DNA of 64,000 nucleotides from Microbacterium ginsengisoli (GTDB lineage: Bacteria > Actinomycetota > Actinomycetes > Actinomycetales > Microbacteriaceae): NCBI RefSeq assembly GCF_000956535.1, contig NZ_JYIY01000080.1, positions 248,001-312,000 of the forward strand, written 5' to 3'. The notes beneath the pieces are model-generated. The model was not told the DNA's origin and did not search any database. It was given only the letters and a program-made list of their open reading frames with translations. Position numbers and translations under genes: made by a program. This document shows, piece after piece, positions 1-64,000 of the stretch (its first letter is position 1; every line of letters starts with the position of its first letter).

Positions 1-367
1 CCCCGGTCGTCGAGGTGACCGTCGACAGCGCGGTGGCGTCGAGCGTGCCGCGGCGCATGTCGGTGACCAGGCGCGATTGGCTGAGGGTCGTCGTGCCGTC
101 GGAGGTCGAGCCGTCGCCGCTGCCGAACTGGAAGCGGCCGTTGCTCGAATCGGTGGACGACCCGGGTTGACTCACTGCTCCGGTGACGGTCAGGTCGGTG
201 CCGACGCCGTAGACGGACGCGAGCGCTTGGCTCTGCGCGTCCTTGACGCCTGCGGCGAGCGAGTTCACGATGACGACGAGCGCGATGGCGATCGCGAGTC
301 CGGCCGCGACGATCGCCGTCTGCTTCTTGCGCCCACCGAGCTCGCGGCGCAGGTATCTCAGATACAT
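1..367 (-). CDS. ABC transporter permease, FtsX/MacB type (3' part outside window)
   Basis: Partial gene: the first 122 codons are present and the rest lies beyond the left edge. The protein starts MYLRYLRRELGGRKKQT, a short cytoplasmic basic segment, followed by one transmembrane helix (about residues 18-38, IVAAGLAIAIALVVIV) and then a Ser/Thr-rich extracytoplasmic stretch. This is the usual N-terminus of MacB/FtsX-type permeases that carry a periplasmic core domain after TM1. The ATG at 367 has a good AGGAG ribosome binding site 8-10 nt upstream. It is transcribed away from the two-component pair at 542-2793, and such pairs often control a neighbouring permease, so a regulatory link is plausible but not shown. 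Substrate unknown. Confidence 0.8.
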   Translation of the reverse strand, partial: MYLRYLRRELGGRKKQTAIVAAGLAIAIALVVIVNSLAAGVKDAQSQALASVYGVGTDLTVTGAVSQPGSSTDSSNGRFQFGSGDGSTSDGTTTLSQSRLVTDMRRGTLDATALSTVTSTTG

Positions 368-491
368 GTGGAAGGTCTCCTCTCGGGGTCTGTGTCCCGC
401 CTGGGACGGTAGGCACCGGGATGATGTGCGCGACATCTGTCGCCTATGTGCCGCCGATGAAGGGAGAGCCTTCCGAAACTCACAGCAGGGA

Positions 492-520
492 CATAGGATC
501 TGCCATAGTCGACTCATAGA
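492..520 (+). promoter_or_regulatory. Three CATAG direct repeats upstream of the response regulator
   Basis: CATAG occurs at 492, 504 and 515, that is, with 12 and 11 bp steps, about one helical turn each. OmpR/PhoB-type regulators bind tandem half-sites with 11-bp periodicity, so this is a candidate autoregulatory site for the regulator starting at 542. A possible -10 (CAGAAT, 529-534) lies 7 nt before that ATG. Confidence 0.4.
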
Positions 521-541
521 CAGGCGCGCAGAATCGGAGGT

Positions 542-1279
542 ATGACCACGCCCACCGTTGCACCCGCCCTCACCCGCGCCGACGGGACTCCCCCGCGTGT
601 GCTCGTCGTCGACGACGAGCAGATGCTCACCGATCTGCTGTCTATGGCTCTGCGCATGGAGGGCTGGGACGTGAAGTCCGCGGCATCCGGCTTCCAGGCG
701 CTGCAGGCGGCCCGCGACTTCGAGCCCGACGCCATGGTGCTCGACATCATGATGCCCGACCTCGACGGGATGTCGGTGCTGCACCGCCTGCGCCAGGCCG
801 GCAGTGATGTGCCGGTGCTGTTCCTCACGGCGAAGGATTCGGTCAGCGACCGGGTCGCCGGACTCACCGCCGGCGGCGACGACTACGTCACGAAGCCGTT
901 CAGCCTCGAGGAGGTCGTCGCGCGCCTTCGTGGTCTCATGCGTCGCGCCGGAACCGCCCAGGCGAGCGACGCCGAACCCATCCTGCGGGTCGGCGACCTG
1001 TCCCTCAACGAGGACAGCCACGAGGTCGAACGCGCGGGACGCGAGATCGAGCTGACCGCGACCGAGTTCGAGCTGCTGCGCTATCTCATGCGCAACCAGC
1101 GTCGCGTCGTGTCGAAGGCGCAGATCCTCGACCGCGTCTGGAACTACGACTTCGGCGGACGCTCCAGCGTCGTCGAGCTGTACATCTCGTACCTTCGCAA
1201 GAAGATCGACGCGGGCGAGACCCAGGCCCTTATCCACACGGTGCGCGGCGTGGGCTACATGATCAAAGCCTCGCAGTGA
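542..1279 (+). CDS. OmpR/PhoB-family response regulator
   Basis: 245 aa. The receiver domain spans residues about 19-130, with the acidic pair D24-D25, phospho-acceptor D68 (in VLDIMMPD), T96 and K118 (TKPF). A winged-helix DNA-binding domain follows at about 150-243 (LTATEFELLRYLMRN ... VVELYISYLRKKI ... GVGYM). The first 18 residues are an extra tail before the receiver. The kinase gene overlaps its 3' end by 4 bp (or 1 bp if the ATG at 1279 is used), so the two are translationally coupled. The ATG has GGAGG only 1 nt upstream, too close to act as a normal ribosome site; a -10-like CAGAAT 7 nt upstream suggests a leaderless transcript. It resembles the actinobacterial TcrA/PrrA/MprA group; signal unknown. 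Confidence 0.93.
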   Translation: MTTPTVAPALTRADGTPPRVLVVDDEQMLTDLLSMALRMEGWDVKSAASGFQALQAARDFEPDAMVLDIMMPDLDGMSVLHRLRQAGSDVPVLFLTAKDSVSDRVAGLTAGGDDYVTKPFSLEEVVARLRGLMRRAGTAQASDAEPILRVGDLSLNEDSHEVERAGREIELTATEFELLRYLMRNQRRVVSKAQILDRVWNYDFGGRSSVVELYISYLRKKIDAGETQALIHTVRGVGYMIKASQ

Positions 1280-2793
1280 TGGCCCGTTCCCCCCGGCAGT
1301 GGCTGCGACGCCGCTGGTCTCTGCAGACGCGCCTCATGGTCACAGTGATCGGCTTCGTCTCGGTTCTGCTGGTGGCGATCGGCTTCGCGACCGGTGCGAT
1401 CCTGAACCACATCCTGCAGGACAACCTCACCGCGCGCCTCACGAACGAGATGCAGCTGCTGCGGGTCGATCAGACCTCGACCGCGGCCGAGATCCTCACC
1501 GGCGGACGCCAGGAGGCCGGCTTCCTCCTGGTGGTGCAGAACTTCTCTAACGGGCCGACGTCACCCCAGACCGTGACCGGCGCCTACGTCGGCAGCGACC
1601 TCACCGTGCACACGATGACCTCGGCCGACCAGTCCGCGCTCATCGCGGACCTGCGCACACCGGGCGATCCCGACAGCGGCGCGGTGACCGAGGCGACCGC
1701 GGGAACGCTGGGCAAGTACCGCCTGATGGCGGCGACGGCGCCCGGAGGCACCTACGTCATCATCGGCATCCCGACATCGACGCTCACCCAGACCGTCACC
1801 CCCATCCTCACGACGGTGGCCGGGGTGACGGTGGGCGGCCTCCTGCTGCTCGCCATCATCCTGACCTTCGTGATCCGGCGCAGCTTCGCTCCGCTGCGTG
1901 CCGTCGCCGACACCGCCACGCGCGTCGCCGCGCTCCCGCTCTCCGAGGGTGACGTGTCGATCTCTGAACGCGTGCCGAACGGGCAGACCGACGACACGAC
2001 CGAGATCGGGCGCGTGGGACTCGCCCTGAACACGCTGCTCGATCACGTCGACGAGTCCCTGGCCGCGCGCCATCGCAACGAGGAGCGGATGCGGCAGTTC
2101 GTCGCCGACGCGAGCCACGAGCTGCGCACACCCCTCGCCTCCATCCGCGGCTATTCGGAGCTGTCGCTGCGCGCGATGCGTCAGGCACCGGCGATGGCGA
2201 TCGAGAACACCGAGCAGGCGCTGGAGCGCATCCAGGCGCAGTCGCTGCGCATGTCGGCCCTCGTCGAGGACCTGCTGCTCCTGGCGCGCCTGGAAGAGGG
2301 CCAGGAACTCGTCTACAGCGGCGTCGACCTCACCCGGGTCACCGTCGAGGCGCTCGGCGACGTACAGCACACCGGACCCGATCACACCTGGGTGATGGAT
2401 GTCGCGGCGGAGCCCATCGTCGTCGCCGGCGACGCCGCGCGGCTCAGCCAGGTGATCGTCAACCTGCTCGCCAACGCGCGCACCCACACCCCGGCGGGCA
2501 CCACGGTGACCTTGACCCTCCAGCAGCAGGGTGGCGAGGCGGTGCTGTCCGTGCACGACGACGGTCCGGGCATCGCCCCGGAGATCGCCGACGAGCTGTT
2601 CGAGCGTTTCGCGCGCGCCGATTCCTCACGCGCCCGCCGCACCGGCGGCACCGGGCTCGGCCTCTCGATCGCCCGCGCCATCGTGCACGCGCATCACGGC
2701 TCCATCGTGGTGTCGTCGAAGCCGGGCGACACCACGTTCACCGTGCGTCTCCCCGCTCGTCCCGAGCAGATCGCCCGCGCCGACGCCGCGTGA
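1276..2793 (+). CDS. Sensor histidine kinase (HAMP, HisKA, HATPase_c)
   Basis: 505 aa from the GTG at 1276. TM1 lies at about residues 19-45, an extracytoplasmic sensor region of roughly 125 residues follows, TM2 at about 173-200, then HAMP, the dimerisation helix with His281 (DASHELRTPLASIRGYSEL) and the ATPase domain with N box (NLLANARTHTP), G1 (DDGPGIA) and G2 (GGTGLGLSIA). It is the cognate kinase of the regulator at 542-1279, which it overlaps. Starts at GTG 1276 (GTGA overlap) and ATG 1279 are both possible and change only one residue. The sensor region has no recognisable ligand fold. Confidence 0.93.
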   Translation: MMARSPRQWLRRRWSLQTRLMVTVIGFVSVLLVAIGFATGAILNHILQDNLTARLTNEMQLLRVDQTSTAAEILTGGRQEAGFLLVVQNFSNGPTSPQTVTGAYVGSDLTVHTMTSADQSALIADLRTPGDPDSGAVTEATAGTLGKYRLMAATAPGGTYVIIGIPTSTLTQTVTPILTTVAGVTVGGLLLLAIILTFVIRRSFAPLRAVADTATRVAALPLSEGDVSISERVPNGQTDDTTEIGRVGLALNTLLDHVDESLAARHRNEERMRQFVADASHELRTPLASIRGYSELSLRAMRQAPAMAIENTEQALERIQAQSLRMSALVEDLLLLARLEEGQELVYSGVDLTRVTVEALGDVQHTGPDHTWVMDVAAEPIVVAGDAARLSQVIVNLLANARTHTPAGTTVTLTLQQQGGEAVLSVHDDGPGIAPEIADELFERFARADSSRARRTGGTGLGLSIARAIVHAHHGSIVVSSKPGDTTFTVRLPARPEQIARADAA

Positions 2794-2829
2794 GCCGGGC
2801 GGGTGGGCTCCTCCGCGCCCGCCCGCTCA
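2792..2829. terminator. Hairpin between convergent genes
   Basis: A GC-rich inverted repeat (GAGC...GGGCGGG pairing with CCCGCCC...GCTC, one bulge) covers the kinase stop codon and the stop of the convergent oxidoreductase. It has no clear U-tract, so it is a probable bidirectional terminator only. Confidence 0.4.
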
Positions 2830-4383
2830 GTAGCCGCTGAAGGCGTCGGTCGCGACCGACTTCGCGCTCGCGAGCGCCGGCGCGAGGTCGGCGATCAGCG
2901 CCGCCGGGCCGGAGATGTACGCGTGGCGCGCGGACAGATCGGGAACGGCGCTGCGGAGAGCCGCGGCATCCAATCGGGATCCGCCAGCCCAGCGCCAGCC
3001 CGCCGGAAGCGCGCCCGGGTCTTCTCGGGTGAACACCACGACCGGGACGCCGGTGCGCGCGAGCTCGTCGCGGAACACGACGTCATCGGCGCCTGCGGCG
3101 ACGTAGACGAGCACCGTGTCGCGCGCGATGCCTGCGAGGTGGTCGTGGCGCAGCTGCGACACGAACGGCGTCACCCCGATCCCCGCCGCGACCAGGAGGA
3201 CGGGGGCCGGCGTGCGTGGCAGCACGAAGTCGCCCCAGACGCCGGTGGCGGCGAGCACGTCTCCCGGCTCGACCTCGGCGAGAGCGCGCTTGTAGGAGCT
3301 CTGCGCTCCCCGACCGTCGCGGAACGCGATGCGCACCTCGGGAAGGTCCTCGGGAGCGGACACGATGCTGAACTCGCGGCGGGTGCCACGGGCGTCCGGT
3401 CGCCGATGCGGCACGTCGAGCTCGAGGTACTGCCCCGCCTCGAACCGGAAGCGCCGCTTCGCGCGGAAGGTGAGCGCGGCGAGGGTCGGGGCGAGCTGCT
3501 CGCGGGAGACCAGGGTGAGCCGCACCGCCTGACGCAGCGCGAACGCGAAGGCGACGAGGTTGGCGATGACGAGCGCCCGCTCCTGGCCGAGGGTGATCTC
3601 ACCGAGCGGGATCGGCCAGCCGGCCAGCACACCCGCGACCGCGGCGACCGCGAACTGCTGCCACCGGCGTGGCGGAAGGGTCAGGGGCTCGGACAGCATG
3701 AACGCGCCGAGGAAGAGGAACGGGCTCTGCAGCAGCGCGAACTGCAGCGCCGTACCGAGGTCGAAGGCGAAGCCGGCGGCGGCATACTGCACGGCCTGGC
3801 GCACGACCGAGACCCCGACGGCGAGCACCAGGAACAGCAGCACGACCCGAACCTTCTCGGTGCGCCAGACGACGGCAAGGCCGAACAGCGCCACCGGCAG
3901 CGCGAGCGCGGGCGCTCCCACCCACCAGCCGGAGGCGCCGAGCGCCGGCACGGCGATGCCGAGCAGTGTCAGCACTGTCGCCCCGGCTGCGGCCGGGTTG
4001 AGCACGTGACGTCCCCGCCACACGAGCACGTACTTGGATGCCGCGGCCACCGCGCCCGCGATCGCGATGCCGCCGAGTCCCGCCGGGTCGAGTGTCGGCC
4101 AGAGCACGAACAGCAGGATGCCGGCCGTGATGAGCGACGACTCGATGCGACCACCGAGGCGCAGCAGGCGCTGGGCCGCGGCATCCGTCGCGACGCACAC
4201 GACCACCAGCACCGCTGCCGTCGCGGCGAGCTCGCCTGGGGTCGGGCCGACGAGCCCGGCGAACGACAGCGCCAGCGAGATCACCGCGAGCGCGGCGAGG
4301 GAGAGCAGCACGAGTCGGTACATCGACACGCGCCCCAGCACCGCGAACACCCGGTTCCAGAGCGCGGAGAGCTGAGCGTTCAT
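2827..4383 (-). CDS. RnfD/NqrB-like membrane domain fused to ferredoxin-NAD(P)H reductase module
   Basis: 518 aa. Residues 1 to about 260 hold 8-10 hydrophobic helices, including an LNPAAAGA segment like the conserved NPAA of NqrB/RnfD. Residues about 262-360 form an FAD-binding FR-type barrel (FEAGQYLELDVP, RREFSIVSAPED), followed by a NAD(P) domain (LVAAGIGVTPFVSQL). Third gene of an operon with the FMN-binding lipoprotein and ApbE: its ATG lies 11 bp after the apbE stop with an AAGGGG ribosome site. A longer in-frame extension to 4560 has no protein-like sequence and overlaps apbE. Inferred role: oxidise cytosolic NAD(P)H and pass electrons through the membrane to the extracytoplasmic flavoprotein. 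Direction and acceptor are unknown. Confidence 0.85.
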   Translation of the reverse strand: MNAQLSALWNRVFAVLGRVSMYRLVLLSLAALAVISLALSFAGLVGPTPGELAATAAVLVVVCVATDAAAQRLLRLGGRIESSLITAGILLFVLWPTLDPAGLGGIAIAGAVAAASKYVLVWRGRHVLNPAAAGATVLTLLGIAVPALGASGWWVGAPALALPVALFGLAVVWRTEKVRVVLLFLVLAVGVSVVRQAVQYAAAGFAFDLGTALQFALLQSPFLFLGAFMLSEPLTLPPRRWQQFAVAAVAGVLAGWPIPLGEITLGQERALVIANLVAFAFALRQAVRLTLVSREQLAPTLAALTFRAKRRFRFEAGQYLELDVPHRRPDARGTRREFSIVSAPEDLPEVRIAFRDGRGAQSSYKRALAEVEPGDVLAATGVWGDFVLPRTPAPVLLVAAGIGVTPFVSQLRHDHLAGIARDTVLVYVAAGADDVVFRDELARTGVPVVVFTREDPGALPAGWRWAGGSRLDAAALRSAVPDLSARHAYISGPAALIADLAPALASAKSVATDAFSGY

Positions 4384-4394
4384 CGGAGCCCCTT

Positions 4395-5252
4395 TCAGAA
4401 GAACAGGTCGACGGGCGCGTCGGGTGACCACTCGACCTGACCGTCGGTCGTCATGCGCACCCAGTGCGCGTCGAGGGATGCCGCGGCCCGCGGCCCCTCG
4501 TCGAAGAACAGCACGGTGGCGGCAGCATCCGCCGTCATCGCATCGGAGGCGATCGCCCACGTCGCCGCGACCGTGCGCACCGGTTCGCCGGTGCGTGCAT
4601 CGAGCACGTGGTGCAGGCCGTCACCCCACGCCCGACGGTTCACCGCAGAGGCGCACAGCGCCCCGGACGCGACTGTCGCCACCCCGATCGCGCGGGACGG
4701 GTCGTAGGGGTGCTCGAGGCCGATGCGCTCGGTCACGCCGTACACGGCGATGTCGCCGCTGGCGTCGACGACGTGCGTGTCATGGGTCTCGGCGAGCGCG
4801 GCCGACACCCGGTCGACGAGACGCCCCTTGCCGATGGCGCCCACATCGATCACGGCGGGCGCGTCGAGCGAGAGCGTGTCGTCGTGCCAGTGCAGGATGT
4901 CGCGCCACGCGGCCGGAGCGGGCATCGCCCCGCCCGCGACGAACGAATAGGCGGGGTCGTAGCCGAGGGCGTCGAGAGAACGGCCCACGAGCGGGTTCAC
5001 CGCTCCCCCGGTCTCGTCCGAGAGCCGGGCGTACAGGTCGAGCATCGAGGCGCCGTCCGCAGGGAGCGGCGCCGAACCCCCCGCCGACAGGCGCGCGACG
5101 AGCGAGTCCGACCGGAAGCGGGACCACTGCTCGTCGAACTGCGCGACGAGCTCCCCGACCCTCGTGCGCACCCGCCCGGAGACCGGAGCCTCGGTCTCGA
5201 CCGCCCACCGGGTGCCGATCGCGTCGAACTCCCAACGGGCGGAGAAGGTCAC
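4395..5252 (-). CDS. apbE: FAD:protein FMN transferase (ApbE family)
   Basis: 285 aa. ApbE enzymes cleave FAD and attach FMN through a phosphoester to Thr/Ser of extracytoplasmic flavoproteins. Conserved segments are present: IDVGAIGKGRLVD (metal/FAD site), ASGDIAVYG, LHHVLDARTGEP and SDAMTADAAATVL. There is no signal peptide or lipobox, so it is probably cytoplasmic or exported by an unrecognised route, whereas many homologues are lipoproteins. The GTG start overlaps the stop of the FMN-binding lipoprotein gene by 4 bp. The neighbouring FMN-binding protein is its obvious substrate. Confidence 0.93.
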   Translation of the reverse strand: MTFSARWEFDAIGTRWAVETEAPVSGRVRTRVGELVAQFDEQWSRFRSDSLVARLSAGGSAPLPADGASMLDLYARLSDETGGAVNPLVGRSLDALGYDPAYSFVAGGAMPAPAAWRDILHWHDDTLSLDAPAVIDVGAIGKGRLVDRVSAALAETHDTHVVDASGDIAVYGVTERIGLEHPYDPSRAIGVATVASGALCASAVNRRAWGDGLHHVLDARTGEPVRTVAATWAIASDAMTADAAATVLFFDEGPRAAASLDAHWVRMTTDGQVEWSPDAPVDLFF

Positions 5253-5722
5253 GCCGCCGCTTCGGTCTTGATCTCGGCGATCGCCTTGTTGAAGCCGCCG
5301 CTGGTCAGCGAGGAGCCCGCGACACGGCTCACCGAGATGCTGTCGATGCTCTTGCCGACGACCTCGGCGGAGATCCCGCCGATGAACTGCGACTGGTACT
5401 GCTGCGACTCGCGGGCCTGCGGGTTGCCGGTGACTTCGACGCTCTCGATCACACCGGACGCGAGCGTGACGGTGACGTCGATCGTCTCGACCGACTCGGG
5501 AGTCTGGTAGGAGCCCGTCGCGCTGAACGTGCCGTCCTTGTAGGAGCCCGAGGACGTCGATCCCGACGAGGTCGACGAGCCGCTGGTGCCGGACTGCGAG
5601 CCGGAGCCCGTGGTCGAGGTCGTCGAGGTCGTGGAGCAGCCGGCGAGCACGGCGATGCCGGCGATGCCGAGCAGGGCTGCGGAGGTGCGGACGGTGCGGG
5701 GTACGGCAGTGGTGCGGATCAT
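5249..5722 (-). CDS. FMN-binding domain lipoprotein
   Basis: 157 aa. Signal peptide at residues 1 to about 30 ends in a lipobox (IAVLAGC, lipidated Cys), then a Ser/Thr/Gly linker to about 60, then an FMN_bind domain (TIDVTVTLASGVIESVEVTGNP ...). The flavinylation motif, usually D-x-x-[ST]-G-A-[TS], reads S-R-V-A-G-S-S at residues 132-138, so the predicted acceptor is Ser138 and the upstream Asp is replaced. First gene of the flavin operon; ATG at 5722 with AGGAGG 6 nt upstream. It likely sits on the outer face of the membrane as a one-flavin electron carrier. The non-canonical acceptor is the main doubt. Confidence 0.87.
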   Translation of the reverse strand: MIRTTAVPRTVRTSAALLGIAGIAVLAGCSTTSTTSTTGSGSQSGTSGSSTSSGSTSSGSYKDGTFSATGSYQTPESVETIDVTVTLASGVIESVEVTGNPQARESQQYQSQFIGGISAEVVGKSIDSISVSRVAGSSLTSGGFNKAIAEIKTEAAA

Positions 5723-5752
5723 GAAGGTCCTCCTGCGTCGGTTCCGGGGGCC

Positions 5753-5768
5753 GCCCGGAGCTCCGGGC
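5753..5768. repeat. 16-nt perfect palindrome in the flavin operon leader
   Basis: GCCCGGAGCTCCGGGC lies in the 131-bp gap between the lipoprotein gene (start 5722) and the prs stop (5854). It could form a leader hairpin 30 nt before the start or end prs transcription. The rest of the gap holds nothing recognisable; no known riboswitch pattern was seen. Confidence 0.35.
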
Positions 5769-5853
5769 TCATCCATCCTTGCGAATGAATCTGGACGATC
5801 GTGCAGAACGGGCAACCGGTTGTGGGTGACGCGGGCCCGCGGCATCCGCCCGG

Positions 5854-6888
5854 TCAGGCAGCCCCGTCGAACATGCTCGTGACGGAGCCGTCCTCGAACA
5901 CCTCGTGGATCGCGCGGGCGAGCAGCGGCGAGATCGGCAGGATCGTGAGCCCCGGGAACCGCTTCTCGGGGGCGAGCGGGATCGAATCGGTGACCACGAC
6001 CTCGTCGATCGACGAGTCCTGCAGCCGGGTGGTCGCGGGATCGCTGAAGACCGCGTGGGTCGCTGCGACGATGACGCGGCGCGCGCCGTTCGCCTTGAGC
6101 GCCTGGGCGGCCTTCACGATCGTGCCGCCGGTGTCGATCATGTCGTCGACGAGGAGACACACACGGCCGTCGACCCGGCCGACGATCTCGTTGACCGTGA
6201 CCTGGTTCGCGACATTCGGGTCGCGGCGTTTGTGGATGATCGCGAGGGGTGCGTCGAGGCTGTCCGACCATGTGTCGGCGACCCGCACGCGACCGGTGTC
6301 GGGAGAGACGACGGTCAGCAGCTCGCGGTCCTCGGGGCTCAGCGTGGTGTGGAAGTGCTCGAGCAGCACGGGCTTGGCGAAGAGGTGGTCGACGGGGCCG
6401 TCGAAGAAGCCCTGGATCTGCGCGGCGTGCAGGTCCACGCTCATGACGCGGTCGGCGCCGGCGGTCTTCATGAGGTCGGCGACCAGGCGCGCCGAGATTG
6501 GCTCACGCCCGCGCCCCTTCTTGTCCTGACGGGAGTAGGGGTAGTACGGCGCCACCACCGTGATGCGCTTCGCCGAGGCGCGCTTGGCGGCGTCGAGCAT
6601 GATGAGCAGCTCCATGAGCCACTCGTTGACCGGCGGGCCGAAGGACTGCAGTAGGAACACGTCGCACCCACGGATCGAGACCTCGAACCGCGTCAGCATC
6701 TCGCCCGACGCGAATGTGCGGTACTCGGTCGGCACGAGCTCGGTGCCGAGCTCAGCGGCGACGGCGGCGGCGAGCTCGGGGTGCGAGCTGCCGGTGGCGA
6801 CGACGAGTCGCTTCTTGGTCTTGGCGACCAGCCCCGGCGCTATGCCGCGTTCCCGATCAAGATCGACCGTCTTGTCCTTGCGCGCCAT
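5854..6888 (-). CDS. prs: Ribose-phosphate pyrophosphokinase
   Basis: 344 aa. Makes PRPP from ribose 5-phosphate and ATP for nucleotide, His and Trp synthesis. Seen: the ATP-side motif YYPYSRQDKKGRGREPIS, DLHAAQIQGFF, and the PRPP loop LLVDDMIDTGGTIVKAA. The N-terminus (MARKDKTVDLDRERG...) is some 25 residues longer than E. coli Prs before the conserved KKRLVVATGSSHPELA segment. The ATG at 6888 lies inside the 3' end of glmU (32-bp overlap in another frame), the common actinobacterial glmU-prs arrangement. Confidence 0.95.
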   Translation of the reverse strand: MARKDKTVDLDRERGIAPGLVAKTKKRLVVATGSSHPELAAAVAAELGTELVPTEYRTFASGEMLTRFEVSIRGCDVFLLQSFGPPVNEWLMELLIMLDAAKRASAKRITVVAPYYPYSRQDKKGRGREPISARLVADLMKTAGADRVMSVDLHAAQIQGFFDGPVDHLFAKPVLLEHFHTTLSPEDRELLTVVSPDTGRVRVADTWSDSLDAPLAIIHKRRDPNVANQVTVNEIVGRVDGRVCLLVDDMIDTGGTIVKAAQALKANGARRVIVAATHAVFSDPATTRLQDSSIDEVVVTDSIPLAPEKRFPGLTILPISPLLARAIHEVFEDGSVTSMFDGAA

Positions 6889-8332
6889 CGTCTGCCTTCT
6901 GTGCCTGGCGGGCCCGCTCCGCGACCTGCGCGGCCTGGGTGCCCGAGCGATTCTTCTCGACCCACCCCTCGATGTTGCGCTGAGGGGCGACGCTGAGGGC
7001 CAGGGCGCCGGCCGGGACGTCCTTGCGGATGACGGCGCCGGCTCCGGTCTTCGCGCCATCACCGATCCTAACGGGCGCGACGAAGACGTTGTGCGAGCCC
7101 GAGTGCACCTCGTCGCCGATCTCCGTGCGGTGCTTGACCAGATCGTCGTAGTTCGCTGTGATCGCGCCCGCCCCGAGGTTCACGCCGCGCCCGATCGTCG
7201 TGTCGCCGATGTACGACAGGTGGGGCACCTTGCTGTCCTCGCCGATCGTGGAGTTCTTCACCTCCACGAACGTGCCCACCTTCGCTCCGCGGGACAGCTC
7301 CGCTCCCGGACGCAGATAGGCGAACGGACCCACGTTGGCCTTCTCGCCGATGACCGCGAGCGTCGCATCCGAACGACGAACGGTCGCCCCGGCGCCGACC
7401 TCGCAGTCCACGAGACTCGTGTCGGGACCGATGATCGCCCCCTCGCCGATCGTCGTCGCCCGCAGCACGAGCGTGTTCGGCAGCAGGGTCACATCGGGGG
7501 CGAGCGTCGCGGTGACATCGATCCACGTCGTCGCCGGATCGAGCACGTTCACACCGTCGAGCTGCCATCGGCGCACCGTGCGCGCGTTGAGCGTGCGCGC
7601 CGCATCCGACAGCTGCACGCGGTCGTTGATGCCGAGGGCCGTGGATGCATCGGGGGCACCGTACGCCGCTACCCGCTCCCCCGCAGCGCACGCGAGGGCG
7701 ACGACGTCGGTGAGGTACCGCTCACCCTGCGCGTTGGCAGCCGTGAGGCCCGGCAGATGGGCGCGCAGCGTCGCGGCGCGGACGACATAGACACCGGCGT
7801 TGATCTCGGTGATCGCGAGCTCGGCGGCCGCCGCATCCTTCTGCTCGACGATGCGCTCGAGACCACCCCCGGCGCCGCGCACGATGCGCCCATAGCCGGT
7901 CGGGTCGTCGACCTGGGCCGAGAGCACCGACACCGCGGCATCCGCCAGCCGATGCGAGGTCACGAACCCCGCGAGCACCGGCGCTTCGAGCAGCGGCACG
8001 TCGCCGGAGAGCACGAGCACATCGCCGTCGAAGTCATCGAGCGCATCAACGGCGAGCTCGGCCGCGCGCCCCGTGCCCGGGATGTCGTCCTGATCGACGA
8101 CCTGCACGCCCGGCAGCGCGTCGAGCGCCGCCGCGGCGACGAGGTCGCGCTCATGCCGCACCACCACCACGACCCGGTCGGGCTCCAGCTCGATCGCCGT
8201 CGAGAGCACATGCGCGAGCAGCGACCGCCCGCCCAGCTGATGGAGCACCTTCGGCAGCGACGACTTCATGCGGGTGCCCTGGCCGGCGGCGAGGATGACG
8301 ACGGCGAGGCCGGTGGCGTTCTGCTCGTTCAT
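6857..8332 (-). CDS. glmU: Bifunctional GlmU (GlcN-1-P acetyltransferase / GlcNAc-1-P uridyltransferase)
   Basis: 491 aa. The N-terminal pyrophosphorylase domain begins VVILAAGQGTRMKSSLPKV and includes LSGDVPLL and GYGRIVR; the C-terminal left-handed beta helix carries hexapeptide repeats with acetyltransferase residues (VKNSTIGEDSKVPHLSYIGD, GAGAITANYDD). Makes UDP-GlcNAc for the cell wall. The ATG at 8332 lies 1 nt after the 3' end of tRNA-Gln, so the only purine-rich sequence upstream is the tRNA acceptor strand itself; processing of the tRNA would leave an almost leaderless message. The C-terminal tail (QKADDGAQGQDGRS) is polar and not conserved. Confidence 0.95.
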   Translation of the reverse strand: MNEQNATGLAVVILAAGQGTRMKSSLPKVLHQLGGRSLLAHVLSTAIELEPDRVVVVVRHERDLVAAAALDALPGVQVVDQDDIPGTGRAAELAVDALDDFDGDVLVLSGDVPLLEAPVLAGFVTSHRLADAAVSVLSAQVDDPTGYGRIVRGAGGGLERIVEQKDAAAAELAITEINAGVYVVRAATLRAHLPGLTAANAQGERYLTDVVALACAAGERVAAYGAPDASTALGINDRVQLSDAARTLNARTVRRWQLDGVNVLDPATTWIDVTATLAPDVTLLPNTLVLRATTIGEGAIIGPDTSLVDCEVGAGATVRRSDATLAVIGEKANVGPFAYLRPGAELSRGAKVGTFVEVKNSTIGEDSKVPHLSYIGDTTIGRGVNLGAGAITANYDDLVKHRTEIGDEVHSGSHNVFVAPVRIGDGAKTGAGAVIRKDVPAGALALSVAPQRNIEGWVEKNRSGTQAAQVAERARQAQKADDGAQGQDGRS

Positions 8333-8333
8333 G

Positions 8334-8405
8334 CTCCGCCGCCAGGACTCGAACCTGAACCTCACAGCTCCAAAGGCTGTCGTGCTGCCATTACACCACG
8401 GCGGA
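8334..8405 (-). tRNA. tRNA-Gln (anticodon TTG)
   Basis: 72 nt on the minus strand. The acceptor stem TCCGCCG pairs with CGGCGGA, the discriminator is G (usual for Gln), the T arm is CAGG-TTCGAGT-CCTG and the anticodon loop CTTTGGA gives TTG. CCA is not encoded. glmU follows immediately. Confidence 0.95.
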
Positions 8406-8493
8406 CCGGCCCGCCCACGGCCTGCGCCGTCGGGAACCGCCCCCAAGTCTGCCACCTCGCCGCCCCGCGCCCGGGACCGGAGACGCGGCGCGC

Positions 8494-8499
8494 GATAAT
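8494..8499 (+). promoter_or_regulatory. -10 element, leaderless start for MarR gene
   Basis: GATAAT, 6 nt before the ATG at 8506. Confidence 0.55.
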
Positions 8500-8505
8500 G
8501 GGCGG

Positions 8506-9003
8506 ATGGCACCCGAGAGCGACGAGGTCGACCGCATCGTCGAGGCCTGGATGACCCAGCGCCCCGACCTCGACTTCTCGCCTCTCGAAGTGCTCTCCCG
8601 CGTCGACCGGCTCTCCCGCCACCTCGACCGCGCCCGGCGTGAGGCGTTCCGCCGCAGCGAGCTCGAACCGTGGGAGTGGGACGTGCTGTCGGCGCTGCGC
8701 CGCGCCGGCGAGCCCTACCAGCTGAGCCCGAAGACCCTCCTGCAGCAGACCCTCGTCTCGAGCGGCACCATGACAAACCGCATCGACCGGCTCGTGGGGC
8801 GCCGCCTCGTGCAGCGCGAGGCCGACCCGGCCGACGGGCGCAGCATCCTGGTGACCCTCACCGACGACGGTCGCGTGCGCGTCGACGCCGCGATCACGCG
8901 TCTCGTCGATGCTGAGGCGCACCTGCTCGAGCGGCTCTCGCGCACCGATCGCGAACGCCTCGCGTCTTTGCTGCGCAAGCTCAGCCTCGGATTCGACGCC
9001 TGA
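8506..9003 (+). CDS. MarR-family transcriptional regulator
   Basis: 165 aa. Helical dimerisation region at residues about 20-50, winged HTH at about 55-120 (LSPKTLLQQTLVSSGTMTNRIDRLVGRRLVQREADPADGRSILVTLT) with the typical D-x-R wing, and a C-terminal helix. It stands alone, divergent from tRNA-Gln/glmU and convergent with the DUF4386 gene. The short space between stops holds GCGCCGCGGCGC (9005-9016). Ligand and targets cannot be read from the sequence. Confidence 0.92.
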   Translation: MAPESDEVDRIVEAWMTQRPDLDFSPLEVLSRVDRLSRHLDRARREAFRRSELEPWEWDVLSALRRAGEPYQLSPKTLLQQTLVSSGTMTNRIDRLVGRRLVQREADPADGRSILVTLTDDGRVRVDAAITRLVDAEAHLLERLSRTDRERLASLLRKLSLGFDA

Positions 9004-9018
9004 CGCGCCGCGGCGCCC

Positions 9019-9711
9019 TCATCCGGCAGCGACGCCGACCGCGTCGGGCGCGTCGGCCCGCGTCGCCGCCCGCGGGCCACGCACGATGAGGTACACGGCG
9101 AGGCTGATCTCCCACGCGAAGATCGGCACGGCCGCGAGCGCTGCGGTGGGAGACACCTGGCTCTGCAGCCCGAACAGCACCGCGAGGTTCGACAGCACGA
9201 CGAGCGGTGCGCCGACGAGACCGAGCACGGGGATCCAGACCGGCACCAGCCGCGTGCGGCGCAGGGCTGCCGCCAGCACGAGCGTGTTGGCGCCGATCAC
9301 GAGCCCGGGCCCGACGAGGAACGCGGCGCGGTACAGGGCGAGCAGCGCTACGCCCGCGGCATCCGAGCCCGCGGCGTGCTGCCCGCGCACGGCAAGCGCG
9401 CCGAGCACGGCGACGGCGCCGAGCAGGATGACCGACGCCTCGAGCGTGCGCAGGGCGAGGTAGGCCGAGGCCGAACGAGGCTCCGGTCGGCGCAGGACGG
9501 GCAGCAGCGCGACAGCGGTGCCCACCACCGCGATCGCGAGGATCACGTCGAGCACGGCACCGAGACGCTGGGCGAGCCCGGACGCATCGCTGTCCATCCA
9601 GCCCGCATCGGTCAGCATCGGGCCGTAGAGGGCGACCGCGCCGACCGACGTGACGTGGGTGACGAGAAACAGGATGCCGGCGAGGACGCCGGTGCGGCGG
9701 AGGGGATTCAC
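9019..9711 (-). CDS. DUF4386-family integral membrane protein
   Basis: 230 aa with about six hydrophobic helices (GVLAGILFLVTHVTSVGAVALY, VILAIAVVGTAVALLPVL, SVILLGAVAVLGALAV and others); matches the DUF4386 pattern of small membrane proteins of unknown function. The GTG at 9711 is chosen because GGAG lies 7 nt upstream; another in-frame GTG lies 24 nt further up. It is divergent from a TetR-type regulator, and its -35/-10 enclose a copy of the likely operator, so TetR repression is probable. Confidence 0.8.
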   Translation of the reverse strand: MNPLRRTGVLAGILFLVTHVTSVGAVALYGPMLTDAGWMDSDASGLAQRLGAVLDVILAIAVVGTAVALLPVLRRPEPRSASAYLALRTLEASVILLGAVAVLGALAVRGQHAAGSDAAGVALLALYRAAFLVGPGLVIGANTLVLAAALRRTRLVPVWIPVLGLVGAPLVVLSNLAVLFGLQSQVSPTAALAAVPIFAWEISLAVYLIVRGPRAATRADAPDAVGVAAG

Positions 9712-9749
9712 GGTGACTCCGATCGGTGACACGGGTGGGAGGAGAGGAG

Positions 9750-9806
9750 GTGTACGGCGTACACTTGTCTTCTCGAAGACTAGGGTGGACGGCGTACACC
9801 CGTCAA
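9750..9806. promoter_or_regulatory. Divergent promoter with two TetR-type operators
   Basis: Operator 1 is a 15-mer, GTGTACGGCGTACAC (9750-9764), palindromic except for its centre. Operator 2, GTGGACGGCGTACAC (9785-9799), differs by one base and lies 35 bp away. On the minus strand TTGACG (9806-9801) and TAGTCT (9782-9777) are separated by 18 bp, exactly containing operator 2. Bound repressor would cover the DUF4386 promoter. Confidence 0.7.
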
Positions 9807-9822
9807 GCGGAGGAGGACACGG

Positions 9823-10542
9823 ATGTCTGGTCCCGTGGCCGCGCGCGGCGATGACGCGGTCGAGAGCCCGCGGCGCGCGGCTCTGACGCTCGATCGCATC
9901 CTCGCGACCGCGATCGCGCTCGCCGACGAGACCGGCTACGACGCCCTGAGCATGCGACCTCTCGCCGAGCGCCTGGACGTCGTGCCGATGGCCCTCTACA
10001 AGCACGTGCGCAACCGGGACGAGCTGGTCGACCGGATGGTCGACGCCGTGCTCGCGAGCATCTCGCCGGACGTCGAGCCCGGCACGCACTGGAAGGCGGC
10101 GGCGCGGCGGCGAGTGCTCGCGGCACGCGGCGTCATGCTGCGCCATCCGTGGATGTGGCGTGCGATCGAGACGCGCACCTCCCCGAGCCCTGTCGTGCTC
10201 GACCAGCAGGAGGCGATGATCCGCACCCTCCGCGAGGGCGGACTCTCGGTCGCACTCGTGCACCACGCGATGCACGCCCTGGGCAGCCGCCTGTGGGGCT
10301 TCACCCAGGAGGTGTACGCGTCGGCGCCGCCGCCGACCGATCCGCAGGCGCTCGCGGCGGCGGCCGCGATGCTCGCCCAGCGCTGGCCGTACGTGCTGGA
10401 GTCGGCGGCGTCCGTCATGCACGACTCCGACTCGATCGTCGGACCCGGATGCGACGACGAGACGGAGTTCGAATTCGCGCTCGACCTCATCCTGGACGGC
10501 ATCGAGCGTCTGCACGAGACGGGCTGGTCCCCCTCGCGCTGA
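9823..10542 (+). CDS. TetR/AcrR-family regulator with TetR C-terminal domain
   Basis: 239 aa. HTH at residues about 22-68 (LTLDRILATAIALADETGYDALSMRPLAERLDVVPMALYKHVRNRDELVDRM); the rest matches the TetR_C ligand domain (HPWMWRAIET...HHAMHALGSRLWGF). AGGAGG sits 6-11 nt before the ATG. It likely binds the two palindromes upstream and controls itself and the divergent membrane protein; the inducer is unknown. Confidence 0.9.
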   Translation: MSGPVAARGDDAVESPRRAALTLDRILATAIALADETGYDALSMRPLAERLDVVPMALYKHVRNRDELVDRMVDAVLASISPDVEPGTHWKAAARRRVLAARGVMLRHPWMWRAIETRTSPSPVVLDQQEAMIRTLREGGLSVALVHHAMHALGSRLWGFTQEVYASAPPPTDPQALAAAAAMLAQRWPYVLESAASVMHDSDSIVGPGCDDETEFEFALDLILDGIERLHETGWSPSR

Positions 10543-10571
10543 AACCGGACGGCCGGGCCGACGGCGCCGCC

Positions 10572-10577
10572 TACGCT
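10572..10577 (+). promoter_or_regulatory. -10 element, leaderless start for ABC-F gene
   Basis: TACGCT, 6 nt before the ATG at 10584; the spacer GGAGGG is too close to act as a ribosome site. Confidence 0.55.
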
Positions 10578-10583
10578 GGAGGG

Positions 10584-12383
10584 ATGGCGCATCTGCTGGG
10601 CGGTGAGCACCTGCACGTCGAGTTCCCGGCGAAGGTGGTGCTCGACGACGTCACCGTCGGTGTCGCCGACGGCGACCGTATCGGCATCGTCGGCCGCAAC
10701 GGCGACGGCAAGTCGACCCTCATGCGCGTGCTCATGCAGCGGTACGCACCGGATGCCGGCAAGGTGACGGTGCGCGGCGGCATCCGCGTCGGCATGCTCG
10801 CCCAGGACGACGCCCTGCCGGAGTCCGGCAGCGTGCAGCACACGATCGTCGGCGACCGGCCCGAGCACGAGTGGCTCGGGGACGCCCGGGTGCGCGACGT
10901 GCTCAAGGGGCTCGTCGGCGATCTCGCCCTCGACGCCGACGTCGACACGCTTTCCGGCGGCCAACGTCGCCGGGTCGCGCTCGCGCGTCTGCTCGTCGGC
11001 GACTGGGATGTCGTCGCCCTCGACGAGCCCACCAACCACCTGGACGTCGAAGGCATCACCTGGCTCGCGGAGCACCTGCGGGCGCGGTGGAGCGCGACAT
11101 CCGGAGCCCTTCTGGTCGTCACGCACGACCGCTGGTTCCTCGACGCCGTCTGCACGCGCATGTGGGAGGTGCACGACGGCGAGGTGGAGCCGTTCGAGGG
11201 CGGGTACGGGGCATACATCCTGCAGCGCGTCGAACGCGACCGGCAGGCCGCCGTCGCCGAGGACAAGCGCCGCAACCTGCTGCGCAAGGAGCTCGCGTGG
11301 CTGCGCCGAGGGGCCCCGGCGCGCACGTCCAAGCCGAAGTTCCGCATCGATGCGGCGACCCAGCTGATCGAGGGCGAGCCCGACCCGCGCAACGGCATCG
11401 AGCTGACCAAGCTCGCCACCGCCCGACTCGGAAAGGACGTTGTCGACCTCGTCGACGCCTCCGTCTCGTTCGACGAGAAGCCCGTGCTCGATCGAGTGGA
11501 GTGGCGCATCGCCCCCGGCGAGCGCACCGGCATCCTCGGGGCGAACGGCGCGGGCAAGTCGACCCTGCTCGCACTCGTGGCCGGCACCCTCGCCCCCACG
11601 TCCGGGCGCGTCAAGCGGGGGCAGACCGTCAAGGTCGCGCACCTGACGCAGCGGCTCACCGAGCTCGAGCCGGTCGAACGCCTGCGGGTGCGCGAGGTGC
11701 TGGCCGAGCAGAAGACGACCTACGTCGCCGGCGGCAAGGAGCTCACGCCCGCCCAGCTGCTCGAACGGCTCGGCTTTCGCGCATCGGAGCTGTCGACGCC
11801 GGTCGGCGACCTCTCCGGCGGTCAGAAGCGGCGCCTGCAGCTGCTGCTGGTGCTCATGGGCGAACCGAACGTGCTCATCCTCGACGAGCCGACCAACGAC
11901 ATGGACACGGACATGCTCGCCGCCCTCGAGGACCTGCTCGACACGTGGCCGGGCACCCTGCTGGTCGTCTCCCACGATCGCTATTTCATGGAGCGCGTCA
12001 CCGATCAGCAGTACGCCGTGCTCGACCACCGCTTCCGCCACCTGCCCGGCGGCGTCGATGAGTACCTGCGCCTGCGGGCCGCGATGACGGATGCCGCGTC
12101 ACGCCCCGCGACCGCCGCGCCCCGGGCCGCGGCATCCACCCCCGCCGCATCGACCCCGGCCCTCTCGGGCGCCGAACGCCGGGCGGCCGAGAAGGAGCTC
12201 GCGGCCATCGACCGGCGACTCGCGAAGCTCGCGGAGCAGATCTCGGCGGTCGATGTGCGGCTCGCCGACGCGCACGACGACTACGCCGCGCTCGTGGCGC
12301 TGCAGACCGAGCGCGATCAGCTCACCACCGAGACCGTCGAACTCGAGGAGCGCTGGCTCGAGCTCGGCGAAGCGGTGGGCTGA
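10584..12383 (+). CDS. ABC-F family ATPase (Uup-like)
   Basis: 599 aa, no membrane segment. Two nucleotide-binding domains: Walker A GRNGDGKST / signature LSGGQRRRVALARLL / Walker B ALDEPTNHLD in the first half, and GANGAGKST / LSGGQKRRLQLLL / LDEPTNDMD in the second, with a linker around residues 200-280. The C-terminal 85 residues are Ala/Pro-rich then a charged coiled coil (AERRAAEKELAAIDRRLAKLAEQ), as in Uup. ABC-F proteins act on the ribosome, not in transport; Uup-type members aid stalled or assembling ribosomes. A role in antibiotic protection cannot be excluded. The preceding TetR gene ends 41 bp upstream. Confidence 0.9.
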   Translation: MAHLLGGEHLHVEFPAKVVLDDVTVGVADGDRIGIVGRNGDGKSTLMRVLMQRYAPDAGKVTVRGGIRVGMLAQDDALPESGSVQHTIVGDRPEHEWLGDARVRDVLKGLVGDLALDADVDTLSGGQRRRVALARLLVGDWDVVALDEPTNHLDVEGITWLAEHLRARWSATSGALLVVTHDRWFLDAVCTRMWEVHDGEVEPFEGGYGAYILQRVERDRQAAVAEDKRRNLLRKELAWLRRGAPARTSKPKFRIDAATQLIEGEPDPRNGIELTKLATARLGKDVVDLVDASVSFDEKPVLDRVEWRIAPGERTGILGANGAGKSTLLALVAGTLAPTSGRVKRGQTVKVAHLTQRLTELEPVERLRVREVLAEQKTTYVAGGKELTPAQLLERLGFRASELSTPVGDLSGGQKRRLQLLLVLMGEPNVLILDEPTNDMDTDMLAALEDLLDTWPGTLLVVSHDRYFMERVTDQQYAVLDHRFRHLPGGVDEYLRLRAAMTDAASRPATAAPRAAASTPAASTPALSGAERRAAEKELAAIDRRLAKLAEQISAVDVRLADAHDDYAALVALQTERDQLTTETVELEERWLELGEAVG

Positions 12384-12433
12384 CAACGACCGGCATCGAT
12401 CACCGCGCAGCCCACTCACCCCTCGTGCACCGC

Positions 12434-13342
12434 CTACTTGATGTTGTTCGCCGCGAGGAACGCCTTCGCGATGTCGGCCGGCGACTGCTTGTCGACCGTG
12501 CTCTGCACGTTGAGGGCGACGAGCTTCTCGGGCGTGAGCGCGGCGCTCACCTGGTTGATGACGTCGGCGACGTCGCTCTCGATGCTCTTGGCGACGACCG
12601 GCACCACGTTCGACGCGAGGAAGAGCGCCTTCGGGTCCTTCAGCACGACCAGGTTGTCGGTCTGGATGCTCGGGTCGGCCGTGTACACGTTGGCGACGTT
12701 GACGGTACCGGCGACGAGGTCCTGCACGGTGGTGTCACCGGTCGCCGAGAACGCGACGGTCACGCCGTAGGTGGACTTCAGGCCGGTCGGGCCGTACGGA
12801 CGCTCGGCGAGCTCGGGCGGTCCGCCGAGGGTGAGCGGCTCGGTGACCTTCGAGAGGTCGGCGATGGTGGTGAGCCCGTACTTGTCGGCGAACGCCTTCG
12901 TGACCGTGTAGGAGTCCTGATCGGTCGCGGTCGACTGGTTCAGCACCGTGAGATTCGACGGCAGGGCGGTCTGCAGGGCGGCGTAGACGTCGTCGGCCGA
13001 CCGGGCGGTGGTGTTCGCGTCGAAGTACTGCAGCAGGTTGCCGGAGTACTCGGGGAACAGGGTGATCGCGCCGCTCTTGAGCTGCGGGATGTAGGCGTCG
13101 CGCTGGCCGATGTTGAACTGGCGGGTGACGGTCTTGCCGGCGCCTTCGAGGGCCTGGGCGTAGATCTCGGCGATGATCTCGTTCGAGTAGTAGGCCTGCG
13201 ATCCGATGACGATCGAGCCTCCCGCGCTCGTCGCGGTGGGGCCGGCGATCGAGCTGCTGGAGCCGCAGGCGCTCAGGGCGAGTGCGGCGACAGCGGCGAT
13301 GGCGGCGGCGCCGATGACGCGTGCCGTGCGTGCTGTAGACAT
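12434..13342 (-). CDS. Glycine betaine/choline-type substrate-binding lipoprotein (OpuCC-like)
   Basis: 302 aa. Signal peptide with lipobox (LALSACG) and an OpuAC-type domain (IVIGSQAYYSNEIIAEIYAQALEGAGKTV, FPEYSGNLLQYF, VYTADPSIQTDNLVVLKDPK). Last gene of the importer, 79 bp after the permease. The ATG at 13342 has GAGAGGAC upstream. Quaternary amine or other compatible solute as ligand is inferred from the family. Confidence 0.9.
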   Translation of the reverse strand: MSTARTARVIGAAAIAAVAALALSACGSSSSIAGPTATSAGGSIVIGSQAYYSNEIIAEIYAQALEGAGKTVTRQFNIGQRDAYIPQLKSGAITLFPEYSGNLLQYFDANTTARSADDVYAALQTALPSNLTVLNQSTATDQDSYTVTKAFADKYGLTTIADLSKVTEPLTLGGPPELAERPYGPTGLKSTYGVTVAFSATGDTTVQDLVAGTVNVANVYTADPSIQTDNLVVLKDPKALFLASNVVPVVAKSIESDVADVINQVSAALTPEKLVALNVQSTVDKQSPADIAKAFLAANNIK

Positions 13343-13421
13343 GGTGTCCTCTCTGGGTGCGTGAACCGAGGTTCTGGGCGATTCTTGGGGGTGGAGGGGG
13401 ATGGAGCAAGACGGTGTGACG

Positions 13422-14144
13422 TCACGTGACGGCGAGAGCGGATGCCGCGGCGCGCCGTTCCCGGCGTGAGGTGCCGTGCTGACGCACGCCACGCGGCACC
13501 GAGGCCCACTGAGCGAGCGCCAGGATCGCGTCGAGGACGAGCGCCAACACGGCGACGAGGATGGCCCCGCCGAGCACGACGTCGTACTGGCGGAGGTTCA
13601 GCGCGGTGATGATCGGCAGCCCGAGTCCGCCGAGGTTGACGTAGGCGGCGATCGTCACCGTCGCGACGACCTGCAGCACGGCCGAGCGCAGTCCTCCCAG
13701 CAGCAGCGGCAGCCCGAGCGGAACCTCGACCTTCCAGAGGATCTGCCATTCGGTCATGCCGACCGCGCGCGCCGCGTCGATCGTGCGGCGGTCGATCGCC
13801 TCGAAGCCGGTGTAGGCGCCGGCGAGCAGCGGCGGGATGCCGAGCAGCACGAAGGTGATCACCGCGGCCTCGGGCTTGTGCAGCACGCCGAGCAGCAGCA
13901 CGAGGAAGATCAGAAGTCCGAAGGACGGGATGGCACGGGCGGCGCCCGAGACGGCTACGGCGACCTCGCGACCGCGGCCGGTGTGCCCGATGAGCCAGCC
14001 GAGCGGCACCGCGATGAGCGCCGCGATGAGCACCGAGAGGAACGTGTAGTACAGCTGCTGCGCGAACAGGATGGGCAGCGCGTCCGTTCCGGTCAGTCGA
14101 TCGGGCGAGAAGATCCAGGCGAGGGCCCCGGTGAACAGATCCAT
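13422..14144 (-). CDS. Osmoprotectant ABC transporter permease (OpuCD-like)
   Basis: 240 aa with about five to six transmembrane helices and the permease coupling loop (EAIDRRTIDAARAVGMTEWQILWKVEVPLGLPLLLGGLR). The ATG overlaps the stop of the other permease gene by 1 nt (TGATG arrangement). A much longer in-frame extension to 15167 runs antisense-like through neighbouring genes and is not coding. Confidence 0.9.
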   Translation of the reverse strand: MDLFTGALAWIFSPDRLTGTDALPILFAQQLYYTFLSVLIAALIAVPLGWLIGHTGRGREVAVAVSGAARAIPSFGLLIFLVLLLGVLHKPEAAVITFVLLGIPPLLAGAYTGFEAIDRRTIDAARAVGMTEWQILWKVEVPLGLPLLLGGLRSAVLQVVATVTIAAYVNLGGLGLPIITALNLRQYDVVLGGAILVAVLALVLDAILALAQWASVPRGVRQHGTSRRERRAAASALAVT

Positions 14145-14830
14145 CAGGCGACCTCTGCCCCGGCGAGCACCCGGCGGGTACGTGCGCGGACGGTGCGGGA
14201 GCGTCGAGCCCAGGGCATGAGCAGGCGCCCCCCGAGTACCAGCAGCGCGTCGATCAGCAGCGCGATGACCATCACCGCGACGACACCCGCGAGCACCTCT
14301 TCGGTGATGCGGCGCTGCAGGCCGTTGGTGAACAGGTAGCCGAGGTTCTCGACGCCGACGAGGATGCCGACGGTGGCGAGCGCGATCGTGGAGACGGATG
14401 TCACCCGCAGCCCGGCGAGGATCACCGGGCCGGCGAGCGGCAGGTCGACAGTGAAGAAGCGACGCGCACCGCCGTAGCCGAGCGCGACCGCCGCCTGCCG
14501 CACGGACGGGTCGACCGACTGCAAGCCGTCGACCACCGAGCGCACGAGGATCGCGACGGCGTAGATCGTGAGCGCCACGATGAGGTTCGTCTCGCTCAGC
14601 GCGGAGTATCCGAACACAGACGGCAGGATGATCAGCAGCGCGAGCGAGGGGATCGTGTAGAGCAGCCCGGTCACGGTGATCAGCCAGCCGCGCAGCAGGC
14701 GGTAGCGCCACGCCGCCCAGCCGAGCGGGATGGCGATCACGAGTCCGAGCACGATGGCGATCAGGCTCTGGCGCAGGTGCGAGACCGCGAGCCCCGCGAT
14801 GAGGCCGAGGTTGTCGCCGACCCAGATCAC
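14144..14830 (-). CDS. Osmoprotectant ABC transporter permease (OpuCB-like)
   Basis: 228 aa. Five to six hydrophobic helices and a coupling loop (LQSVDPSVRQAAVALGYGGARRFFTVDLPLAGPVILAGLR). Overlaps the ATPase gene by 4 bp and the next permease by 1 nt, so all three should be made together and form a heterodimeric channel. Confidence 0.9.
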   Translation of the reverse strand: MIWVGDNLGLIAGLAVSHLRQSLIAIVLGLVIAIPLGWAAWRYRLLRGWLITVTGLLYTIPSLALLIILPSVFGYSALSETNLIVALTIYAVAILVRSVVDGLQSVDPSVRQAAVALGYGGARRFFTVDLPLAGPVILAGLRVTSVSTIALATVGILVGVENLGYLFTNGLQRRITEEVLAGVVAVMVIALLIDALLVLGGRLLMPWARRSRTVRARTRRVLAGAEVA

Positions 14831-15657
14831 GACGACGCGCCCTCGGTCGCGAGGATGCCCTGGGTGCGGCCGTCGGCGTCGACGACGGCCGTTCCGCCGC
14901 CCGCGGTCGGTCGCAGCGACAGCGCACGCTTACCCCGGTCAGCTCCGATGAACGATCGCACGAAGTCGTCGGCGGGCGCCTCGATGATCTCGTCGGGCGT
15001 GCCGACCTGGGCGATCGCGGCACCCTTCGCGAGGATGACGACCTGGTCGCCGAGCAGGAACGCCTCGTCGATGTCGTGGGTGACGAACACGATCGTCTTG
15101 CCGATGTCGCGCTGCAGACGCAGGAGTTCCTGTTGCAGCTCGGCACGAACGATGGGGTCGACGGCACCGAAGGGCTCGTCCATCAGGAGGATGTTCGGAT
15201 CCGCCGCGAGCCCTCGCGCGACGCCCACGCGCTGCTGCTGACCGCCCGAGAGCTGGTTCGGATACCGCGCGGCGAGCGCACGATCGAGCCCGACCGTGTC
15301 CATCAGTTCGAGCGCCCGCGCCCGCGCGGCACGGCGGGTGGCACCGGTGAGCCGCGGAACCGTGGCGATGTTGTCGACGACGCTGAGGTGCGGCAGCAGC
15401 CCCGCGTTCTGCATAACGTAGCCGATGCTGCGGCGCAGGGCCACGGCCGACCGATCGGCGATGTTCTCTCCATCGATCTCGATGCGCCCGGCGGTCGGCT
15501 CGACCATGCGGTTGATCATGCGCAGCAGGGTGGTCTTGCCGCAGCCCGAGGAGCCCACGAACACGGTGGTGGACCGTGCGGGAAGCTGCAGGGAGAAGTC
15601 GGCGACGGCGCGGGTGCCGTCGGGGAAGGTCTTGGATACGGCCGAGAATTCGATCAT
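14827..15657 (-). CDS. Osmoprotectant ABC transporter ATPase (OpuCA-like)
   Basis: 276 aa. Walker A GSSGCGKTT (about residues 35-43), Q-loop YVMQNAGLLPHL, signature LSGGQQQRVGVARGLA, Walker B ILLMDEPFGAVD and switch His (VTHDIDEAF). Shorter than B. subtilis OpuCA: no full CBS pair at the C-terminus, only about 40 residues. The ATG lies 11 bp after the DUF427 stop. Confidence 0.92.
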   Translation of the reverse strand: MIEFSAVSKTFPDGTRAVADFSLQLPARSTTVFVGSSGCGKTTLLRMINRMVEPTAGRIEIDGENIADRSAVALRRSIGYVMQNAGLLPHLSVVDNIATVPRLTGATRRAARARALELMDTVGLDRALAARYPNQLSGGQQQRVGVARGLAADPNILLMDEPFGAVDPIVRAELQQELLRLQRDIGKTIVFVTHDIDEAFLLGDQVVILAKGAAIAQVGTPDEIIEAPADDFVRSFIGADRGKRALSLRPTAGGGTAVVDADGRTQGILATEGASS

Positions 15658-15668
15658 CGGTCGTCCTC

Positions 15669-15971
15669 TCAGTCGGTGATCTCGATCTCTTTCCAGAACG
15701 CGACGTACCCGGAGAAGTCGGCGCCGACCTTCTCGATCGCGGTGGGGTAGGGCTCGGGGTAGCTCCATGCCCGGTCGGTGAGCGCATGCCCGTCGACGGT
15801 CACGGTGAAGTACTGGCACGCGCCCTTCCAGGGGCACGTGTACGGCGTCGGGCTGGTGGTGAGTACACCCTCACGCACCGCCGCCGGCGGGAAGTACCAG
15901 TTGCCTTCGATACGGATCAGATCGGCCTCATCGGCCTCGGCGATCACGGTGTCGCCCAGTCGCGCCTGCAT
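15669..15971 (-). CDS. DUF427 domain protein
   Basis: 100 aa. The pattern NWYFPPAAV ... YTCPWKGACQYFTVTVDG ... AWSYPEPYPTAIEKVGADFSGYVAFW is diagnostic of DUF427, a small beta-rich fold of unknown function. The ATG at 15971 follows GAGGAC. It lies 11 bp before the OpuC-like ATPase gene in the same direction and so probably heads that operon. The 132 bp upstream hold a likely promoter region but no clear operator. Confidence 0.9.
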   Translation of the reverse strand: MQARLGDTVIAEADEADLIRIEGNWYFPPAAVREGVLTTSPTPYTCPWKGACQYFTVTVDGHALTDRAWSYPEPYPTAIEKVGADFSGYVAFWKEIEITD

Positions 15972-16103
15972 TGCGTCCTCCGTTCGGGGCGGCCGCCGGC
16001 CGCTCGCATCGCGGGCGGCGATCACCGCTCACGCATACGCTATTCGCAGCGGCGGACATTTCGGACGGGATTGTGACGCCGGATGTCGTGCGCTATGCCC
16101 GCA

Positions 16104-17420
16104 TCAGTACCAGAAGCTCAGCCTGGGCGCCTGCGGCGCGGCGAACAGAGCGGATGCCGCGGCCACCCCGTCACCCGTGACCCGTCCCGCCGCAGCGAGG
16201 GTCGCGAGACGCACCCCTCCCAGGTAGGCGGCCGACAGTTCGGCGATGCCGAGGCGGAGGGACGGGGCATCCGTCGTCGCGTCGGCGGGGCGCACCGAAC
16301 CGACGCCGCGCCCGTCCACATCGAGCAGCACACGGCCGGCGGCGAACCCGAGCGGGTCGGCGATCTCGATCACCACGCGCCCGGCGCCGCTGTAGCGACG
16401 GGCCTCGAGGGCGGCGACGACATCGAGGATGCGCACGTAGTGGTGATCGCGCACCGTGCGCTGTGCGGCACGCTGGTCGGCGATCATCCAGAGCAGCGGC
16501 TCGTCGACCGAGAGCTCGGTCGCCTCGATCCAGCCGATCAGATCCATCTCGAGGAAGAAGCGCCAGAGACCCGCGTAGGACTCGTCGTCGAGCGCGAGGA
16601 GGTACACGACCTCGAGGGTCGATCGGGCGAAGTCGTCGTGCGACTCCGTCACGCTGTAGAGCGCCACGCCGGTCACCTCCCCCGCCACCGTCGTGTAGAC
16701 GACGGTGCGCAGCTCTTCGCCCTTCTCCGAGTCAGGACGCGTGCGCAGGAAGCGGTCCCAGTGGCCGGCCGGCATCGTGATCTCGCCCGGCCGGGCGAGG
16801 CGCACGCGGTCGTACAGCGGCTCGATCAGGACGCGTGCGTCGACTCTCGGCACGAAGTCCACGCGTCCCGGCGAGACCGGACCGATCCATCCGGCGCGCT
16901 TCGCCTCGATCCGCCAGTGCGCAGCCTCGGCGGCGGGGGCGAAGCCGTACCGGCCGTAGAGCGTCGACTCGCTCACGGTGAGGGTCGCAACCGGCACGCC
17001 GGCGGATGCCGCGGCCCGCAACTCGCCCTCCATCATCGCCCGCGCGAGACCCCGCCGTCGATGGGTGGGGGCGACGGTGACGGAGCTGATGGCGGCCGTG
17101 TCGATGAGCGCCGGCCCGGGGACGGTGAGCTCGGCGAGCCACGATGCGAACGTCGCGACAGGGGTGCCGGGCACCGGGGCGGAGTCGTCGTAGACGCCCA
17201 ACCGGCGACGCGCCCGCAGCCCGTCGAACGCGGCCTGGCGCTGCACCTCGGAGCGCTCGGTGCCGAGGAATCCGCGGGAGACGGCCTCGATCCAGCCGTC
17301 CGAGGCGGCACGGTCCTCGTCCGTGACGAGGTCGGCGCGCAGCCCCAGGTCGCTGAGCCGGCGCGCCTGACGCTCATCGAGCGGGGCCGCCAGGAAGGCG
17401 GCGACGGCGGTGTCGTTCAT
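16104..17420 (-). CDS. Eis-like GNAT N-acetyltransferase
   Basis: 438 aa, the length of the Eis family. N-terminal GNAT domain with acetyl-CoA site (ISSVTVAPTHRRRGLARAMM) and the general-acid Tyr region (STLYGRYGFAPA); a second GNAT-like domain in the middle; a sterol-carrier-like C-terminal domain ending in FWY, where the terminal carboxylate takes part in catalysis in Eis. GGAGGAGAT precedes the ATG. Eis enzymes acetylate amines, including aminoglycosides and lysines; the substrate here is unknown. Confidence 0.88.
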   Translation of the reverse strand: MNDTAVAAFLAAPLDERQARRLSDLGLRADLVTDEDRAASDGWIEAVSRGFLGTERSEVQRQAAFDGLRARRRLGVYDDSAPVPGTPVATFASWLAELTVPGPALIDTAAISSVTVAPTHRRRGLARAMMEGELRAAASAGVPVATLTVSESTLYGRYGFAPAAEAAHWRIEAKRAGWIGPVSPGRVDFVPRVDARVLIEPLYDRVRLARPGEITMPAGHWDRFLRTRPDSEKGEELRTVVYTTVAGEVTGVALYSVTESHDDFARSTLEVVYLLALDDESYAGLWRFFLEMDLIGWIEATELSVDEPLLWMIADQRAAQRTVRDHHYVRILDVVAALEARRYSGAGRVVIEIADPLGFAAGRVLLDVDGRGVGSVRPADATTDAPSLRLGIAELSAAYLGGVRLATLAAAGRVTGDGVAAASALFAAPQAPRLSFWY

Positions 17421-17449
17421 GATCTCCTCCAGCGGCGCGGTGCGCCCGA

Positions 17450-18379
17450 TCAGTCGTCGTGGATGACGCGTGCCCCCGGCACCGGGCCGTGCACGTGGTG
17501 CGCGACGTGCCCGGCGGCCGAGAGCCCGATCTGCAGGTCGATGGCGGCCTCGGGGCCCGCCGCGAGGAACGCGACCGTGGGACCCGAACCCGAGACGATC
17601 CCTTCGAGGGCGCCGGCGGCGCGACCCGTCTCGAGCAGGTCGGCGAGGTCGGGTCGCAGCGCGAGCGCGGCCTGCTGCAGATCATTGCGAAGGCTCGCGG
17701 CGAGCATGTGCGCATCGCCCGCGCGCAGCGCATGCAGAACGGCGTCATCGACCATCGGCCGACGCGCGGGCACGATGTCGAGCGAGGCGTCGTCGCGGTG
17801 CGCGTCGAGGGCGGCGAACACGGCCGGAGTCGACAGGCCGTCCTCGCTCGTGACGATCACCCAGTCGAAACGCCCGCGCGCCAGGGCAGGACTCAGGTCG
17901 TCGCCGCGCCCCAGCCCGATCGCCGTGCCGCCGGTGAGCGCGAACGGCACGTCGGCACCGAGTTCGGCCGCCAGCTCCCGCAGCCGGATCGGCGAGATAC
18001 CGGTTCCCCACAGCGCGTCGCACGCGACGAGGGCGGCTGCGGCATCCGCGGATCCTCCGCCCATCCCACCTGCGACGGGCACACCCTTGACGATGCGCAG
18101 GTGCACGCCCGCGTCGATGCCCGCCTCGTCCGCGACCAGCTGCGCGGCGCGCACGGCGAGGTTGCGGGCGTCGAGTGGGACGCCCGCGACATCCACCGAT
18201 CCGGTGACCTCGATCGTCAGGTCGTCCGACGCCGAGGCCCACACGTCCTCGTACGCGGAGACGGCCTGGTACGCCGAGGCGACGTCGTGGTACCCGTCGG
18301 CGCCGAGCGCGCCGACCTCGAAGAAGAGGTTGATCTTGCCCGGGGCGCGCACGTGCACCGTCGGGGCGGGGAGGATCAC
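17450..18379 (-). CDS. ispE: 4-diphosphocytidyl-2-C-methyl-D-erythritol kinase
   Basis: 309 aa GHMP kinase of the MEP isoprenoid pathway. N-terminal [14 protein letters not shown], the ATP loop [17 protein letters not shown], and the C-terminal [13 protein letters not shown]. The GTG at 18379 overlaps the aldo/keto reductase stop by 4 bp. rsmA and ispE are usually adjacent in actinobacteria; here the reductase gene is inserted between them without breaking the overlaps. Confidence 0.93.
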
Positions 18380-19443
18380 AGCTTCGATGATTCCGCCCAC
18401 AGGTTGACGTCGATGACATCCGACAGCGCGTCGATGCGCTCGAGCTCGTCGGTGTCGAAGGCCGGTCCGGTGAGGGCGGCCAGGTTCTCGTCGAGCTGCT
18501 CGATGCTGGAGGCCCCCATGAGCGCCGAGCACACGGTGGGCTCGCGCAGCACCCACTGGATCGCCATCTGCGCGAGCGTCTGACCGCGCTCCTTCGCGAT
18601 CGTGTTCAGTGATCGCAGCGACGCGATCGCCTGGTGCGACAGCGCCCGGTCGGGCAGGCTGTCGCGCGGCTGCGAGCGCTTGGCCTTGCCGTCGCCGAGG
18701 TACTTGCCGGTCAGGAGCCCCTGGGCGAGCGGCGTGAAGGCGATAGCCGACATGCCCTCTTCGGCGAGGACGCCCGTCAGACCGTCCTCGATCCACCGGT
18801 TGAGGATCGAGTAGGCGGGCTGATGGATGATCAGCGGCGTGCCGAGGCTGCGGGCCACCGCCGCGGCGACCGCGGTGCGCTCCGCGGAGTACGACGAGAT
18901 GCCCACGTAGAGCGCCTTGCCCTGGCGCACGAGCGTGTCGAGCGCGCCGATGGTCTCCTCGACGGGAGTGTCGGGATCGACCCGGTGGGAGTAGAAGATG
19001 TCGACGTAGTCGAGCCCGAGCCTCGTCAGCGACTGATCGGCGCTCGCGAGAATGTACTTGCGGCTGCCGAGGTCGCCGTGCGGCCCGGGCCACATGTCCC
19101 ACCCCGCCTTGGACGACACGACCAGCTCGTCCCGGTAGGGCTTGAAGTCCTCGCGCAGCATGCGTCCGAAGTTGGTCTCCGCGGCGCCGTAGGGAGGACC
19201 GTAGTTGTTGGCCAGGTCGAAGTGGATGATGCCGCGGTCGAAGGCGTGCCGGAGGATGCCGCGCTGCGTGTCGAAGGCGACGTTGTCGCCGAAGTTCCAC
19301 CACAGGCCGAGCGAGATCGGCGGGAGGTAGAGACCGGATGTCCCGACCTGACGGTACTCGGTGAGGTCGTACCGATCCGGGGCCGCCGTGTAGGGCCGGT
19401 GGATGTCGGGGACGGAGGGTCGGATACGCGGCTCTGTGCTCAC
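18376..19443 (-). CDS. Aldo/keto reductase, YghZ-like
   Basis: 355 aa TIM-barrel reductase. Catalytic set is visible: D (HFDLANNYG), Y in the same loop, K ([12 protein letters not shown]) and H ([14 protein letters not shown]). The [14 protein letters not shown] loop is typical of the YghZ/L-glyceraldehyde 3-phosphate reductase group. Translationally coupled to rsmA upstream and ispE downstream by GTGA overlaps, an unusual location for this enzyme. Confidence 0.9.
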
Positions 19444-20297
19444 CCGCCCAGGCTAGCCGCCGCGCGGGCGATGCGCAGGTAGTCCTCGACGGTGAGGTCC
19501 TCACCGCGGGCGGTGGGGGCGACATCCGCGCTCTCGAGCAGCGCACTGGCCGCCGCGGACGACCCGCCGAGCACCCCGGAGAGCGCCTGCCGCAGCATCT
19601 TGCGGCGCTGTTGGAAGGCCGCGTCGACGATGCGGAACGTCGTCTGCCGCTCGGCCTCGGTGCCTCGCGCCGCGTGCGCGCGGGCGAATCCCACGAGCAC
19701 GCTGTCGACATTGGGCACGGGCCAGAACACCATGCGCGACACCGTGCCGACCAGGCGCCAGTCGCCGTACCACGACGCCTTGACGCTGGGGGCGCCGTAG
19801 ACCTTGGAACCCGGCCCCGCGGCGAGCCGCTCGCCGACTTCGGCCTGCACCATCACGACGCCGCGGTCGAGACGCGGGAAGGTCTCCATGAAGTGGAGCA
19901 GCACGGGCACGGACACGTTGTACGGCAGATTCGCGACGAGCACCGTCGGCTCCCCCGGCAGCGAGGTGATCGTGAGCGCGTCGGCGTCGACCACGGTGAG
20001 GGCACCGTCCTCGACACCGTGGTCGGCGGCGGTCTGCGGAAGTCGCGCGGCGAGGCGGTGGTCGATCTCGACCGCGGTCACCCGGGCGCCGGTCTCCAAG
20101 ATCGCGAGCGTCAGCGACCCGAGCCCCGGGCCGACCTCGACGACGCGGTCGTCGGCCGTGACGGATGCCGCGGCCACGATCTTGCGCACGGTGCCGGGGT
20201 CGTGCACGAAGTTCTGGCCGAGCTTCTTCGTCGGGGTGACGTCGAGCTCGGCGGCGAGGGCGCGGATCTCGGCCGCGCCGAGCAGATGCACGGTCAC
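19440..20297 (-). CDS. rsmA: 16S rRNA (adenine1518-N6/adenine1519-N6)-dimethyltransferase
   Basis: 285 aa. SAM motif [17 protein letters not shown] catalytic motif ([17 protein letters not shown]), [12 protein letters not shown] and a C-terminal helical domain. Dimethylates two adenines at the 3' end of 16S rRNA. The GTG at 20297 is 6 nt after a TAGGGT hexamer, so it is probably leaderless; a second GTG two codons on is possible. Confidence 0.95.
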
Positions 20298-20303
20298 CCC
20301 CTC

Positions 20304-20309
20304 ACCCTA
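20304..20309 (-). promoter_or_regulatory. -10 element, leaderless start for rsmA
   Basis: TAGGGT on the minus strand, 6 nt before the GTG at 20297. Confidence 0.55.
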
Positions 20310-20352
20310 ACGAGGCGCGGAGTCAACCCCGACCCGCCCCTCCGGGCGCCAC

Positions 20353-20358
20353 TAGGGT
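20353..20358 (+). promoter_or_regulatory. -10 element, leaderless start for MFS gene
   Basis: TAGGGT, 6 nt before the GTG at 20365. Confidence 0.55.
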
Positions 20359-20364
20359 GGTGCG

Positions 20365-21810
20365 GTGAGCACTGGAACGATCCCCGCCGACGCCTTCTCT
20401 CTGCGCAGCCCCTTCGGGCGACGGGCGGTGGGGCTGTCGGTCGCGGCGGCCGTCGGAGGTTTCCTGTTCGGCTTCGACTCGTCGGTCATCAACGGCGCGG
20501 TCGACTCGATCGGCGGGCACTTCTCCCTCGGCTCGGCACTGACGGGCTTCGTCGTCGCGGTGGCGCTCCTCGGGTGCGCCGTCGGCGCGATGATCGCCGG
20601 CTCGCTCTCCGATCGCTGGGGGCGCCTGCGCGTCATGCTGCTCGGCGCCGGCCTGTTCTTCGTCTCCTCGATCGGCGCGGGCCTCACCTTCAGCGTTCCC
20701 GACCTGATCCTGTGGCGCGTGGTGAGCGGCCTCGGCATCGGCATCGCCTCTGTCGTCGCGCCGGCCTATATCGCCGAGATCGCACCGCGTCAGATCCGCG
20801 GATCGCTGGCGTCGCTGCAGCAGCTCGCGATCACGCTCGGCATCTTCGGGGCACTGCTGTCCGACGCGCTGCTCGCGACGTGGGCCGATGGCGCCGCGAA
20901 CACGCTCTGGCTCGGCCTGGAGGCCTGGCGCTGGATGTTCATCGTCGGGGTGATCCCCTCGGCGGTCTACGGGATCCTGGCTCTCACCCTCCCCGAGTCC
21001 CCGCGCTTCCTTCTCGCCGCCGGCCGCACCGACGAGGCGCGCGCGATCTTCGCCCGCCTCGTGCCGCCGGCCGACCTGGAGCAGACCCTGCGCGAGCTGA
21101 CGAACGCGATCAGCGCGGACCGCACCACCAAGAAGGCGTCGCTGCGCGGACACGTGCTCGGACTTCAGCCGATCGTCTGGGTGGGCATCATCCTGTCGGT
21201 GTTCCAGCAGTTCGTCGGCATCAACGTGATCTTCTACTACTCGACGACGCTGTGGCGCGCGGTCGGGTTCACCGAGGGTGACTCGCTGGTCATCAGCGTC
21301 ATCACCTCGGTCACGAACGTCGTCGTCACCCTGGTCGCGATCTTCCTCGTCGACCGGGTGGGCCGAAAGCCCATCCTGCTGGTCGGCTCGGTGCTGATGA
21401 CCCTGTCGCTGGGCATCATGGCGCTCGCGTTCACCTTCTCGGTCACGGTGAACGGCGAGGTGTCCCTCCCGGGCGCCTGGGGCCCGATCGCGCTCGTCGC
21501 CGCGAATCTGTTCGTCATCGGGTTCGGCGCGTCGTGGGGCCCGCTCGTGTGGGTGCTGCTGGGCGAGATCTTCCCGAGCCGCATCCGCGGTCGCGCGCTC
21601 GGCGTCGCGGCCGCGGCGCAGTGGATCGCGAACTTCGTCATCACGGTCTCGTTCCCCTCGATGTCGGCGTGGTCGCTGCCGCTCACCTACGGCATGTACG
21701 CCGTGTTCGCGGCCCTCTCCTTCGTCTACGTGCTGCTGAAGGTGCCGGAGACCAAGGGCATGGAGCTCGAGAAGACCGAGACGCTGTTCGTGGCGGCACC
21801 CAAGAGGTGA
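20365..21810 (+). CDS. Sugar-porter MFS transporter
   Basis: 481 aa, 12 transmembrane helices. Sugar-porter signatures: GFLFGFDSSVINGA in TM1, SDRWGRLRVM, PAYIAEIAPRQIRGSLASLQQLAIT, PESPRFLL, QQFVGINVIFYYS, VDRVGRKPILLVG and the C-terminal VPETKGMELEK. Probably proton-coupled uptake of a hexose, pentose or polyol. It stands alone, divergent from rsmA. Confidence 0.92.
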   Translation: MSTGTIPADAFSLRSPFGRRAVGLSVAAAVGGFLFGFDSSVINGAVDSIGGHFSLGSALTGFVVAVALLGCAVGAMIAGSLSDRWGRLRVMLLGAGLFFVSSIGAGLTFSVPDLILWRVVSGLGIGIASVVAPAYIAEIAPRQIRGSLASLQQLAITLGIFGALLSDALLATWADGAANTLWLGLEAWRWMFIVGVIPSAVYGILALTLPESPRFLLAAGRTDEARAIFARLVPPADLEQTLRELTNAISADRTTKKASLRGHVLGLQPIVWVGIILSVFQQFVGINVIFYYSTTLWRAVGFTEGDSLVISVITSVTNVVVTLVAIFLVDRVGRKPILLVGSVLMTLSLGIMALAFTFSVTVNGEVSLPGAWGPIALVAANLFVIGFGASWGPLVWVLLGEIFPSRIRGRALGVAAAAQWIANFVITVSFPSMSAWSLPLTYGMYAVFAALSFVYVLLKVPETKGMELEKTETLFVAAPKR

Positions 21811-21844
21811 CGGATGCCGCGGCCCGGTGCCGTCCGGTTCGCGG

Positions 21845-22198
21845 TCACGCCCGCACGAAGCGCGGCTGGCGCGGTGGGCGCCGAGGGTCCGGGGGCGCGG
21901 CGAGCGTGCCGTCGGGCGCGATGTGGTCGAGCATCGCCGCGACCACCGCGACGATGTGCGGATCGTCGACCCGATAGAGCTGCCGGCGTCCCTGCCGGCG
22001 TGCGCTGACGACACCGGCGGCGCGCAGCTTCGCGAGCTGCTGGCTCGTCGCGGGGATCGTCGCCCCGGTGCGCTCAGCGAGGGTCGTGACATCCGATTCG
22101 TCGTCCGAGAGCAGCCACACCAGGTGCAGGCGGCCCGGAACCGACAGGAGGTCGAACGTGTCGGCGGCCGCGGCGAGCTGCGCTACCGCGGCCGGCCG
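21845..22198 (-). pseudogene. ArsR-family regulator remnant lacking its start
   Basis: The frame encodes a good ArsR winged helix (ADTFDLLSVPGRLHLVWLL, VTTLAERTGATIPATSQQLAKLRAAGVVSARRQGRRQLYRVDD) up to the stop at 21845. No ATG, GTG or TTG lies in frame between the conserved N-terminal helix and about 22260; upstream codons run antisense through the ABC remnant. The 5' end was lost at the junction near 22165-22200. It might still be translated by fusion to something upstream, but no such start is credible. Confidence 0.65.
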
Positions 22199-23286
22199 AT
22201 CAACGGTGCGAACCCGGGCGTCGGGATGGTGTTCCAGTCGTTCGCGCTCATGCCGTGGCTGACCGTGCAGGGCAACGTCGAGCTGGGACTGGCCGCCCGC
22301 TCGGTGTCGGCCGCGGAGCGCCGTCAGCGCGCCCTCGACGCGATCGACCTGATCGGTCTGGACGGCTTCGAGTCGGCGTACCCGCGCGAGCTCTCCGGCG
22401 GCATGCGCCAGCGCGTGGGGAGCGCGCGCGCCCTGGTGCTGCGCCCGGACGCGCTGCTCATGGATGAGCCCTTCTCGGCTCTCGACGTGCTCACCGCCGA
22501 GAACCTGCGCAACGAGGTGATGTCGCTGTGGGCGCAGCCCGACTTCCCGACGAAGTCGGTCTGCATCGTGACCCACAACATCGAGGAGGCGGTGCTCATG
22601 GCCGACCGCGTCTTCGTCCTCGGCTCGACCCCGGGCACGTGCGCGCCGAGGTCGAGGTGCCGCTCCCCCGCCCGCGCGACCGGCGGCATCCGCTCTTCGC
22701 CCAGACCGTCGATCGGCTCTACGCCCTGCTGACCGGCACCGGCCCCGGTGCTCCCGGCACGGCGGCCGCGCCTGTCGCCGCCACTCCGCTCAGCGCGCCG
22801 CTGCCCGACGTGTCCGTGGGCGGGCTCGCCGGCCTCGTCGAGATCGTGCACTCGCACAACGGCCAGACCGACCTGCCCGACCTCGCCGACGAGCTGTCCT
22901 TCGAGGTCGACGACCTCCTTCCCCTCGTCGACGCGGCCGCCCTGCTCGGGTTCATCGAGGTCGACGGGGCGCAGCTCTTCCTCACCGAGGACGGTCGCGC
23001 CTGGGGACGCGCGGACATCCAGGAGTCGAAGAAGCTGTTCGCACGCCTCAGCGCGGCCCACGCCCCGCTCGTGCGCACGATCCTCACAGCGCTCGAGAAC
23101 AGCGACGACGGCGCCCTGCGCGACGACTTCTTCCTCGACCTGCTGCGACGCGGCTTCTCGGGGGCGGACGCGCGGGTGCAGCTGGACATCGCGATCCAGT
23201 GGGGTCGCTACGCGGAGCTCTTCGACTACGACGCCGACTCGGGCGAGCTCGTGCTCGGCGAGGTCGCCGCCGCGTTCGGGGTGTGA
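22172..23286 (+). pseudogene. NitT/TauT-type ABC ATPase remnant, 5'-truncated and frameshifted
   Basis: Homology starts at GELRYRGRPINGANPGVGMVF, just before the Q-loop. The first 80-90 residues, including Walker A, are absent. Signature (LSGGMRQRVGSARALVLRP), Walker B (ALLMDEPFSALD) and the switch His (VTHNIEEAV) remain. Near 22631-22640 one base is missing after VFVLGSTPG; the sequence resumes in the next frame as HVRAEVEVPLPRPRDRRHPLF and runs through an AAA-associated C-terminal domain to the stop at 23286. Truncation plus frameshift means no working ATPase. No permease or binding-protein genes remain nearby. Confidence 0.75.
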
Positions 23287-23323
23287 CCCCGACCGAGCGG
23301 CGCACCGCTGTTGCGGAGCCGGT

Positions 23324-24217
23324 TCAGAACTCGCCGTAGACGGCGAGCGTGTTCGCCGCGAGCTGTGCGCACAGCTCGTCGAGGTCGGTCTCGAGCGTCT
23401 CGGCCATGAACCGCACGGTCAGCGGCACGAGGTACGGGGCGTTCGGGCGACCGCGGTAGGGCGCGGGCGTGAGGAACGGGGCATCCGTCTCGACCAGGAT
23501 GCGATCGCGCGGCGCCACGCGGAGGGCGTCGCGCAGGTTCTCGGCGTTCTTGAACGTGACGTTGCCCGCGAAGCTCAGCCAGTAGCCGCGGTCGGTCGCG
23601 ACCCGCGCCATGTCGGCGTCGCCGGAGAAGCAGTGGAACACGGTCTTCTCCGGGGCGCCCACACGGTCGAGGGTGTCGAAGACGGCCTGGTGTGCGTCGC
23701 GGTCGTGGATCTGCATGGCGATGCGGTGTCGCTTCGCGATCGCGATGTGCGCCTCGAAGCTCTCGACCTGGGCCGCGATGCCGTCCTCGCCGGTGCGGAA
23801 GAAGTCGAGTCCGGTCTCGCCGACCGCGCGCACTCGGGGCTGGGCGGCGAGGGCGTCGATGACCTCGATCGCCTCAGCAAGGCGTCCGGCGGCGGCGTAC
23901 TCGGGCGCCTCGTTCGGGTGCAGGGCGACGGCGGCGAGCACCCGGCGGTCCTGCTCAGCAGCCCACGCACACCACTGCGACGACTCGATGTCGCCGCCCA
24001 CCTGCACGACGCCGGCGATGCCGACGGCCTCGGCCCGGTCGAGCTGCTCGACGAGCGTCAGCGGGGAGTCGCCGTCGGCGATCTCGAGGTGCGTGTGGTT
24101 GTCGTAGACGGCGACGGCGAGGGGTTCCGGCGCGTCGGGATAGCGCAGGTCCTTGCGCCCGTCGGCCGTGCGCTCGCGCACGTACTGGCTGGGATCGCTC
24201 GGAACCTGCGCGCTCAC
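23324..24217 (-). CDS. TatD-family metal-dependent hydrolase
   Basis: 297 aa. Metal ligands: DNHTHLE, GETGLDFFRTG, MQIHDRDAH, VFHCFSGD and ETDAPFL. TatD enzymes are 3'-5' exonucleases or deoxyribonucleases. An extra 35-residue N-terminal segment precedes the barrel. The GTG overlaps the metG stop by 4 bp; metG-tatD is a conserved actinobacterial pair. Confidence 0.92.
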   Translation of the reverse strand: MSAQVPSDPSQYVRERTADGRKDLRYPDAPEPLAVAVYDNHTHLEIADGDSPLTLVEQLDRAEAVGIAGVVQVGGDIESSQWCAWAAEQDRRVLAAVALHPNEAPEYAAAGRLAEAIEVIDALAAQPRVRAVGETGLDFFRTGEDGIAAQVESFEAHIAIAKRHRIAMQIHDRDAHQAVFDTLDRVGAPEKTVFHCFSGDADMARVATDRGYWLSFAGNVTFKNAENLRDALRVAPRDRILVETDAPFLTPAPYRGRPNAPYLVPLTVRFMAETLETDLDELCAQLAANTLAVYGEF

Positions 24218-25788
24218 GCGGTCTCGACCCGCGGGAAGAGAGGAGCCAGCCCGTTGACCGATGTGCCGGGACGAAGGATGCCCCAGCTCCCCGCCGCGCG
24301 CAGCGGCTGGTCGACCAGGCGCCCCAGGCTCTCCGCGGCGCCGAGTGCGATCCAGAGCTTCTCTGTCGCGATCGGGGTGACCGGGCTCAGCAGCACGGCG
24401 AGGGCCCGCAGCCCCTCGGCTGCCGTGTAGAGCACGGTGCCGAGCCGCTCGCGGTCGCCGTCCTCCTTGGCGAGCACCCAGGGCTCGTTCTCGGTGATGT
24501 AGCCGTTGAGGGCGTCGACGATGGTCCAGATCGCGGCGATCGCCTCATCGATGCGGAACCGCTCGATGGCCGCATCGGCGTTCGCCGCGGCATCCGCCAC
24601 GATCTTCTGGATCTCGAGATCGCCCTCCGCATACGCGGCCGGCGGCGGCACGATGCCCTCGACGTAGCGCTCGATCATCGCGATCGTGCGGGAGGCGAGG
24701 TTGCCGAAACCGTTGGCGAGCTCGGCCTGGTAGCGGGCGGAGAGGTCCTCCCACGAGAACGAGCCGTCCTGGCCGAACGCGATCGCCGACAGGAAGTAGA
24801 AGCGGTACGCGTCGGAGCCGAACGTGTCGGTGATCTCGGTCGGCGCGATGCCGGTGAGCTTCGACTTCGACATCTTCTCGCCGCCGACGAGCAGCCAGCC
24901 GTGCGCGAACACGCCGCGCGGAACCTCGAGACCCGCCGCGAGCAGCATCGCCGGCCAGATGACCGCGTGGAAGCGCAGGATGTCCTTGCCGACCACGTGG
25001 AACGCCGGCCACCGGCGCTCGAACTGGGTCTCGTCGGCGCCGTAGCCGACGGCGGTCGCGTAGTTCAGCAGCGCGTCGACCCACACGTAGATGACGTGGG
25101 TGTCGTCCCACGGCACCTTGATGCCCCAGTCGAACGCGGAGCGCGAGATCGACAGGTCCTTCAGGCCCGAGCGCACGAAGGAGATGACCTCGTTGCGCGC
25201 CGACTCGGGACGGATGAAGTCGGGGTTGTCCTTGTAGAGCTTCAGCAGGGGCTCGGTGAACTCGCTGAGCTTGAAGAAGTAGTTCTTCTCCTGCAGCAGC
25301 TCGAGCGGCTTGGAGTGGATCGCGCAGACCTTCAGACCCTCGAACGGACCGGTGCCGTCGACGATCTCACTCTCGGGCTTGAACTCCTCGCAGCCCACGC
25401 AGTACAGCGCCTCGTACTCGCCGGCGTAGATGTAGCCGCGGTCGTAGATGGCCTGCACGAAACGCTTGACGCCCTCCTCATGCCGCTCCTGGGTGGTGCG
25501 GATGAAGTCGTCGTTCGAGACGTCCAGCGTCGTCAGCAGCGGGAACCACGCCTCGCCGACCAGCTTGTCGACCCACTCCTGCGGGGTGACGCCGTTGGCG
25601 GCCGCGGCGCGCAGCATCTTCTGCCCGTGCTCGTCGGTTCCCGTCAGCATCCAGGTGTCATCGCCCGCCTGGCGGTGCCAGCGGGCAAGGGTGTCCACCG
25701 CGACGGTCGTGTACCCGTGGCCGATGTGCGGCACATCGCTCGGGTAGTAGATCGGCGTCGTGATGTAGAAGGAGGAACCGGACGTCAC
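24214..25788 (-). CDS. metG: Methionyl-tRNA synthetase
   Basis: 524 aa, the short form without the C-terminal tRNA-binding domain. Class I signatures: HIGHG near residue 22 and KMSKS near residue 300 (GGEKMSKSKLTG); one knuckle cysteine pair is seen (YCVGCEEF). The GTG at 25788 is 6 nt after TAGAAT, a probable leaderless start. Confidence 0.95.
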   Translation of the reverse strand: MTSGSSFYITTPIYYPSDVPHIGHGYTTVAVDTLARWHRQAGDDTWMLTGTDEHGQKMLRAAAANGVTPQEWVDKLVGEAWFPLLTTLDVSNDDFIRTTQERHEEGVKRFVQAIYDRGYIYAGEYEALYCVGCEEFKPESEIVDGTGPFEGLKVCAIHSKPLELLQEKNYFFKLSEFTEPLLKLYKDNPDFIRPESARNEVISFVRSGLKDLSISRSAFDWGIKVPWDDTHVIYVWVDALLNYATAVGYGADETQFERRWPAFHVVGKDILRFHAVIWPAMLLAAGLEVPRGVFAHGWLLVGGEKMSKSKLTGIAPTEITDTFGSDAYRFYFLSAIAFGQDGSFSWEDLSARYQAELANGFGNLASRTIAMIERYVEGIVPPPAAYAEGDLEIQKIVADAAANADAAIERFRIDEAIAAIWTIVDALNGYITENEPWVLAKEDGDRERLGTVLYTAAEGLRALAVLLSPVTPIATEKLWIALGAAESLGRLVDQPLRAAGSWGILRPGTSVNGLAPLFPRVETA

Positions 25789-25794
25789 CCATAG

Positions 25795-25800
25795 ATTCTA
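25795..25800 (-). promoter_or_regulatory. -10 element, leaderless start for metG
   Basis: TAGAAT on the minus strand, 6 nt before the GTG at 25788. Confidence 0.6.
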
Positions 25801-25840
25801 GAAGGGCCGGATGCCCCTCCTCGCCGTTGTGACGGCCTCT

Positions 25841-26659
25841 TCAGCCGCGGCGCGCGAGGGCCGCTTGGTACAGGTCGCGGGAGGCGAGTCCCGTCTCGGC
25901 GGCGACGGCGGTCGCGGCATCCTTCAATCGGGTTCCCGCCCGGTCGAGCTCGACCACCCGCGCGACGGCGCCGTCGAGGGAGACGGAGACCGGCACCGCA
26001 CCCGCGACCACCACGACGCACTCCCCGCGCACGCCCGCCTCCGCCCAGGCGGAGAGCTCGGCGAGGCCGCCGCGTACGACCTCCTCGTGCAGCTTCGTGA
26101 GCTCGCGGCACACGGCCGCGCGGCGGTCTCCGCCGAACGCCGCGCCCATGTCGGCGAGCGTCGCAGCCAGGCGGGTCGGCGCCTCGAAGAACACCATCGT
26201 GCGGCGCTCGCCGGCGAGCGCGCCGAACGCCGACGCCCGCTCCCCGCTCTTTCGCGGCACGAAGCCTTCGAAGGTGAACCGATCGGTCGGGAGGCCGGCG
26301 AGCGCGAGGGCGGTGACGACGGCGGACGGACCGGGGATGACGGTGAGCTCGACGCCCTGTGCGACGGCCTCGGCGACCACGGCGTAGCCCGGGTCACTCA
26401 CTGTCGGCATACCCGCGTCGCTGAGCAGCACGACCTCTCGGGTCGCGGCGAGCGCCGCGACCTCGGCGGCCTTCTGCTTCTCGTTGTGGTCGTGCACCGC
26501 GATCAGCCGCGGGCGGTTCTCGATGCCGAGGCCGGCGAGCAGGCGCTGGGCGGTGCGGGTGTCCTCGGCGCAGATGACCTCGGCGGCCTCGAGCACTTCT
26601 CGCAGCCGCGTCGACGCGTCGCCGAGGTTGCCGATCGGAGTCGCCGCGAGCTTCAACAC
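25841..26659 (-). CDS. rsmI: 16S rRNA (cytidine1402-2'-O)-methyltransferase
   Basis: 272 aa tetrapyrrole-methylase fold. LAATPIGNLGDASTRLREVL, AEDTRTAQRLL, LLSDAGMPTVSDPGY and VIPGPSAVVTALALAG are all RsmI hallmarks. The GTG at 26659 is chosen because a TATGCT hexamer lies 6 nt upstream and the protein then starts MLKLAATPIGN as in homologues. Divergent from the mannosyltransferase with only 23 bp between start codons. Confidence 0.94.
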   Translation of the reverse strand: MLKLAATPIGNLGDASTRLREVLEAAEVICAEDTRTAQRLLAGLGIENRPRLIAVHDHNEKQKAAEVAALAATREVVLLSDAGMPTVSDPGYAVVAEAVAQGVELTVIPGPSAVVTALALAGLPTDRFTFEGFVPRKSGERASAFGALAGERRTMVFFEAPTRLAATLADMGAAFGGDRRAAVCRELTKLHEEVVRGGLAELSAWAEAGVRGECVVVVAGAVPVSVSLDGAVARVVELDRAGTRLKDAATAVAAETGLASRDLYQAALARRG

Positions 26660-26665
26660 CGCCCC

Positions 26666-26675
26666 AGCATAGGCT
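26666..26675. promoter_or_regulatory. Overlapping divergent -10 elements for rsmI and the mannosyltransferase
   Basis: Minus-strand TATGCT (26671-26666) is 6 nt before the rsmI GTG. Plus-strand TAGGCT (26670-26675) is 7 nt before GTG 26683. They share the TA at 26670-26671. Confidence 0.55.
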
Positions 26676-26682
26676 GGTGCCC

Positions 26683-28224
26683 GTGAGCCGCACCGCGCCG
26701 CCCCTCCTCGAGAACGCACCCCTCTCCCGCTACGACCGGTGGGCGATGCGCGTGCGCGCCGATGCCGCCCTGCAGCGTCGGATCTCGTGGCTGGCGCCGC
26801 TGCTGGTGACCCTCCTCGCGGCCGTGCTGCGCTTCTGGAACCTGCAGAACCCGCACGCGATCGTCTTCGACGAGACCTACTACGTCAAGGACGCATGGAG
26901 CCAGTGGAACCTGGGCTACCCCGCCAACTGGCCCGCCAATGCGAACGGCGCGTTCGAGCAGGGCGTGACCGACGACTACGAGACGTCCGGCAGCTTCGTC
27001 GTGCATCCTCCGCTCGGCAAGTGGATCATCGGACTCGGCATGTGGATCTTCGGCCCGGCGTCGTCGTTCGGCTGGCGATTCTCGGTCGCGCTGCTCGGCA
27101 CGGCCACCGTGCTGCTGGTCTACCTCGTCACGAAGGCGCTCACCCGGTCGGTGGCCGCGGCCACGATCGCGTCGCTGCTGATGGCGATCGACGGGCTCGC
27201 GATCGTGATGAGCCGGGTGGCGCTCCTCGACGGCATCCTCACCTTTTTCGTGATCCTCGCGTTCTGGTTCGTCCTCCTCGACCGCGCGTGGTGCGATCGC
27301 CGGTTGGGCGCCCGGGACCCCGACCGGCCGAGCGCGTGGGGCCGGCTGCTCTGGAACCGCCCGTGGCTGCTCGCGGCCGGTGCCGCAGCGGGCGCGGCGA
27401 CGGCCGTGAAGTGGTCGGGGCTGTACGTCATCGCCGCGCTCGGTGTCTACGTGGTCATCTCCGACGCGGTCGCCCGGTGGCGTCTCGGCATCCGGATGTG
27501 GCACCTCGACGCCGTGCGGCAGGGGCTCTGGTCTGCGGTGCTGATGCTGCCTGTCGCCCTCGTCGTCTACGTCGTCTCGTGGACGGGGTGGCTCGTGACG
27601 GCCGGCGGCTACGACCGGCAGTACTCGGGCGCGCCGCCTGCGGGGCTCGCCGCCCTCCTGCCGCAGCCGCTGCAGAACCTGTGGGTGTACCACGGCGCGA
27701 TGTACGGCTTCAACGTGAACCTGCACACCCCGCACAGCTATCAGAGCCCGGCCTGGGAGTGGCCGCTGCTCATCCGCCCCACCTCGATGTACTGGGAGCA
27801 GGGGGCGAACGGCGTGCAGGCGATCTCGAGCATCCCGAACCCGCTCATCTGGTGGGCGGGAATCGCCGCCGCGATCTATCTGCTGGTGCGGTTCGTCCGG
27901 AGACCGGATGCGGCGGCGGGCTTCGTGCTCGTCGGGATCATCGCGACGTATGTGCCGTGGCTGCTCTACCCCGACCGCACGATCTTCCAGTTCTACACGA
28001 TCGTGATGCTGCCCTTCCTCGTCATCGCGGTCGCTCTGGCCGCGCGCGACATCGCGGGCGGTCCGGATGCCTCTCCCGCCCGGCGACGCTCGGGGCAGGG
28101 CGTGGTCCTCGTCTTCCTCGGGGTCGCCGTCGTGCTGTCGGCCTTCTGGTACCCGGTGTGGACGGCCATGCCGGTGCCCTACGACTTCTGGCGCCTGCAC
28201 AACTGGATGCAGAGCTGGATCTGA
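26683..28224 (+). CDS. Dolichyl-phosphate-mannose-protein mannosyltransferase (PMT family)
   Basis: About 513 aa with roughly 11 transmembrane helices. First loop holds the catalytic FDETYYVKDAWSQW (Asp-Glu), later VHPPLGKWIIG and the terminal segment FWRLHNWMQSWI, all typical of actinobacterial Pmt. It transfers mannose from polyprenyl-phosphomannose to Ser/Thr of exported proteins. GTG 26683 is preferred over GTG 26677 on promoter spacing. The rsmI-pmt divergence is common in actinobacteria. Confidence 0.93.
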   Translation: MSRTAPPLLENAPLSRYDRWAMRVRADAALQRRISWLAPLLVTLLAAVLRFWNLQNPHAIVFDETYYVKDAWSQWNLGYPANWPANANGAFEQGVTDDYETSGSFVVHPPLGKWIIGLGMWIFGPASSFGWRFSVALLGTATVLLVYLVTKALTRSVAAATIASLLMAIDGLAIVMSRVALLDGILTFFVILAFWFVLLDRAWCDRRLGARDPDRPSAWGRLLWNRPWLLAAGAAAGAATAVKWSGLYVIAALGVYVVISDAVARWRLGIRMWHLDAVRQGLWSAVLMLPVALVVYVVSWTGWLVTAGGYDRQYSGAPPAGLAALLPQPLQNLWVYHGAMYGFNVNLHTPHSYQSPAWEWPLLIRPTSMYWEQGANGVQAISSIPNPLIWWAGIAAAIYLLVRFVRRPDAAAGFVLVGIIATYVPWLLYPDRTIFQFYTIVMLPFLVIAVALAARDIAGGPDASPARRRSGQGVVLVFLGVAVVLSAFWYPVWTAMPVPYDFWRLHNWMQSWI

Positions 28225-28238
28225 CCCGGCACGGATGA

Positions 28239-28260
28239 ACCCGCGGGGCTCGACGCGGGT
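28239..28260. terminator. Hairpin between convergent genes
   Basis: ACCCGCG, loop of 8 nt, CGCGGGT: a perfect 7-bp stem 15 nt after the mannosyltransferase stop. No U-tract. Confidence 0.5.
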
Positions 28261-28284
28261 GGATCGGATGTCGCGGCGCGACCG

Positions 28285-28533
28285 TCAGGCGACGGCGCCG
28301 TCGGCCGCGTCGTCTTCGCGGAGCGAGAGCACCTCGTCGGCACCGTTCTCCACGGCGACGGGGATGGCGACTGGGCGCCCGCCCGTGAACGCGTCGTGCT
28401 CGCGCGCCAGAACGGCCTCGATCTCGGTGCGGGACCTCGCCGGGTGGCGGTCGAGGAGCCGATCGACGCTGCCCGCGTAGGAGGTGAGCTCGTAACCGTC
28501 CACGACGAACGGCAGCTCGGAATCGGGGGTCAC
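28285..28533 (-). CDS. Small hypothetical protein, possible three-helix dimerisation domain
   Basis: 82 aa. The central part (YAGSVDRLLDRHPARSRTEI ... AVLAREHDAFTGGRPVAIPV) resembles the three-helix bundle domains common in small actinobacterial proteins, which pair as dimers; the assignment is weak. GTG 28533 has GGAGG about 9 nt upstream. No membrane segment. Same direction as the MarR gene upstream (98-bp gap). Confidence 0.6.
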   Translation of the reverse strand: MTPDSELPFVVDGYELTSYAGSVDRLLDRHPARSRTEIEAVLAREHDAFTGGRPVAIPVAVENGADEVLSLREDDAADGAVA

Positions 28534-28631
28534 GCTGTCATCCTCCCAGCCCGCCGGTCGCGGGTCGAATGTCCGTCGGGTAGGAAACTGGATTGGCTAC
28601 ACGCCTCGTGAACGACCCTCGGGCCGCGTTC

Positions 28632-29159
28632 TCAGCGTCGCGCGCCCGCGTGGGCTCCCGGCTGCACCTGATCGACCGCCGCCTGCAGGCGGGCGAGCGT
28701 GTCGAGCACCACGAGGGTGTCGTCGGGGCTGAGGTCGATGACCGCGTCGAGCATGCGGTCGTGCATGTCACCGAGGGTGCGACGCACCTCGTCGTCGCTC
28801 TCCGCGGTCGGCACGACGTAGATGCTGCGGCGATCACTCTCATGGCGTTCCCGCCGCACATGGTTCGAGCGCTCGAGTCGGTCGATGATCGCGGTGACCG
28901 CGGCGGTCGAAGTGCCGAGGTAGCGGGACAGCTCACCGGGCGAGACCGAACGGCCCTCCTGCTGGGCCTTGAGCAGGTAGCGCAGCACGAGCAGGTCGTT
29001 CTCGCCCATCGACATCGCCTCGCGCGTGCGACGACGCATGGCGACCTCGGCGGCGCGGTAGAGACGGAACGCCTGCAGCAGGTGGACGGCCCGCGCGCGA
29101 CGCGCGTCCTCCGTGTCGGCGTACCAGTACCCGCTGTCGTCGAACTCGGTGGTGGGCAT
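28632..29159 (-). CDS. MarR-family transcriptional regulator
   Basis: 175 aa. Winged HTH at about 65-125 (VSPGELSRYLGTSTAAVTAIIDRLERSNHVRRERHESDRRSIYVV). ATG 29159 is 6 nt after TATCAT, so leaderless; the alternative ATG at 29192 has no support. It follows the DUF7882 gene by 29 bp. Its HTH core (TAAVTAIIDRLE) resembles the second MarR at 29669 (AAATAIIDRLENT), suggesting a related pair. Confidence 0.9.
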   Translation of the reverse strand: MPTTEFDDSGYWYADTEDARRARAVHLLQAFRLYRAAEVAMRRRTREAMSMGENDLLVLRYLLKAQQEGRSVSPGELSRYLGTSTAAVTAIIDRLERSNHVRRERHESDRRSIYVVPTAESDDEVRRTLGDMHDRMLDAVIDLSPDDTLVVLDTLARLQAAVDQVQPGAHAGARR

Positions 29160-29165
29160 GCTCCG

Positions 29166-29171
29166 ATGATA
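29166..29171 (-). promoter_or_regulatory. -10 element, leaderless start for MarR gene
   Basis: TATCAT on the minus strand, 6 nt before the ATG at 29159. Confidence 0.55.
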
Positions 29172-29188
29172 GAGGCGAGGGATGCGTC

Positions 29189-29575
29189 TCACCCGGCGAC
29201 GCGCATCTCGCGTGGCGCGTCGTCGTGGGGCGCGAGCTGGTTCATGGTGCGCAGGTGCTTGCGCTCGAGGTATGACGCCGCCTCGGCCTCCGGCATCACC
29301 GTCAGAGTGCCGGTCGAGTCCTCGCTCTCGCCCATCGCCTGGATCCAGAGCCGGTTGAGCGAGGGCATCCTGCTGCCGGCGGCGATGAACTGCAGCGGGA
29401 TGGCCGGCGACACCCAGAGGTTGCGCCGCGATCCGAGGCCGGGTTCATCCACCGGCATGCTCACCATGAACGATTCCCCGCGTCGCAGACGGGTGGCGAC
29501 GGCGAGTCGCAGGTGCTCGAGGGTGCGGTCGTCGACCTGGATGCCGCCCCCGTTGCCGTAGAACATGGTGCCCAT
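29189..29575 (-). CDS. DUF7882 family protein
   Basis: 128 aa. The pattern MGTMFYGNGGGIQVDDRTL ... LRRGESFMVSM ... NLWVSPAIPLQFIAAGSR ... LNRLWIQAM matches a small soluble family frequent in Microbacteriaceae and often misnamed DNA ligase; function unknown. ATG with AAGGATG upstream. Flanked by two MarR genes, one downstream on the same strand and one divergent, so MarR control is likely. Confidence 0.82.
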   Translation of the reverse strand: MGTMFYGNGGGIQVDDRTLEHLRLAVATRLRRGESFMVSMPVDEPGLGSRRNLWVSPAIPLQFIAAGSRMPSLNRLWIQAMGESEDSTGTLTVMPEAEAASYLERKHLRTMNQLAPHDDAPREMRVAG

Positions 29576-29599
29576 GAGTCATCCTTTCGTTCGCTGGCT

Positions 29600-29630
29600 G
29601 AGTATCTCACTAGATTAGCTAAATCAGCAA
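29600..29630. promoter_or_regulatory. AT-rich candidate MarR operator
   Basis: An unusually AT-rich patch between divergent DUF7882 and MarR genes contains TTAGCTAA inside GATTAGCTAAATC, a near-perfect palindrome of the kind bound by MarR dimers. TAGACT at about 29643-29648 could be the -10 for the plus-strand gene. Confidence 0.5.
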
Positions 29631-29668
29631 ACCATCGCGGGTAGACTGCTCCGCGAGGAGGCGGCGAC

Positions 29669-30163
29669 GTGAGCGCGTACACGACGGACCCCGAGCGACT
29701 GCTGCGCTCGCTCGCGGGTATGCAGCGCGCACTCGGCGACGCGGAGCGCGACGTGCGGCGGCGCCTCGGGCTCGGCGGACGCGACCTCGATCTCGTGCGG
29801 CTGCTGCTCGACGCGGAGGAGGCGCGGCACGCTGTCACCCCGAGCGAGGTGGCCCGCACCCTCGACGCATCGAGCGCGGCAGCGACGGCCATCATCGACC
29901 GGCTCGAGAACACCGGGCTGCTCCGCCGCGCGGCGCATCCGAGCGACCGGCGCAGCATCGTGCTGGAACCCACCATCCCCGCCGACTCCCCCGTGCGAAA
30001 GGTGCTGCGCGCCGCGCACGAGCACCAGCTCGAGGCCGCGGCCAGCCTCTCGGACGTCGAGCGCGACGCCCTCGCCCGCGCACTCGACGGCTTCGTCGCT
30101 GCACTGAACGAAGGCGTGGTCGACGACGACGACCCCGCCGGCGGCGGGCGTCCCCGCCGGTAG
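29669..30163 (+). CDS. MarR-family transcriptional regulator
   Basis: 164 aa. Winged HTH at about 50-110 (VTPSEVARTLDASSAAATAIIDRLENTGLLRRAAHPSDRRSIVLEP), an acidic C-terminus (VVDDDDPAGGG). GTG start with GAGGAGG upstream. Divergent from DUF7882 across the AT-rich palindrome; hrpA follows 12 bp after its stop. Confidence 0.9.
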   Translation: MSAYTTDPERLLRSLAGMQRALGDAERDVRRRLGLGGRDLDLVRLLLDAEEARHAVTPSEVARTLDASSAAATAIIDRLENTGLLRRAAHPSDRRSIVLEPTIPADSPVRKVLRAAHEHQLEAAASLSDVERDALARALDGFVAALNEGVVDDDDPAGGGRPRR

Positions 30164-30166
30164 GAT
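30161..30166 (+). promoter_or_regulatory. Possible -10 element for hrpA
   Basis: TAGGAT, 9 nt before ATG 30176 and directly before an alternative GTG at 30167. Confidence 0.4.
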
Positions 30167-30175
30167 GTGACGGCC

Positions 30176-33100
30176 ATGCCCCCCGCGCAGCCCGTCATCG
30201 TCTACCCGGCCGAGCTGCCCGTCAGTGCCGCGCGGGACGAGATCGCCACAGCGATCCGCGACCACCAGGTCGTCATCGTCGCGGGCGCGACCGGTTCCGG
30301 CAAGACCACCCAGCTGCCGAAGATCTGCCTCGAGCTCGGCCGCGAGAGCATCGCCCACACGCAGCCCCGCCGGCTCGCGGCGCGGACGATCGCCGAACGC
30401 ATCGCGCAGGAGCTGCGGGTCGAGGTCGGCGGTCTCGTCGGATACAAGGTGCGCTTCACCGACCAGGTGACCGATGAGACCCGCATCGCGCTCGTCACCG
30501 ACGGCATCCTGCTCAACGAGATCCACCGCGACCGGCTGCTGCGCCGCTACGACACGATCATCATCGACGAGGCGCACGAGCGCTCGCTCAACATCGACTT
30601 CCTGCTCGGCTACCTGCGACGCATCCTCCCGCAGCGTCCCGACCTGAAGGTCATCGTGACGTCGGCGACGATCGACCCCGAGAGCTTCGCGCGTCATTTT
30701 TCGGATGCCGCGGGCTCCCCCGCGCCCGTCATCGAGGTGTCCGGCCGCACCTACCCGGTCGAGGTGCGGTACCGCCCTCTCGTCGCCGAGCTCCCCGACG
30801 ATGCGGACGATGCCGACGACGAGGATGCGGCCTCTCCCCCCGGCGACGCCGACGAGGTGTCCGCGATCGTGGCGGCATTGCGCGAGCTCGATGCCGAGCC
30901 CCGCGGCGACGTGCTCGTGTTCCTCCCCGGCGAGGCGGAGATCCGCGATGCGGCCGATGCCGTGCGCGCCGCCTTCGCGAGCGACCGCTCGCCGACCGAG
31001 GTGCTGCCGTTGTACGGGCGTCTGTCGGCCGCGGAGCAGCACCGGGTGTTCGAGCCGTCGACCGTCGCAGGACTCCGACGCCGCGTCATCCTCTCGACCA
31101 ACGTCGCCGAGACGAGCCTCACCGTTCCGGGCATCCGCTACGTCGTCGACACCGGCACCGCCCGCATCTCGCGCTACAGCGCCCGCTCGAAGGTGCAGCG
31201 CCTGCCGATCGAGGCGATCTCGCAGGCGTCGGCGCAGCAGCGCTCGGGCCGCGCGGGCCGCACGGCGCCGGGCGTCGCCATCCGGCTCTACGCGGAGGCC
31301 GACTTCGACCGCCGGCCCGAGTTCACCGAACCCGAGGTGCTGCGCACCTCGCTCGCGTCGGTCGTGCTGCAGATGCTGGCGCTCGGCTTCGGCGACATCG
31401 CCGAGTTCCCGTTCCTCACCCCGCCGGACTCCCGCGGGGTCACGGCGGCGGTCGACCTGCTCGTCGAGCTCGGTGCCGTGACCCGGTCCCGCGACGGCAT
31501 CCGTCTCACGAAGGTCGGCACCCGGCTCTCCCGCCTCCCGATCGACCCGCGCTTCGCCCGCATGCTCATCGAGGCGGAGCGCACCGGCGTCGTCGCCGAC
31601 GTGCTGCCGATCGTCGCGGGCCTGTCGATCCAGGATGTCCGCGAACGCCCCGAGGAGCGCCGCGAGGAGGCCGACCGGCAGCACGCCCGCTTCACCGACC
31701 CGACGAGCGACTTCCTCACGCTCCTGAACCTCTGGCGCCACCTGCGGGCCCAGCAGTCCGCGCTCGGCTCGAGCGCGTTCCGCCGCGCGTGCCGCGCCGA
31801 GTTCTTGAACTACGTGCGGGTGCGCGAGTGGTTCGACGTGCACCGGCAGCTGAGCGCCCAGATCGGCGGGACGCACAGGACGACGGATGCCGCGGCCGAC
31901 CCGGTGGCTGTGCACACGGCCATCCTCGCGGGGCTCCTGTCCCACATCGGCATCCGTGACGACCGGCTCGCCGGCTCCGCACCGCCGAAGGGACGCCGCC
32001 CGGCGGCCGAGTACCGCGGGGCGCGGGGGGCGCGCTTCGCGATCTTCCCCGGCTCGGGCGTGAGGGCCAAGGCTCCCGACGCGGTCATGGCGGCCGAGCT
32101 GGTCGAGACGAGCAGGCTGTACGCCCGCACGGCCGCGGCGATCGATCCCGCCTGGGCGGAGGCCCTCGCGGGCGACCTCGCGAAACGTCAGCTCAGCGAC
32201 CCGCACTGGTCGAAAGATGCCGGCGCCGCCGTCGCAGCCGAGAAGGTGACGCTGTTCGGGGTCGAGATCATCCCGCGCCGCCGGGTGCAGCTGGCCCGGT
32301 TCGATCGGGACCTCGCCCGGGAGCTCTTCGTGCGGCACGCGCTCGTCGAGGAGGACTGGGACCCGACACGCCTGGGCAAGACGCTCACCGCCTTCGCTCG
32401 ACGCAACCTCGACCTGCGACGCCGACTCGAGAAGGTCGAAGAGCGCGAGCGTCGACGCGACATCCTCGCCGGCGACGAGGCGGTGTTCGCGTTCTACGAC
32501 GCCCGCATCCCGCGCGACGTGTTCGACCTGCGCTCGTTCGAGACGTGGTGGAAGGATGCCGCGTCCCGCACCCCGCACCTGCTCGACCTGCGCGAGGACG
32601 ACCTGCTCGACGGGTCCGGCACGGCCGCCGCCGGCGACTTCCCCGCGCGGTGGACGCAGGGCGACCAGGTGCTGCAGCTCGCCTACCGCTTCGAGCCGGG
32701 CGCTCCCGACGACGGCGTGACGGCGATCGTGCCGCTCGCCCTGCTCGCCTCGCTCCAGCCCGCGGGCTTCGACTGGCAGGTGCCCGGGATGCGCGACGAG
32801 CTGATCGCGGCCCTCATCCGTGCCCTCCCCAAGGTCATCCGCCGCCACGTCGTACCGGCCGCCGACTTCGCCGCGCGGTTCGCCGAGGAGATCGCCGCCG
32901 ACGCCCCCGAACATCACGACGGACTCCCGGCGCGCTCCCTCGCCGAGGCGCTCGCCGACCGCATCCGACGCGTCGCCAGCCAGCCGGTGTCGGGCGCCGA
33001 CTTCGAGCTCGACCGCGTGCCCGCCCACCTCGCCGTGTCGTTCCGCGTCGTCGACGATCGCGGCCGCGCGGTCGGCAGCGGACGCGACCTCGCCGACCTG

Positions 33101-34090
33101 CAGTCCCGCCTCGCCGACCGCGCGCGCTCCTCGGTCGCGCGATCCCTCGCGCGCGGGCCACAGGCCGCGGCATCCGCACCCGTTCCCGGGCCCCGCCAGA
33201 CGGGGCCCGTCGCGGGCGGCTTCGTCGAACGCGCCGGTCTCACCGACTTCGACCTCGACGTCCTGCCCGAGCTCGTCGACAGCCGGGTCGCCGGTGGCAC
33301 GGTGCGCGGCTACCCCGCGCTCGTCGATGAGGGCGAGAGCGTGGCGCTGCGCATCCAGGCGACCCCGGAGGCCGCCGCCCGCGCCACGCGTGACGGTGTG
33401 CGGCGCCTGCTGCTGCTCGCCGTACCTTCCCCCGCCGCCTACGTGCTCGAGCACCTCACCGCCACCGAGAAGCTCGCCCTTGCCGCATCGCCCTACCCGA
33501 GCGCCCGGGCGCTCGTCGAGGATGCCCGCGGCGCCGTCGCCGACGCCGTGATCGCGCGGCACCCCGGCGGCATCCGCACCCGCGAGGCCTTCACCGCCGC
33601 GCGCGACGCGTTCTCGTCCGAGGTGACCGATGCGCTGTTCGCCGCCGTCTCGCTCACCGCGCGCATCCTCGTGCTCGCGCGCGACGTGGAGCGGGCGCTC
33701 AAGGCGCAGACGTCGATCACCCTCATCGCCCCGCTCGCCGATGTGCGCGGCCAGCTGGCCGGCCTCGTGCACCCCGGGTTCGTCTCGGCGACCGGCCTCG
33801 ACCGTCTCGCCCACCTCCCCCGCTACCTCCAGGGGTCTCTCGACCGCCTCGCCGCCCTCGGCGACAACCCCGGCCGCGACCGGCAGCGCCAGACCGAGTT
33901 CGAGCGCGCGGCAACCGCCTACGCCGACGCGGGCGGCACGCTACCGCTGCCGCCCGGAGCGCCGGCCCCGCTCGTGCGGGCGCGGTGGCTGCTCGAGGAG
34001 CTGCGGGTGAGCCTGTTCGCCCAGCGCCTCGGCACGGCCGAGTCGGTCTCTCTCCCGCGCATCGTCAAAGCCCTCGCCGGCGACTCCTGA
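30176..34090 (+). CDS. hrpA: ATP-dependent RNA helicase HrpA
   Basis: 1304 aa DEAH-box helicase. Walker A GATGSGKTTQLPK near residue 40, DEAHERS, SATIDPESF, LVFLPGEAEIRDA, STNVAETSLTVPG and QRSGRAGRTAPG; then the helicase-associated and OB-like regions and the long DUF3418-type C-terminal part of HrpA. ATG 30176 is preferred to the GTG at 30167 because the latter abuts the likely -10. It processes or remodels mRNA and ribosomes; the long-form HrpA is conserved in this phylum. The opposite strand has a 1396-codon open frame that is an artefact of GC bias. Confidence 0.94.
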   Translation: MPPAQPVIVYPAELPVSAARDEIATAIRDHQVVIVAGATGSGKTTQLPKICLELGRESIAHTQPRRLAARTIAERIAQELRVEVGGLVGYKVRFTDQVTDETRIALVTDGILLNEIHRDRLLRRYDTIIIDEAHERSLNIDFLLGYLRRILPQRPDLKVIVTSATIDPESFARHFSDAAGSPAPVIEVSGRTYPVEVRYRPLVAELPDDADDADDEDAASPPGDADEVSAIVAALRELDAEPRGDVLVFLPGEAEIRDAADAVRAAFASDRSPTEVLPLYGRLSAAEQHRVFEPSTVAGLRRRVILSTNVAETSLTVPGIRYVVDTGTARISRYSARSKVQRLPIEAISQASAQQRSGRAGRTAPGVAIRLYAEADFDRRPEFTEPEVLRTSLASVVLQMLALGFGDIAEFPFLTPPDSRGVTAAVDLLVELGAVTRSRDGIRLTKVGTRLSRLPIDPRFARMLIEAERTGVVADVLPIVAGLSIQDVRERPEERREEADRQHARFTDPTSDFLTLLNLWRHLRAQQSALGSSAFRRACRAEFLNYVRVREWFDVHRQLSAQIGGTHRTTDAAADPVAVHTAILAGLLSHIGIRDDRLAGSAPPKGRRPAAEYRGARGARFAIFPGSGVRAKAPDAVMAAELVETSRLYARTAAAIDPAWAEALAGDLAKRQLSDPHWSKDAGAAVAAEKVTLFGVEIIPRRRVQLARFDRDLARELFVRHALVEEDWDPTRLGKTLTAFARRNLDLRRRLEKVEERERRRDILAGDEAVFAFYDARIPRDVFDLRSFETWWKDAASRTPHLLDLREDDLLDGSGTAAAGDFPARWTQGDQVLQLAYRFEPGAPDDGVTAIVPLALLASLQPAGFDWQVPGMRDELIAALIRALPKVIRRHVVPAADFAARFAEEIAADAPEHHDGLPARSLAEALADRIRRVASQPVSGADFELDRVPAHLAVSFRVVDDRGRAVGSGRDLADLQSRLADRARSSVARSLARGPQAAASAPVPGPRQTGPVAGGFVERAGLTDFDLDVLPELVDSRVAGGTVRGYPALVDEGESVALRIQATPEAAARATRDGVRRLLLLAVPSPAAYVLEHLTATEKLALAASPYPSARALVEDARGAVADAVIARHPGGIRTREAFTAARDAFSSEVTDALFAAVSLTARILVLARDVERALKAQTSITLIAPLADVRGQLAGLVHPGFVSATGLDRLAHLPRYLQGSLDRLAALGDNPGRDRQRQTEFERAATAYADAGGTLPLPPGAPAPLVRARWLLEELRVSLFAQRLGTAESVSLPRIVKALAGDS

Positions 34091-34132
34091 CACGCGCGGA
34101 CACACGAAGGTGCGGCACAAAGATCGAGCCGC

Positions 34133-34138
34133 GACAAT
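34133..34138 (+). promoter_or_regulatory. -10-like element, leaderless start for metY
   Basis: GACAAT, 6 nt before the ATG at 34145. Confidence 0.45.
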
Positions 34139-34144
34139 GAGCGC

Positions 34145-35449
34145 ATGACGCTCCCCGAACGCTCGCTCGCGACGGCCCAGGTGCAGGCGGGCTACGACCC
34201 GCGCACCGAGGTGCACACCGCCGTGCCGCCGATCTACCAGTCCGCCGCGTTCGCGTTCTCCTCGCTCGCCGAAGCGCGTGACCTGTTCGCACTGCGCAAG
34301 AACGGCGACATCTACTCGCGCGCTGCGAACCCCACCGTTCTCGTGCTCGAGGAGCGCATCGCCGCTCTCGAGGGCGGCATCGCTGCCGCAGGCGTCGCCT
34401 CGGGACAGGCCGCGGTCGCTCTCTCCCTCCTCGCCCTCGTGCACCAGGGACAGCACATCGTCGCCGCCAGCCAGCTCTACGGCGGCACCGTCGACCTGCT
34501 GCACGACACGTTCCCCGACTGGGGCATCGAGGTGACGTTCGTCGACCAGGACGACATCGACGCCTGGCGCGCGGCCATCCGTCCGACGACGCGCGTGCTG
34601 TTCGCGGAGTCGGTCGCGAACCCCCTCGCCCAGGTGCTGCGGGTGAGCGAGGTCGCCGAGGTCGCCCACGCGGCGGGGCTTCCGCTCGTGATCGACAACA
34701 CCGTGGCGACCCCGGCCCTGCAGCGCCCGAAGGAATTCGGCGCCGACATCGTCGTGCACTCGGCGACGAAGTTCCTCGGCGGTCACGGCTCGACCCTCGG
34801 CGGCGTGATCGTCGACCTCGGCACGTTCGACTTCACGGCGCACCCCGAGCGCTGGCCGCAGCTGACCGCGCCCTACGCGCGCACCGGCGGCGGCAGCCTC
34901 GTCGAACGGTTTGGCGAGCGGGGGTCGCCCTTCATCGCACTGATCAAGACGAAGTACGTGCACGACCTCGGTCCGACGCTGTCGGCGACGAGCGCCTTCC
35001 AGCTGCTGCAGGGCGTCGAGACCCTCGACCTGAGGCTCGGCCGGCACAGCGAGAGCGCCGAGAAGGTCGCGTCCACCCTCGCCGACCACCCACGCATCGC
35101 GAAGGTGCACCATCCATCGCTCCCCGACAGCCCGTGGCACGCGGCGGCCCTCGCGTACCTTCCGCGGGGTGCGGCATCCGTGTTCTCCGTCGACCTCGTC
35201 TCGACCGGGGACGCCGACGGCGACTTCGCCCTCGTCGAGCAGTTCGTCGAGCGGCTGCGGCTGCTGCGGCTCGTCGCGAACATCGGCGACGCGCGCAGCA
35301 TGGTCGCCCACCCGGCGTCCATGACCCACAGCCACCTGACGCCCGACCAGCGAGCCGTGGCGGGCATCTCCGAGACCACCGTGCGACTGTCGATCGGCCT
35401 CGAGGATCCCGACGAGATCATCGCCGACCTGGTGCAGGCGCTCGGCTGA
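34145..35449 (+). CDS. O-acetylhomoserine sulfhydrylase-type PLP enzyme
   Basis: 434 aa Cys/Met-metabolism PLP enzyme. [22 protein letters not shown], the cofactor lysine in [10 protein letters not shown] (near 208), and the extra insert [17 protein letters not shown] characteristic of MetY-type O-acetyl-L-homoserine sulfhydrylases rather than cystathionine synthases. Makes homocysteine from sulfide; cystathionine gamma-synthase activity cannot be excluded. Confidence 0.9.
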
Positions 35450-35527
35450 GACCCGACCGCCGCGGCGACGCGGGCCCGGCCGGGCGGCCGCGCAGCCTCC
35501 GGCGCGATCCCGCCGCCGGCTTCGACG

Positions 35528-36856
35528 TCAGCTCGCGCGCAGCAGGTCGCGGTAGAACTCGATCCCGCGCAGCCAGACCTGCACGCGGATGCGCTCGTCG
35601 GGAGCGTGCAGGCAGTCGCGCTCCGCGCGCGTCAGGTGGAACGGCGTGAACCGGTAGACGTGCTCGCTGATCGCGGTGAAGAACCGCGAGTCGCTCGCCC
35701 CCAACTGCACGTACGGGGTCGCCAGCACGTCGTCACCGAGAGCCGACCGGACGGCGGCCGAGAGACGCTGCCACGGCTCACCGCGCCACGGCGAGACCGG
35801 CGACGGGTTCGACGCGCGGAACACCTCGACCTCGACCCGGTCGTCGCGCACGGCGCGACGCACGTGCCGGGTGACTCCCTCGACCGTGTCGCCCGGGAGA
35901 AGGCGGATGTTGACGACCGCCCTGGCGCGCGTGGCGAGCACGTTCTCGCCCGTCGCCCCGCTCAGCTCGGTGACGACGGCCGTGGTGCGAACCAGCGCGT
36001 TCGTCTCGGGACCGAGGAGTGCCAGCGCCCGGGAGAGCACGGGCCCCGTCCACCCGAGCGAGCGGAACACGGCGGCGAGCGCCGGCGGCGCCGCCTGCGC
36101 GGCCGTGGCGAACATCGCGCGCACGGGCGGGGTGATGCGAGTGCGGAACGGGGTTCGGCGCAGACGATCGATCGCGCGCGCGAGCCGAGCGGTCGCGGGC
36201 ATCCGCGGCGGTGTGGAGGCGTGCCCGCCGGCCTCGGCGACGGTGAGCGTGAGGGTCATGACGCCGCGCTCGGCGACGCCGATCACCGCGGTCGGCCGCG
36301 TCACGCCCGGCAGCACGCCCTCGACGACGGCGCCGCCCTCGTCGAGCACGAGGCCGGGCCGCACGCCGCGTTCGTCGAGCACGGCGACGATCGCGCCGGC
36401 GCCGTCGCCCGCGGTCTCCTCGTTGTGGCCGAAGGCGAGGTAGACGTCGCGCGCGGGCGAGAACCCGTCCGCGAGCAGGGCCTCGACGGCCTCGAGGATC
36501 GCCACCAGCGCGCCCTTGTCGTCGATCGCGCCGCGGGCGCGGATCGTCTCGTCCTCGCCCTCGCCGAACACCGTCGGATCGAAGGGCGGGGTCGTCCACT
36601 CGGCGGGGTCTGCGGGCACGACGTCCTGGTGCGCCATGAGCACGAGCGGGGCGCCGGAGCTGCGTCCGGGCCAGCGGATCAGCAGCGCATGGCCCGCAAC
36701 GAGCTCGACCTCGAGCCGCTCGTGCACGAGCGGGTAGAGCTTCGCGAGCGCCGAGCGGAAGGTCGCGAAGACGCCCCAGTCGACCGCCTCCTCGTCGACC
36801 GACGACACCGTCGGGATGCGCAGCAGCTCGATGAACCTGTCGATCGCGGTGGTCAC
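35528..36856 (-). CDS. M20-family metallopeptidase
   Basis: 442 aa. Zinc-site segments LVLMAHQDVVPADPAEW, AIDDKGALVAILEAV, FGHNEETAGDG and LDEGGAV; dimerisation domain in the middle (GVAERGVMTLTLTVAEAGGHAS). Matches the long carboxypeptidase S-like M20 group. The 78 bp before its stop hold GCCCGGCCGGGC, a possible terminator for the convergent metY. Confidence 0.9.
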   Translation of the reverse strand: MTTAIDRFIELLRIPTVSSVDEEAVDWGVFATFRSALAKLYPLVHERLEVELVAGHALLIRWPGRSSGAPLVLMAHQDVVPADPAEWTTPPFDPTVFGEGEDETIRARGAIDDKGALVAILEAVEALLADGFSPARDVYLAFGHNEETAGDGAGAIVAVLDERGVRPGLVLDEGGAVVEGVLPGVTRPTAVIGVAERGVMTLTLTVAEAGGHASTPPRMPATARLARAIDRLRRTPFRTRITPPVRAMFATAAQAAPPALAAVFRSLGWTGPVLSRALALLGPETNALVRTTAVVTELSGATGENVLATRARAVVNIRLLPGDTVEGVTRHVRRAVRDDRVEVEVFRASNPSPVSPWRGEPWQRLSAAVRSALGDDVLATPYVQLGASDSRFFTAISEHVYRFTPFHLTRAERDCLHAPDERIRVQVWLRGIEFYRDLLRAS

Positions 36857-36862
36857 CCCCCG

Positions 36863-36868
36863 AGCCTA
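36863..36868 (-). promoter_or_regulatory. -10 element, leaderless start for M20 gene
   Basis: TAGGCT on the minus strand, 6 nt before the GTG at 36856. Confidence 0.55.
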
Positions 36869-36897
36869 CGACCGCGCACCGGCAGATGCCGCAGGGC

Positions 36898-36903
36898 TAC
36901 GCT
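36898..36903 (+). promoter_or_regulatory. -10 element, leaderless start for Gfo/Idh gene
   Basis: TACGCT, 6 nt before the ATG at 36910. It lies inside the alternative longer frame starting at 36886 and so favours 36910. Confidence 0.55.
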
Positions 36904-36909
36904 CGACGC

Positions 36910-37893
36910 ATGAGCGGGCTTCGATGGGGCATCCTCGCGACCGGTGGGATCGCGACATCCTTCACCTCCGACCTTCGGCACGCAGGCCTGGACGTCGCGG
37001 CTGTGGGCTCGCGCTCGGCCGAGTCGTCGGCGCGGTTCGCCGACAGGTTCGAGATCCCGCGGGCGCACGGGTCGTATGAGGCGCTGGTCGCAGACCCGGA
37101 CGTCGACATCGTCTATGTCGCGACGCCGCATCCGCTGCACGCCGAGAACGCCCTCGCGGCGATCGCGCACGGCAAGCACGTGCTGGTGGAGAAGGCGTTC
37201 ACCCAGGATGCCGCGCAGGCGGCGGCCGTGCGCGACGCGGCGCGCTCGGCGGGCGTGCTCGCGATGGAAGCCATGTGGACCCGCTACCTGCCGCACATGG
37301 CCTGGGTGCGCGAGCTCGTGCGCGGCGGCCGGCTGGGGGAGGTGCGCACGGTGACGGCCGACCACACGCAGTCGCTGCCGACCGATCCCTCGCACCGCAT
37401 CAACGCGCTCGCGCTCGGCGGGGGCGCCCTGCTCGACCTCGGCATCTACCCGATCTCGTTCGCGTGGGATCTGCTGGGCGCACCGGAATCCCTCGTCGCC
37501 CGCGGACGCCTCGGCGAGACGGGCGCCGACACCGAGGTCGCCACGATCTCGACCCACGCCGGCGGCGCGATCGCGACGACGCTGTCGTCGTCGCGGGCCG
37601 CCGGCCCGAACGTCGCGCACGTCATCGGCACCGCTGCCCGCATCGACATCGACCACGTCTGGTACACGCCGACGACCGCGCGCCTCACCCTCCCCGACGG
37701 AACGGTCGCCGAGACGTGGGAGAACCGCGTCACGGGGCGCGGCATGCAGCACCAGGCACTGGCCGCCGAGCGCATCATCGCGGACGGCGGGCGCGACAGC
37801 GATCTGCTGCCGATCGACGAGACGGTGGCGATCATGGCGGCACTCGATGACATCCGCTCCCAGCTCGGCGTGAGCTACCCCGGGGAGAGCTGA
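36910..37893 (+). CDS. Gfo/Idh/MocA-family oxidoreductase
   Basis: 327 aa. Rossmann motif WGILATGGIATSF, DIVYVATPHPLHAENALAAI, the EKAFT lysine and an EAMWTRYLP segment typical of trans-1,2-dihydrobenzene-1,2-diol dehydrogenase-like members; C-terminal sheet domain. NAD(P)-dependent sugar or diol oxidoreductase; substrate unknown. Overlaps the NYN gene by 1 nt. Confidence 0.9.
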   Translation: MSGLRWGILATGGIATSFTSDLRHAGLDVAAVGSRSAESSARFADRFEIPRAHGSYEALVADPDVDIVYVATPHPLHAENALAAIAHGKHVLVEKAFTQDAAQAAAVRDAARSAGVLAMEAMWTRYLPHMAWVRELVRGGRLGEVRTVTADHTQSLPTDPSHRINALALGGGALLDLGIYPISFAWDLLGAPESLVARGRLGETGADTEVATISTHAGGAIATTLSSSRAAGPNVAHVIGTAARIDIDHVWYTPTTARLTLPDGTVAETWENRVTGRGMQHQALAAERIIADGGRDSDLLPIDETVAIMAALDDIRSQLGVSYPGES

Positions 37894-38753
37894 TGCCCGA
37901 CTCCACGACGCCCCGCGTGGCGGTGTACCTCGACTTCGACAACATCGTCATCAGCTGGTACGACCGGGTGCACGGCCGCGGCTCGTACAGCCGCGACCGC
38001 ACCCGCATCGCCGAGGGTACGGGCGACACCGAGGTCGCCGAACGTCTCGCCGCCGCCACCGTCGACATCGGCGCGATCATCGACTATGCGACGTCCTTCG
38101 GCACGCTGGTTCTCGTGCGCGCCTACGCCGACTGGTCCGCCCCGGTGAACGCCGAGTACCGCTCGCAGCTCGTCGCGCGCGCGGTCGATCTCGTGCAGCT
38201 GTTCCCCGCGGCCGCCTACGGCAAGAACGGCGCCGACATCCGGCTCGCGGTCGACGCCGTCGAGGACATGTTCCGCCTGCCCGACCTCACCCACGTCGTG
38301 ATCGCGGCGGGCGACTCGGACTATGTGCCGCTCGCGCAGCGCTGCAAGCGCCTGGGACGCTTCGTGGTCGGCGTCGGGGTGGCGGGATCGACCGCGAAGT
38401 CTCTGGCCGCCGCGTGCGACCGCTTCGACTCGTACGACTCGCTTCCAGGGGTCGCGGCTCCCGAGCAGAAGAAGGATGCCGCTCCCTCACGCCCGCGCGC
38501 CCGGAAGCGCCAGGTCGACCCGGCCGCCGAGCTGCTCGAACGCGCGCTGCGCCTCGAGAACGACAAGGACCCGTCGCAGTGGCAGCACGCGTCGGCCGTG
38601 AAGGCGCTGCTGCTGCGCCTCGACCCGTCGTTCAGCGAGAAGGCGCTCGGACACCGCAGCTTCAGCGAGTTCGTGTCGGCGCATCCGGAGATCGCGGAGC
38701 TCGACGAGACCGACAATATCGTGCGTATCCGGTTGGTCGACGCGAAGCGCTGA
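37893..38753 (+). CDS. NYN domain (PIN-like) putative RNase with C-terminal LOTUS/OST-HTH domain
   Basis: 286 aa. NYN fold at about 1-180 with the acidic residues of the nuclease site: YLDFDN, NGADIRLAVDAVEDM and VIAAGDSDYVPLAQRCKRLG. A basic, low-complexity linker (KKDAAPSRPRARKRQ) leads to a C-terminal helical domain (about 215-285: DPSQWQHASAVKALLLRLDPSFSEKALGHRSFSEFVSAHP) that matches OST-HTH/LOTUS RNA-binding domains. Coupled to the oxidoreductase by TGATG. Target RNA unknown. Confidence 0.87.
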   Translation: MPDSTTPRVAVYLDFDNIVISWYDRVHGRGSYSRDRTRIAEGTGDTEVAERLAAATVDIGAIIDYATSFGTLVLVRAYADWSAPVNAEYRSQLVARAVDLVQLFPAAAYGKNGADIRLAVDAVEDMFRLPDLTHVVIAAGDSDYVPLAQRCKRLGRFVVGVGVAGSTAKSLAAACDRFDSYDSLPGVAAPEQKKDAAPSRPRARKRQVDPAAELLERALRLENDKDPSQWQHASAVKALLLRLDPSFSEKALGHRSFSEFVSAHPEIAELDETDNIVRIRLVDAKR

Positions 38754-38760
38754 TCCGCCC

Positions 38761-38779
38761 CCGAGCGCCGGCCGCTCGG
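38761..38779. terminator. Hairpin between convergent genes
   Basis: CCGAGCG, 5-nt loop, CGCTCGG: a perfect 7-bp stem just after the NYN stop codon. No U-tract. Confidence 0.5.
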
Positions 38780-38801
38780 CCGATGGGTGCGTCGCCCCCG
38801 T

Positions 38802-39185
38802 TCACCCGCGGCGCGTCGCCCACAGCGCCCAGACCACGAGGACCGGCTGGAAGAGAAGTCGGATGAACCGCTTCGCGTCGGTGTCGAGCCCGAACGCGCT
38901 GCGCTGGTTGGCGAACTGGGCGAGGTTGCCGGGGAACACGGCCACGAAGAAGGCGGCGAGCACCGCGCCCACGAGTCCGCGTCGGCGCCGGGCCGCGAGC
39001 ACGGCGGTGCCGAGGGCGATCTCGACCACGCCCGATGCGAGCACGATCTGATCCTCGTCGAGCGGCGACAGCTCGGCGATCGTCTCGGGCACCTGGGCTC
39101 GGAAGTCCGACCGCAGGAACGTGAGGTGGGAGACGCCGGCGACGACCATCGCGACGCCGAGGAGCCATCGGGCTGCAACGCGCAT
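38802..39185 (-). CDS. DoxX-like small membrane protein
   Basis: 127 aa, four hydrophobic helices (WLLGVAMVVAGVSHLTFLR, VLASGVVEIALGTAVLAA, GAVLAAFFVAVFPGNLAQF, LFQPVLVVWALWA). The layout and PGNLAQ segment fit DoxX/DUF417-like proteins. Function unknown; possibly redox or stress linked. Stands alone. Confidence 0.78.
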   Translation of the reverse strand: MRVAARWLLGVAMVVAGVSHLTFLRSDFRAQVPETIAELSPLDEDQIVLASGVVEIALGTAVLAARRRRGLVGAVLAAFFVAVFPGNLAQFANQRSAFGLDTDAKRFIRLLFQPVLVVWALWATRRG

Positions 39186-39278
39186 GACCCCATTCCACTG
39201 CGGCGAGCGGCCGATGTCGAGGGGTCGATGAGAGAACTCTCATCCAGGGGACGGCGACACGCGGCATCCGGTCTTCAA

Positions 39279-39298
39279 ACCTGAATTGACTTTCAGGT
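39279..39298. promoter_or_regulatory. Inverted repeat upstream of MHS transporter
   Basis: ACCTGAA-TTGACT-TTCAGGT, a perfect 7-bp inverted repeat whose 6-bp centre reads as a -35 hexamer. TAACTT follows but at poor spacing. It sits 54 nt before the transporter start and is a candidate operator. Confidence 0.45.
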
Positions 39299-39351
39299 AA
39301 CTTCGGGCCGCGACATCCGTCGCACCTGCGCCTACAAGGAGGTATCAGCGC

Positions 39352-40719
39352 ATGGCATCTGCCGCATCCCCCGCAGAACCGAAGACCAGCGGTCTACGCA
39401 AGGTCGTCACCGCATCGATGGCGGGCACCGTCGCCGAGTGGTACGAGTTCTTCCTTTACGCCACCGCCGCGACGATCGTGTTCAACGTCGTCATGTTCCC
39501 GCCGTCGAACGACCCGTACGCGGGCATCATCTCCGCCTTCGTGACCTACGCGATCGGCTTCATCGCCCGCCCTCTCGGCGGCATCGTCTTCGGACACTTC
39601 GGCGACAAGTACGGCCGCAAGAAGCTGCTGCAGCTCGCGATCATCCTCGTCGGCGTCACGACGTTCCTGATGGGATGCCTCCCCACCTTCGAGCAGGTCG
39701 GCTACCTCGCTCCCGCGCTGCTGGTGATCCTGCGATTCCTGCAGGGCTTCGCCGTCGGCGGCGAATGGGGCGGCGGCGTGCTGCTCGTCGCCGAGCACTC
39801 CCCCGACCGTCGCCGCGGCTTCTGGGCGTCGTTCCCCCAGGCGGCCGTGCCGATCGGCAATCTGCTCGCCACGATCGTGCTGCTGGTGCTCAGCCGCACG
39901 CTCACGCCCGAGGCGTTCCTCAGCTGGGGCTGGCGCGTCTCGTTCTGGCTGTCGGTCGTGATCGTCGCGATCGGGTACTACGTGCGCACCCGCGTCGACG
40001 ACGCTCCCATCTTCGTGCAGGCGCGTGAGGCGGCAGCGGCCGATGACACGCGGTACGGCGTGTTCGAGGTGCTGCGTCGGTACCCCCGTGGCGTCCTGAC
40101 CGCGATGGGCCTGCGCTTCGCGGAGAACATCATGTACTACCTCGTCGTGACCTTCTCGATCACCTACCTCAAGGTGGCGCTCGGCATGGACACGGCCGAG
40201 ATCCTCACCCTGCTGGTCGTCGCCCACATCGTGCACACGATCGTCATCCCGATCGTGGGAGGACTGTCGGATCGCATCGGCCGCAAGCCCGTCTACGCGA
40301 TCGGCGCCGTGTTCGCGATCGCGTGGGGATTCATCGCGTTCCCGATGTTCGACACGCGCGACCCGTTCGTTATCGTGCTCGCGATCTGCCTCGGTCTCGT
40401 CATCCACTCGTTCATGTACGCCCCGCAGCCCGCGATCATGGCGGAGCTCTTCCCCACGCGCATGCGCTACTCGGGGGTGTCGCTCGGCTACCAGGTCACC
40501 TCGATCGTCGCCGGGTCGCTCGCACCGATCATCGCGACCGCGCTGCTGACGTCGTTCGGCTCGCCCCTGCCGGTGGCGATCTACCTCGGTATCGCCGCGA
40601 TCGTGACGCTCGTGACCGTGCTCACGATGCGCGAGACCCGCGGCACCTCGCTCCACGAGCTCGACCGCATCGACGCTGCACGGCGGGCGGCGGCACCCGC
40701 GGCGGGCGCGCGGGTCTGA
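39352..40719 (+). CDS. MHS-family MFS transporter
   Basis: 455 aa, 12 transmembrane helices. Metabolite:H+ symporter hallmarks: SMAGTVAEWYEFFLYATAA in TM1, GHFGDKYGRKKLL, LRFLQGFAVGGEWGGGVLLVAEHSP and SDRIGRKPVY. Likely imports an organic acid or betaine/proline-type solute; substrate not predictable. AAGGAGG precedes the ATG. Confidence 0.92.
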   Translation: MASAASPAEPKTSGLRKVVTASMAGTVAEWYEFFLYATAATIVFNVVMFPPSNDPYAGIISAFVTYAIGFIARPLGGIVFGHFGDKYGRKKLLQLAIILVGVTTFLMGCLPTFEQVGYLAPALLVILRFLQGFAVGGEWGGGVLLVAEHSPDRRRGFWASFPQAAVPIGNLLATIVLLVLSRTLTPEAFLSWGWRVSFWLSVVIVAIGYYVRTRVDDAPIFVQAREAAAADDTRYGVFEVLRRYPRGVLTAMGLRFAENIMYYLVVTFSITYLKVALGMDTAEILTLLVVAHIVHTIVIPIVGGLSDRIGRKPVYAIGAVFAIAWGFIAFPMFDTRDPFVIVLAICLGLVIHSFMYAPQPAIMAELFPTRMRYSGVSLGYQVTSIVAGSLAPIIATALLTSFGSPLPVAIYLGIAAIVTLVTVLTMRETRGTSLHELDRIDAARRAAAPAAGARV

Positions 40720-40721
40720 GA

Positions 40722-40767
40722 ACGGGGTGAGGGGGCGGATGCCGCGGCATCCGCCCCCTCACCCCGT
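40722..40767. terminator. 46-nt perfect palindrome between convergent genes
   Basis: The 23 nt at 40722-40744 are the exact reverse complement of 40745-40767, with no spacer. The centre is GGATGCCGCGGCATCC. It starts 3 nt after the MHS stop and ends on the last base of the convergent gene's stop codon. It probably acts as a bidirectional terminator hairpin, with a few central bases forming the loop; it has no U-tract. Confidence 0.7.
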
Positions 40768-41555
40768 CACGCGTCTGCCAGCCATCGCCCCGCGCGATCG
40801 ATGAGCGCCGCGAACTCATGGGGAGCGTCGGTCGGGGTGATCGCACGCAGCACCACCTCGTCCAGCGCCTCGCGATAGGCCCTCACCCGCCCCGGCGCAT
40901 CGGCCGAGTCGGGTGCGAGGACGGTGTCGTGGGCGCGGAACCCGAGCCGGGCGAAGTTCTCGGCGTATCCCGGCGCCTGGTCGTACCGGGATGCCTCGTC
41001 GTCGAGCCGGGCTCGGGCGGCCGGCTCGAGCGCCCACCGCACGTAGAGCGCGACGCGCGCGTCGGGCGCGATCTCGTGCAGCGCAGCGGTCTGATCCGCC
41101 GCGGCTCGTGGCGTGAGCCAGTTGAGCAGCACGCCGTCGGAGGCGGTCACGGCGAGCCGCCGCATCCGTGGTCCCAGCGCGCCGACGAGCACGGGCACCC
41201 CGGCTTCGCGCAACTCGCCGATCGCCGCGGCGACCTGCGCGAGCGCACCCTCGCGCAGGCGTCCCGAGCCGATCCCCACCGTGAGGCGGCCGGAGGCACC
41301 GGCGATCTGCGTCGCCCGCTCGGCAAGGCCGCGAGCGGGAACCCGGTCGATGGGCACGACGCCGGTCGCGAGCCCGATGCTGCTCGTGCGCTCGGCGGCG
41401 GCAGCCAGGCCCGCCAGCGCGTCGCCGCCGGGGGTGTCGTTCACCCAGAGGCGCGCGAAGCCGGCGGCTTCCGCGCGCACCGCGATGTCCGCGATGTGCG
41501 CAGCGCCAAGGGCACCTGCGACGCCCAGGGAGAGGTCTCCGTGTCGAGTCGTCAT
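40767..41555 (-). CDS. Luciferase-like (LLM class) flavin-dependent oxidoreductase
   Basis: 262 aa TIM-barrel fragment of the bacterial luciferase superfamily: AEAAGFARLWVNDTPGGDAL, IGLATGVVPIDRVPARGLAERATQI, LTVGIGSGRLREGAL and VLVGALGPRMRRLAVTASDGVLLNWLTP. FMN or F420 dependence cannot be told. The ATG at 41555 starts the conserved part; upstream in-frame sequence is not protein-like. It is shorter than typical LLM proteins (300-350 aa). Confidence 0.85.
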   Translation of the reverse strand: MTTRHGDLSLGVAGALGAAHIADIAVRAEAAGFARLWVNDTPGGDALAGLAAAAERTSSIGLATGVVPIDRVPARGLAERATQIAGASGRLTVGIGSGRLREGALAQVAAAIGELREAGVPVLVGALGPRMRRLAVTASDGVLLNWLTPRAAADQTAALHEIAPDARVALYVRWALEPAARARLDDEASRYDQAPGYAENFARLGFRAHDTVLAPDSADAPGRVRAYREALDEVVLRAITPTDAPHEFAALIDRAGRWLADA

Positions 41556-41639
41556 GGGGGAAGCTTGCCTCACGACGGTCACCGCGCGGGCCGTGCGCCC
41601 GATATCCTGTCGGAAGTCCCATCCCCCCGAAGGAGATCC

Positions 41640-41792
41640 ATGTTCATCGTGGCGCTGCTGCTGTTCCTGCTCGGCATGTTCTGCTTCGGTATCGCGTTCG
41701 CGGTGCCGGGCCTGCAGGCCATCATCTTCTTCGGTGGCATCCTGCTGGTGTCGGCAGCGATCGCACTCCCGATCCACGCCCGCGCCAAGTAG
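41640..41792 (+). CDS. Small two-helix membrane protein
   Basis: 50 aa: MFIVALLLFLLGMFCFGIAF, a short polar turn and a second helix (IIFFGGILLVSAAIALP), ending IHARAK. An excellent ribosome site (AAGGAGAT, 5-6 nt) and a TATCCT -10-like hexamer at about 41603 support it. Similar tiny proteins are seen in related actinobacteria; function unknown. Confidence 0.72.
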   Translation: MFIVALLLFLLGMFCFGIAFAVPGLQAIIFFGGILLVSAAIALPIHARAK

Positions 41793-41812
41793 GCCCAGCG
41801 CGGGTCTTCCGG

Positions 41813-41873
41813 CCGGCTCAGGCGCTCCGCCCGACGCGCCGCCGGCTCGCCCGGCTCAGGCGCTCCGCCCGAC
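41813..41873. repeat. 23-bp direct repeat
   Basis: Identical 23-mers beginning CCGGCTCAGGCGCTCCGCCC occupy 41813-41835 and 41851-41873, 38 bp apart, between the small protein and the DUF3817 stop. Likely replication slippage in non-coding sequence. Confidence 0.75.
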
Positions 41874-42338
41874 TCAGGCCTTTCCGCCGGGCGGGCCGAC
41901 GATCAGCAGCCCCGTGAAGATGACGACGACCGCCACCACGAGCAGAGCCGCAAGAAGTCCGGGGCGACGAAGCATCGCACGCATGAGGCGGTCGTGCCAC
42001 CGCTCGTCGCGCGGGTCGCTCCCCGCGTGCAGCCGCCAGTCCCCCGCGAGCGCGCCGGTGCGGTGCAGCCAGATCTCCGCCGGGATGGTCGCGTAGGGGA
42101 TCACCGCGCTCCCGATCGCCACGACGGCACGCAGCGGATGCCAGCGCTGATTCTTCGCGACGAGAACGGCGGTCGCGCCATACGCCAGGAAGACGAAGCC
42201 GTGCACGCCGCCGGCGACCGTCACCGCGATCGCGACCCCCGTGGTCGCCCGCACGATCAGGGCGGTGATCAGAAGCGTCCAGGTGATCGCCTCGGCGATC
42301 GCGAGCACGCGGAACAGTGCGGACGGGGTGCGGAACAC
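41874..42338 (-). CDS. DUF3817 membrane protein
   Basis: 154 aa. Conserved DUF3817 start FRVLAIAEAITWTLLI, then GGVHGFVFLAYGATAVLVA, RWHPLRAVVAIGSAVIPYATIPAEIW; three helices plus a C-terminal fourth. The GTG at 42338 has GGAGGA 4-6 nt upstream and fits homologues. An ATG at 42380 is also possible: TAGACT lies 5 nt upstream of it and would give a leaderless start. It is downstream of the MarR gene, with operator-like palindromes between. Confidence 0.82.
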   Translation of the reverse strand: MFRTPSALFRVLAIAEAITWTLLITALIVRATTGVAIAVTVAGGVHGFVFLAYGATAVLVAKNQRWHPLRAVVAIGSAVIPYATIPAEIWLHRTGALAGDWRLHAGSDPRDERWHDRLMRAMLRRPGLLAALLVVAVVVIFTGLLIVGPPGGKA

Positions 42339-42381
42339 GGGTCCTCCAGCAGAGATCGGATGCCGCGGCTCCCGCGACATC

Positions 42382-42417
42382 CTTCAGTCTATCTGAAGGG
42401 CTTCAGGAACCCTGAAG
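42382..42417. promoter_or_regulatory. Two tandem CTTCAG-N5-CTGAAG palindromes
   Basis: Perfect half-sites at 42382-42398 and 42401-42417, 19 bp apart. The first covers the TAGACT -10 candidate of the DUF3817 gene; the second covers the stop codon of the MarR gene. Candidate MarR operators. Confidence 0.6.
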
Positions 42418-42831
42418 GATCCCTGCGAACGGCTCCTCGTGCAGCCCCTGCAGCGCGTCCGTCAACGCCGGCAACGCCGCCGCGAAGTCGCGGTCGAGGC
42501 GGGCGAGGCGGGCATCGGCCTCATCGAGGGCCGCGTCGCCCTTCTCCGTGACGCGCAGATCGGACGCCGAGCCGGCATGAGCCGTGCCGTCGGCGACCAT
42601 GCCGTCATCGGCGAGCGCGCGGACGGCAGTGTGGGCGGTCTGCACCGTGATCTGGGAGCGGCGGGCCAGCTCACTGAACGAGATGCCCGGCGTCGCCCGG
42701 ATGTGCGCCAGCAGACCGTACTTCCGCGTGGTGAGACCCAGGTCCTTCAGCGCCGCGCCGAGCTGCCCGTCCCAGATCGACGACATCGTCAACAGGGAGA
42801 TCACCGGGCTGAAGGGGGGGCGTTCAGACAT
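42403..42831 (-). CDS. MarR-family transcriptional regulator
   Basis: 142 aa. Winged HTH at about 45-100 (LLAHIRATPGISFSELARRSQITVQTAHTAVRALADDGMVADGTAHAGSASDLRVTEKG). ATG 42831 is 7 nt after TAGCAT; an ATG three codons upstream overlaps that hexamer. Its stop lies inside one of the palindromes before DUF3817, which it probably controls. Confidence 0.87.
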   Translation of the reverse strand: MSERPPFSPVISLLTMSSIWDGQLGAALKDLGLTTRKYGLLAHIRATPGISFSELARRSQITVQTAHTAVRALADDGMVADGTAHAGSASDLRVTEKGDAALDEADARLARLDRDFAAALPALTDALQGLHEEPFAGILQGS

Positions 42832-42838
42832 GACAGCC

Positions 42839-42844
42839 ATGCTA
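42839..42844 (-). promoter_or_regulatory. -10 element, leaderless start for MarR gene
   Basis: TAGCAT on the minus strand, 7 nt before the ATG at 42831. Confidence 0.45.
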
Positions 42845-42974
42845 GACCGGCCCACGGCCCGTGGCACGGTGCCCCGCGGGCAGACGGAAGTCGCCACTCT
42901 CCCCATGCGCGATCCGTGCACCCATGGAACACTCGGCCTCGTCACCCCCGTCACCACACGCATGAGGAGTCCCG

Positions 42975-43454
42975 ATGTCACCCCGTTATCTCGTCCTCCC
43001 CGCCACCGTCGCCGTGGCGTTCGCCCTCGCCGGCTGCGGACAGGTGTCCGCGCTCGTCCAGCAGGGAGCCGCCGTCGCCAGCCAGGCTGCGGGAGTCGCC
43101 AGCGCCGCCGCATCCGCCGCCGCCGATGCGGGCGTCAACGTCTCCACCAGCGGCTCTCTGCCCTCCGGGTGGCCGAGCGACATCCCCGCACCCGAGGGCA
43201 CGATCACGACCTCGGTCTCCGTCAACGGCGGCTACTCGATCATCGTGCAGACGTCGAGCGAAGCCGCGATCACCAGCGCCGTAGACAAGCTGAAGTCCGC
43301 CGGCTACTCACTCGACGGCGACTTCTCCTCCGACGGCAATCACGTGCAGCACCTCGCCTCATCGCAGTGGAGCGTCGTGATCACGTGGGGGCCGGACCCC
43401 TCGACGAGCGGAGCGTTCGTGGCGAATTACGTGGTCGCGAAGGCGTCATCCTGA
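42975..43454 (+). CDS. Hypothetical lipoprotein
   Basis: 159 aa. Signal peptide with lipobox FALAGCG (lipidated Cys near 21), an Ala-rich helical linker (AAVASQAAGVASAAASAA) and a beta-rich domain with SGWPSDIPAPEGTITTSVSVNGGYSIIVQT. No recognised enzyme fold; similar single-domain lipoproteins occur in Microbacteriaceae. GAGGAG upstream of ATG. Confidence 0.8.
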   Translation: MSPRYLVLPATVAVAFALAGCGQVSALVQQGAAVASQAAGVASAAASAAADAGVNVSTSGSLPSGWPSDIPAPEGTITTSVSVNGGYSIIVQTSSEAAITSAVDKLKSAGYSLDGDFSSDGNHVQHLASSQWSVVITWGPDPSTSGAFVANYVVAKASS

Positions 43455-43466
43455 GTGCCTCCGCCG

Positions 43467-43511
43467 ACGGCGAGGGCCCCACGAGTGTCACACTCGCGGG
43501 GCCCTCGCCGT
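43467..43511. terminator. Strong bidirectional hairpin terminator
   Basis: A 14-bp perfect stem at the base (43467-43480 with 43498-43511), one mismatch, then a further 6 bp and a 3-nt loop. Lies between the lipoprotein stop and the convergent nrdF stop. Confidence 0.75.
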
Positions 43512-43521
43512 TCGGACGGGA

Positions 43522-46668
<3,147 letters not shown>

Positions 46669-46687
<19 letters not shown>

Positions 46688-47136
46688 CGTTCCAGTCCTT
46701 CGCTGATGCGCTCGACGTCTTCTGGCGTGCCGAAAAGCTCCAGCCGATACAGGTGCGGCACGTGGCACTTGCGGCTGATGATCTCGCCGGCGAGGCAGAA
46801 CGACTCGCCGAAGTTGGTGTTGCCCGCGGAGATGACTCCGCGGATGTAGGAGCGGTTGTGGGCGTCGTTCAGGAAGCGGATGACCTGCTTCGGAACGGCG
46901 CCGTGTTCCTCGCCCCGGCCCTGGCCTCCCCCGTAGGTGGGGGTGACCAGGACGAAAGGCTCATCGACGCGGGGCGTCGGCTCGCCTGCTCTCAGGGGGA
47001 TGCGGACGGACCGCCTGCCGAGCTTCTCGATGAAACGCGCCGTGTTGCCGGACACGCTCGAGAAGTAGACGAGCAGGGGCGCGGTGTCATCCGCGGCGGC
47101 TACCGCGCTGCTGCCATGGAGCGTCGCGGTCGCCAT
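46669..47136 (-). CDS. nrdI: NrdI flavodoxin-like protein
   Basis: 155 aa. FMN loop [55 protein letters not shown]. Supplies oxidant for Mn2-NrdF activation. Carries a 20-residue extra N-terminus. Lies 3 bp after nrdH and overlaps nrdE. Confidence 0.95.
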
Positions 47137-47139
47137 GAC

Positions 47140-47373
47140 TCACGCCAGGCGGGACGCGAGCTCGTCGATCTTGTCGGGACGGAAGCCCGACCAGTGGCCC
47201 TCGTCGGTGACGACGACGGGAGCCTGGAGGTAGCCGAGCGCCTTGACCTGCTCGAGCGCCTCCGGGTCCTGCGAGAGGTCGTGAACCTCGTAGGCGATGC
47301 CCTTCGAGTCCAGCGCGCGGTAGGTCGCGGTGCACTGCACGCACGACGGCTTCGTGTAAACGGTGATGGCCAT
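47140..47373 (-). CDS. nrdH: Glutaredoxin-like NrdH redoxin
   Basis: 77 aa. Thioredoxin-fold with CVQC active site (KPSCVQCTATYRAL) and the NrdH-typical C-terminal SGFRPDKI. Electron donor to NrdE. First gene of the operon. Confidence 0.96.
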   Translation of the reverse strand: MAITVYTKPSCVQCTATYRALDSKGIAYEVHDLSQDPEALEQVKALGYLQAPVVVTDEGHWSGFRPDKIDELASRLA

Positions 47374-47434
47374 GTGAACCCTGTTCTCCCCTCAAATCCC
47401 CAGTAATCCAGCACCCACCGGCGCCGGGACCTCA

Positions 47435-47482
47435 ATACTACATATGGGTGCCGACATTGGGGTCAACCACAAGGGGTAGTAG
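47435..47482 (-). promoter_or_regulatory. nrd promoter with two candidate NrdR boxes
   Basis: Minus strand TTGACC (47466-47461) and TATGTA (47444-47439), 16-bp spacer. ATACTACATATGGGTG (47435-47450) matches about 10 of 16 positions of the NrdR consensus and covers the -10; a weaker copy CCACAAGGGGTAGTAG (47467-47482) lies next to the -35. Centres are 32 bp apart, three turns, the usual NrdR pair spacing. Confidence 0.55.
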
Positions 47483-47528
47483 TTACAACCGTGTGATTTT
47501 CCACCGCACTCCCCACTCCGATCACAGG

Positions 47529-47625
47529 TTGTCCACCGATTCATCCACAGGCCGACGAGGTGTCCAGACCCTGAAGAACCGCTGAATTCCGGGCATCAGC
47601 AGGCTGTGAACGCCGACTGTCCACA
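47529..47625 (+). promoter_or_regulatory. Cluster of DnaA-box-like 9-mers
   Basis: TTGTCCACC (47529), TCATCCACA (47541), GTGTCCAGA (47560) and CTGTCCACA (47617), all on the plus strand; three match TT[GA]TCCACA at 8 of 9 positions. They lie in the 415-bp gap between nrdH and the MFS gene, upstream of the nrd promoter. The rest of that gap shows no gene. Confidence 0.5.
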
Positions 47626-47776
47626 GCGACGACCGTAGACGGCACCTCCGACACTGGGGATGGATCCGACACGCCGTGTCGGCGTGTCGCGCATCGCGCC
47701 CGGCACACCCTCCACGGCGGAGCACACCGCCCCGGCGGCGGCCACCCGGGGCGCCGAGAACGTCTGCCGCGGGCGA

Positions 47777-47782
47777 TAGCGT
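47777..47782 (+). promoter_or_regulatory. -10 element, leaderless start for MFS gene
   Basis: TAGCGT, 6 nt before the GTG at 47789. Confidence 0.55.
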
Positions 47783-47788
47783 GGAGGG

Positions 47789-49021
47789 GTGGCGGGATAT
47801 CGGGAACTGGTGCGCACTCCGGGCGTGATCCGCATCATCGCCGCGCAGCTGACGGCGCGGTTCCCGAACGGCATGACGAGCCTCGCGATCCTCCTGCACA
47901 TCGAACACGTGACCGGCTCCTACGGCGCCGCGGGCCTCGTGCTGGCCGCGACATCCATCGGTCAGGCGGTGTCGGGTCCGGTGACGAGCCGCTGGATGGG
48001 CATGTGGGGCATGCGCAAGGTCCTGACCCTCACCATGACGATCTGCGCGATCTGTCTCACGGTCATCGCGCTCGGCGAGATGGTGCTGCCCGCCTATGTC
48101 GCCCTCGGTCTCATCACGGGTCTGTCGACGCCGCCGATCCAGTCGGCCGCCCGCACGATCTATCCGAAGCTCGTGACCTCACGTCAGCTCACCCCGCTCT
48201 ACTCGCTCGACGCGTCGCTGCAGGAGATCATCTGGATCGTCGCCCCGGTGGCGATCACCCTCGTGGCGACGCAGCTCGGCACCGTGCCCGCGCTGCTGCT
48301 GATCGTCGTGATCCTCGTCGGCGGCGGATCGTGGTTCATCCTGTCGCCCGAAGTCGGGCGCGTGCGCATCCCGCGCAGCAAGCGCCGGTTCGGCAAGGTG
48401 CTCGCGCGTCCGACGGTGCTGCTCGCGACGGTGATCGGGTTCCTGCTGATCGGTGCGTGCGCGGCGGTCGAGGCGAGCGTCGTCGCCTCCTACGGCCACG
48501 GCGGGTTCGAGGCGGGCATCGTGCTCGCCGTGTTCTCGATCGGCAGCCTCGCGGGCGGTCTCTCCCTCGGCCACGCTCCGATGGCGCCGTGGGCGATGGC
48601 GCGGCGCCTCACGGTCGTGGCGACCGGTCTCGTGCTCACGGTCATCGCCTTCGCCCTGTTCAGCGGCGACCCGATCCTCTCCCCCGTCGGCACGAGCGCG
48701 ACGCTGTTCATCGCGGGCATCGGCATCGCGCCCGCCCTCGCGGTGCTGTTCGCGATGACCTCTGCGAGCGTGAAGTTCAGCGACACGGCCGAGGCGTACG
48801 GCTGGATCGGCACGGGGCAGCTCATCGGCGGCGCCGCGGGCTCCGCCATCGCCGGCTTCCTGATCGACGGCACCGGCGCGGTGGGCGCCTACGCCGCGGC
48901 CGGTGCGTTCGCGCTCCTCGGCGCGATCGTGGCGGCGGTGTTCGTGCGGGCGTTCCCCGATCTGAGGCACCGCGATCCGAGCCCGCTGCCCGACACCGAG
49001 CCGAACGCGATCATCACCTGA
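47789..49021 (+). CDS. MFS transporter, exporter-like
   Basis: 410 aa, 12 helices with the DHA/YbfB-like motif set (AQLTARFPNGMTSLAILLHIEHVTGSYGAAGLVLAATSIGQAVSGPVTSRWMG). No sugar-porter or MHS signature. Probable drug or metabolite efflux; substrate unknown. Unlinked to neighbours. Confidence 0.88.
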   Translation: MAGYRELVRTPGVIRIIAAQLTARFPNGMTSLAILLHIEHVTGSYGAAGLVLAATSIGQAVSGPVTSRWMGMWGMRKVLTLTMTICAICLTVIALGEMVLPAYVALGLITGLSTPPIQSAARTIYPKLVTSRQLTPLYSLDASLQEIIWIVAPVAITLVATQLGTVPALLLIVVILVGGGSWFILSPEVGRVRIPRSKRRFGKVLARPTVLLATVIGFLLIGACAAVEASVVASYGHGGFEAGIVLAVFSIGSLAGGLSLGHAPMAPWAMARRLTVVATGLVLTVIAFALFSGDPILSPVGTSATLFIAGIGIAPALAVLFAMTSASVKFSDTAEAYGWIGTGQLIGGAAGSAIAGFLIDGTGAVGAYAAAGAFALLGAIVAAVFVRAFPDLRHRDPSPLPDTEPNAIIT

Positions 49022-49079
49022 GCGCATAGACGACACACAGCATCCACGTAGGCGCGACCAACCGGCGTCGGTTCCACTG

Positions 49080-49109
49080 GGGGCATCACCCCCGACGAGA
49101 GGATGCCCC
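49080..49109 (+). promoter_or_regulatory. Hairpin directly before a start codon
   Basis: GGGGCATC (49080-49087) pairs perfectly with GATGCCCC (49102-49109), ending on the base before the GTG at 49110; the purine-rich GACGAGAG lies in the loop. It could modulate translation of the dioxygenase-like gene. Confidence 0.4.
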
Positions 49110-50024
49110 GTGGCCGACCGCACCCCCGACGCCGACATCTCTGCCCGCACCGCCGATCCCGACCGCTGGCTCGACGCCGACGGCGCTCCCATCGACGAGG
49201 ACCACCGCGGCCTCGTCTACGACATCCGCACCCTCGTCGACCGACGGCGCGCGCTCGGCATCTTCGGCGGCCTCGCGATGACGTCGCTGCTGACGGCGTG
49301 CGGCATCCAGTCGGCCTCGTCGTCGGGCGCCGCGTCGTCGACGACCGCCACCCCGCAGGCGACGGCATCGGCGACGACGGATGCCGCGGCATCCGGCTCC
49401 CTCGACGAGGTTCCCGACGAGACGGCGGGCCCGTATCCCGCCGATGGCTCGAACGGCATCGACGTACTGACGGCCTCCGGCATCGTGCGCAGCGACATCC
49501 GGGCGAGCTTCGGGTCGTCGACGACGGTCGCCGACGGCGTGCCGCTCACGATCCGTCTCACCGTGCGGGACGCCGACACGGGCGCTGCGCTCTCCGGCAA
49601 GGGCGTCTATCTCTGGCACTGCGACCGCGACGGCAACTACTCCCTGTACAGCCGGGGCATCACCGACGAGAACTATCTGCGCGGGGTGCAGGAGACGGAT
49701 GCCGCCGGCACGGTCTCCTTCACCTCCATCTACCCGGCGTGCTACTCGGGTCGGTGGCCGCACATCCACTTCGAGGTCTACGACGACGTCGCGACCGCGG
49801 TCGCCTCAGGACCGATCGTGAAGACGTCTCAGATCGCGCTGCCCGAGGAGACCAACGCGGTCGTCTACGCGACGAGCGGCTACGAGCAGAGCGTGCGCAA
49901 CGCGTCGCAGGTCTCTCTGAAGAGCGACAACGTGTTCGGCGACGACGGCGGCATCCACCAGATCGCGACCATGTCGGGCGACGTCGCCGCGGGCTACACC
50001 GCGGCCCTCACGATCGGCGTGTGA
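49110..50024 (+). CDS. Exported intradiol ring-cleavage dioxygenase-like lipoprotein
   Basis: 304 aa. A 46-residue cytoplasmic N-terminus leads to DRRRALGIFGGLAMTSLLTACG, an RR-containing signal with lipobox LTAC; this could be Tat-dependent. A Ser/Thr/Ala linker follows, then the dioxygenase domain: DETAGPYPADG, LTIRLTVRDADTGAALSG, VYLWHCDRDGNYSLYS (Tyr/His region), and YSGRWPHIHFEVY (the two metal His). Intradiol enzymes use Fe(III) bound by two Tyr and two His. Such exported forms are common in actinobacteria but their substrates are mostly unknown. Confidence 0.88.
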   Translation: MADRTPDADISARTADPDRWLDADGAPIDEDHRGLVYDIRTLVDRRRALGIFGGLAMTSLLTACGIQSASSSGAASSTTATPQATASATTDAAASGSLDEVPDETAGPYPADGSNGIDVLTASGIVRSDIRASFGSSTTVADGVPLTIRLTVRDADTGAALSGKGVYLWHCDRDGNYSLYSRGITDENYLRGVQETDAAGTVSFTSIYPACYSGRWPHIHFEVYDDVATAVASGPIVKTSQIALPEETNAVVYATSGYEQSVRNASQVSLKSDNVFGDDGGIHQIATMSGDVAAGYTAALTIGV

Positions 50025-50086
50025 CCGGCCGGGGCGGCCGCGGTCGGCAGGTGACGCGACCGGGCCGCCCCGGCACGTCGAGGCCG

Positions 50087-50092
50087 TACGCT
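50087..50092 (+). promoter_or_regulatory. -10 element, leaderless start for hydrolase gene
   Basis: TACGCT, 6 nt before the ATG at 50099. Confidence 0.55.
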
Positions 50093-50098
50093 CGGATC

Positions 50099-50854
50099 AT
50101 GCCCGCACCCGTCACCCTGCCCCGCATTGCGTGGGGCGATCCCGGAGCCGAGCGCCACGCGCTGCTCATCCACGGACTCGGATCCAACGGCCCGCTCATG
50201 TGGCTGTTCGGCACGGCCCTCGCCGAGGCCGGCTGGTACGCCGTCGCCGTCGATCTCCGGGGCCACGGCCTCGCACCCCGTTCGACCGACTACACCCTGG
50301 CGGCCTACGGCACGGATGTCGCGCACGTGCGCCGCGAGGGCGGCTGGGACCTCGTGATCGGCCATTCGCTCGGCGGCGCCTCGGCGACCCTCGCCCAGGC
50401 GACCCACCCCCGCTGGGCGCGTCACCTCGTGCTGGTCGACCCGGCCATCCACCTCACGCCCGAGCAGCGCGCCGCCGTGCAGGCCGGCAACGCGGCCTCG
50501 TTCGCCGCGCCGACCGCCGAGGGCGTGCGGGCGGCGAACCCGACGTGGCATCCGAACGATGTCGAAGCCAAGGTGACATCGCTGCGACAGGCGTCGACGT
50601 GGGGTACCGACCAGACCGCGGTGCAGAACCCCGACTGGGACGTGCGCGAGGCGTTCCTCGCCCTCACCGTGCCCACCCTCGTGCTGGCCGCCGACCCCGC
50701 CGTGAACAGCCTGTTCACCGGCCCGGCGATCGACGAGCTCGTGGCGGCCAACCCGCACGTGAGCGTGCGGGTCATCGAGGGCGCCGGGCACTCGTTGCAT
50801 CGCGACAAGCCGGCAGAGACGCTCGCGGCGCTGTTCGACGGGCTCGCATCATGA
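50099..50854 (+). CDS. Alpha/beta-fold hydrolase
   Basis: 251 aa. Oxyanion loop LLIHGLGSNGP, VDLRGHGLAP, nucleophile elbow GHSLGG, acid in LVLAADPAVN and catalytic His in EGAGHSLHRD. Soluble esterase, lipase or lactonase type; substrate unknown. Overlaps the acyl-CoA dehydrogenase by ATGA. Confidence 0.9.
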   Translation: MPAPVTLPRIAWGDPGAERHALLIHGLGSNGPLMWLFGTALAEAGWYAVAVDLRGHGLAPRSTDYTLAAYGTDVAHVRREGGWDLVIGHSLGGASATLAQATHPRWARHLVLVDPAIHLTPEQRAAVQAGNAASFAAPTAEGVRAANPTWHPNDVEAKVTSLRQASTWGTDQTAVQNPDWDVREAFLALTVPTLVLAADPAVNSLFTGPAIDELVAANPHVSVRVIEGAGHSLHRDKPAETLAALFDGLAS

Positions 50855-52008
50855 CCTTCGATGCGGCCGCCTGGCTTCCGGACGACCTGATCGAGCGCAT
50901 CCGCGGGCGCGCCGCGCAGGTCGATCACGACAACGTGTTCCCTCAGGAGGACCTCGACGAGCTGGCGGCGGCCGGCTACCTGTCGATCCTCGTGCCGAGC
51001 GAGCTCGGCGGCGGCGGGCTGGGGCTCGCCGAGGCATCCCTGCTGCAGCAGCGGCTCGCGACGGCCGCGCCCGCCACGGCCCTCGCGATCAACATGCACC
51101 TCGTCTGGACGGGTGTGGCGAAGGTGCTCGCCGACCGCGGCATCGACGACCTGCGGTTCGTGCAGGAGGGCGCCGTGCGCGGCGAGGTCTTCGCGTTCGG
51201 CATCAGCGAGGCCGGCAACGATCTCGTGCTGTTCGGCAGCGACACCGTCGCCGAGCCGCTGGCTGACGGTGGCTACGCGTTCACCGGAACCAAGATCTTC
51301 ACCTCGCTCGCCCCCGTGTGGACGCACCTCGGGCTGCACGGTCTCGACACCACGTCCGCGGACGCACCACAACTCGTCTACGCGTTCGTCCCGCGCTCGG
51401 ACGCTGTCGTCACCCGTGACGACTGGGACACCGTCGGGATGCGCGGCACCCAGTCGCGCACGACCGAGTTGCACAGCGCCGTCGCCCCCGCCGACCGTGT
51501 GGTGCGCCGGGTCGCCCCGGGACCCAACCCCGACCCGATCGTGTTCGGCATCTTCAGCGTCTTCGAGATCCTGCTGGGCTCGGTCTACACCGGGCTGGCC
51601 CGACGGGCGCTCGACCTCGCGGTGGCGACCGCGAAGACCCGCACGTCGAAGAAGAGCGGCACGACCTATGCGCAGGATCCCGACATCCGCTGGCGCATCG
51701 CCGACATGGGGCTGCGCTACGACGCCCTGCCGACCGAGCTCGCCTCGATCGCCCGAGACGTCGATGAGAACGCCCCGCACGGGGCGCGCTGGTTCACGCT
51801 GCTGTCGGGCGTGAAGCATCGCGCGGTCGTCATGGCGAAATCGGTCGTCGACGACGCGATCCTGGTCGCGGGCGGCTCGTCGTACTTCACCCGTTCCGAG
51901 CTCGGGCGGCTCTACCGCGACGTGCTCGCCGGTCAGTTCCACCCGTCCGACCCCGAGTCGGCCCACGCGACGGCCGCCAGCGCCTGGCTCGGCCCGCTCG
52001 AGAGCTGA
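50851..52008 (+). CDS. Acyl-CoA dehydrogenase family protein
   Basis: 385 aa. N-terminal helices, FAD/substrate segments FAFGISEAGNDL and YAFTGTKIFTSLAPVW, C-terminal region KSVVDDAILVAGGSSYFTRSELGRLYRDVLAGQFHPSDPESAH. The QFHPSD ending is like atypical members (dibenzothiophene or nitroalkane monooxygenase-like and FadE relatives). The catalytic Glu could not be placed, so dehydrogenase versus flavin monooxygenase is open. Coupled to the upstream hydrolase. Confidence 0.87.
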   Translation: MTFDAAAWLPDDLIERIRGRAAQVDHDNVFPQEDLDELAAAGYLSILVPSELGGGGLGLAEASLLQQRLATAAPATALAINMHLVWTGVAKVLADRGIDDLRFVQEGAVRGEVFAFGISEAGNDLVLFGSDTVAEPLADGGYAFTGTKIFTSLAPVWTHLGLHGLDTTSADAPQLVYAFVPRSDAVVTRDDWDTVGMRGTQSRTTELHSAVAPADRVVRRVAPGPNPDPIVFGIFSVFEILLGSVYTGLARRALDLAVATAKTRTSKKSGTTYAQDPDIRWRIADMGLRYDALPTELASIARDVDENAPHGARWFTLLSGVKHRAVVMAKSVVDDAILVAGGSSYFTRSELGRLYRDVLAGQFHPSDPESAHATAASAWLGPLES

Positions 52009-52013
52009 GACGG

Positions 52014-53288
52014 ATGCCGCGCACCCCCCTGGCGGCGCTGAGCCCCGCCGATCAGGTGCGGCGGCGGGCGCTGCGGCGCATGAAAGCGGTGGCCCTCGCG
52101 GCGCTGCTCGCGATGGCGGTGCTGTTCGCGATCTCGTTCCCGCTGCAGGCCACCGTGCCCGCACTCGCCTACGTGCGCGCGGCGGCCGAGGGCGGAATGG
52201 TTGGAGCCCTCGCGGACTGGTTCGCGGTGACCGCCCTGTTCCGCCGGCCCCTCGGGCTGCCGATCCCCCACACGGCGATCATCCCGACCCGCAAGGACGA
52301 GATCGGCCGCACGCTGGGCGAGTTCGTCGAGACGAACTTCCTGTCGGGCGAGATCGTGCGCACGAAGCTCACCAGCACCCGGATCGCCGAGCGCGCGGGC
52401 GCGTGGCTGCGCGAGAGCGCGCACGCGGAGCGTGTGGTGGCCGAGGCATCCACGATGGTCGCCGGAATCGTTCGCGCGCTCAGCGACGACGATGTGCGCG
52501 AGATCATCGAGGACCTCGCTCGCACGCATCTCATCGCCCCCGAGTGGGCGGCGCCCACGGGCGGCTGGCTCGAGCGGCTGACGCAGACGGGTGCGCACCA
52601 CGCCGCGGTCGACCTCGCGGCCGACAGCATCGGCGAGTGGCTCACCGAGCACCGCGAGAGCTTCGAGGGCCTGCTGTCGCGTCGACTGCCGGGGTGGGTG
52701 CCACGCATCGCCCATCGCCTCGTCGACGACGCGGCGTATTCCGAGGCGGTGAAGTTCGTGGCCGCTGTGCGCGCCGACCCCGAGCATCCCGCCCGGCATG
52801 CAATCGACGGATACCTGGGCCGGCTCGCCGACCGTCTGCAGCACGATCCCGACACGATCGCACGATTCGAAGGCGCGAAGGCGGCGGTCTTTGATTCGCC
52901 GCGCGTGCGCGAGCTCGCGGGTGAGGCATGGGCGACCGCCAAGCGCGGGCTGCTCGCGGCCCTCGCCGATCCCGACAGCGGTCTGCGGCGGCGCGCGGCC
53001 CTCGCGATCGCAGACCTGGGCGCGCGACTCGCGACGGATGACGCGCTCCAGCGCCGCGTCGACGGCTTCATCACCGACGCGGCCGTGTTCCTCGTCGAGC
53101 GCTACCGTCATGACATCGCGTCCATCATCACCGACACGGTCGAACGCTGGGACCCGGCCGAGACCACCGAGAAGATCGAGCTGATGGTCGGACGCGACCT
53201 CCAGTACATCCGCCTCAACGGCACGATCGTGGGTGCTCTGGCGGGTCTGGGCATCTTCACCGTGGCCCAGGCGCTCGTCGGCCACTAG
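52014..53288 (+). CDS. DUF445 family membrane protein
   Basis: 424 aa. One or two N-terminal helices (VALAALLAMAVLFAISFPL, then the diagnostic AAAEGGMVGALADWFAVTALFRRPLGLPIPHTAIIPTRKDEIGRTLGEFVETNFL), a long helical middle and a C-terminal helix (LNGTIVGALAGLGIFTVAQALV). This is the YjiN/DUF445 layout; function unknown, probably membrane-surface associated. Begins 5 bp after the dehydrogenase stop. Confidence 0.9.
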   Translation: MPRTPLAALSPADQVRRRALRRMKAVALAALLAMAVLFAISFPLQATVPALAYVRAAAEGGMVGALADWFAVTALFRRPLGLPIPHTAIIPTRKDEIGRTLGEFVETNFLSGEIVRTKLTSTRIAERAGAWLRESAHAERVVAEASTMVAGIVRALSDDDVREIIEDLARTHLIAPEWAAPTGGWLERLTQTGAHHAAVDLAADSIGEWLTEHRESFEGLLSRRLPGWVPRIAHRLVDDAAYSEAVKFVAAVRADPEHPARHAIDGYLGRLADRLQHDPDTIARFEGAKAAVFDSPRVRELAGEAWATAKRGLLAALADPDSGLRRRAALAIADLGARLATDDALQRRVDGFITDAAVFLVERYRHDIASIITDTVERWDPAETTEKIELMVGRDLQYIRLNGTIVGALAGLGIFTVAQALVGH

Positions 53289-53291
53289 CCT
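53286..53291 (+). promoter_or_regulatory. -10 element, leaderless start for cyclotransferase gene
   Basis: TAGCCT, 6 nt before the ATG at 53298; it includes the DUF445 stop codon TAG. Confidence 0.5.
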
Positions 53292-53297
53292 GACGTC

Positions 53298-53651
53298 ATG
53301 GGCGAGGCATCCGCCGTCGGTGACATCGTCTTCAGCTACGGCACGCTGCAGCAGCGGGGGGTGCAGCTGGAGGTCTTCGGACGCGCGCCCGACGGCGAGC
53401 CCGATCTCCTCCCCGGCTACACGGTCGACTATCTCGAGGTGCTCGACACTCGCGGACGCGGATCCGCGCGCGTGTCGGTGCAGCCGGTCGTACGCCCGAC
53501 CGGCTCTCTCGGCGACAAGGTGACGGGTCTGGCCTACGCGCTGACGCCCGCGGAGGTCGATGCCGCCGACGAGTACGAATCGCCGCTGTACCGCCGGGTC
53601 CCGGCACGCCTGTCGAGCGGCCGCACGGCCTGGGTCTACGTGTCGGCATGA
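53298..53651 (+). CDS. Gamma-glutamylcyclotransferase-like (AIG2-like) protein
   Basis: 117 aa. Starts with the family motif VFSYGTLQQRGVQL, then LPGYTVDYLEV, and contains AYALTPAEVDAADEYESPLYRRV with the likely catalytic Glu. Small cyclotransferase fold; true substrate unknown. Overlaps the SixA gene by 4 bp. Confidence 0.88.
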   Translation: MGEASAVGDIVFSYGTLQQRGVQLEVFGRAPDGEPDLLPGYTVDYLEVLDTRGRGSARVSVQPVVRPTGSLGDKVTGLAYALTPAEVDAADEYESPLYRRVPARLSSGRTAWVYVSA

Positions 53652-54109
53652 CGACCCTCCTGCTCGTGCGGCACGCGAGTGCCGCGGACGGCCCCGACGA
53701 TCACGATCGACCGCTGACGGCCCGCGGGGCGCTCGAGGCGGAGGCGATGGCGGCCGCCACCCTCGAGGCCGGCTGGCAGCCCGATCTGATCCTTGCGAGC
53801 ACCGCCCGCCGCACCCGGGCGACCGCGGCCATGTTCGGCGCCGCGCTGGGCGCGCCGGTGCGCACCGCGCCGGCGCTCTACGGTGCGGGGCCGCGCACGC
53901 TACTCGACGCCGCCGTCGGGCTCGGCGTGGCATCCGTCATGATCGTCGCCCACAACCCGGGTATCGCGATGCTCGCGCGCAGCCTCTCGTCGAACGAGAT
54001 CGGCGGGATGGTGCCCTGCGCCGTGGCGGCGTTCTCGTGGGACGACGACGATTGGGATGTCGCATCGGCGACCGACCCCGATCGCATCTGGTTCCGACAT
54101 CCGGAGTGA
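53648..54109 (+). CDS. SixA-type histidine phosphatase
   Basis: 153 aa. RHG-like motif LLLVRHASAAD, DRPLTARGALEAEAM, LILASTARRTRATAAMF and VAHNPGI with the second catalytic His. Single-domain phosphohistidine phosphatase type; target protein unknown. Confidence 0.9.
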   Translation: MTTLLLVRHASAADGPDDHDRPLTARGALEAEAMAAATLEAGWQPDLILASTARRTRATAAMFGAALGAPVRTAPALYGAGPRTLLDAAVGLGVASVMIVAHNPGIAMLARSLSSNEIGGMVPCAVAAFSWDDDDWDVASATDPDRIWFRHPE

Positions 54110-54124
54110 TGCCGCCGCCGGAGA

Positions 54125-54161
54125 GGGAACGCAGTCCCAACGCTCGGGGAACTCAGTCCCA
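54125..54161. promoter_or_regulatory. Tandem 15-bp operator-like repeats
   Basis: GGGAACGCAGTCCCA (54125-54139) and GGGAACTCAGTCCCA (54147-54161), 22 bp apart, each with GGGA/TCCC arms. A -10-like CATGAT follows near 54181. The 136-bp gap upstream of the ligase otherwise holds nothing notable. Confidence 0.6.
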
Positions 54162-54245
54162 CAGCCCGCGGCGGGAATGGCATGATGGCCTCACCACACG
54201 CCGGCGACGCCGCCACCGCACCGCACGTCTTCGAAGGAGAAGCCC

Positions 54246-55838
54246 GTGTTCCACAGCCCGTTCGACCCGATCGACATCCCCGATCTCAGCGTCTACGACT
54301 ACCTGTTCGCCTCGCTCACCGACGACGAGCTCGAGCGTGTGGCCCTCATCGACCCGGCGTCGGGCACCGAGACGACCTACGGCGCGTTGCGCGATCAGGT
54401 CGATGCGGTGGCCGGTGCGCTCGCGGCGCGCGGGGTCGGCGTGGGTTCGGTCGTGGGACTGCTGAGCCCGAACATCCCGGCATTCGCGACCGTCTTCCAC
54501 GGAGCGCTCCGCGCCGGCGCCACCGTCACCACGATCAATGCGCTGTACACGGCCGACGAGGTCGCCAAGCAGCTGCGCGACGCCGGCGCCACGTGGCTGT
54601 TCACCGTCAGCCCGCTCCTTCCCTCGGGTGGCGCCGCCGCCGCCGCGGTGGGCATCGACGACGAGCATCTCGTCGTGCTCGACGGTGCGCCGGGGCATCC
54701 GTCGTTGCGCGATCTGCTGACGGCCGGCGAGCCCGCGCCGGAGGTGACGTTCGACCCCGCGACGCACGTCGCAGCACTCCCCTATTCGTCGGGAACCACC
54801 GGCGTGCCCAAGGGCGTCATGCTCACGCACCGCAACCTGGTCGCGAACGTCGCCCAGTCGCGGGTGATCATCGAGCTCGGCCACGACGACCGCGTGCTCG
54901 CGGTGCTGCCGTTCTTCCACATCTACGGCATGACGGTGCTGTTGAACATGGCCCTCAAGCAGCGCGCGAGCCTCGTCACGATGCCGCGGTTCGATCTGGT
55001 CGAGTTCCTCTCGAACATCCAGACCTACGGGTGCACGTTCATCTTCATCGCGCCGCCCATCGCGGTAGCGCTCGCCAAGCATCCGATCGTCGACCAGTAC
55101 GACATCTCGAGCGTGCACTCGATCTTCTCGGGCGCCGCACCCCTCGACGCCGAGACGGGTGCCGCGGCCGCGCGCCGACTGCACGCGAGGATGCTGCAGG
55201 GATACGGCATGAGCGAGCTCAGCCCCGTGTCGCACGCCACGCCCGTCGACCGCACCGACGTGCCGATCAGCTCCGTCGGCGTGCCGCTTCCGAATATCGA
55301 CTGCAAGCTCGTCGACACCGAGACGGGCGAGGAGATCGCCGAGTTCGGCGCCGACGGGTTCACCGCACGGGGCGAACTGTGGGTCAAGGGTCCGAACGTG
55401 ATGCTCGGGTACCTCGGCCGTCCCGATGCCACCGCCGAGACCTTGGATGCCGACGGGTTCCTGCACACCGGCGATGTCGCCGTCGTTCATCGCGACGGCT
55501 ACTACGCGATCGTCGACCGTGCGAAGGAGCTCATCAAGTACCACGGCTACCAGATCGCTCCGGCGGAGCTCGAGGCACTTCTGCTGAGCCATCCGAAGAT
55601 CATGGATGCCGCGGTCATCGGTGTGCTCGACGACGAGCATGAGGAGATCCCGAAGGCGTTCGTTGTCGCGGCGCCCGATTCGGGGCTCACCGAGGACGAC
55701 GTGAAGGCGTTCGTCGCCGAGCACGTCGCCCCGCACAAGAAGGTGCGGCGGGTGGAGTTCATCGACCAGATCCCGAAGTCGACGTCGGGGAAGATCTTGC
55801 GCAAGGATCTGCGCGCGCGGGAGTCCGTCGGGGCCTGA
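54246..55838 (+). CDS. AMP-dependent acyl-CoA synthetase, 4-coumarate-CoA ligase-like
   Basis: 530 aa. ATP loop YSSGTTGVPKGVMLTHRNL, FFHIYGM, YGMSELSPVSH, hinge GDVAVVHRDGYYAIVDRAKELIKYHGYQIAPAELE and C-terminal lysine STSGKILRKDLR. Activates a carboxylic acid to a CoA thioester, probably aryl or medium chain. GTG start with AAGGAGAA 6 nt upstream. May act with the acyl-CoA dehydrogenase-like gene 3 kb upstream, but no operon links them. Confidence 0.92.
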   Translation: MFHSPFDPIDIPDLSVYDYLFASLTDDELERVALIDPASGTETTYGALRDQVDAVAGALAARGVGVGSVVGLLSPNIPAFATVFHGALRAGATVTTINALYTADEVAKQLRDAGATWLFTVSPLLPSGGAAAAAVGIDDEHLVVLDGAPGHPSLRDLLTAGEPAPEVTFDPATHVAALPYSSGTTGVPKGVMLTHRNLVANVAQSRVIIELGHDDRVLAVLPFFHIYGMTVLLNMALKQRASLVTMPRFDLVEFLSNIQTYGCTFIFIAPPIAVALAKHPIVDQYDISSVHSIFSGAAPLDAETGAAAARRLHARMLQGYGMSELSPVSHATPVDRTDVPISSVGVPLPNIDCKLVDTETGEEIAEFGADGFTARGELWVKGPNVMLGYLGRPDATAETLDADGFLHTGDVAVVHRDGYYAIVDRAKELIKYHGYQIAPAELEALLLSHPKIMDAAVIGVLDDEHEEIPKAFVVAAPDSGLTEDDVKAFVAEHVAPHKKVRRVEFIDQIPKSTSGKILRKDLRARESVGA

Positions 55839-55856
55839 GGCGATTCGGAGCGCGGG

Positions 55857-56627
55857 TCAGATCTCGAACGGGATGCCGCGCTCCGGCACCCGCAGGAGGG
55901 TGCCCAGCCCTGCCGCCGCGAACGCCCGCACGAGGTCGTCGGTGCTCTCGCTGAAGTGCGCCCACCCCTCGGTGTGCACGGGCACGACGACCGGCGCGCC
56001 GATGGCTCGGGCGGCGGCGACCGCGTCGGTCGCGGTGAGGGTGAGGGCGCCGTCGACCGACGGCGTTCGCGCGGCTCCGGCGAAGAGCACGGCGATGTCG
56101 ACCGGCGGCACGCGGGCGGCGATCTCCTCGACGAGCTCCGGCGCGGAGTTGTCGCCGCTGACGTAGACCGTCGGGAGACCGTCGCCGGTGAGCACGAAAC
56201 CGGTCACGGGGCCGATCACGGGCTCGCTGCCGATCGGGCCGTGGCGGGCCGGCACGGCGGTGACGGTGACCTCGGACGTCTCGCCGACGAGAGTGACCGA
56301 CTCCCACGGCTCCAGCGCGCGGGCGGGCTGACCGAGTCGCTCAGCGGCCAGCGGGGTCGTGAGCGCGATCGGTGCGGTGGCGAGCACGGCGCGACCCGCG
56401 GCATCCAGATTGTCGGCGTGCTGGTCGTGGGAGAGCAGCACGGCGTCGAGCGGCGGGAGCGCGGTGGCCTCGAGCGCCGGCCCGCGCAGCTTGGTGAGCG
56501 TGCGGGTCGCGGACCCCACCTCGCCCGGCGGATCGAAGGTGGGGTCGACGAGCAGCGAAAGACCACCGAGCTGCAGCAGAACGGTCGGTCCGCCGATGTG
56601 GATGACTCGCAGACTGCCGGCGCTCAC
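55857..56627 (-). CDS. MBL-fold metallohydrolase
   Basis: 256 aa. The metal motif is LLSHDQHADNLD (HxxxxDH reads SHDQHADN), with later His in ARHGPIG and VPVHTEG and Asp in VYVSGDNSAP. Similar to UlaG/NAPE-PLD-like proteins. GTG start overlaps the kinase stop by 4 bp, so it is made with the kinase; their connection is unknown. Confidence 0.87.
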   Translation of the reverse strand: MSAGSLRVIHIGGPTVLLQLGGLSLLVDPTFDPPGEVGSATRTLTKLRGPALEATALPPLDAVLLSHDQHADNLDAAGRAVLATAPIALTTPLAAERLGQPARALEPWESVTLVGETSEVTVTAVPARHGPIGSEPVIGPVTGFVLTGDGLPTVYVSGDNSAPELVEEIAARVPPVDIAVLFAGAARTPSVDGALTLTATDAVAAARAIGAPVVVPVHTEGWAHFSESTDDLVRAFAAAGLGTLLRVPERGIPFEI

Positions 56628-58666
56628 GCGCCCTCCGCCGACGTGGGACCGACCGGCTCCGCGTGGCGCACCGGGTCGAGAGCGGGAAGCGAGACCGTGG
56701 CGACCGTGCCGACGTCGTCGTGGCCACGGGTGAGCGCGACGGTGGCCCCGAGTTCGGCGGCCAGCTCCTGCACGATCGCGAGCCCGAGGCCCGTGCCCGA
56801 CACCCCCGCCGCTGTCGCCGACGAGCTGCGGTAGAAGCGGTCGAACACACGAGGCAGGTCGACCTCATCGATGCCCGGGCCCTGGTCGCGGATCTGCACC
56901 GTCACCTGGCCCGACGACCGCTGCGCAGACACCTCGACCAGACCACCGGGTGGCGAGAACTTCACCGCGTTGGTGAGGAGGTTCAGGAAGAGGCGTGCGA
57001 GGTCGCCGGGACGGCCGTGCACGACGATTCCGGGGGTCAGGTCGGCGGAGATCGTCGCCTTCTGGCCGCGCAGGTTGATCGTGAGGTCTGAGATGCACTC
57101 CCGCAGCAGCTGCTCGAGATCGACGGCGACGCTGTCGCTCTCGCGTTCGGCCGCCCGACGCTCCTTCGACAGAGCGAGGATGTTCTCGACGACGTCGAGC
57201 AGTCGCTCGGCGTTGCGGTGGACGATGAGCACGAAGTCGCGTTGCACCGGGTCGGTGATGAGGTCGGCGAGCTCCTCGGTGAAGCCGATGATCGAGGTGA
57301 CCGGGGTGCGCAGCTCATGGCTGACGCTCGCCACGAAGTCGTCCTTCTCACGGTTGAGGGCCCGCAGCGTGTCGACGACCTGACGTTCCCGCTGCAGTCG
57401 CCGCTCGATCGCTGCCTCGGCATCGCGGAGCGGCCGGAGATCGACGACGGAGATGAGGTAGACGCGGCCGTAGCCCGAGCGCGAGAGCGATTCGATCGAC
57501 ACGGTCGCCGGGATGCTGTCCGATTCGACGAGCTCCCAGTCGAGCACCCGCGCCTCGTCCGCCCCGAGGGACGCGAGCTGCCGGTGCAGCGGAGAACGCG
57601 GCACGACGATCCAGTCGTGCTTCTGCAGCTGCGCGAACGAACTGCGGAGGATCGTCGAGGCGACCGCGTTGATCTCGATGACCGCGTAGCGTCCGCCCTC
57701 GACCTCCTGGAGGATCGCGAACCCGTTGTTGGCGCGCTCGAACGCATCGCGCAGAAGCCGCAGCAGACCCTCGGTCTGGTCCTGCAGCAGGCGTCGCTCG
57801 TTTCGGGTGGCACCGATGCCGAGCGTCGTGGCGGCGAGCGCGAAGGAGTAGATCTGCAGCAGCGTTCCGGTGCTCATCCCGCCGGCCGGATGAGCGAACG
57901 GCCCACCGCCGATCGCCGTGAGCGCGACCACGGCGACGATCGTGCCGACGAACTGGGTGAAGGCCACGAACATGGATTCGCTGAACGCGGCCCACGCCAG
58001 GATCGGCACGGGCAGGAAGGCGAGCGGGTTCGCGTTCAGCGGCGAGAAGGCGGCCACGACCGCCGCCAGCAGCGCCAGGCTGAGGAGCACCACGGTCTGG
58101 GCCGACGCGGTGCGCTTGCGCAGGCGGTTGAGCAGCGCCAACGGGGTGATCAGCACGACCGCGGAGATGTGGGAGGCGCTGGTCGAGAGCAGCGTGGGCA
58201 CGAATGCGCCACCCGACAGTGCGGCGCCGAGGCCGAGGCATCCGCCGACGACGAGGGCGCCCACGGCGGCAGCGGCGAGGAATCGCCCGACGTCCAGCAG
58301 GGTGGACAGGCGCGGCTCGTCGTCGCCGGGGGCGACGGCGGTGGCGACGATCCACACCTCGAACGCCGCGCCGATCGCGCCCAGCACGACGAAAGCGGGT
58401 CCGCGACCGGCGCTGGCGGATGCCGCGGCGGTCACCGCCGCGATGCCCAGCAGCACCCAGAAGCGGCTGCGGCGGTCGGCGGTGACGACAGCGGCGACCG
58501 CGACACCGGCGGCCGGCCACCACCACGCCGTGGCCGCCGGACCGCTCTGCATGCCGGCGAAGACGGCCCCGAGAACGCCCGAGAGCAGCACGAGGCCGAT
58601 CACCGTGATCAGGCGCGCCGCGAAAGGGAGCCTGCGCATGATCAGCGCAAGGCTCGGGCGGGTCAT
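56624..58666 (-). CDS. Hybrid-architecture sensor histidine kinase with MASE1-like membrane domain and PAS-like region
   Basis: 680 aa. Residues 1 to about 290 carry eight or so transmembrane helices in the MASE1 manner (WWWPAAGVAVAAVV, SASHISAVVLITPLALL). A PAS-like region follows (LLRDAFERANNGFAILQEVEGGRYAVIEINAVAS), then HisKA (FVASVSHELRTPVTSIIGFTEEL) and HATPase_c (NLLTNAVKFSPPGG, DQGPGID, GTGLGLAIVQEL). No receiver domain. Its partner is likely the divergent single-domain regulator. Leaderless ATG. Confidence 0.92.
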   Translation of the reverse strand: MTRPSLALIMRRLPFAARLITVIGLVLLSGVLGAVFAGMQSGPAATAWWWPAAGVAVAAVVTADRRSRFWVLLGIAAVTAAASASAGRGPAFVVLGAIGAAFEVWIVATAVAPGDDEPRLSTLLDVGRFLAAAAVGALVVGGCLGLGAALSGGAFVPTLLSTSASHISAVVLITPLALLNRLRKRTASAQTVVLLSLALLAAVVAAFSPLNANPLAFLPVPILAWAAFSESMFVAFTQFVGTIVAVVALTAIGGGPFAHPAGGMSTGTLLQIYSFALAATTLGIGATRNERRLLQDQTEGLLRLLRDAFERANNGFAILQEVEGGRYAVIEINAVASTILRSSFAQLQKHDWIVVPRSPLHRQLASLGADEARVLDWELVESDSIPATVSIESLSRSGYGRVYLISVVDLRPLRDAEAAIERRLQRERQVVDTLRALNREKDDFVASVSHELRTPVTSIIGFTEELADLITDPVQRDFVLIVHRNAERLLDVVENILALSKERRAAERESDSVAVDLEQLLRECISDLTINLRGQKATISADLTPGIVVHGRPGDLARLFLNLLTNAVKFSPPGGLVEVSAQRSSGQVTVQIRDQGPGIDEVDLPRVFDRFYRSSSATAAGVSGTGLGLAIVQELAAELGATVALTRGHDDVGTVATVSLPALDPVRHAEPVGPTSAEGA

Positions 58667-58672
58667 GGGCTG

Positions 58673-58678
58673 AGGTTA
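58673..58678 (-). promoter_or_regulatory. -10 element, leaderless start for histidine kinase
   Basis: TAACCT on the minus strand, 6 nt before the ATG at 58666. Confidence 0.5.
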
Positions 58679-58724
58679 CCCCAGGGGTCGCACCGTTCGA
58701 GCGTATGATCGCCGGAGGAAGCGG

Positions 58725-59138
58725 ATGTCGCGCTCGGCCACGGCCGCGACCCGGACGAACGGATGCGGAATGTCCCGAGTGCTGCTCGTCGACGACGACC
58801 AGGACATCCTCACCCTCACCTCGATTCGCCTCACCAGGGCGGGGTACGAGGTCACGACCTGCGCCGACGGCGAGGCGGGTCTCGCGGCGATCCGTCGCGA
58901 CCGACCGCACGTCGCACTGCTCGACTGGATGATGCCGGGCTTGGATGGGTTGCAGGTCGCCGAGGCGGTGCGCGCCGATCCCGAGATCGCCGGCACGCGC
59001 CTCGCACTGATGACCGCCCGACCGGACGCCGAACGCACCGGCTTCGCCGACGAGCACGGCCTCGATCGCGTGATGATCAAGCCGGTCTCGCGACAGGACC
59101 TTCTGGCCGCGGTTGCGGCACTGTGCGCCGAGTGCTGA
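58725..59138 (+). CDS. Single-domain response regulator
   Basis: 137 aa from ATG 58725, with GGAGGA 6 nt upstream and TATGAT at 58704-58709 as possible -10. An internal ATG at 58770 gives the shorter, more typical start MSRVLLVDDDQDIL. Receiver residues: DDD near 24, acceptor Asp in LLDWMMPGLDG, T in LMTARP, K in MIKPVS. No output domain, so it works through a partner protein. Divergent from the kinase at 58666. Confidence 0.9.
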   Translation: MSRSATAATRTNGCGMSRVLLVDDDQDILTLTSIRLTRAGYEVTTCADGEAGLAAIRRDRPHVALLDWMMPGLDGLQVAEAVRADPEIAGTRLALMTARPDAERTGFADEHGLDRVMIKPVSRQDLLAAVAALCAEC

Positions 59139-59150
59139 CGGCGCCCCCGC

Positions 59151-60236
59151 TCAGGCGGATGCCTCCTCGGTGGGGCGAGCCAGCGCGATCTGCATGTCGA
59201 GGGTGAGCGGCGATCGGGTGACGAGCTCGTGCACGAAGGCGAACTTCCGCTTGACGGCCGCGGGGTGCTCGAACGGGTAGAGGTCGCCGAGTCCCATCGA
59301 CCGATTTATGCGATTGAACGCCTGCGACATCCAGGTCCAGTCGTTGAGCAGAGGCTGCACCGGCTGGTCGAGGTAGGACTCGCGAGGGATCACGTCGATG
59401 TCGCGGAGGTTAGTGACCGAGGCGTCGAGATGGATGCCGATGGCCGCCGCCGTCTGCAGGGTGCCTGTGATGTGCAGGTAGTGGGCGAAGGTCTCGGCGA
59501 AGTCCTCCCACGGGTGCATGGTCGCGTACTCGGAAAGATACGACTCGTTCCAGTCGTCGGGCGCGCCGAACCGGTAGTGGCGGGCGATGGCATCCTGATA
59601 GCTCTCGCGCTCGTCACCGAACAGCTCACGGCAGCGATCCCACGTGGCGTCGTCGGTGATGAGCACGTTCTGGTAGTAGTGGCCGACCTCGTGACGCAGG
59701 TGCCCGAGCATGGTGCGGTACGGCTCGCCGAGCCGCACCCGCAGCGCCTCACGACGGTCGTCGAGGCTCTCGGCGAGGTCGAGGGTGATGATGCCGTTCG
59801 CGTGCCCGATGATCACGCGCTTGCCGTCGGACAGGCTCGAGAGCAGGTCGAAACCGAGGCCGCCCGGCTTCACGTCCCACCCGACGATCGGCAGCCCCAG
59901 CTGGCCGAGCTGAAGCACAAGACGGCGCTTCGCCTCTTCGGTCTTCGCGAGCTTCTCGAGGGCCACGGTGTCGTCGGCGTCGGGCTGGGTGCGGGTGAGC
60001 CGGCACGAGAAGCAGCGGCCGGTGGGGGCGTCCTCGCGCACGAGCCAGTTGCACTGCCAGCCACGGTTCGAGCAGGTGTACCAGGTCTCCCCGTCGATGA
60101 CGACGCGACCGTCTCGCAGGCCGTAGAACTGCTGGGTGAGCAGCTGATACCCGAGCTCCGCCTCGCACTCCGGGCAGGTCAGGGCGTCGAGGTAGACGAA
60201 GTGCCGGCAGTGGGGGCACCGGGGCTGTGAGCTCAC
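59151..60236 (-). CDS. Zinc-ribbon protein with putative zinc metallopeptidase domain
   Basis: 361 aa. N-terminal ribbon CPHC (7-10) / CPEC (21-24), a second Cys-rich element (WYTCSNRGWQCNW ... GRCFSC), then a domain with HEVGHYYQN and the downstream acidic/His pair WEDFAETFAHYLHITG, the arrangement of Peptidase_Mx (PF15887). Cytosolic, no signal. Substrate unknown. GTG start at 60236. Confidence 0.87.
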   Translation of the reverse strand: MSSQPRCPHCRHFVYLDALTCPECEAELGYQLLTQQFYGLRDGRVVIDGETWYTCSNRGWQCNWLVREDAPTGRCFSCRLTRTQPDADDTVALEKLAKTEEAKRRLVLQLGQLGLPIVGWDVKPGGLGFDLLSSLSDGKRVIIGHANGIITLDLAESLDDRREALRVRLGEPYRTMLGHLRHEVGHYYQNVLITDDATWDRCRELFGDERESYQDAIARHYRFGAPDDWNESYLSEYATMHPWEDFAETFAHYLHITGTLQTAAAIGIHLDASVTNLRDIDVIPRESYLDQPVQPLLNDWTWMSQAFNRINRSMGLGDLYPFEHPAAVKRKFAFVHELVTRSPLTLDMQIALARPTEEASA

Positions 60237-60289
60237 GTGCTCACGCTAGTGGTCGGCGGGGATCAGGGCGACTCCCCCGAAACGGCGAA

Positions 60290-60307
60290 ACGCCCCTGGT
60301 GGGGCGT
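60290..60307 (-). terminator. Terminator after tRNA-Ala
   Basis: On the minus strand ACGCCCC, 4-nt loop, GGGGCGT, followed by TTCGCCGTTT: a perfect 7-bp stem with a T-rich tail, 12 nt after the encoded CCA. Confidence 0.75.
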
Positions 60308-60318
60308 CTCGGCTGGTG

Positions 60319-60394
60319 TGGTGGACCTGAGGGGATTCGAACCCCTGACCTCTTCATTGCGAACGAAGCGCGCTACCAACTGCGCCACAGGCCC
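60319..60394 (-). tRNA. tRNA-Ala (anticodon CGC)
   Basis: 76 nt including encoded CCA. Acceptor GGGCCTG/CAGGTCC (one G-T pair), discriminator A, anticodon loop TTCGCAA, T arm AGGGG-TTCGAAT-CCCCT. Confidence 0.95.
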
Positions 60395-60454
60395 GTGAAC
60401 CTCCGATACATTACCACGCGGCCCGGCCGCGCCTCGCATCGAGGCGGCGCACGC

Positions 60455-60751
60455 TCAGGCCCCGGAGACTCGGCTCACCCTCACCTTCACCCGCGCACCA
60501 GGAGGCGCGGCGTCTCGCACCGCGGAGGCCACCGCCGCCGCGACGGCAGATGCGGAATACCCCGCGCCGACCCCTATGTTGACGGTGATCTGCGCCACCC
60601 CGGCCGTCTCCAGCACATGTACGAGAGACTCCCCCTCGCGTCCAACGAGGCGCTGCCAGGCACGTCGGGTGGTCGGAATCGCAGGGTAGACCTCGGAGAC
60701 GCCCCGCACGTTCTGGACTACGGCGAGAAGTTGCCGGGAGAAATGGGACAT
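60455..60751 (-). CDS. Small Asp23/Gls24-like protein
   Basis: 98 aa. The second half (ITVNIGVGAGYSASAVAAAVASAVRDAAPPGARVKVRVSRV) has the beta-alpha-beta core of Asp23-like domains; the first half is helical and basic. ATG 60751 is used; a TTG at 60757 would overlap the upstream stop. Third gene of the sigma-factor operon. Function unknown; probably a partner of the larger Asp23 protein. Confidence 0.65.
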   Translation of the reverse strand: MSHFSRQLLAVVQNVRGVSEVYPAIPTTRRAWQRLVGREGESLVHVLETAGVAQITVNIGVGAGYSASAVAAAVASAVRDAAPPGARVKVRVSRVSGA

Positions 60752-60753
60752 CG

Positions 60754-61320
60754 TCAATTCAGCCCACCTTCTCCTTCTTCATGGACATCGACGACGAGGA
60801 CGTCGACAGCCTCGACGGGAATCACGAACTCCGCAGAGATCGCGGCGAAGACAGCCGCCCGAACGGCATCGGCGACCTCCTTTATCACCGCGCCGAACAG
60901 CACGCTGATGCGCACGGTTACGCGAATTCCCGTGTCCGGATCTCCCGTCCTCACCTCGACGCGACCGGTGAGACAGCCGGCAATGCCGTCAGCCGCACGT
61001 CGCACGCACTCGCGAATCGCGCCCTCGGTCGTCAGTAGCTGCGTCAACTGGTCACCCCCGGGCAGTTCGAGGTCCTCGCCCGCCCTCATGTCTCGTGCCA
61101 CATCCCGCAGGAGCGAATCCAGCCACCCGGCGCTGAGCGGCTGGGACTCGTCGCGCTCAATCAGCTGCCGGGCGAAGAGGCTCATTCTGCGCATCGACTC
61201 GATGACAGCCTGGCATTCCGGGTTGCGATCGATGGCCGCGATGGGTGGTTGGCAGTCACGGTCGACATAAGCTGACAGATCTTCGAGCGAATAGCCCGAC
61301 CCTCCGATGTCCTCGTCCAT
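60754..61320 (-). CDS. Asp23/Gls24 domain protein with degenerate anti-sigma-like N-terminus
   Basis: 188 aa. Residues about 9-55 (SLEDLSAYVDRDCQPP ... DRNPECQAVIESMRRMSLF) follow the pattern of zinc-finger anti-sigma domains (LSAYLDGEL...H..CPEC), but the His and one Cys are missing. Residues about 88-188 are an Asp23 domain (ECVRRAADGIAGCLTGRVEV, IRVTVRISVLFGAVIKEVADAVRAAVFAA). The ATG at 61320 has GGAGG 8 nt upstream and sits 5 bp after the sigma-factor stop. Inference: a cognate regulator of that sigma factor that also joins the Asp23 layer. Confidence 0.75.
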   Translation of the reverse strand: MDEDIGGSGYSLEDLSAYVDRDCQPPIAAIDRNPECQAVIESMRRMSLFARQLIERDESQPLSAGWLDSLLRDVARDMRAGEDLELPGGDQLTQLLTTEGAIRECVRRAADGIAGCLTGRVEVRTGDPDTGIRVTVRISVLFGAVIKEVADAVRAAVFAAISAEFVIPVEAVDVLVVDVHEEGEGGLN

Positions 61321-61325
61321 GTTCG

Positions 61326-61871
61326 TCACCTCCATCCCTCCAACTCCTGCGCCAGCTGTCGTCTCGCTCGCGCGAGCCGACCCCGCACGGTGGAGGTCGA
61401 CTCTTCCATGACCTCGGCGATCTCTTCGTAGCTGTGTCCGACGATCTCCCGGAGCACCCAGGTTCGACGCAGATCATCCGGAAGTCGCTCGACCGCCCGA
61501 GAGAGCGCATCGAGCCGGATGGAGGTTTCTGCACGGTCAGCAGGGTCCGCCGCAGGGTCGGCCTGCTCCTGTTCATCGATGTCGACGAGATCACGACGCC
61601 CGCGAAGGCGATCCGTCGCCTTACGGGACACGATCGTCGCCAGCCAAGCCCGCACGCGCGCCGGCTCCTGGAGACTGTCCATTCTCTGCCACGCAACGAT
61701 GAGTGCATCCTGCACACAGTCATCAGCCTCGGCACGTGATCCGATCAATCGCGTGGCGAAGGCGATTAGAAATGGGGCGTGGCGGCGCACGAGCACGGCG
61801 AAGGCGCGCTCATCGCCGTCCGCAGCCCGCTCGGCCAGGAGCCCATCGGCTGCCGAGTCGAGTGAGGTCAC
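61326..61871 (-). CDS. ECF RNA polymerase sigma factor
   Basis: 181 aa from the GTG at 61871. Region 2 (AFAVLVRRHAPFLIAFATRLIGSRAEADDCVQDALIVAWQRMD) and region 4 (LSRAVERLPDDLRRTWVLREIVGHSYEEIAEVMEESTSTVRGRLARARRQL). Starts at GTG 61898 or TTG 61916 would only add a non-conserved tail. No extra C-terminal domain. First gene of an operon with two Asp23-like genes and divergent from another Asp23 operon, so it probably directs both. Confidence 0.92.
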   Translation of the reverse strand: MTSLDSAADGLLAERAADGDERAFAVLVRRHAPFLIAFATRLIGSRAEADDCVQDALIVAWQRMDSLQEPARVRAWLATIVSRKATDRLRGRRDLVDIDEQEQADPAADPADRAETSIRLDALSRAVERLPDDLRRTWVLREIVGHSYEEIAEVMEESTSTVRGRLARARRQLAQELEGWR

Positions 61872-61938
61872 GGAGTCATCGGTAGCACGAGCGCACACGC
61901 CCGGGCAAGGGACCAACTCTCGGGCTTTGATCCGGTAC

Positions 61939-61992
61939 GAAGGCGTCGAGAGTTCGACTCGACGACGCCTTCAGCAGGTTCACAGGGTGAAC
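61939..61992. promoter_or_regulatory. Inverted repeats in the sigma / Asp23 divergent promoter
   Basis: GAAGGCGTCG (61939-61948) pairs with CGACGCCTTC (61963-61972). Next to it GTTCAC-AGG-GTGAAC (61978-61992) is a perfect palindrome, presenting GTGAAC on both strands pointing outward. GTGAAC resembles an ECF -35, so the palindrome may be two divergent -35 elements. The whole divergent gap is 61872-62075. Confidence 0.5.
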
Positions 61993-62075
61993 TTCGTGAC
62001 GAATCCTCCTCGACGCGCGTCTCACTCATGTCACCGCCGCATCACGCGGCAACCGAACTCGCAAAGGAGATCATC

Positions 62076-62498
62076 ATGGCTCAGACAACCAATGACACCA
62101 CCCCCCTCATCGGCGGCGCACCGACCGGCAAGACCGTCGTTGTCGACCCCGTCGTCGCGAAGATCGTGGGCGTGGCAACGCGCGCGGTGCCCGGCGTCCA
62201 CGCGCTCGGCGGCGGCGCGGCCCGCGTGATCGGCTCGATCCGCGAAGCAGTCGGCGCGAAGGATCTCACCCAGGGTGTGAGTGTGGAGGTGGGCGAGACC
62301 GAGGTCGCCGCGGACATCTCGATCGTCGTCGACTACCCCGAGGAACTTCAGCGCGTCGCCGGAGCGGTGCGGGCTGCCGCGGCCGAGGCGATTCAGGACC
62401 TCGTCGGCATGAAGGTCGCCGAGGTCAACGTGACCATCGTCGACGTGCACATCCCGGGTGACGATGACACGGCAGAGCAGGAGGCTCGGGTCCAGTGA
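62076..62498 (+). CDS. Asp23/Gls24-family envelope stress protein
   Basis: 140 aa. VDPVVAKIVGVATRAVPGVHALGG, VEVGETEVAADISIVVDYPEELQRVAGAVRAAAAEAIQDLVGMKVAEVNVTIVDVHIPG: a full Asp23 domain. ATG 62076 has AAGGAG 8 nt upstream. First gene of the plus-strand operon; overlaps the next gene by 4 bp. Asp23 proteins are abundant and membrane-tethered through AmaP in Firmicutes. Confidence 0.92.
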   Translation: MAQTTNDTTPLIGGAPTGKTVVVDPVVAKIVGVATRAVPGVHALGGGAARVIGSIREAVGAKDLTQGVSVEVGETEVAADISIVVDYPEELQRVAGAVRAAAAEAIQDLVGMKVAEVNVTIVDVHIPGDDDTAEQEARVQ

Positions 62499-62683
62499 GC
62501 GCCGTCATCTTCGGAAGCGCGGCGGGTATCGTGCTCGCTGTCGTCGCGCTCGTCTTCGGCTTCTGGGGCTTCCTGCTCGTCGGGATGCTCGGGATTGCGG
62601 GCGGAGTGTGTGGCGCGGTCGCGGCCGGGCGGCTCGACCTTCGAGCCGCTCTCAACGCCGCGACAGGGCGTCGCGTCGGATGA
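62495..62683 (+). CDS. Small membrane protein, DUF2273-like
   Basis: 62 aa with two helices (IFGSAAGIVLAVVALVFGF, FLLVGMLGIAGGVCGAVAA) and a short basic C-terminus. Size, layout and position next to Asp23 fit DUF2273 proteins. Overlaps both neighbours by 4 bp. Confidence 0.8.
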   Translation: MSAVIFGSAAGIVLAVVALVFGFWGFLLVGMLGIAGGVCGAVAAGRLDLRAALNAATGRRVG

Positions 62684-63003
62684 CCGCAGTCCAAGGGGTG
62701 CCCGGCAGCGTGACGATTACGCGACGGGCCTACGAGAAGGTCTTCGCCGCCATAACCGCCGATGCGCTCAAGGTGGCGCCGCGCCTCGCATCGGCGCATG
62801 TTTCTGACGCTGGAGGGATGCTGCGAGTCGCGGTTACCGCGACGGCGAGCGTATCGGCCTCGCAACCGCTACCCCGCCGCCTCGCCGCCCTCGATCGCGC
62901 GATACACGATCGGGGCGGACTGCTCACCGGCGCTCGCATTCAGTACGGCGGAGCCCGCATCGTGGACGTCGTCGTCGATACGGATCTTTCGAGAGTGAGG
63001 TGA
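62680..63003 (+). CDS. Asp23-like domain protein
   Basis: 107 aa. GSVTITRRAYEKVFAAITADALKV ... GMLRVAVTATASV, consistent with an N-terminal Asp23 element, then a divergent C-terminal half (GARIVDVVVDTDLSRVR). ATGA overlap with the small membrane gene. Function unknown beyond the cluster. Confidence 0.75.
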   Translation: MTAVQGVPGSVTITRRAYEKVFAAITADALKVAPRLASAHVSDAGGMLRVAVTATASVSASQPLPRRLAALDRAIHDRGGLLTGARIQYGGARIVDVVVDTDLSRVR

Positions 63004-63007
63004 ACAT

Positions 63008-63577
63008 ATGGGAACCCGCAGTTCGTTTACGGAGCGCGCCGCGCGCCGTGAGCTTCGTCACTCGCGCAGTGTGGTCTCTACTGTCGTTGCGCTGTGCGGC
63101 GCAGTCGTGAGCTCGTGGATCGCAACGGAGCTGTTCCTCTCATGGGCGGGGCGTCCTGCCCTCGTCGTGAACCCGGAGCTGATCATTCAGCACCTCAGCG
63201 ATCCGGGGCCCCGAACGGTGCTGGTCAGCGCCGTCGCGGGACTACTCGGACTCACAGCCATCGCACTCTCGATATCGGCGGCTCGCCGAGCGCGTCGACG
63301 TGTGGGAGCTGCGTGCAACACGATCACCATCGCGGACGACGCCGTGATCGCCGGTGCGCTATCCCGCGTCGCGGCGCTCGCGGCGCACGTGTCGCAGGCG
63401 CAGGTGAGAACGACGCTCTCGCGACGCACGGCACACGTCCGGGTGACGCCCTCGTCGGGATTTCCGGTGAGTACATCTGAGGTCGCCGCAGCGGTCAGCG
63501 CTGAACTAGCCCAGATCGGAACCCTTCGACGCGTCGGCGTTCGTGTCGAGCCCGCCCGTCAAGGAACACTCGCATGA
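63008..63577 (+). CDS. DUF6286-like membrane protein of the Asp23 cluster
   Basis: 189 aa. A basic N-terminus (RAARRELRHSRS), helix 1 (VVSTVVALCGAVVSSWIATELFL), an extracytoplasmic loop, helix 2 (VLVSAVAGLLGLTAIALSI), then a cytosolic domain (NTITIADDAVIAGALSRVAALAAHVSQAQVRTTLSRRTAHVRVTP) that is itself Asp23-like. Typical of the DUF6286/AmaP type membrane anchors. ATGA overlap with the next gene. Confidence 0.78.
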   Translation: MGTRSSFTERAARRELRHSRSVVSTVVALCGAVVSSWIATELFLSWAGRPALVVNPELIIQHLSDPGPRTVLVSAVAGLLGLTAIALSISAARRARRRVGAACNTITIADDAVIAGALSRVAALAAHVSQAQVRTTLSRRTAHVRVTPSSGFPVSTSEVAAAVSAELAQIGTLRRVGVRVEPARQGTLA

Positions 63578-64000
63578 GCACGTCCAGCCGACTTCTCAAC
63601 CGGGCCGTCCTCTTCTTCGCCGGCGCGGCTCTGCTCGCCATCCCCGCAGCACTCTGGGCAGCTCATATCGGTCGGATCGATCCGTCCCTCGGGACTTCCT
63701 GGACGAAGGGTAACGCGGCCGCGGTGGGGTCCGCAGTCGCAGCTGTGATCGCTGTACTCGCCGTGCTATTCGCCCTGACCCGGGCAGGCCGTCACACGCG
63801 GGACGCCGCGCGGCGCGGATCCGACGTCGTGTCGACGAGGGCCGTCGAGAGTGTCGTACGCTCCGAGTTCGGCGAGGAGCCGGATGTGCTGTCCGCGGCG
63901 GTGCAGGCGCGCCGGCTCGGGGCCCGGACGGTCTGCCGGGTCGAGGTGCAGGTACGTCGACGCGCCCAACTCGCGGGTCTCACCGCAGACCTCTCTCGCG
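63574..64000 (+). CDS. AmaP-like membrane protein (3' end outside window)
   Basis: 142 codons present. Helix 1 (AVLFFAGAALLAIPAALWAAHIG), extracytoplasmic loop, helix 2 (AAAVGSAVAAVIAVLAVLFAL), then a cytosolic domain with RAVESVVRSEFGEEPDVLSAAVQARRLGARTVCRVEVQVRRRAQLAG, again Asp23-like. Same topology as the preceding gene; probably the alkaline-shock-type membrane anchor. Confidence 0.78.
   Translation, partial: MSTSSRLLNRAVLFFAGAALLAIPAALWAAHIGRIDPSLGTSWTKGNAAAVGSAVAAVIAVLAVLFALTRAGRHTRDAARRGSDVVSTRAVESVVRSEFGEEPDVLSAAVQARRLGARTVCRVEVQVRRRAQLAGLTADLSR

Follow-up and report, generated by a model that had tools for sequence, protein, structure and literature searches.

An ECF sigma factor gene and a putative Asp23-fused anti-sigma factor beside the Asp23 operon of Microbacterium ginsengisoli

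Gene organization of the locus

The window analyzed is a 64,000 nucleotide stretch of Microbacterium ginsengisoli DNA. Positions 60455–64000 display two divergent operons, as had been predicted originally, and all eight open reading frames were found in place. The minus strand carries the ECF sigma factor gene (61326–61916), followed by the gene for a 193 amino acid protein (60754–61335) and that for a small Asp23-like protein (60455–60757). On the plus strand the Asp23 gene (62076–62498) comes first, and the four genes behind it encode, in order, a DUF2273-like protein, an Asp23-like one and a pair of two-helix membrane proteins. Genes are named here by their first coordinate, and the features, with the evidence for each, are as follows.

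60455–60757, minus strand: small Asp23-like protein, encoded third in the sigma operon (Pfam 15.6 bits, profile match)
60754–61335, minus strand: predicted anti-sigma-domain/Asp23 fusion, 193 aa, proposed cytoplasmic anti-sigma factor (AlphaFold2 model, profile comparisons)
60781–61038, minus strand: C-terminal Asp23 domain of the 60754 product, residues about 100–185 (Pfam, profile match, fold)
61042–61335, minus strand: predicted N-terminal anti-sigma domain of the 60754 product, residues about 1–98 (model, profile comparisons, reading of zinc positions)
61326–61916, minus strand: ECF sigma factor gene (Pfam Sigma70_r2 and Sigma70_r4_2, homologues, adjacency)
61996–62024, plus strand: ECF-type promoter element, GTGAC, 17 bases, CGTC, then TCA (word counts, matrix scan)
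62076–62498, plus strand: Asp23 protein, 140 aa (Pfam Asp23; preceded by AAAGGAG at 62063–62069)
62495–62683, plus strand: small membrane protein, DUF2273-like (DUF2273 below cut-off, hydrophobic stretch)
62680–63003, plus strand: Asp23-like protein without Pfam match (family profile match)
63008–63577, plus strand: two-helix membrane protein, weakly AmaP-like (AmaP score, hydrophobic segments)
63574–64000, gene end 64104, plus strand: two-helix membrane protein, AmaP-like (AmaP score, hydrophobic segments)

The sigma and 60754 genes overlap by 10 bases, overlaps of 4 bases are found at 60754/60455, 62076/62495, 62495/62680 and 63008/63574, and a gap of 4 bases separates the 62680 and 63008 genes. 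With short overlaps or a short gap at all junctions, these are thus two tight operons. The 63574 gene ends at 64104, and a CsbD-like open reading frame follows it at about 64149–64346; both positions are outside of the window. A search of 60200–62500 for sigma-70-type promoters and terminators found none. A second copy of the locus near C80:308–311 kb was rejected as a real copy because contig C80 mirrors itself (all 18001 bases compared). A single-protein scan of the genome contigs returned one locus.

The 196 aa open reading frame of the sigma gene displays Sigma70_r2 (61.8 bits) and Sigma70_r4_2 (46.8 bits), both over the Pfam cut-off. ECF sigma factors are short proteins that contain sigma regions 2 and 4, and the 61326 product is assigned to this group by its sequence. 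Homologues from 30 non-self loci (L008, L010–L038) are 46%–61% identical. Most of them align from residues 4–29, and translation may begin at a later codon.

Asp23-like and membrane proteins

Asp23 proteins occur widely among Gram-positive bacteria, where they probably line the membrane on its cytoplasmic side. To our knowledge, little is understood about what these proteins sense or support. The staphylococcal Asp23-AmaP system is under sigma-B control.

The 62076 product displays the Pfam Asp23 domain (PF03780) at 75.6 bits, over the gathering score of 28. The 60754 product has 27.6 bits, at residues 123–185 only and just below the cut-off, and the 60455 product has 15.6 bits, also below it. 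No Pfam match at E ≤ 1 was found for the 62680 or 63008 product. For the 60754, 60455 and 62680 products, none of which reaches the PF03780 cut-off, a kinship with Asp23 is suggested by family profile comparisons (90.7%–96.6%), i.e. 96.6% for the C-terminal part of 60754, 90.7% for 60455 and 90.9% for 62680. The C-terminal domain of the 60754 model has an alpha/beta fold, matched by the MamM C-terminal domain at Z 9.6. The start codon of the 60455 gene is a TTG, or an ATG two codons further.

Five or six Asp23-like domains had been proposed for the locus. Four are supported (62076, 60455, 62680 and the C-terminal part of 60754), since no Asp23-like tails were detected on the 63008 and 63574 membrane proteins; profile comparison gave 1.0% and 1.5% with Asp23 and at most 15.6% with any Asp23-like set. 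The two helices that had been described for each of these proteins are present, i.e. two hydrophobic segments in each (at 21–45 and 68–93 in the 63008 product), and the proposed Asp23-like ends are not seen. The two proteins are paralogues (94.9%, profile comparison). AmaP (NCBIfam NF033218) scores are 17.7 bits for 63008 and 34.9 bits for the part of the 63574 product inside the window, both under the cut-off of 55. The 62495 product is hydrophobic at positions 1–45 and matches DUF2273 (PF10031) at 14.9 bits, under the cut-off of 25.4.

The 60754 fusion protein

The AlphaFold2 model of the 60754 product (mean pLDDT 87.8) displays four predicted helices in the expected order, at residues 17–25, 33–36, 39–61 and 69–82. 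The class I anti-sigma layout, as described in PMC7406223, is a three-helix bundle plus helix 4, and the modelled N-terminal domain fits this layout.

The N-terminal profile of distant homologues, from loci outside of the Microbacteriaceae, compares at 96.1% with the zf-HC2 proteins of neighbouring genomes, at 95.1% with the RsrA-like subset of these and at 99.2% with the Microbacteriaceae N-terminal profile; four unrelated control families gave only 0.1%–0.4%. Because the Microbacteriaceae profile itself matches the zf-HC2 proteins less well (71.6% directly, 9.8% for the RsrA-like subset), the anti-sigma link runs via the distant homologues. Two comparisons that involved the fusion protein's C-terminal half were also high (70.3% and 98.3%) and were excluded as controls, since these fragments by design have residues in common. 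The zinc motif C...HxxxCxxC is kept in every one of the 19 distant homologues read. The 26 listed weak matches of the N-terminal profile in 198 genomes of the order (E 4.2e-6 to 8.6e-4) include 24 that are located directly behind a sigma gene, and HxxxCxxC is present in 25. The first ~95 residues of the 60754 product appear to belong with the class I anti-sigma domains, with the Asp23 domain fused behind. Originally the product was taken for a plain layer subunit; the profiles and the zinc motif of the distant homologues point instead to an anti-sigma-domain/Asp23 fusion.

A PDB sequence search with the N-terminal domain gave 3hug_B, which we take to be the anti-sigma factor RslA, as the best of 18 matches (E 0.0088). 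An unrelated lectin ranks second with a nearly equal E-value of 0.01, and RsiW (E 0.25) and DdvA (E 0.64) are among the lower matches. Foldseek found no match at E ≤ 10 for the isolated domain, and the fold matches of the full-length model are all on the Asp23 half. Pfam zf-HC2 matches none of 58 Microbacteriaceae members at E ≤ 1 and one of seven distant homologues weakly (13.6 bits, E 0.076).

The four zinc-ligand positions of the 60754 product read S, A, N and C. At least one ligand is lost in 56 of the 58 Microbacteriaceae members, and two keep all four. Lacking C...HxxxCxxC, the 60754 sequence is not classed with the zinc-binding class I proteins. The missing ligands, together with an Asp23 domain potentially able to enter the layer, might suggest that, instead of inhibiting the sigma factor, the protein acts as its positive co-factor or tethers it to the membrane. 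Such a role seems very unlikely, as helix 4 with its nearly invariant W71 is retained in the 60754-type proteins, and class I domains are anti-sigma domains, of which about 44% have no zinc motif, among them the structurally solved RskA and RseA (PMC7406223). An anti-sigma function is the preferred reading of the 60754 protein.

Distribution of the cassette and of Asp23

In 61 of 62 cases examined, the gene immediately upstream of the 60754-type gene is the sigma gene; a small Asp23-like gene lies directly downstream of the 60754-type gene in 57 of 62. Among 299 Microbacteriaceae genomes, 115 have a 60754-type protein, 116 have an Asp23 protein and 113 have both; two display the fusion only and three Asp23 only (one marginal). 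With both proteins in 113 of the 299 genomes, the arrangement is not due to chance. Within the family, a clear Asp23 gene without a 60754-type match is found in genomes G198 and G200 only, G235 being marginal (E 8.5e-4).

Of 20 stretches chosen as Asp23-only, 19 have no sigma cassette nearby, and all 20 genomes have a 60754-type match elsewhere. According to the original prediction, intact clusters that widely lack the sigma gene would speak against it; such a lack is seen locally and not genome-wide. In 14 of 20 stretches chosen as cassette-only, no gene exceeds the score set for Asp23. This bears on the initial view, in which the locus builds a multi-paralogue Asp23 layer held by several anchors and the Asp23 proteins of the sigma operon are extra subunits. 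That the locus encodes four Asp23-like domains, along with two membrane proteins resembling AmaP, is consistent with that view, but the cassette can stand apart from Asp23 and the 60754 protein carries a second, anti-sigma-type domain; the view is considered highly improbable.

Curtobacterium aetherium is presumably a member of the Microbacteriaceae. On drying, its Asp23-family, CsbD-family and two sigma genes are reported to rise (PMC12029717), in line with the regulation proposed below.

Promoter element of the Asp23 operon

The exact sequence GTGAC-N17-CGTC is found upstream of 49 of 67 Asp23 operons, vs. 3.1% of 2000 random windows from the same loci. It is also present in 14 of the 20 Asp23 operons remote from the sigma gene (stretches chosen as Asp23-only). 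A matrix scan over 1.95 million positions of the fetched stretches gave 54 matches, 50 of them before Asp23 and one before CsbD. Together with the sigma gene adjacency, this common ECF-type promoter upholds the tie to a dedicated ECF factor that was proposed at the outset.

By matrix, the element is present before none of 61 sigma genes. Exact words at spacing 17 are upstream of three of the 61, and each is the divergent Asp23 site read backwards. Because the sigma operon is without the element, there is no sign of the usual sigma autoregulation, and the pairing of sigma factor and promoter is indirect. A wide regulon was not found in the M. ginsengisoli genome, where a loose pattern gave 14 matches vs. 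11 for the reversed control, mirror copies included. In nine intergenic regions of other families, conserved coding sequence dominated a word-pair search; a looser pattern, GTGACG...GTGTCC, is present in three of them (L132, L135, L140).

The sigma factor and the 60754 protein may be the proposed pair while another sigma factor drives the Asp23 operon and the cassette controls other genes. Besides the bare sigma operon, loci outside of the Microbacteriaceae lean this way. Where the genome has a fusion-type match, seven of 19 Asp23 loci reach the matrix threshold and 12 are below it. None of 10 loci in genomes without such a match reaches it, but three keep part of the signal, one having the exact words with a spacing of 16 and the other two the GTGACG half. 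Control by another sigma factor is nevertheless unlikely. In the fetched stretches the element occurs almost exclusively at Asp23 operons, and those remote from the cassette keep it; the two proteins co-occur with few exceptions; and G198 and G200, with Asp23 and no detected fusion protein, do not have the element (the sigma gene search in these covered the fetched flanks only).

Proposed regulation

A dedicated ECF sigma factor probably switches on the Asp23 operon. The minus-strand operon is proposed to be a regulatory cassette and the plus-strand operon its target, with the 60754 protein as cytoplasmic anti-sigma factor of the ECF sigma factor; this proposal is given a probability of roughly 0.7. 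The N-terminal class I domain would bind and inhibit the sigma factor, and the Asp23 domain would be the sensing or tethering part. A change in the Asp23 layer or the membrane state, the presumed trigger, would release the sigma factor, which would recognize the element at 61996 and transcribe the Asp23 operon. New Asp23 would rebuild the layer and may restore the brake, giving a negative feedback loop.

The fusion points to protein contact as the carrier of the signal. More tentatively, the anti-sigma factor, as an Asp23 subunit itself, might read the assembly of the layer; free or lattice-bound Asp23 partners would decide whether its anti-sigma domain holds the sigma factor, and in the Microbacteriaceae this protein contact would have replaced the zinc centre as input. 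The cell would then measure and repair a membrane-lining protein sheet by subunit exchange. A dedicated sigma factor with an Asp23-fused brake would also offer a direct genetic handle, in that the Asp23 operon should be turned on by deleting a single small gene.

Comparison with known systems

Some class I anti-sigma factors carry a zinc motif, such as RsrA, ChrR and RslA (PMC8999054; PMC7406223). The 60754-type proteins resemble them in the four-helix N-terminal domain encoded behind a sigma gene and, in distant homologues, in C...HxxxCxxC. They differ in the Asp23 domain as C-terminal partner and in the loss of zinc ligands in most Microbacteriaceae members.

As in the staphylococcal Asp23-AmaP system, Asp23, DUF2273-like and AmaP-like genes are in one operon. 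That system is under sigma-B (PMC9769785), whereas here a dedicated ECF sigma factor is found with an Asp23-fused anti-sigma candidate, and the AmaP and DUF2273 models are below cut-off.

Asp23-family anti-sigma factors have already been predicted for ECF286 and ECF292 (Casas-Pastor et al. 2021, as described in PMC8999054). In these groups an ECF sigma gene is beside a gene for a soluble Asp23-family protein with a predicted anti-sigma role, which is also the case here, and the 60754 protein may be a zinc-less variant of this kind. Compared by gene context with these groups, the present locus differs in the two-domain anti-sigma/Asp23 fusion, zinc-less in most Microbacteriaceae, and in the Asp23 operon having a defined promoter element upstream. 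The fusion would give a domain-level reason for the ECF286/ECF292 prediction, together with a promoter element with which to test it.

Organization of the Asp23 locus

Two tight, divergent operons are separated by a gap of ~160 bases in the window sequence. The minus-strand operon, here called the cassette, starts with an ECF sigma factor gene, and the plus-strand operon starts with an Asp23 gene.

61326–61916, minus: ECF sigma gene; sigma regions 2 and 4 clear by Pfam
60754–61335, minus: 193 aa protein gene; Pfam Asp23 just below cut-off
60455–60757, minus: 100 aa protein gene; Pfam Asp23 weak
62076–62498, plus: Asp23 gene; Pfam Asp23 clear
second gene of the Asp23 operon, plus: 62 aa DUF2273-like membrane protein
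62680–63003, plus: 107 aa protein gene, third in the operon, after the DUF2273-like gene
63008–63577, plus: two-helix membrane protein gene
63574–64104, plus: two-helix membrane protein gene, running past the window end
about 64149–64346, outside the window, after the second membrane protein gene: CsbD-like open reading frame

Probably (roughly 0.7), the cassette encodes a sigma factor together with its anti-sigma factor, a pair that controls the Asp23 operon and senses through an Asp23 domain. The 193 aa protein would bind and inhibit the ECF sigma factor, with its Asp23 domain responding to a signal that we infer.

Family-profile comparison supports a relationship to Asp23 for the 100 aa protein (90.7%), for the 107 aa protein (90.9%) and, within the 193 aa protein, for its C-terminal half (96.6%). 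In the same comparison the two-helix membrane proteins reach at most 15.6% with any Asp23-like set.

The window has two tRNA-Ala genes (60319–60394 and 21998–22076), both called with anticodon CGC, and one of them sits directly behind the sigma operon. The contig, C80 (339,468 bases; the window is G000:C80:27469-91468), is self-mirrored in all 18,001 bases compared. This is an assembly artefact which doubles genes, and it may be the source of the 6.31% contamination value.

The 193 aa protein as a fusion

The 193 aa protein is predicted from its sequence to be an anti-sigma domain fused to an Asp23 domain. Its AlphaFold2 model (mean pLDDT 87.8) displays N-terminal helices at positions 17–25, 33–36, 39–61 and 69–82 and an alpha/beta C-terminal domain. 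The model of the Asp23 domain (60781–61038) resembles C-terminal domains of cation diffusion facilitators (MamM, Z 9.6).

The protein matches 155 of 394 genomes of the class, most over the Asp23 part only. All 19 long-match loci returned from outside Microbacteriaceae (L129, L131–L148) display a C...HxxxCxxC motif. The N-terminal profile of these homologues compares at 96.1% with 30 zf-HC2 proteins of neighbouring genomes, which were themselves selected by HxxxCxxC, at 95.1% with 13 RsrA-like proteins and at 99.2% with the Microbacteriaceae N-terminal profile; the controls (Asp23, 100 aa, 107 aa and sigma families) give 0.1%–0.4%. Compared directly, the Microbacteriaceae profile gives 71.6% with zf-HC2 and 9.8% with RsrA-like proteins, and therefore the anti-sigma case rests on the bridge through the outside homologues.

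A combined profile was built from 77 N-terminal domains, of which 21 have C...HxxxCxxC. In a PDB sequence search it gave 18 matches, with 3hug_B at the top (E 0.0088), an unrelated lectin second (E 0.01), and RsiW (E 0.25) and DdvA (E 0.64) lower. Foldseek with the isolated N-terminal domain gave no match. When 198 genomes of the order were searched with this profile, all 26 listed matches in the E range 4.2e-6 to 8.6e-4 were read; a sigma gene is directly upstream in 24 and HxxxCxxC is present in 25.

At the four zinc-ligand positions the window protein has S, A, N and C. The complete set of ligands is retained in two of the 58 family members, L059 and L071. In a midpoint-rooted tree of 77 sequences, 55 family rows including the window form one set (support 100/96) in which none has the full motif. 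Four sequences fall outside this set: L071 and L059, L129 from the order level, and L066 with three ligands. One ladder fork is weak (95/56). The tree is consistent with a stepwise loss of zinc ligands within Microbacteriaceae. This loss is no argument against inhibition, since about 44% of class I anti-sigma domains are without the zinc motif and their contacts are made by helix 4 (to sigma-2) and helix 1 (to sigma-4), according to PMC7406223.

Conservation in Microbacteriaceae

Of 299 family genomes, 115 encode the 193 aa protein, 116 the Asp23 protein and 113 both, as counted from match lists. Among the 150 matches of the 193 aa protein listed, two of which are mirror copies in the own genome, the Asp23 gene is divergent and upstream within 10 kb in at least 82, upstream in the same direction in at least 14 and otherwise placed in at least two. 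At most 52 are without a listed Asp23 gene within 10 kb; this is an upper bound because the 193 aa and Asp23 lists each cover 150 listed matches, and in 6 of 20 stretches first taken as unlinked the Asp23 gene is present after all.

Gene order was compared in 80 stretches hand-chosen from match lists and the own one. In 61 of 62 loci the fusion gene is immediately preceded by the sigma gene, and in 57 of 62 it is immediately followed by a 100 aa-type gene (one of the 62 loci is in L094, a stretch picked as Asp23-only). The DUF2273-like, 107 aa-type and both membrane protein genes all lie within 3.5 kb behind Asp23 in 33/41 linked, 17/20 Asp23-only and 2/6 further loci. The cassette and the Asp23 operon are divergent, in line or apart in the stretches read.

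A promoter element before Asp23 operons

The ECF-type element GTGAC-N17-CGTC is at 61996–62024 (plus strand), about 50 bases upstream of the Asp23 start. It is the top word pair upstream of Asp23 genes (49/67, against a shuffled maximum of 7). When 2000 windows of 380 bases were drawn at random from these loci, 3.1% held the exact element, some of them at true sites. With exact words and spacing 17 it precedes Asp23 in 32/41 linked, 14/20 Asp23-only and 3/6 other loci; with up to one mismatch and spacing 16–18 the counts are 40/41, 19/20 and 5/6, against 34% of random windows. A matrix of 48 sites run over 1.95 million positions gives 54 matches: 50 before Asp23 genes, a count that is partly circular, one before CsbD and three before no annotated gene. 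Upstream of sigma genes the matrix finds 0/61, and the exact words occur in 3/61, each an Asp23 site read in reverse.

Genomes G198 and G200 have an Asp23 gene, no fusion-protein match, and the element only with two or more mismatches; the sigma gene was sought there within the flanks of the Asp23 locus. At L084:2669 (plus) and L088:7746 (minus), from same-genus genomes, no good element adjoins Asp23 and one is present ~1.2 kb further upstream, a pattern expected if the operon began with an additional gene. At L099:5409 (minus) the element precedes a divergent CsbD gene, and the cassette there is without Asp23 in the stretch.

The distribution beyond Microbacteriaceae is mixed. Among 29 Asp23 loci from other families and further genomes, the matrix threshold is reached in 7/19 with a fusion-type match in the genome and 0/10 without, a split set by hand (matches down to E 4.0e-6 taken as present, G600 and G711 as absent). 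Below threshold, L198 falls short by under 0.1, the spacing is 16 in L202, and three f56 loci have first-word variants; among loci without a fusion-type match, both exact words are present at spacing 16 in L226, and the first half in L221 and L223.

Relation to known systems

An envelope or water-stress input would fit drying data from Curtobacterium aetherium (PMC12029717), where genes of the Asp23 and CsbD families are up, as are two sigma genes that are not specified; these are not named as the genes of the present locus. The concept of an Asp23-family anti-sigma factor has already been predicted, since ECF286 and ECF292 adjoin soluble Asp23-family proteins described as predicted anti-sigma factors, without experiments, in PMC8999054. 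An experimental study of such a pair was not found in the part of the matching literature covered. Relative to the ECF286/ECF292 prediction as given there, the present analysis adds the division of the protein into two domains, the loss of zinc ligands and the promoter element.
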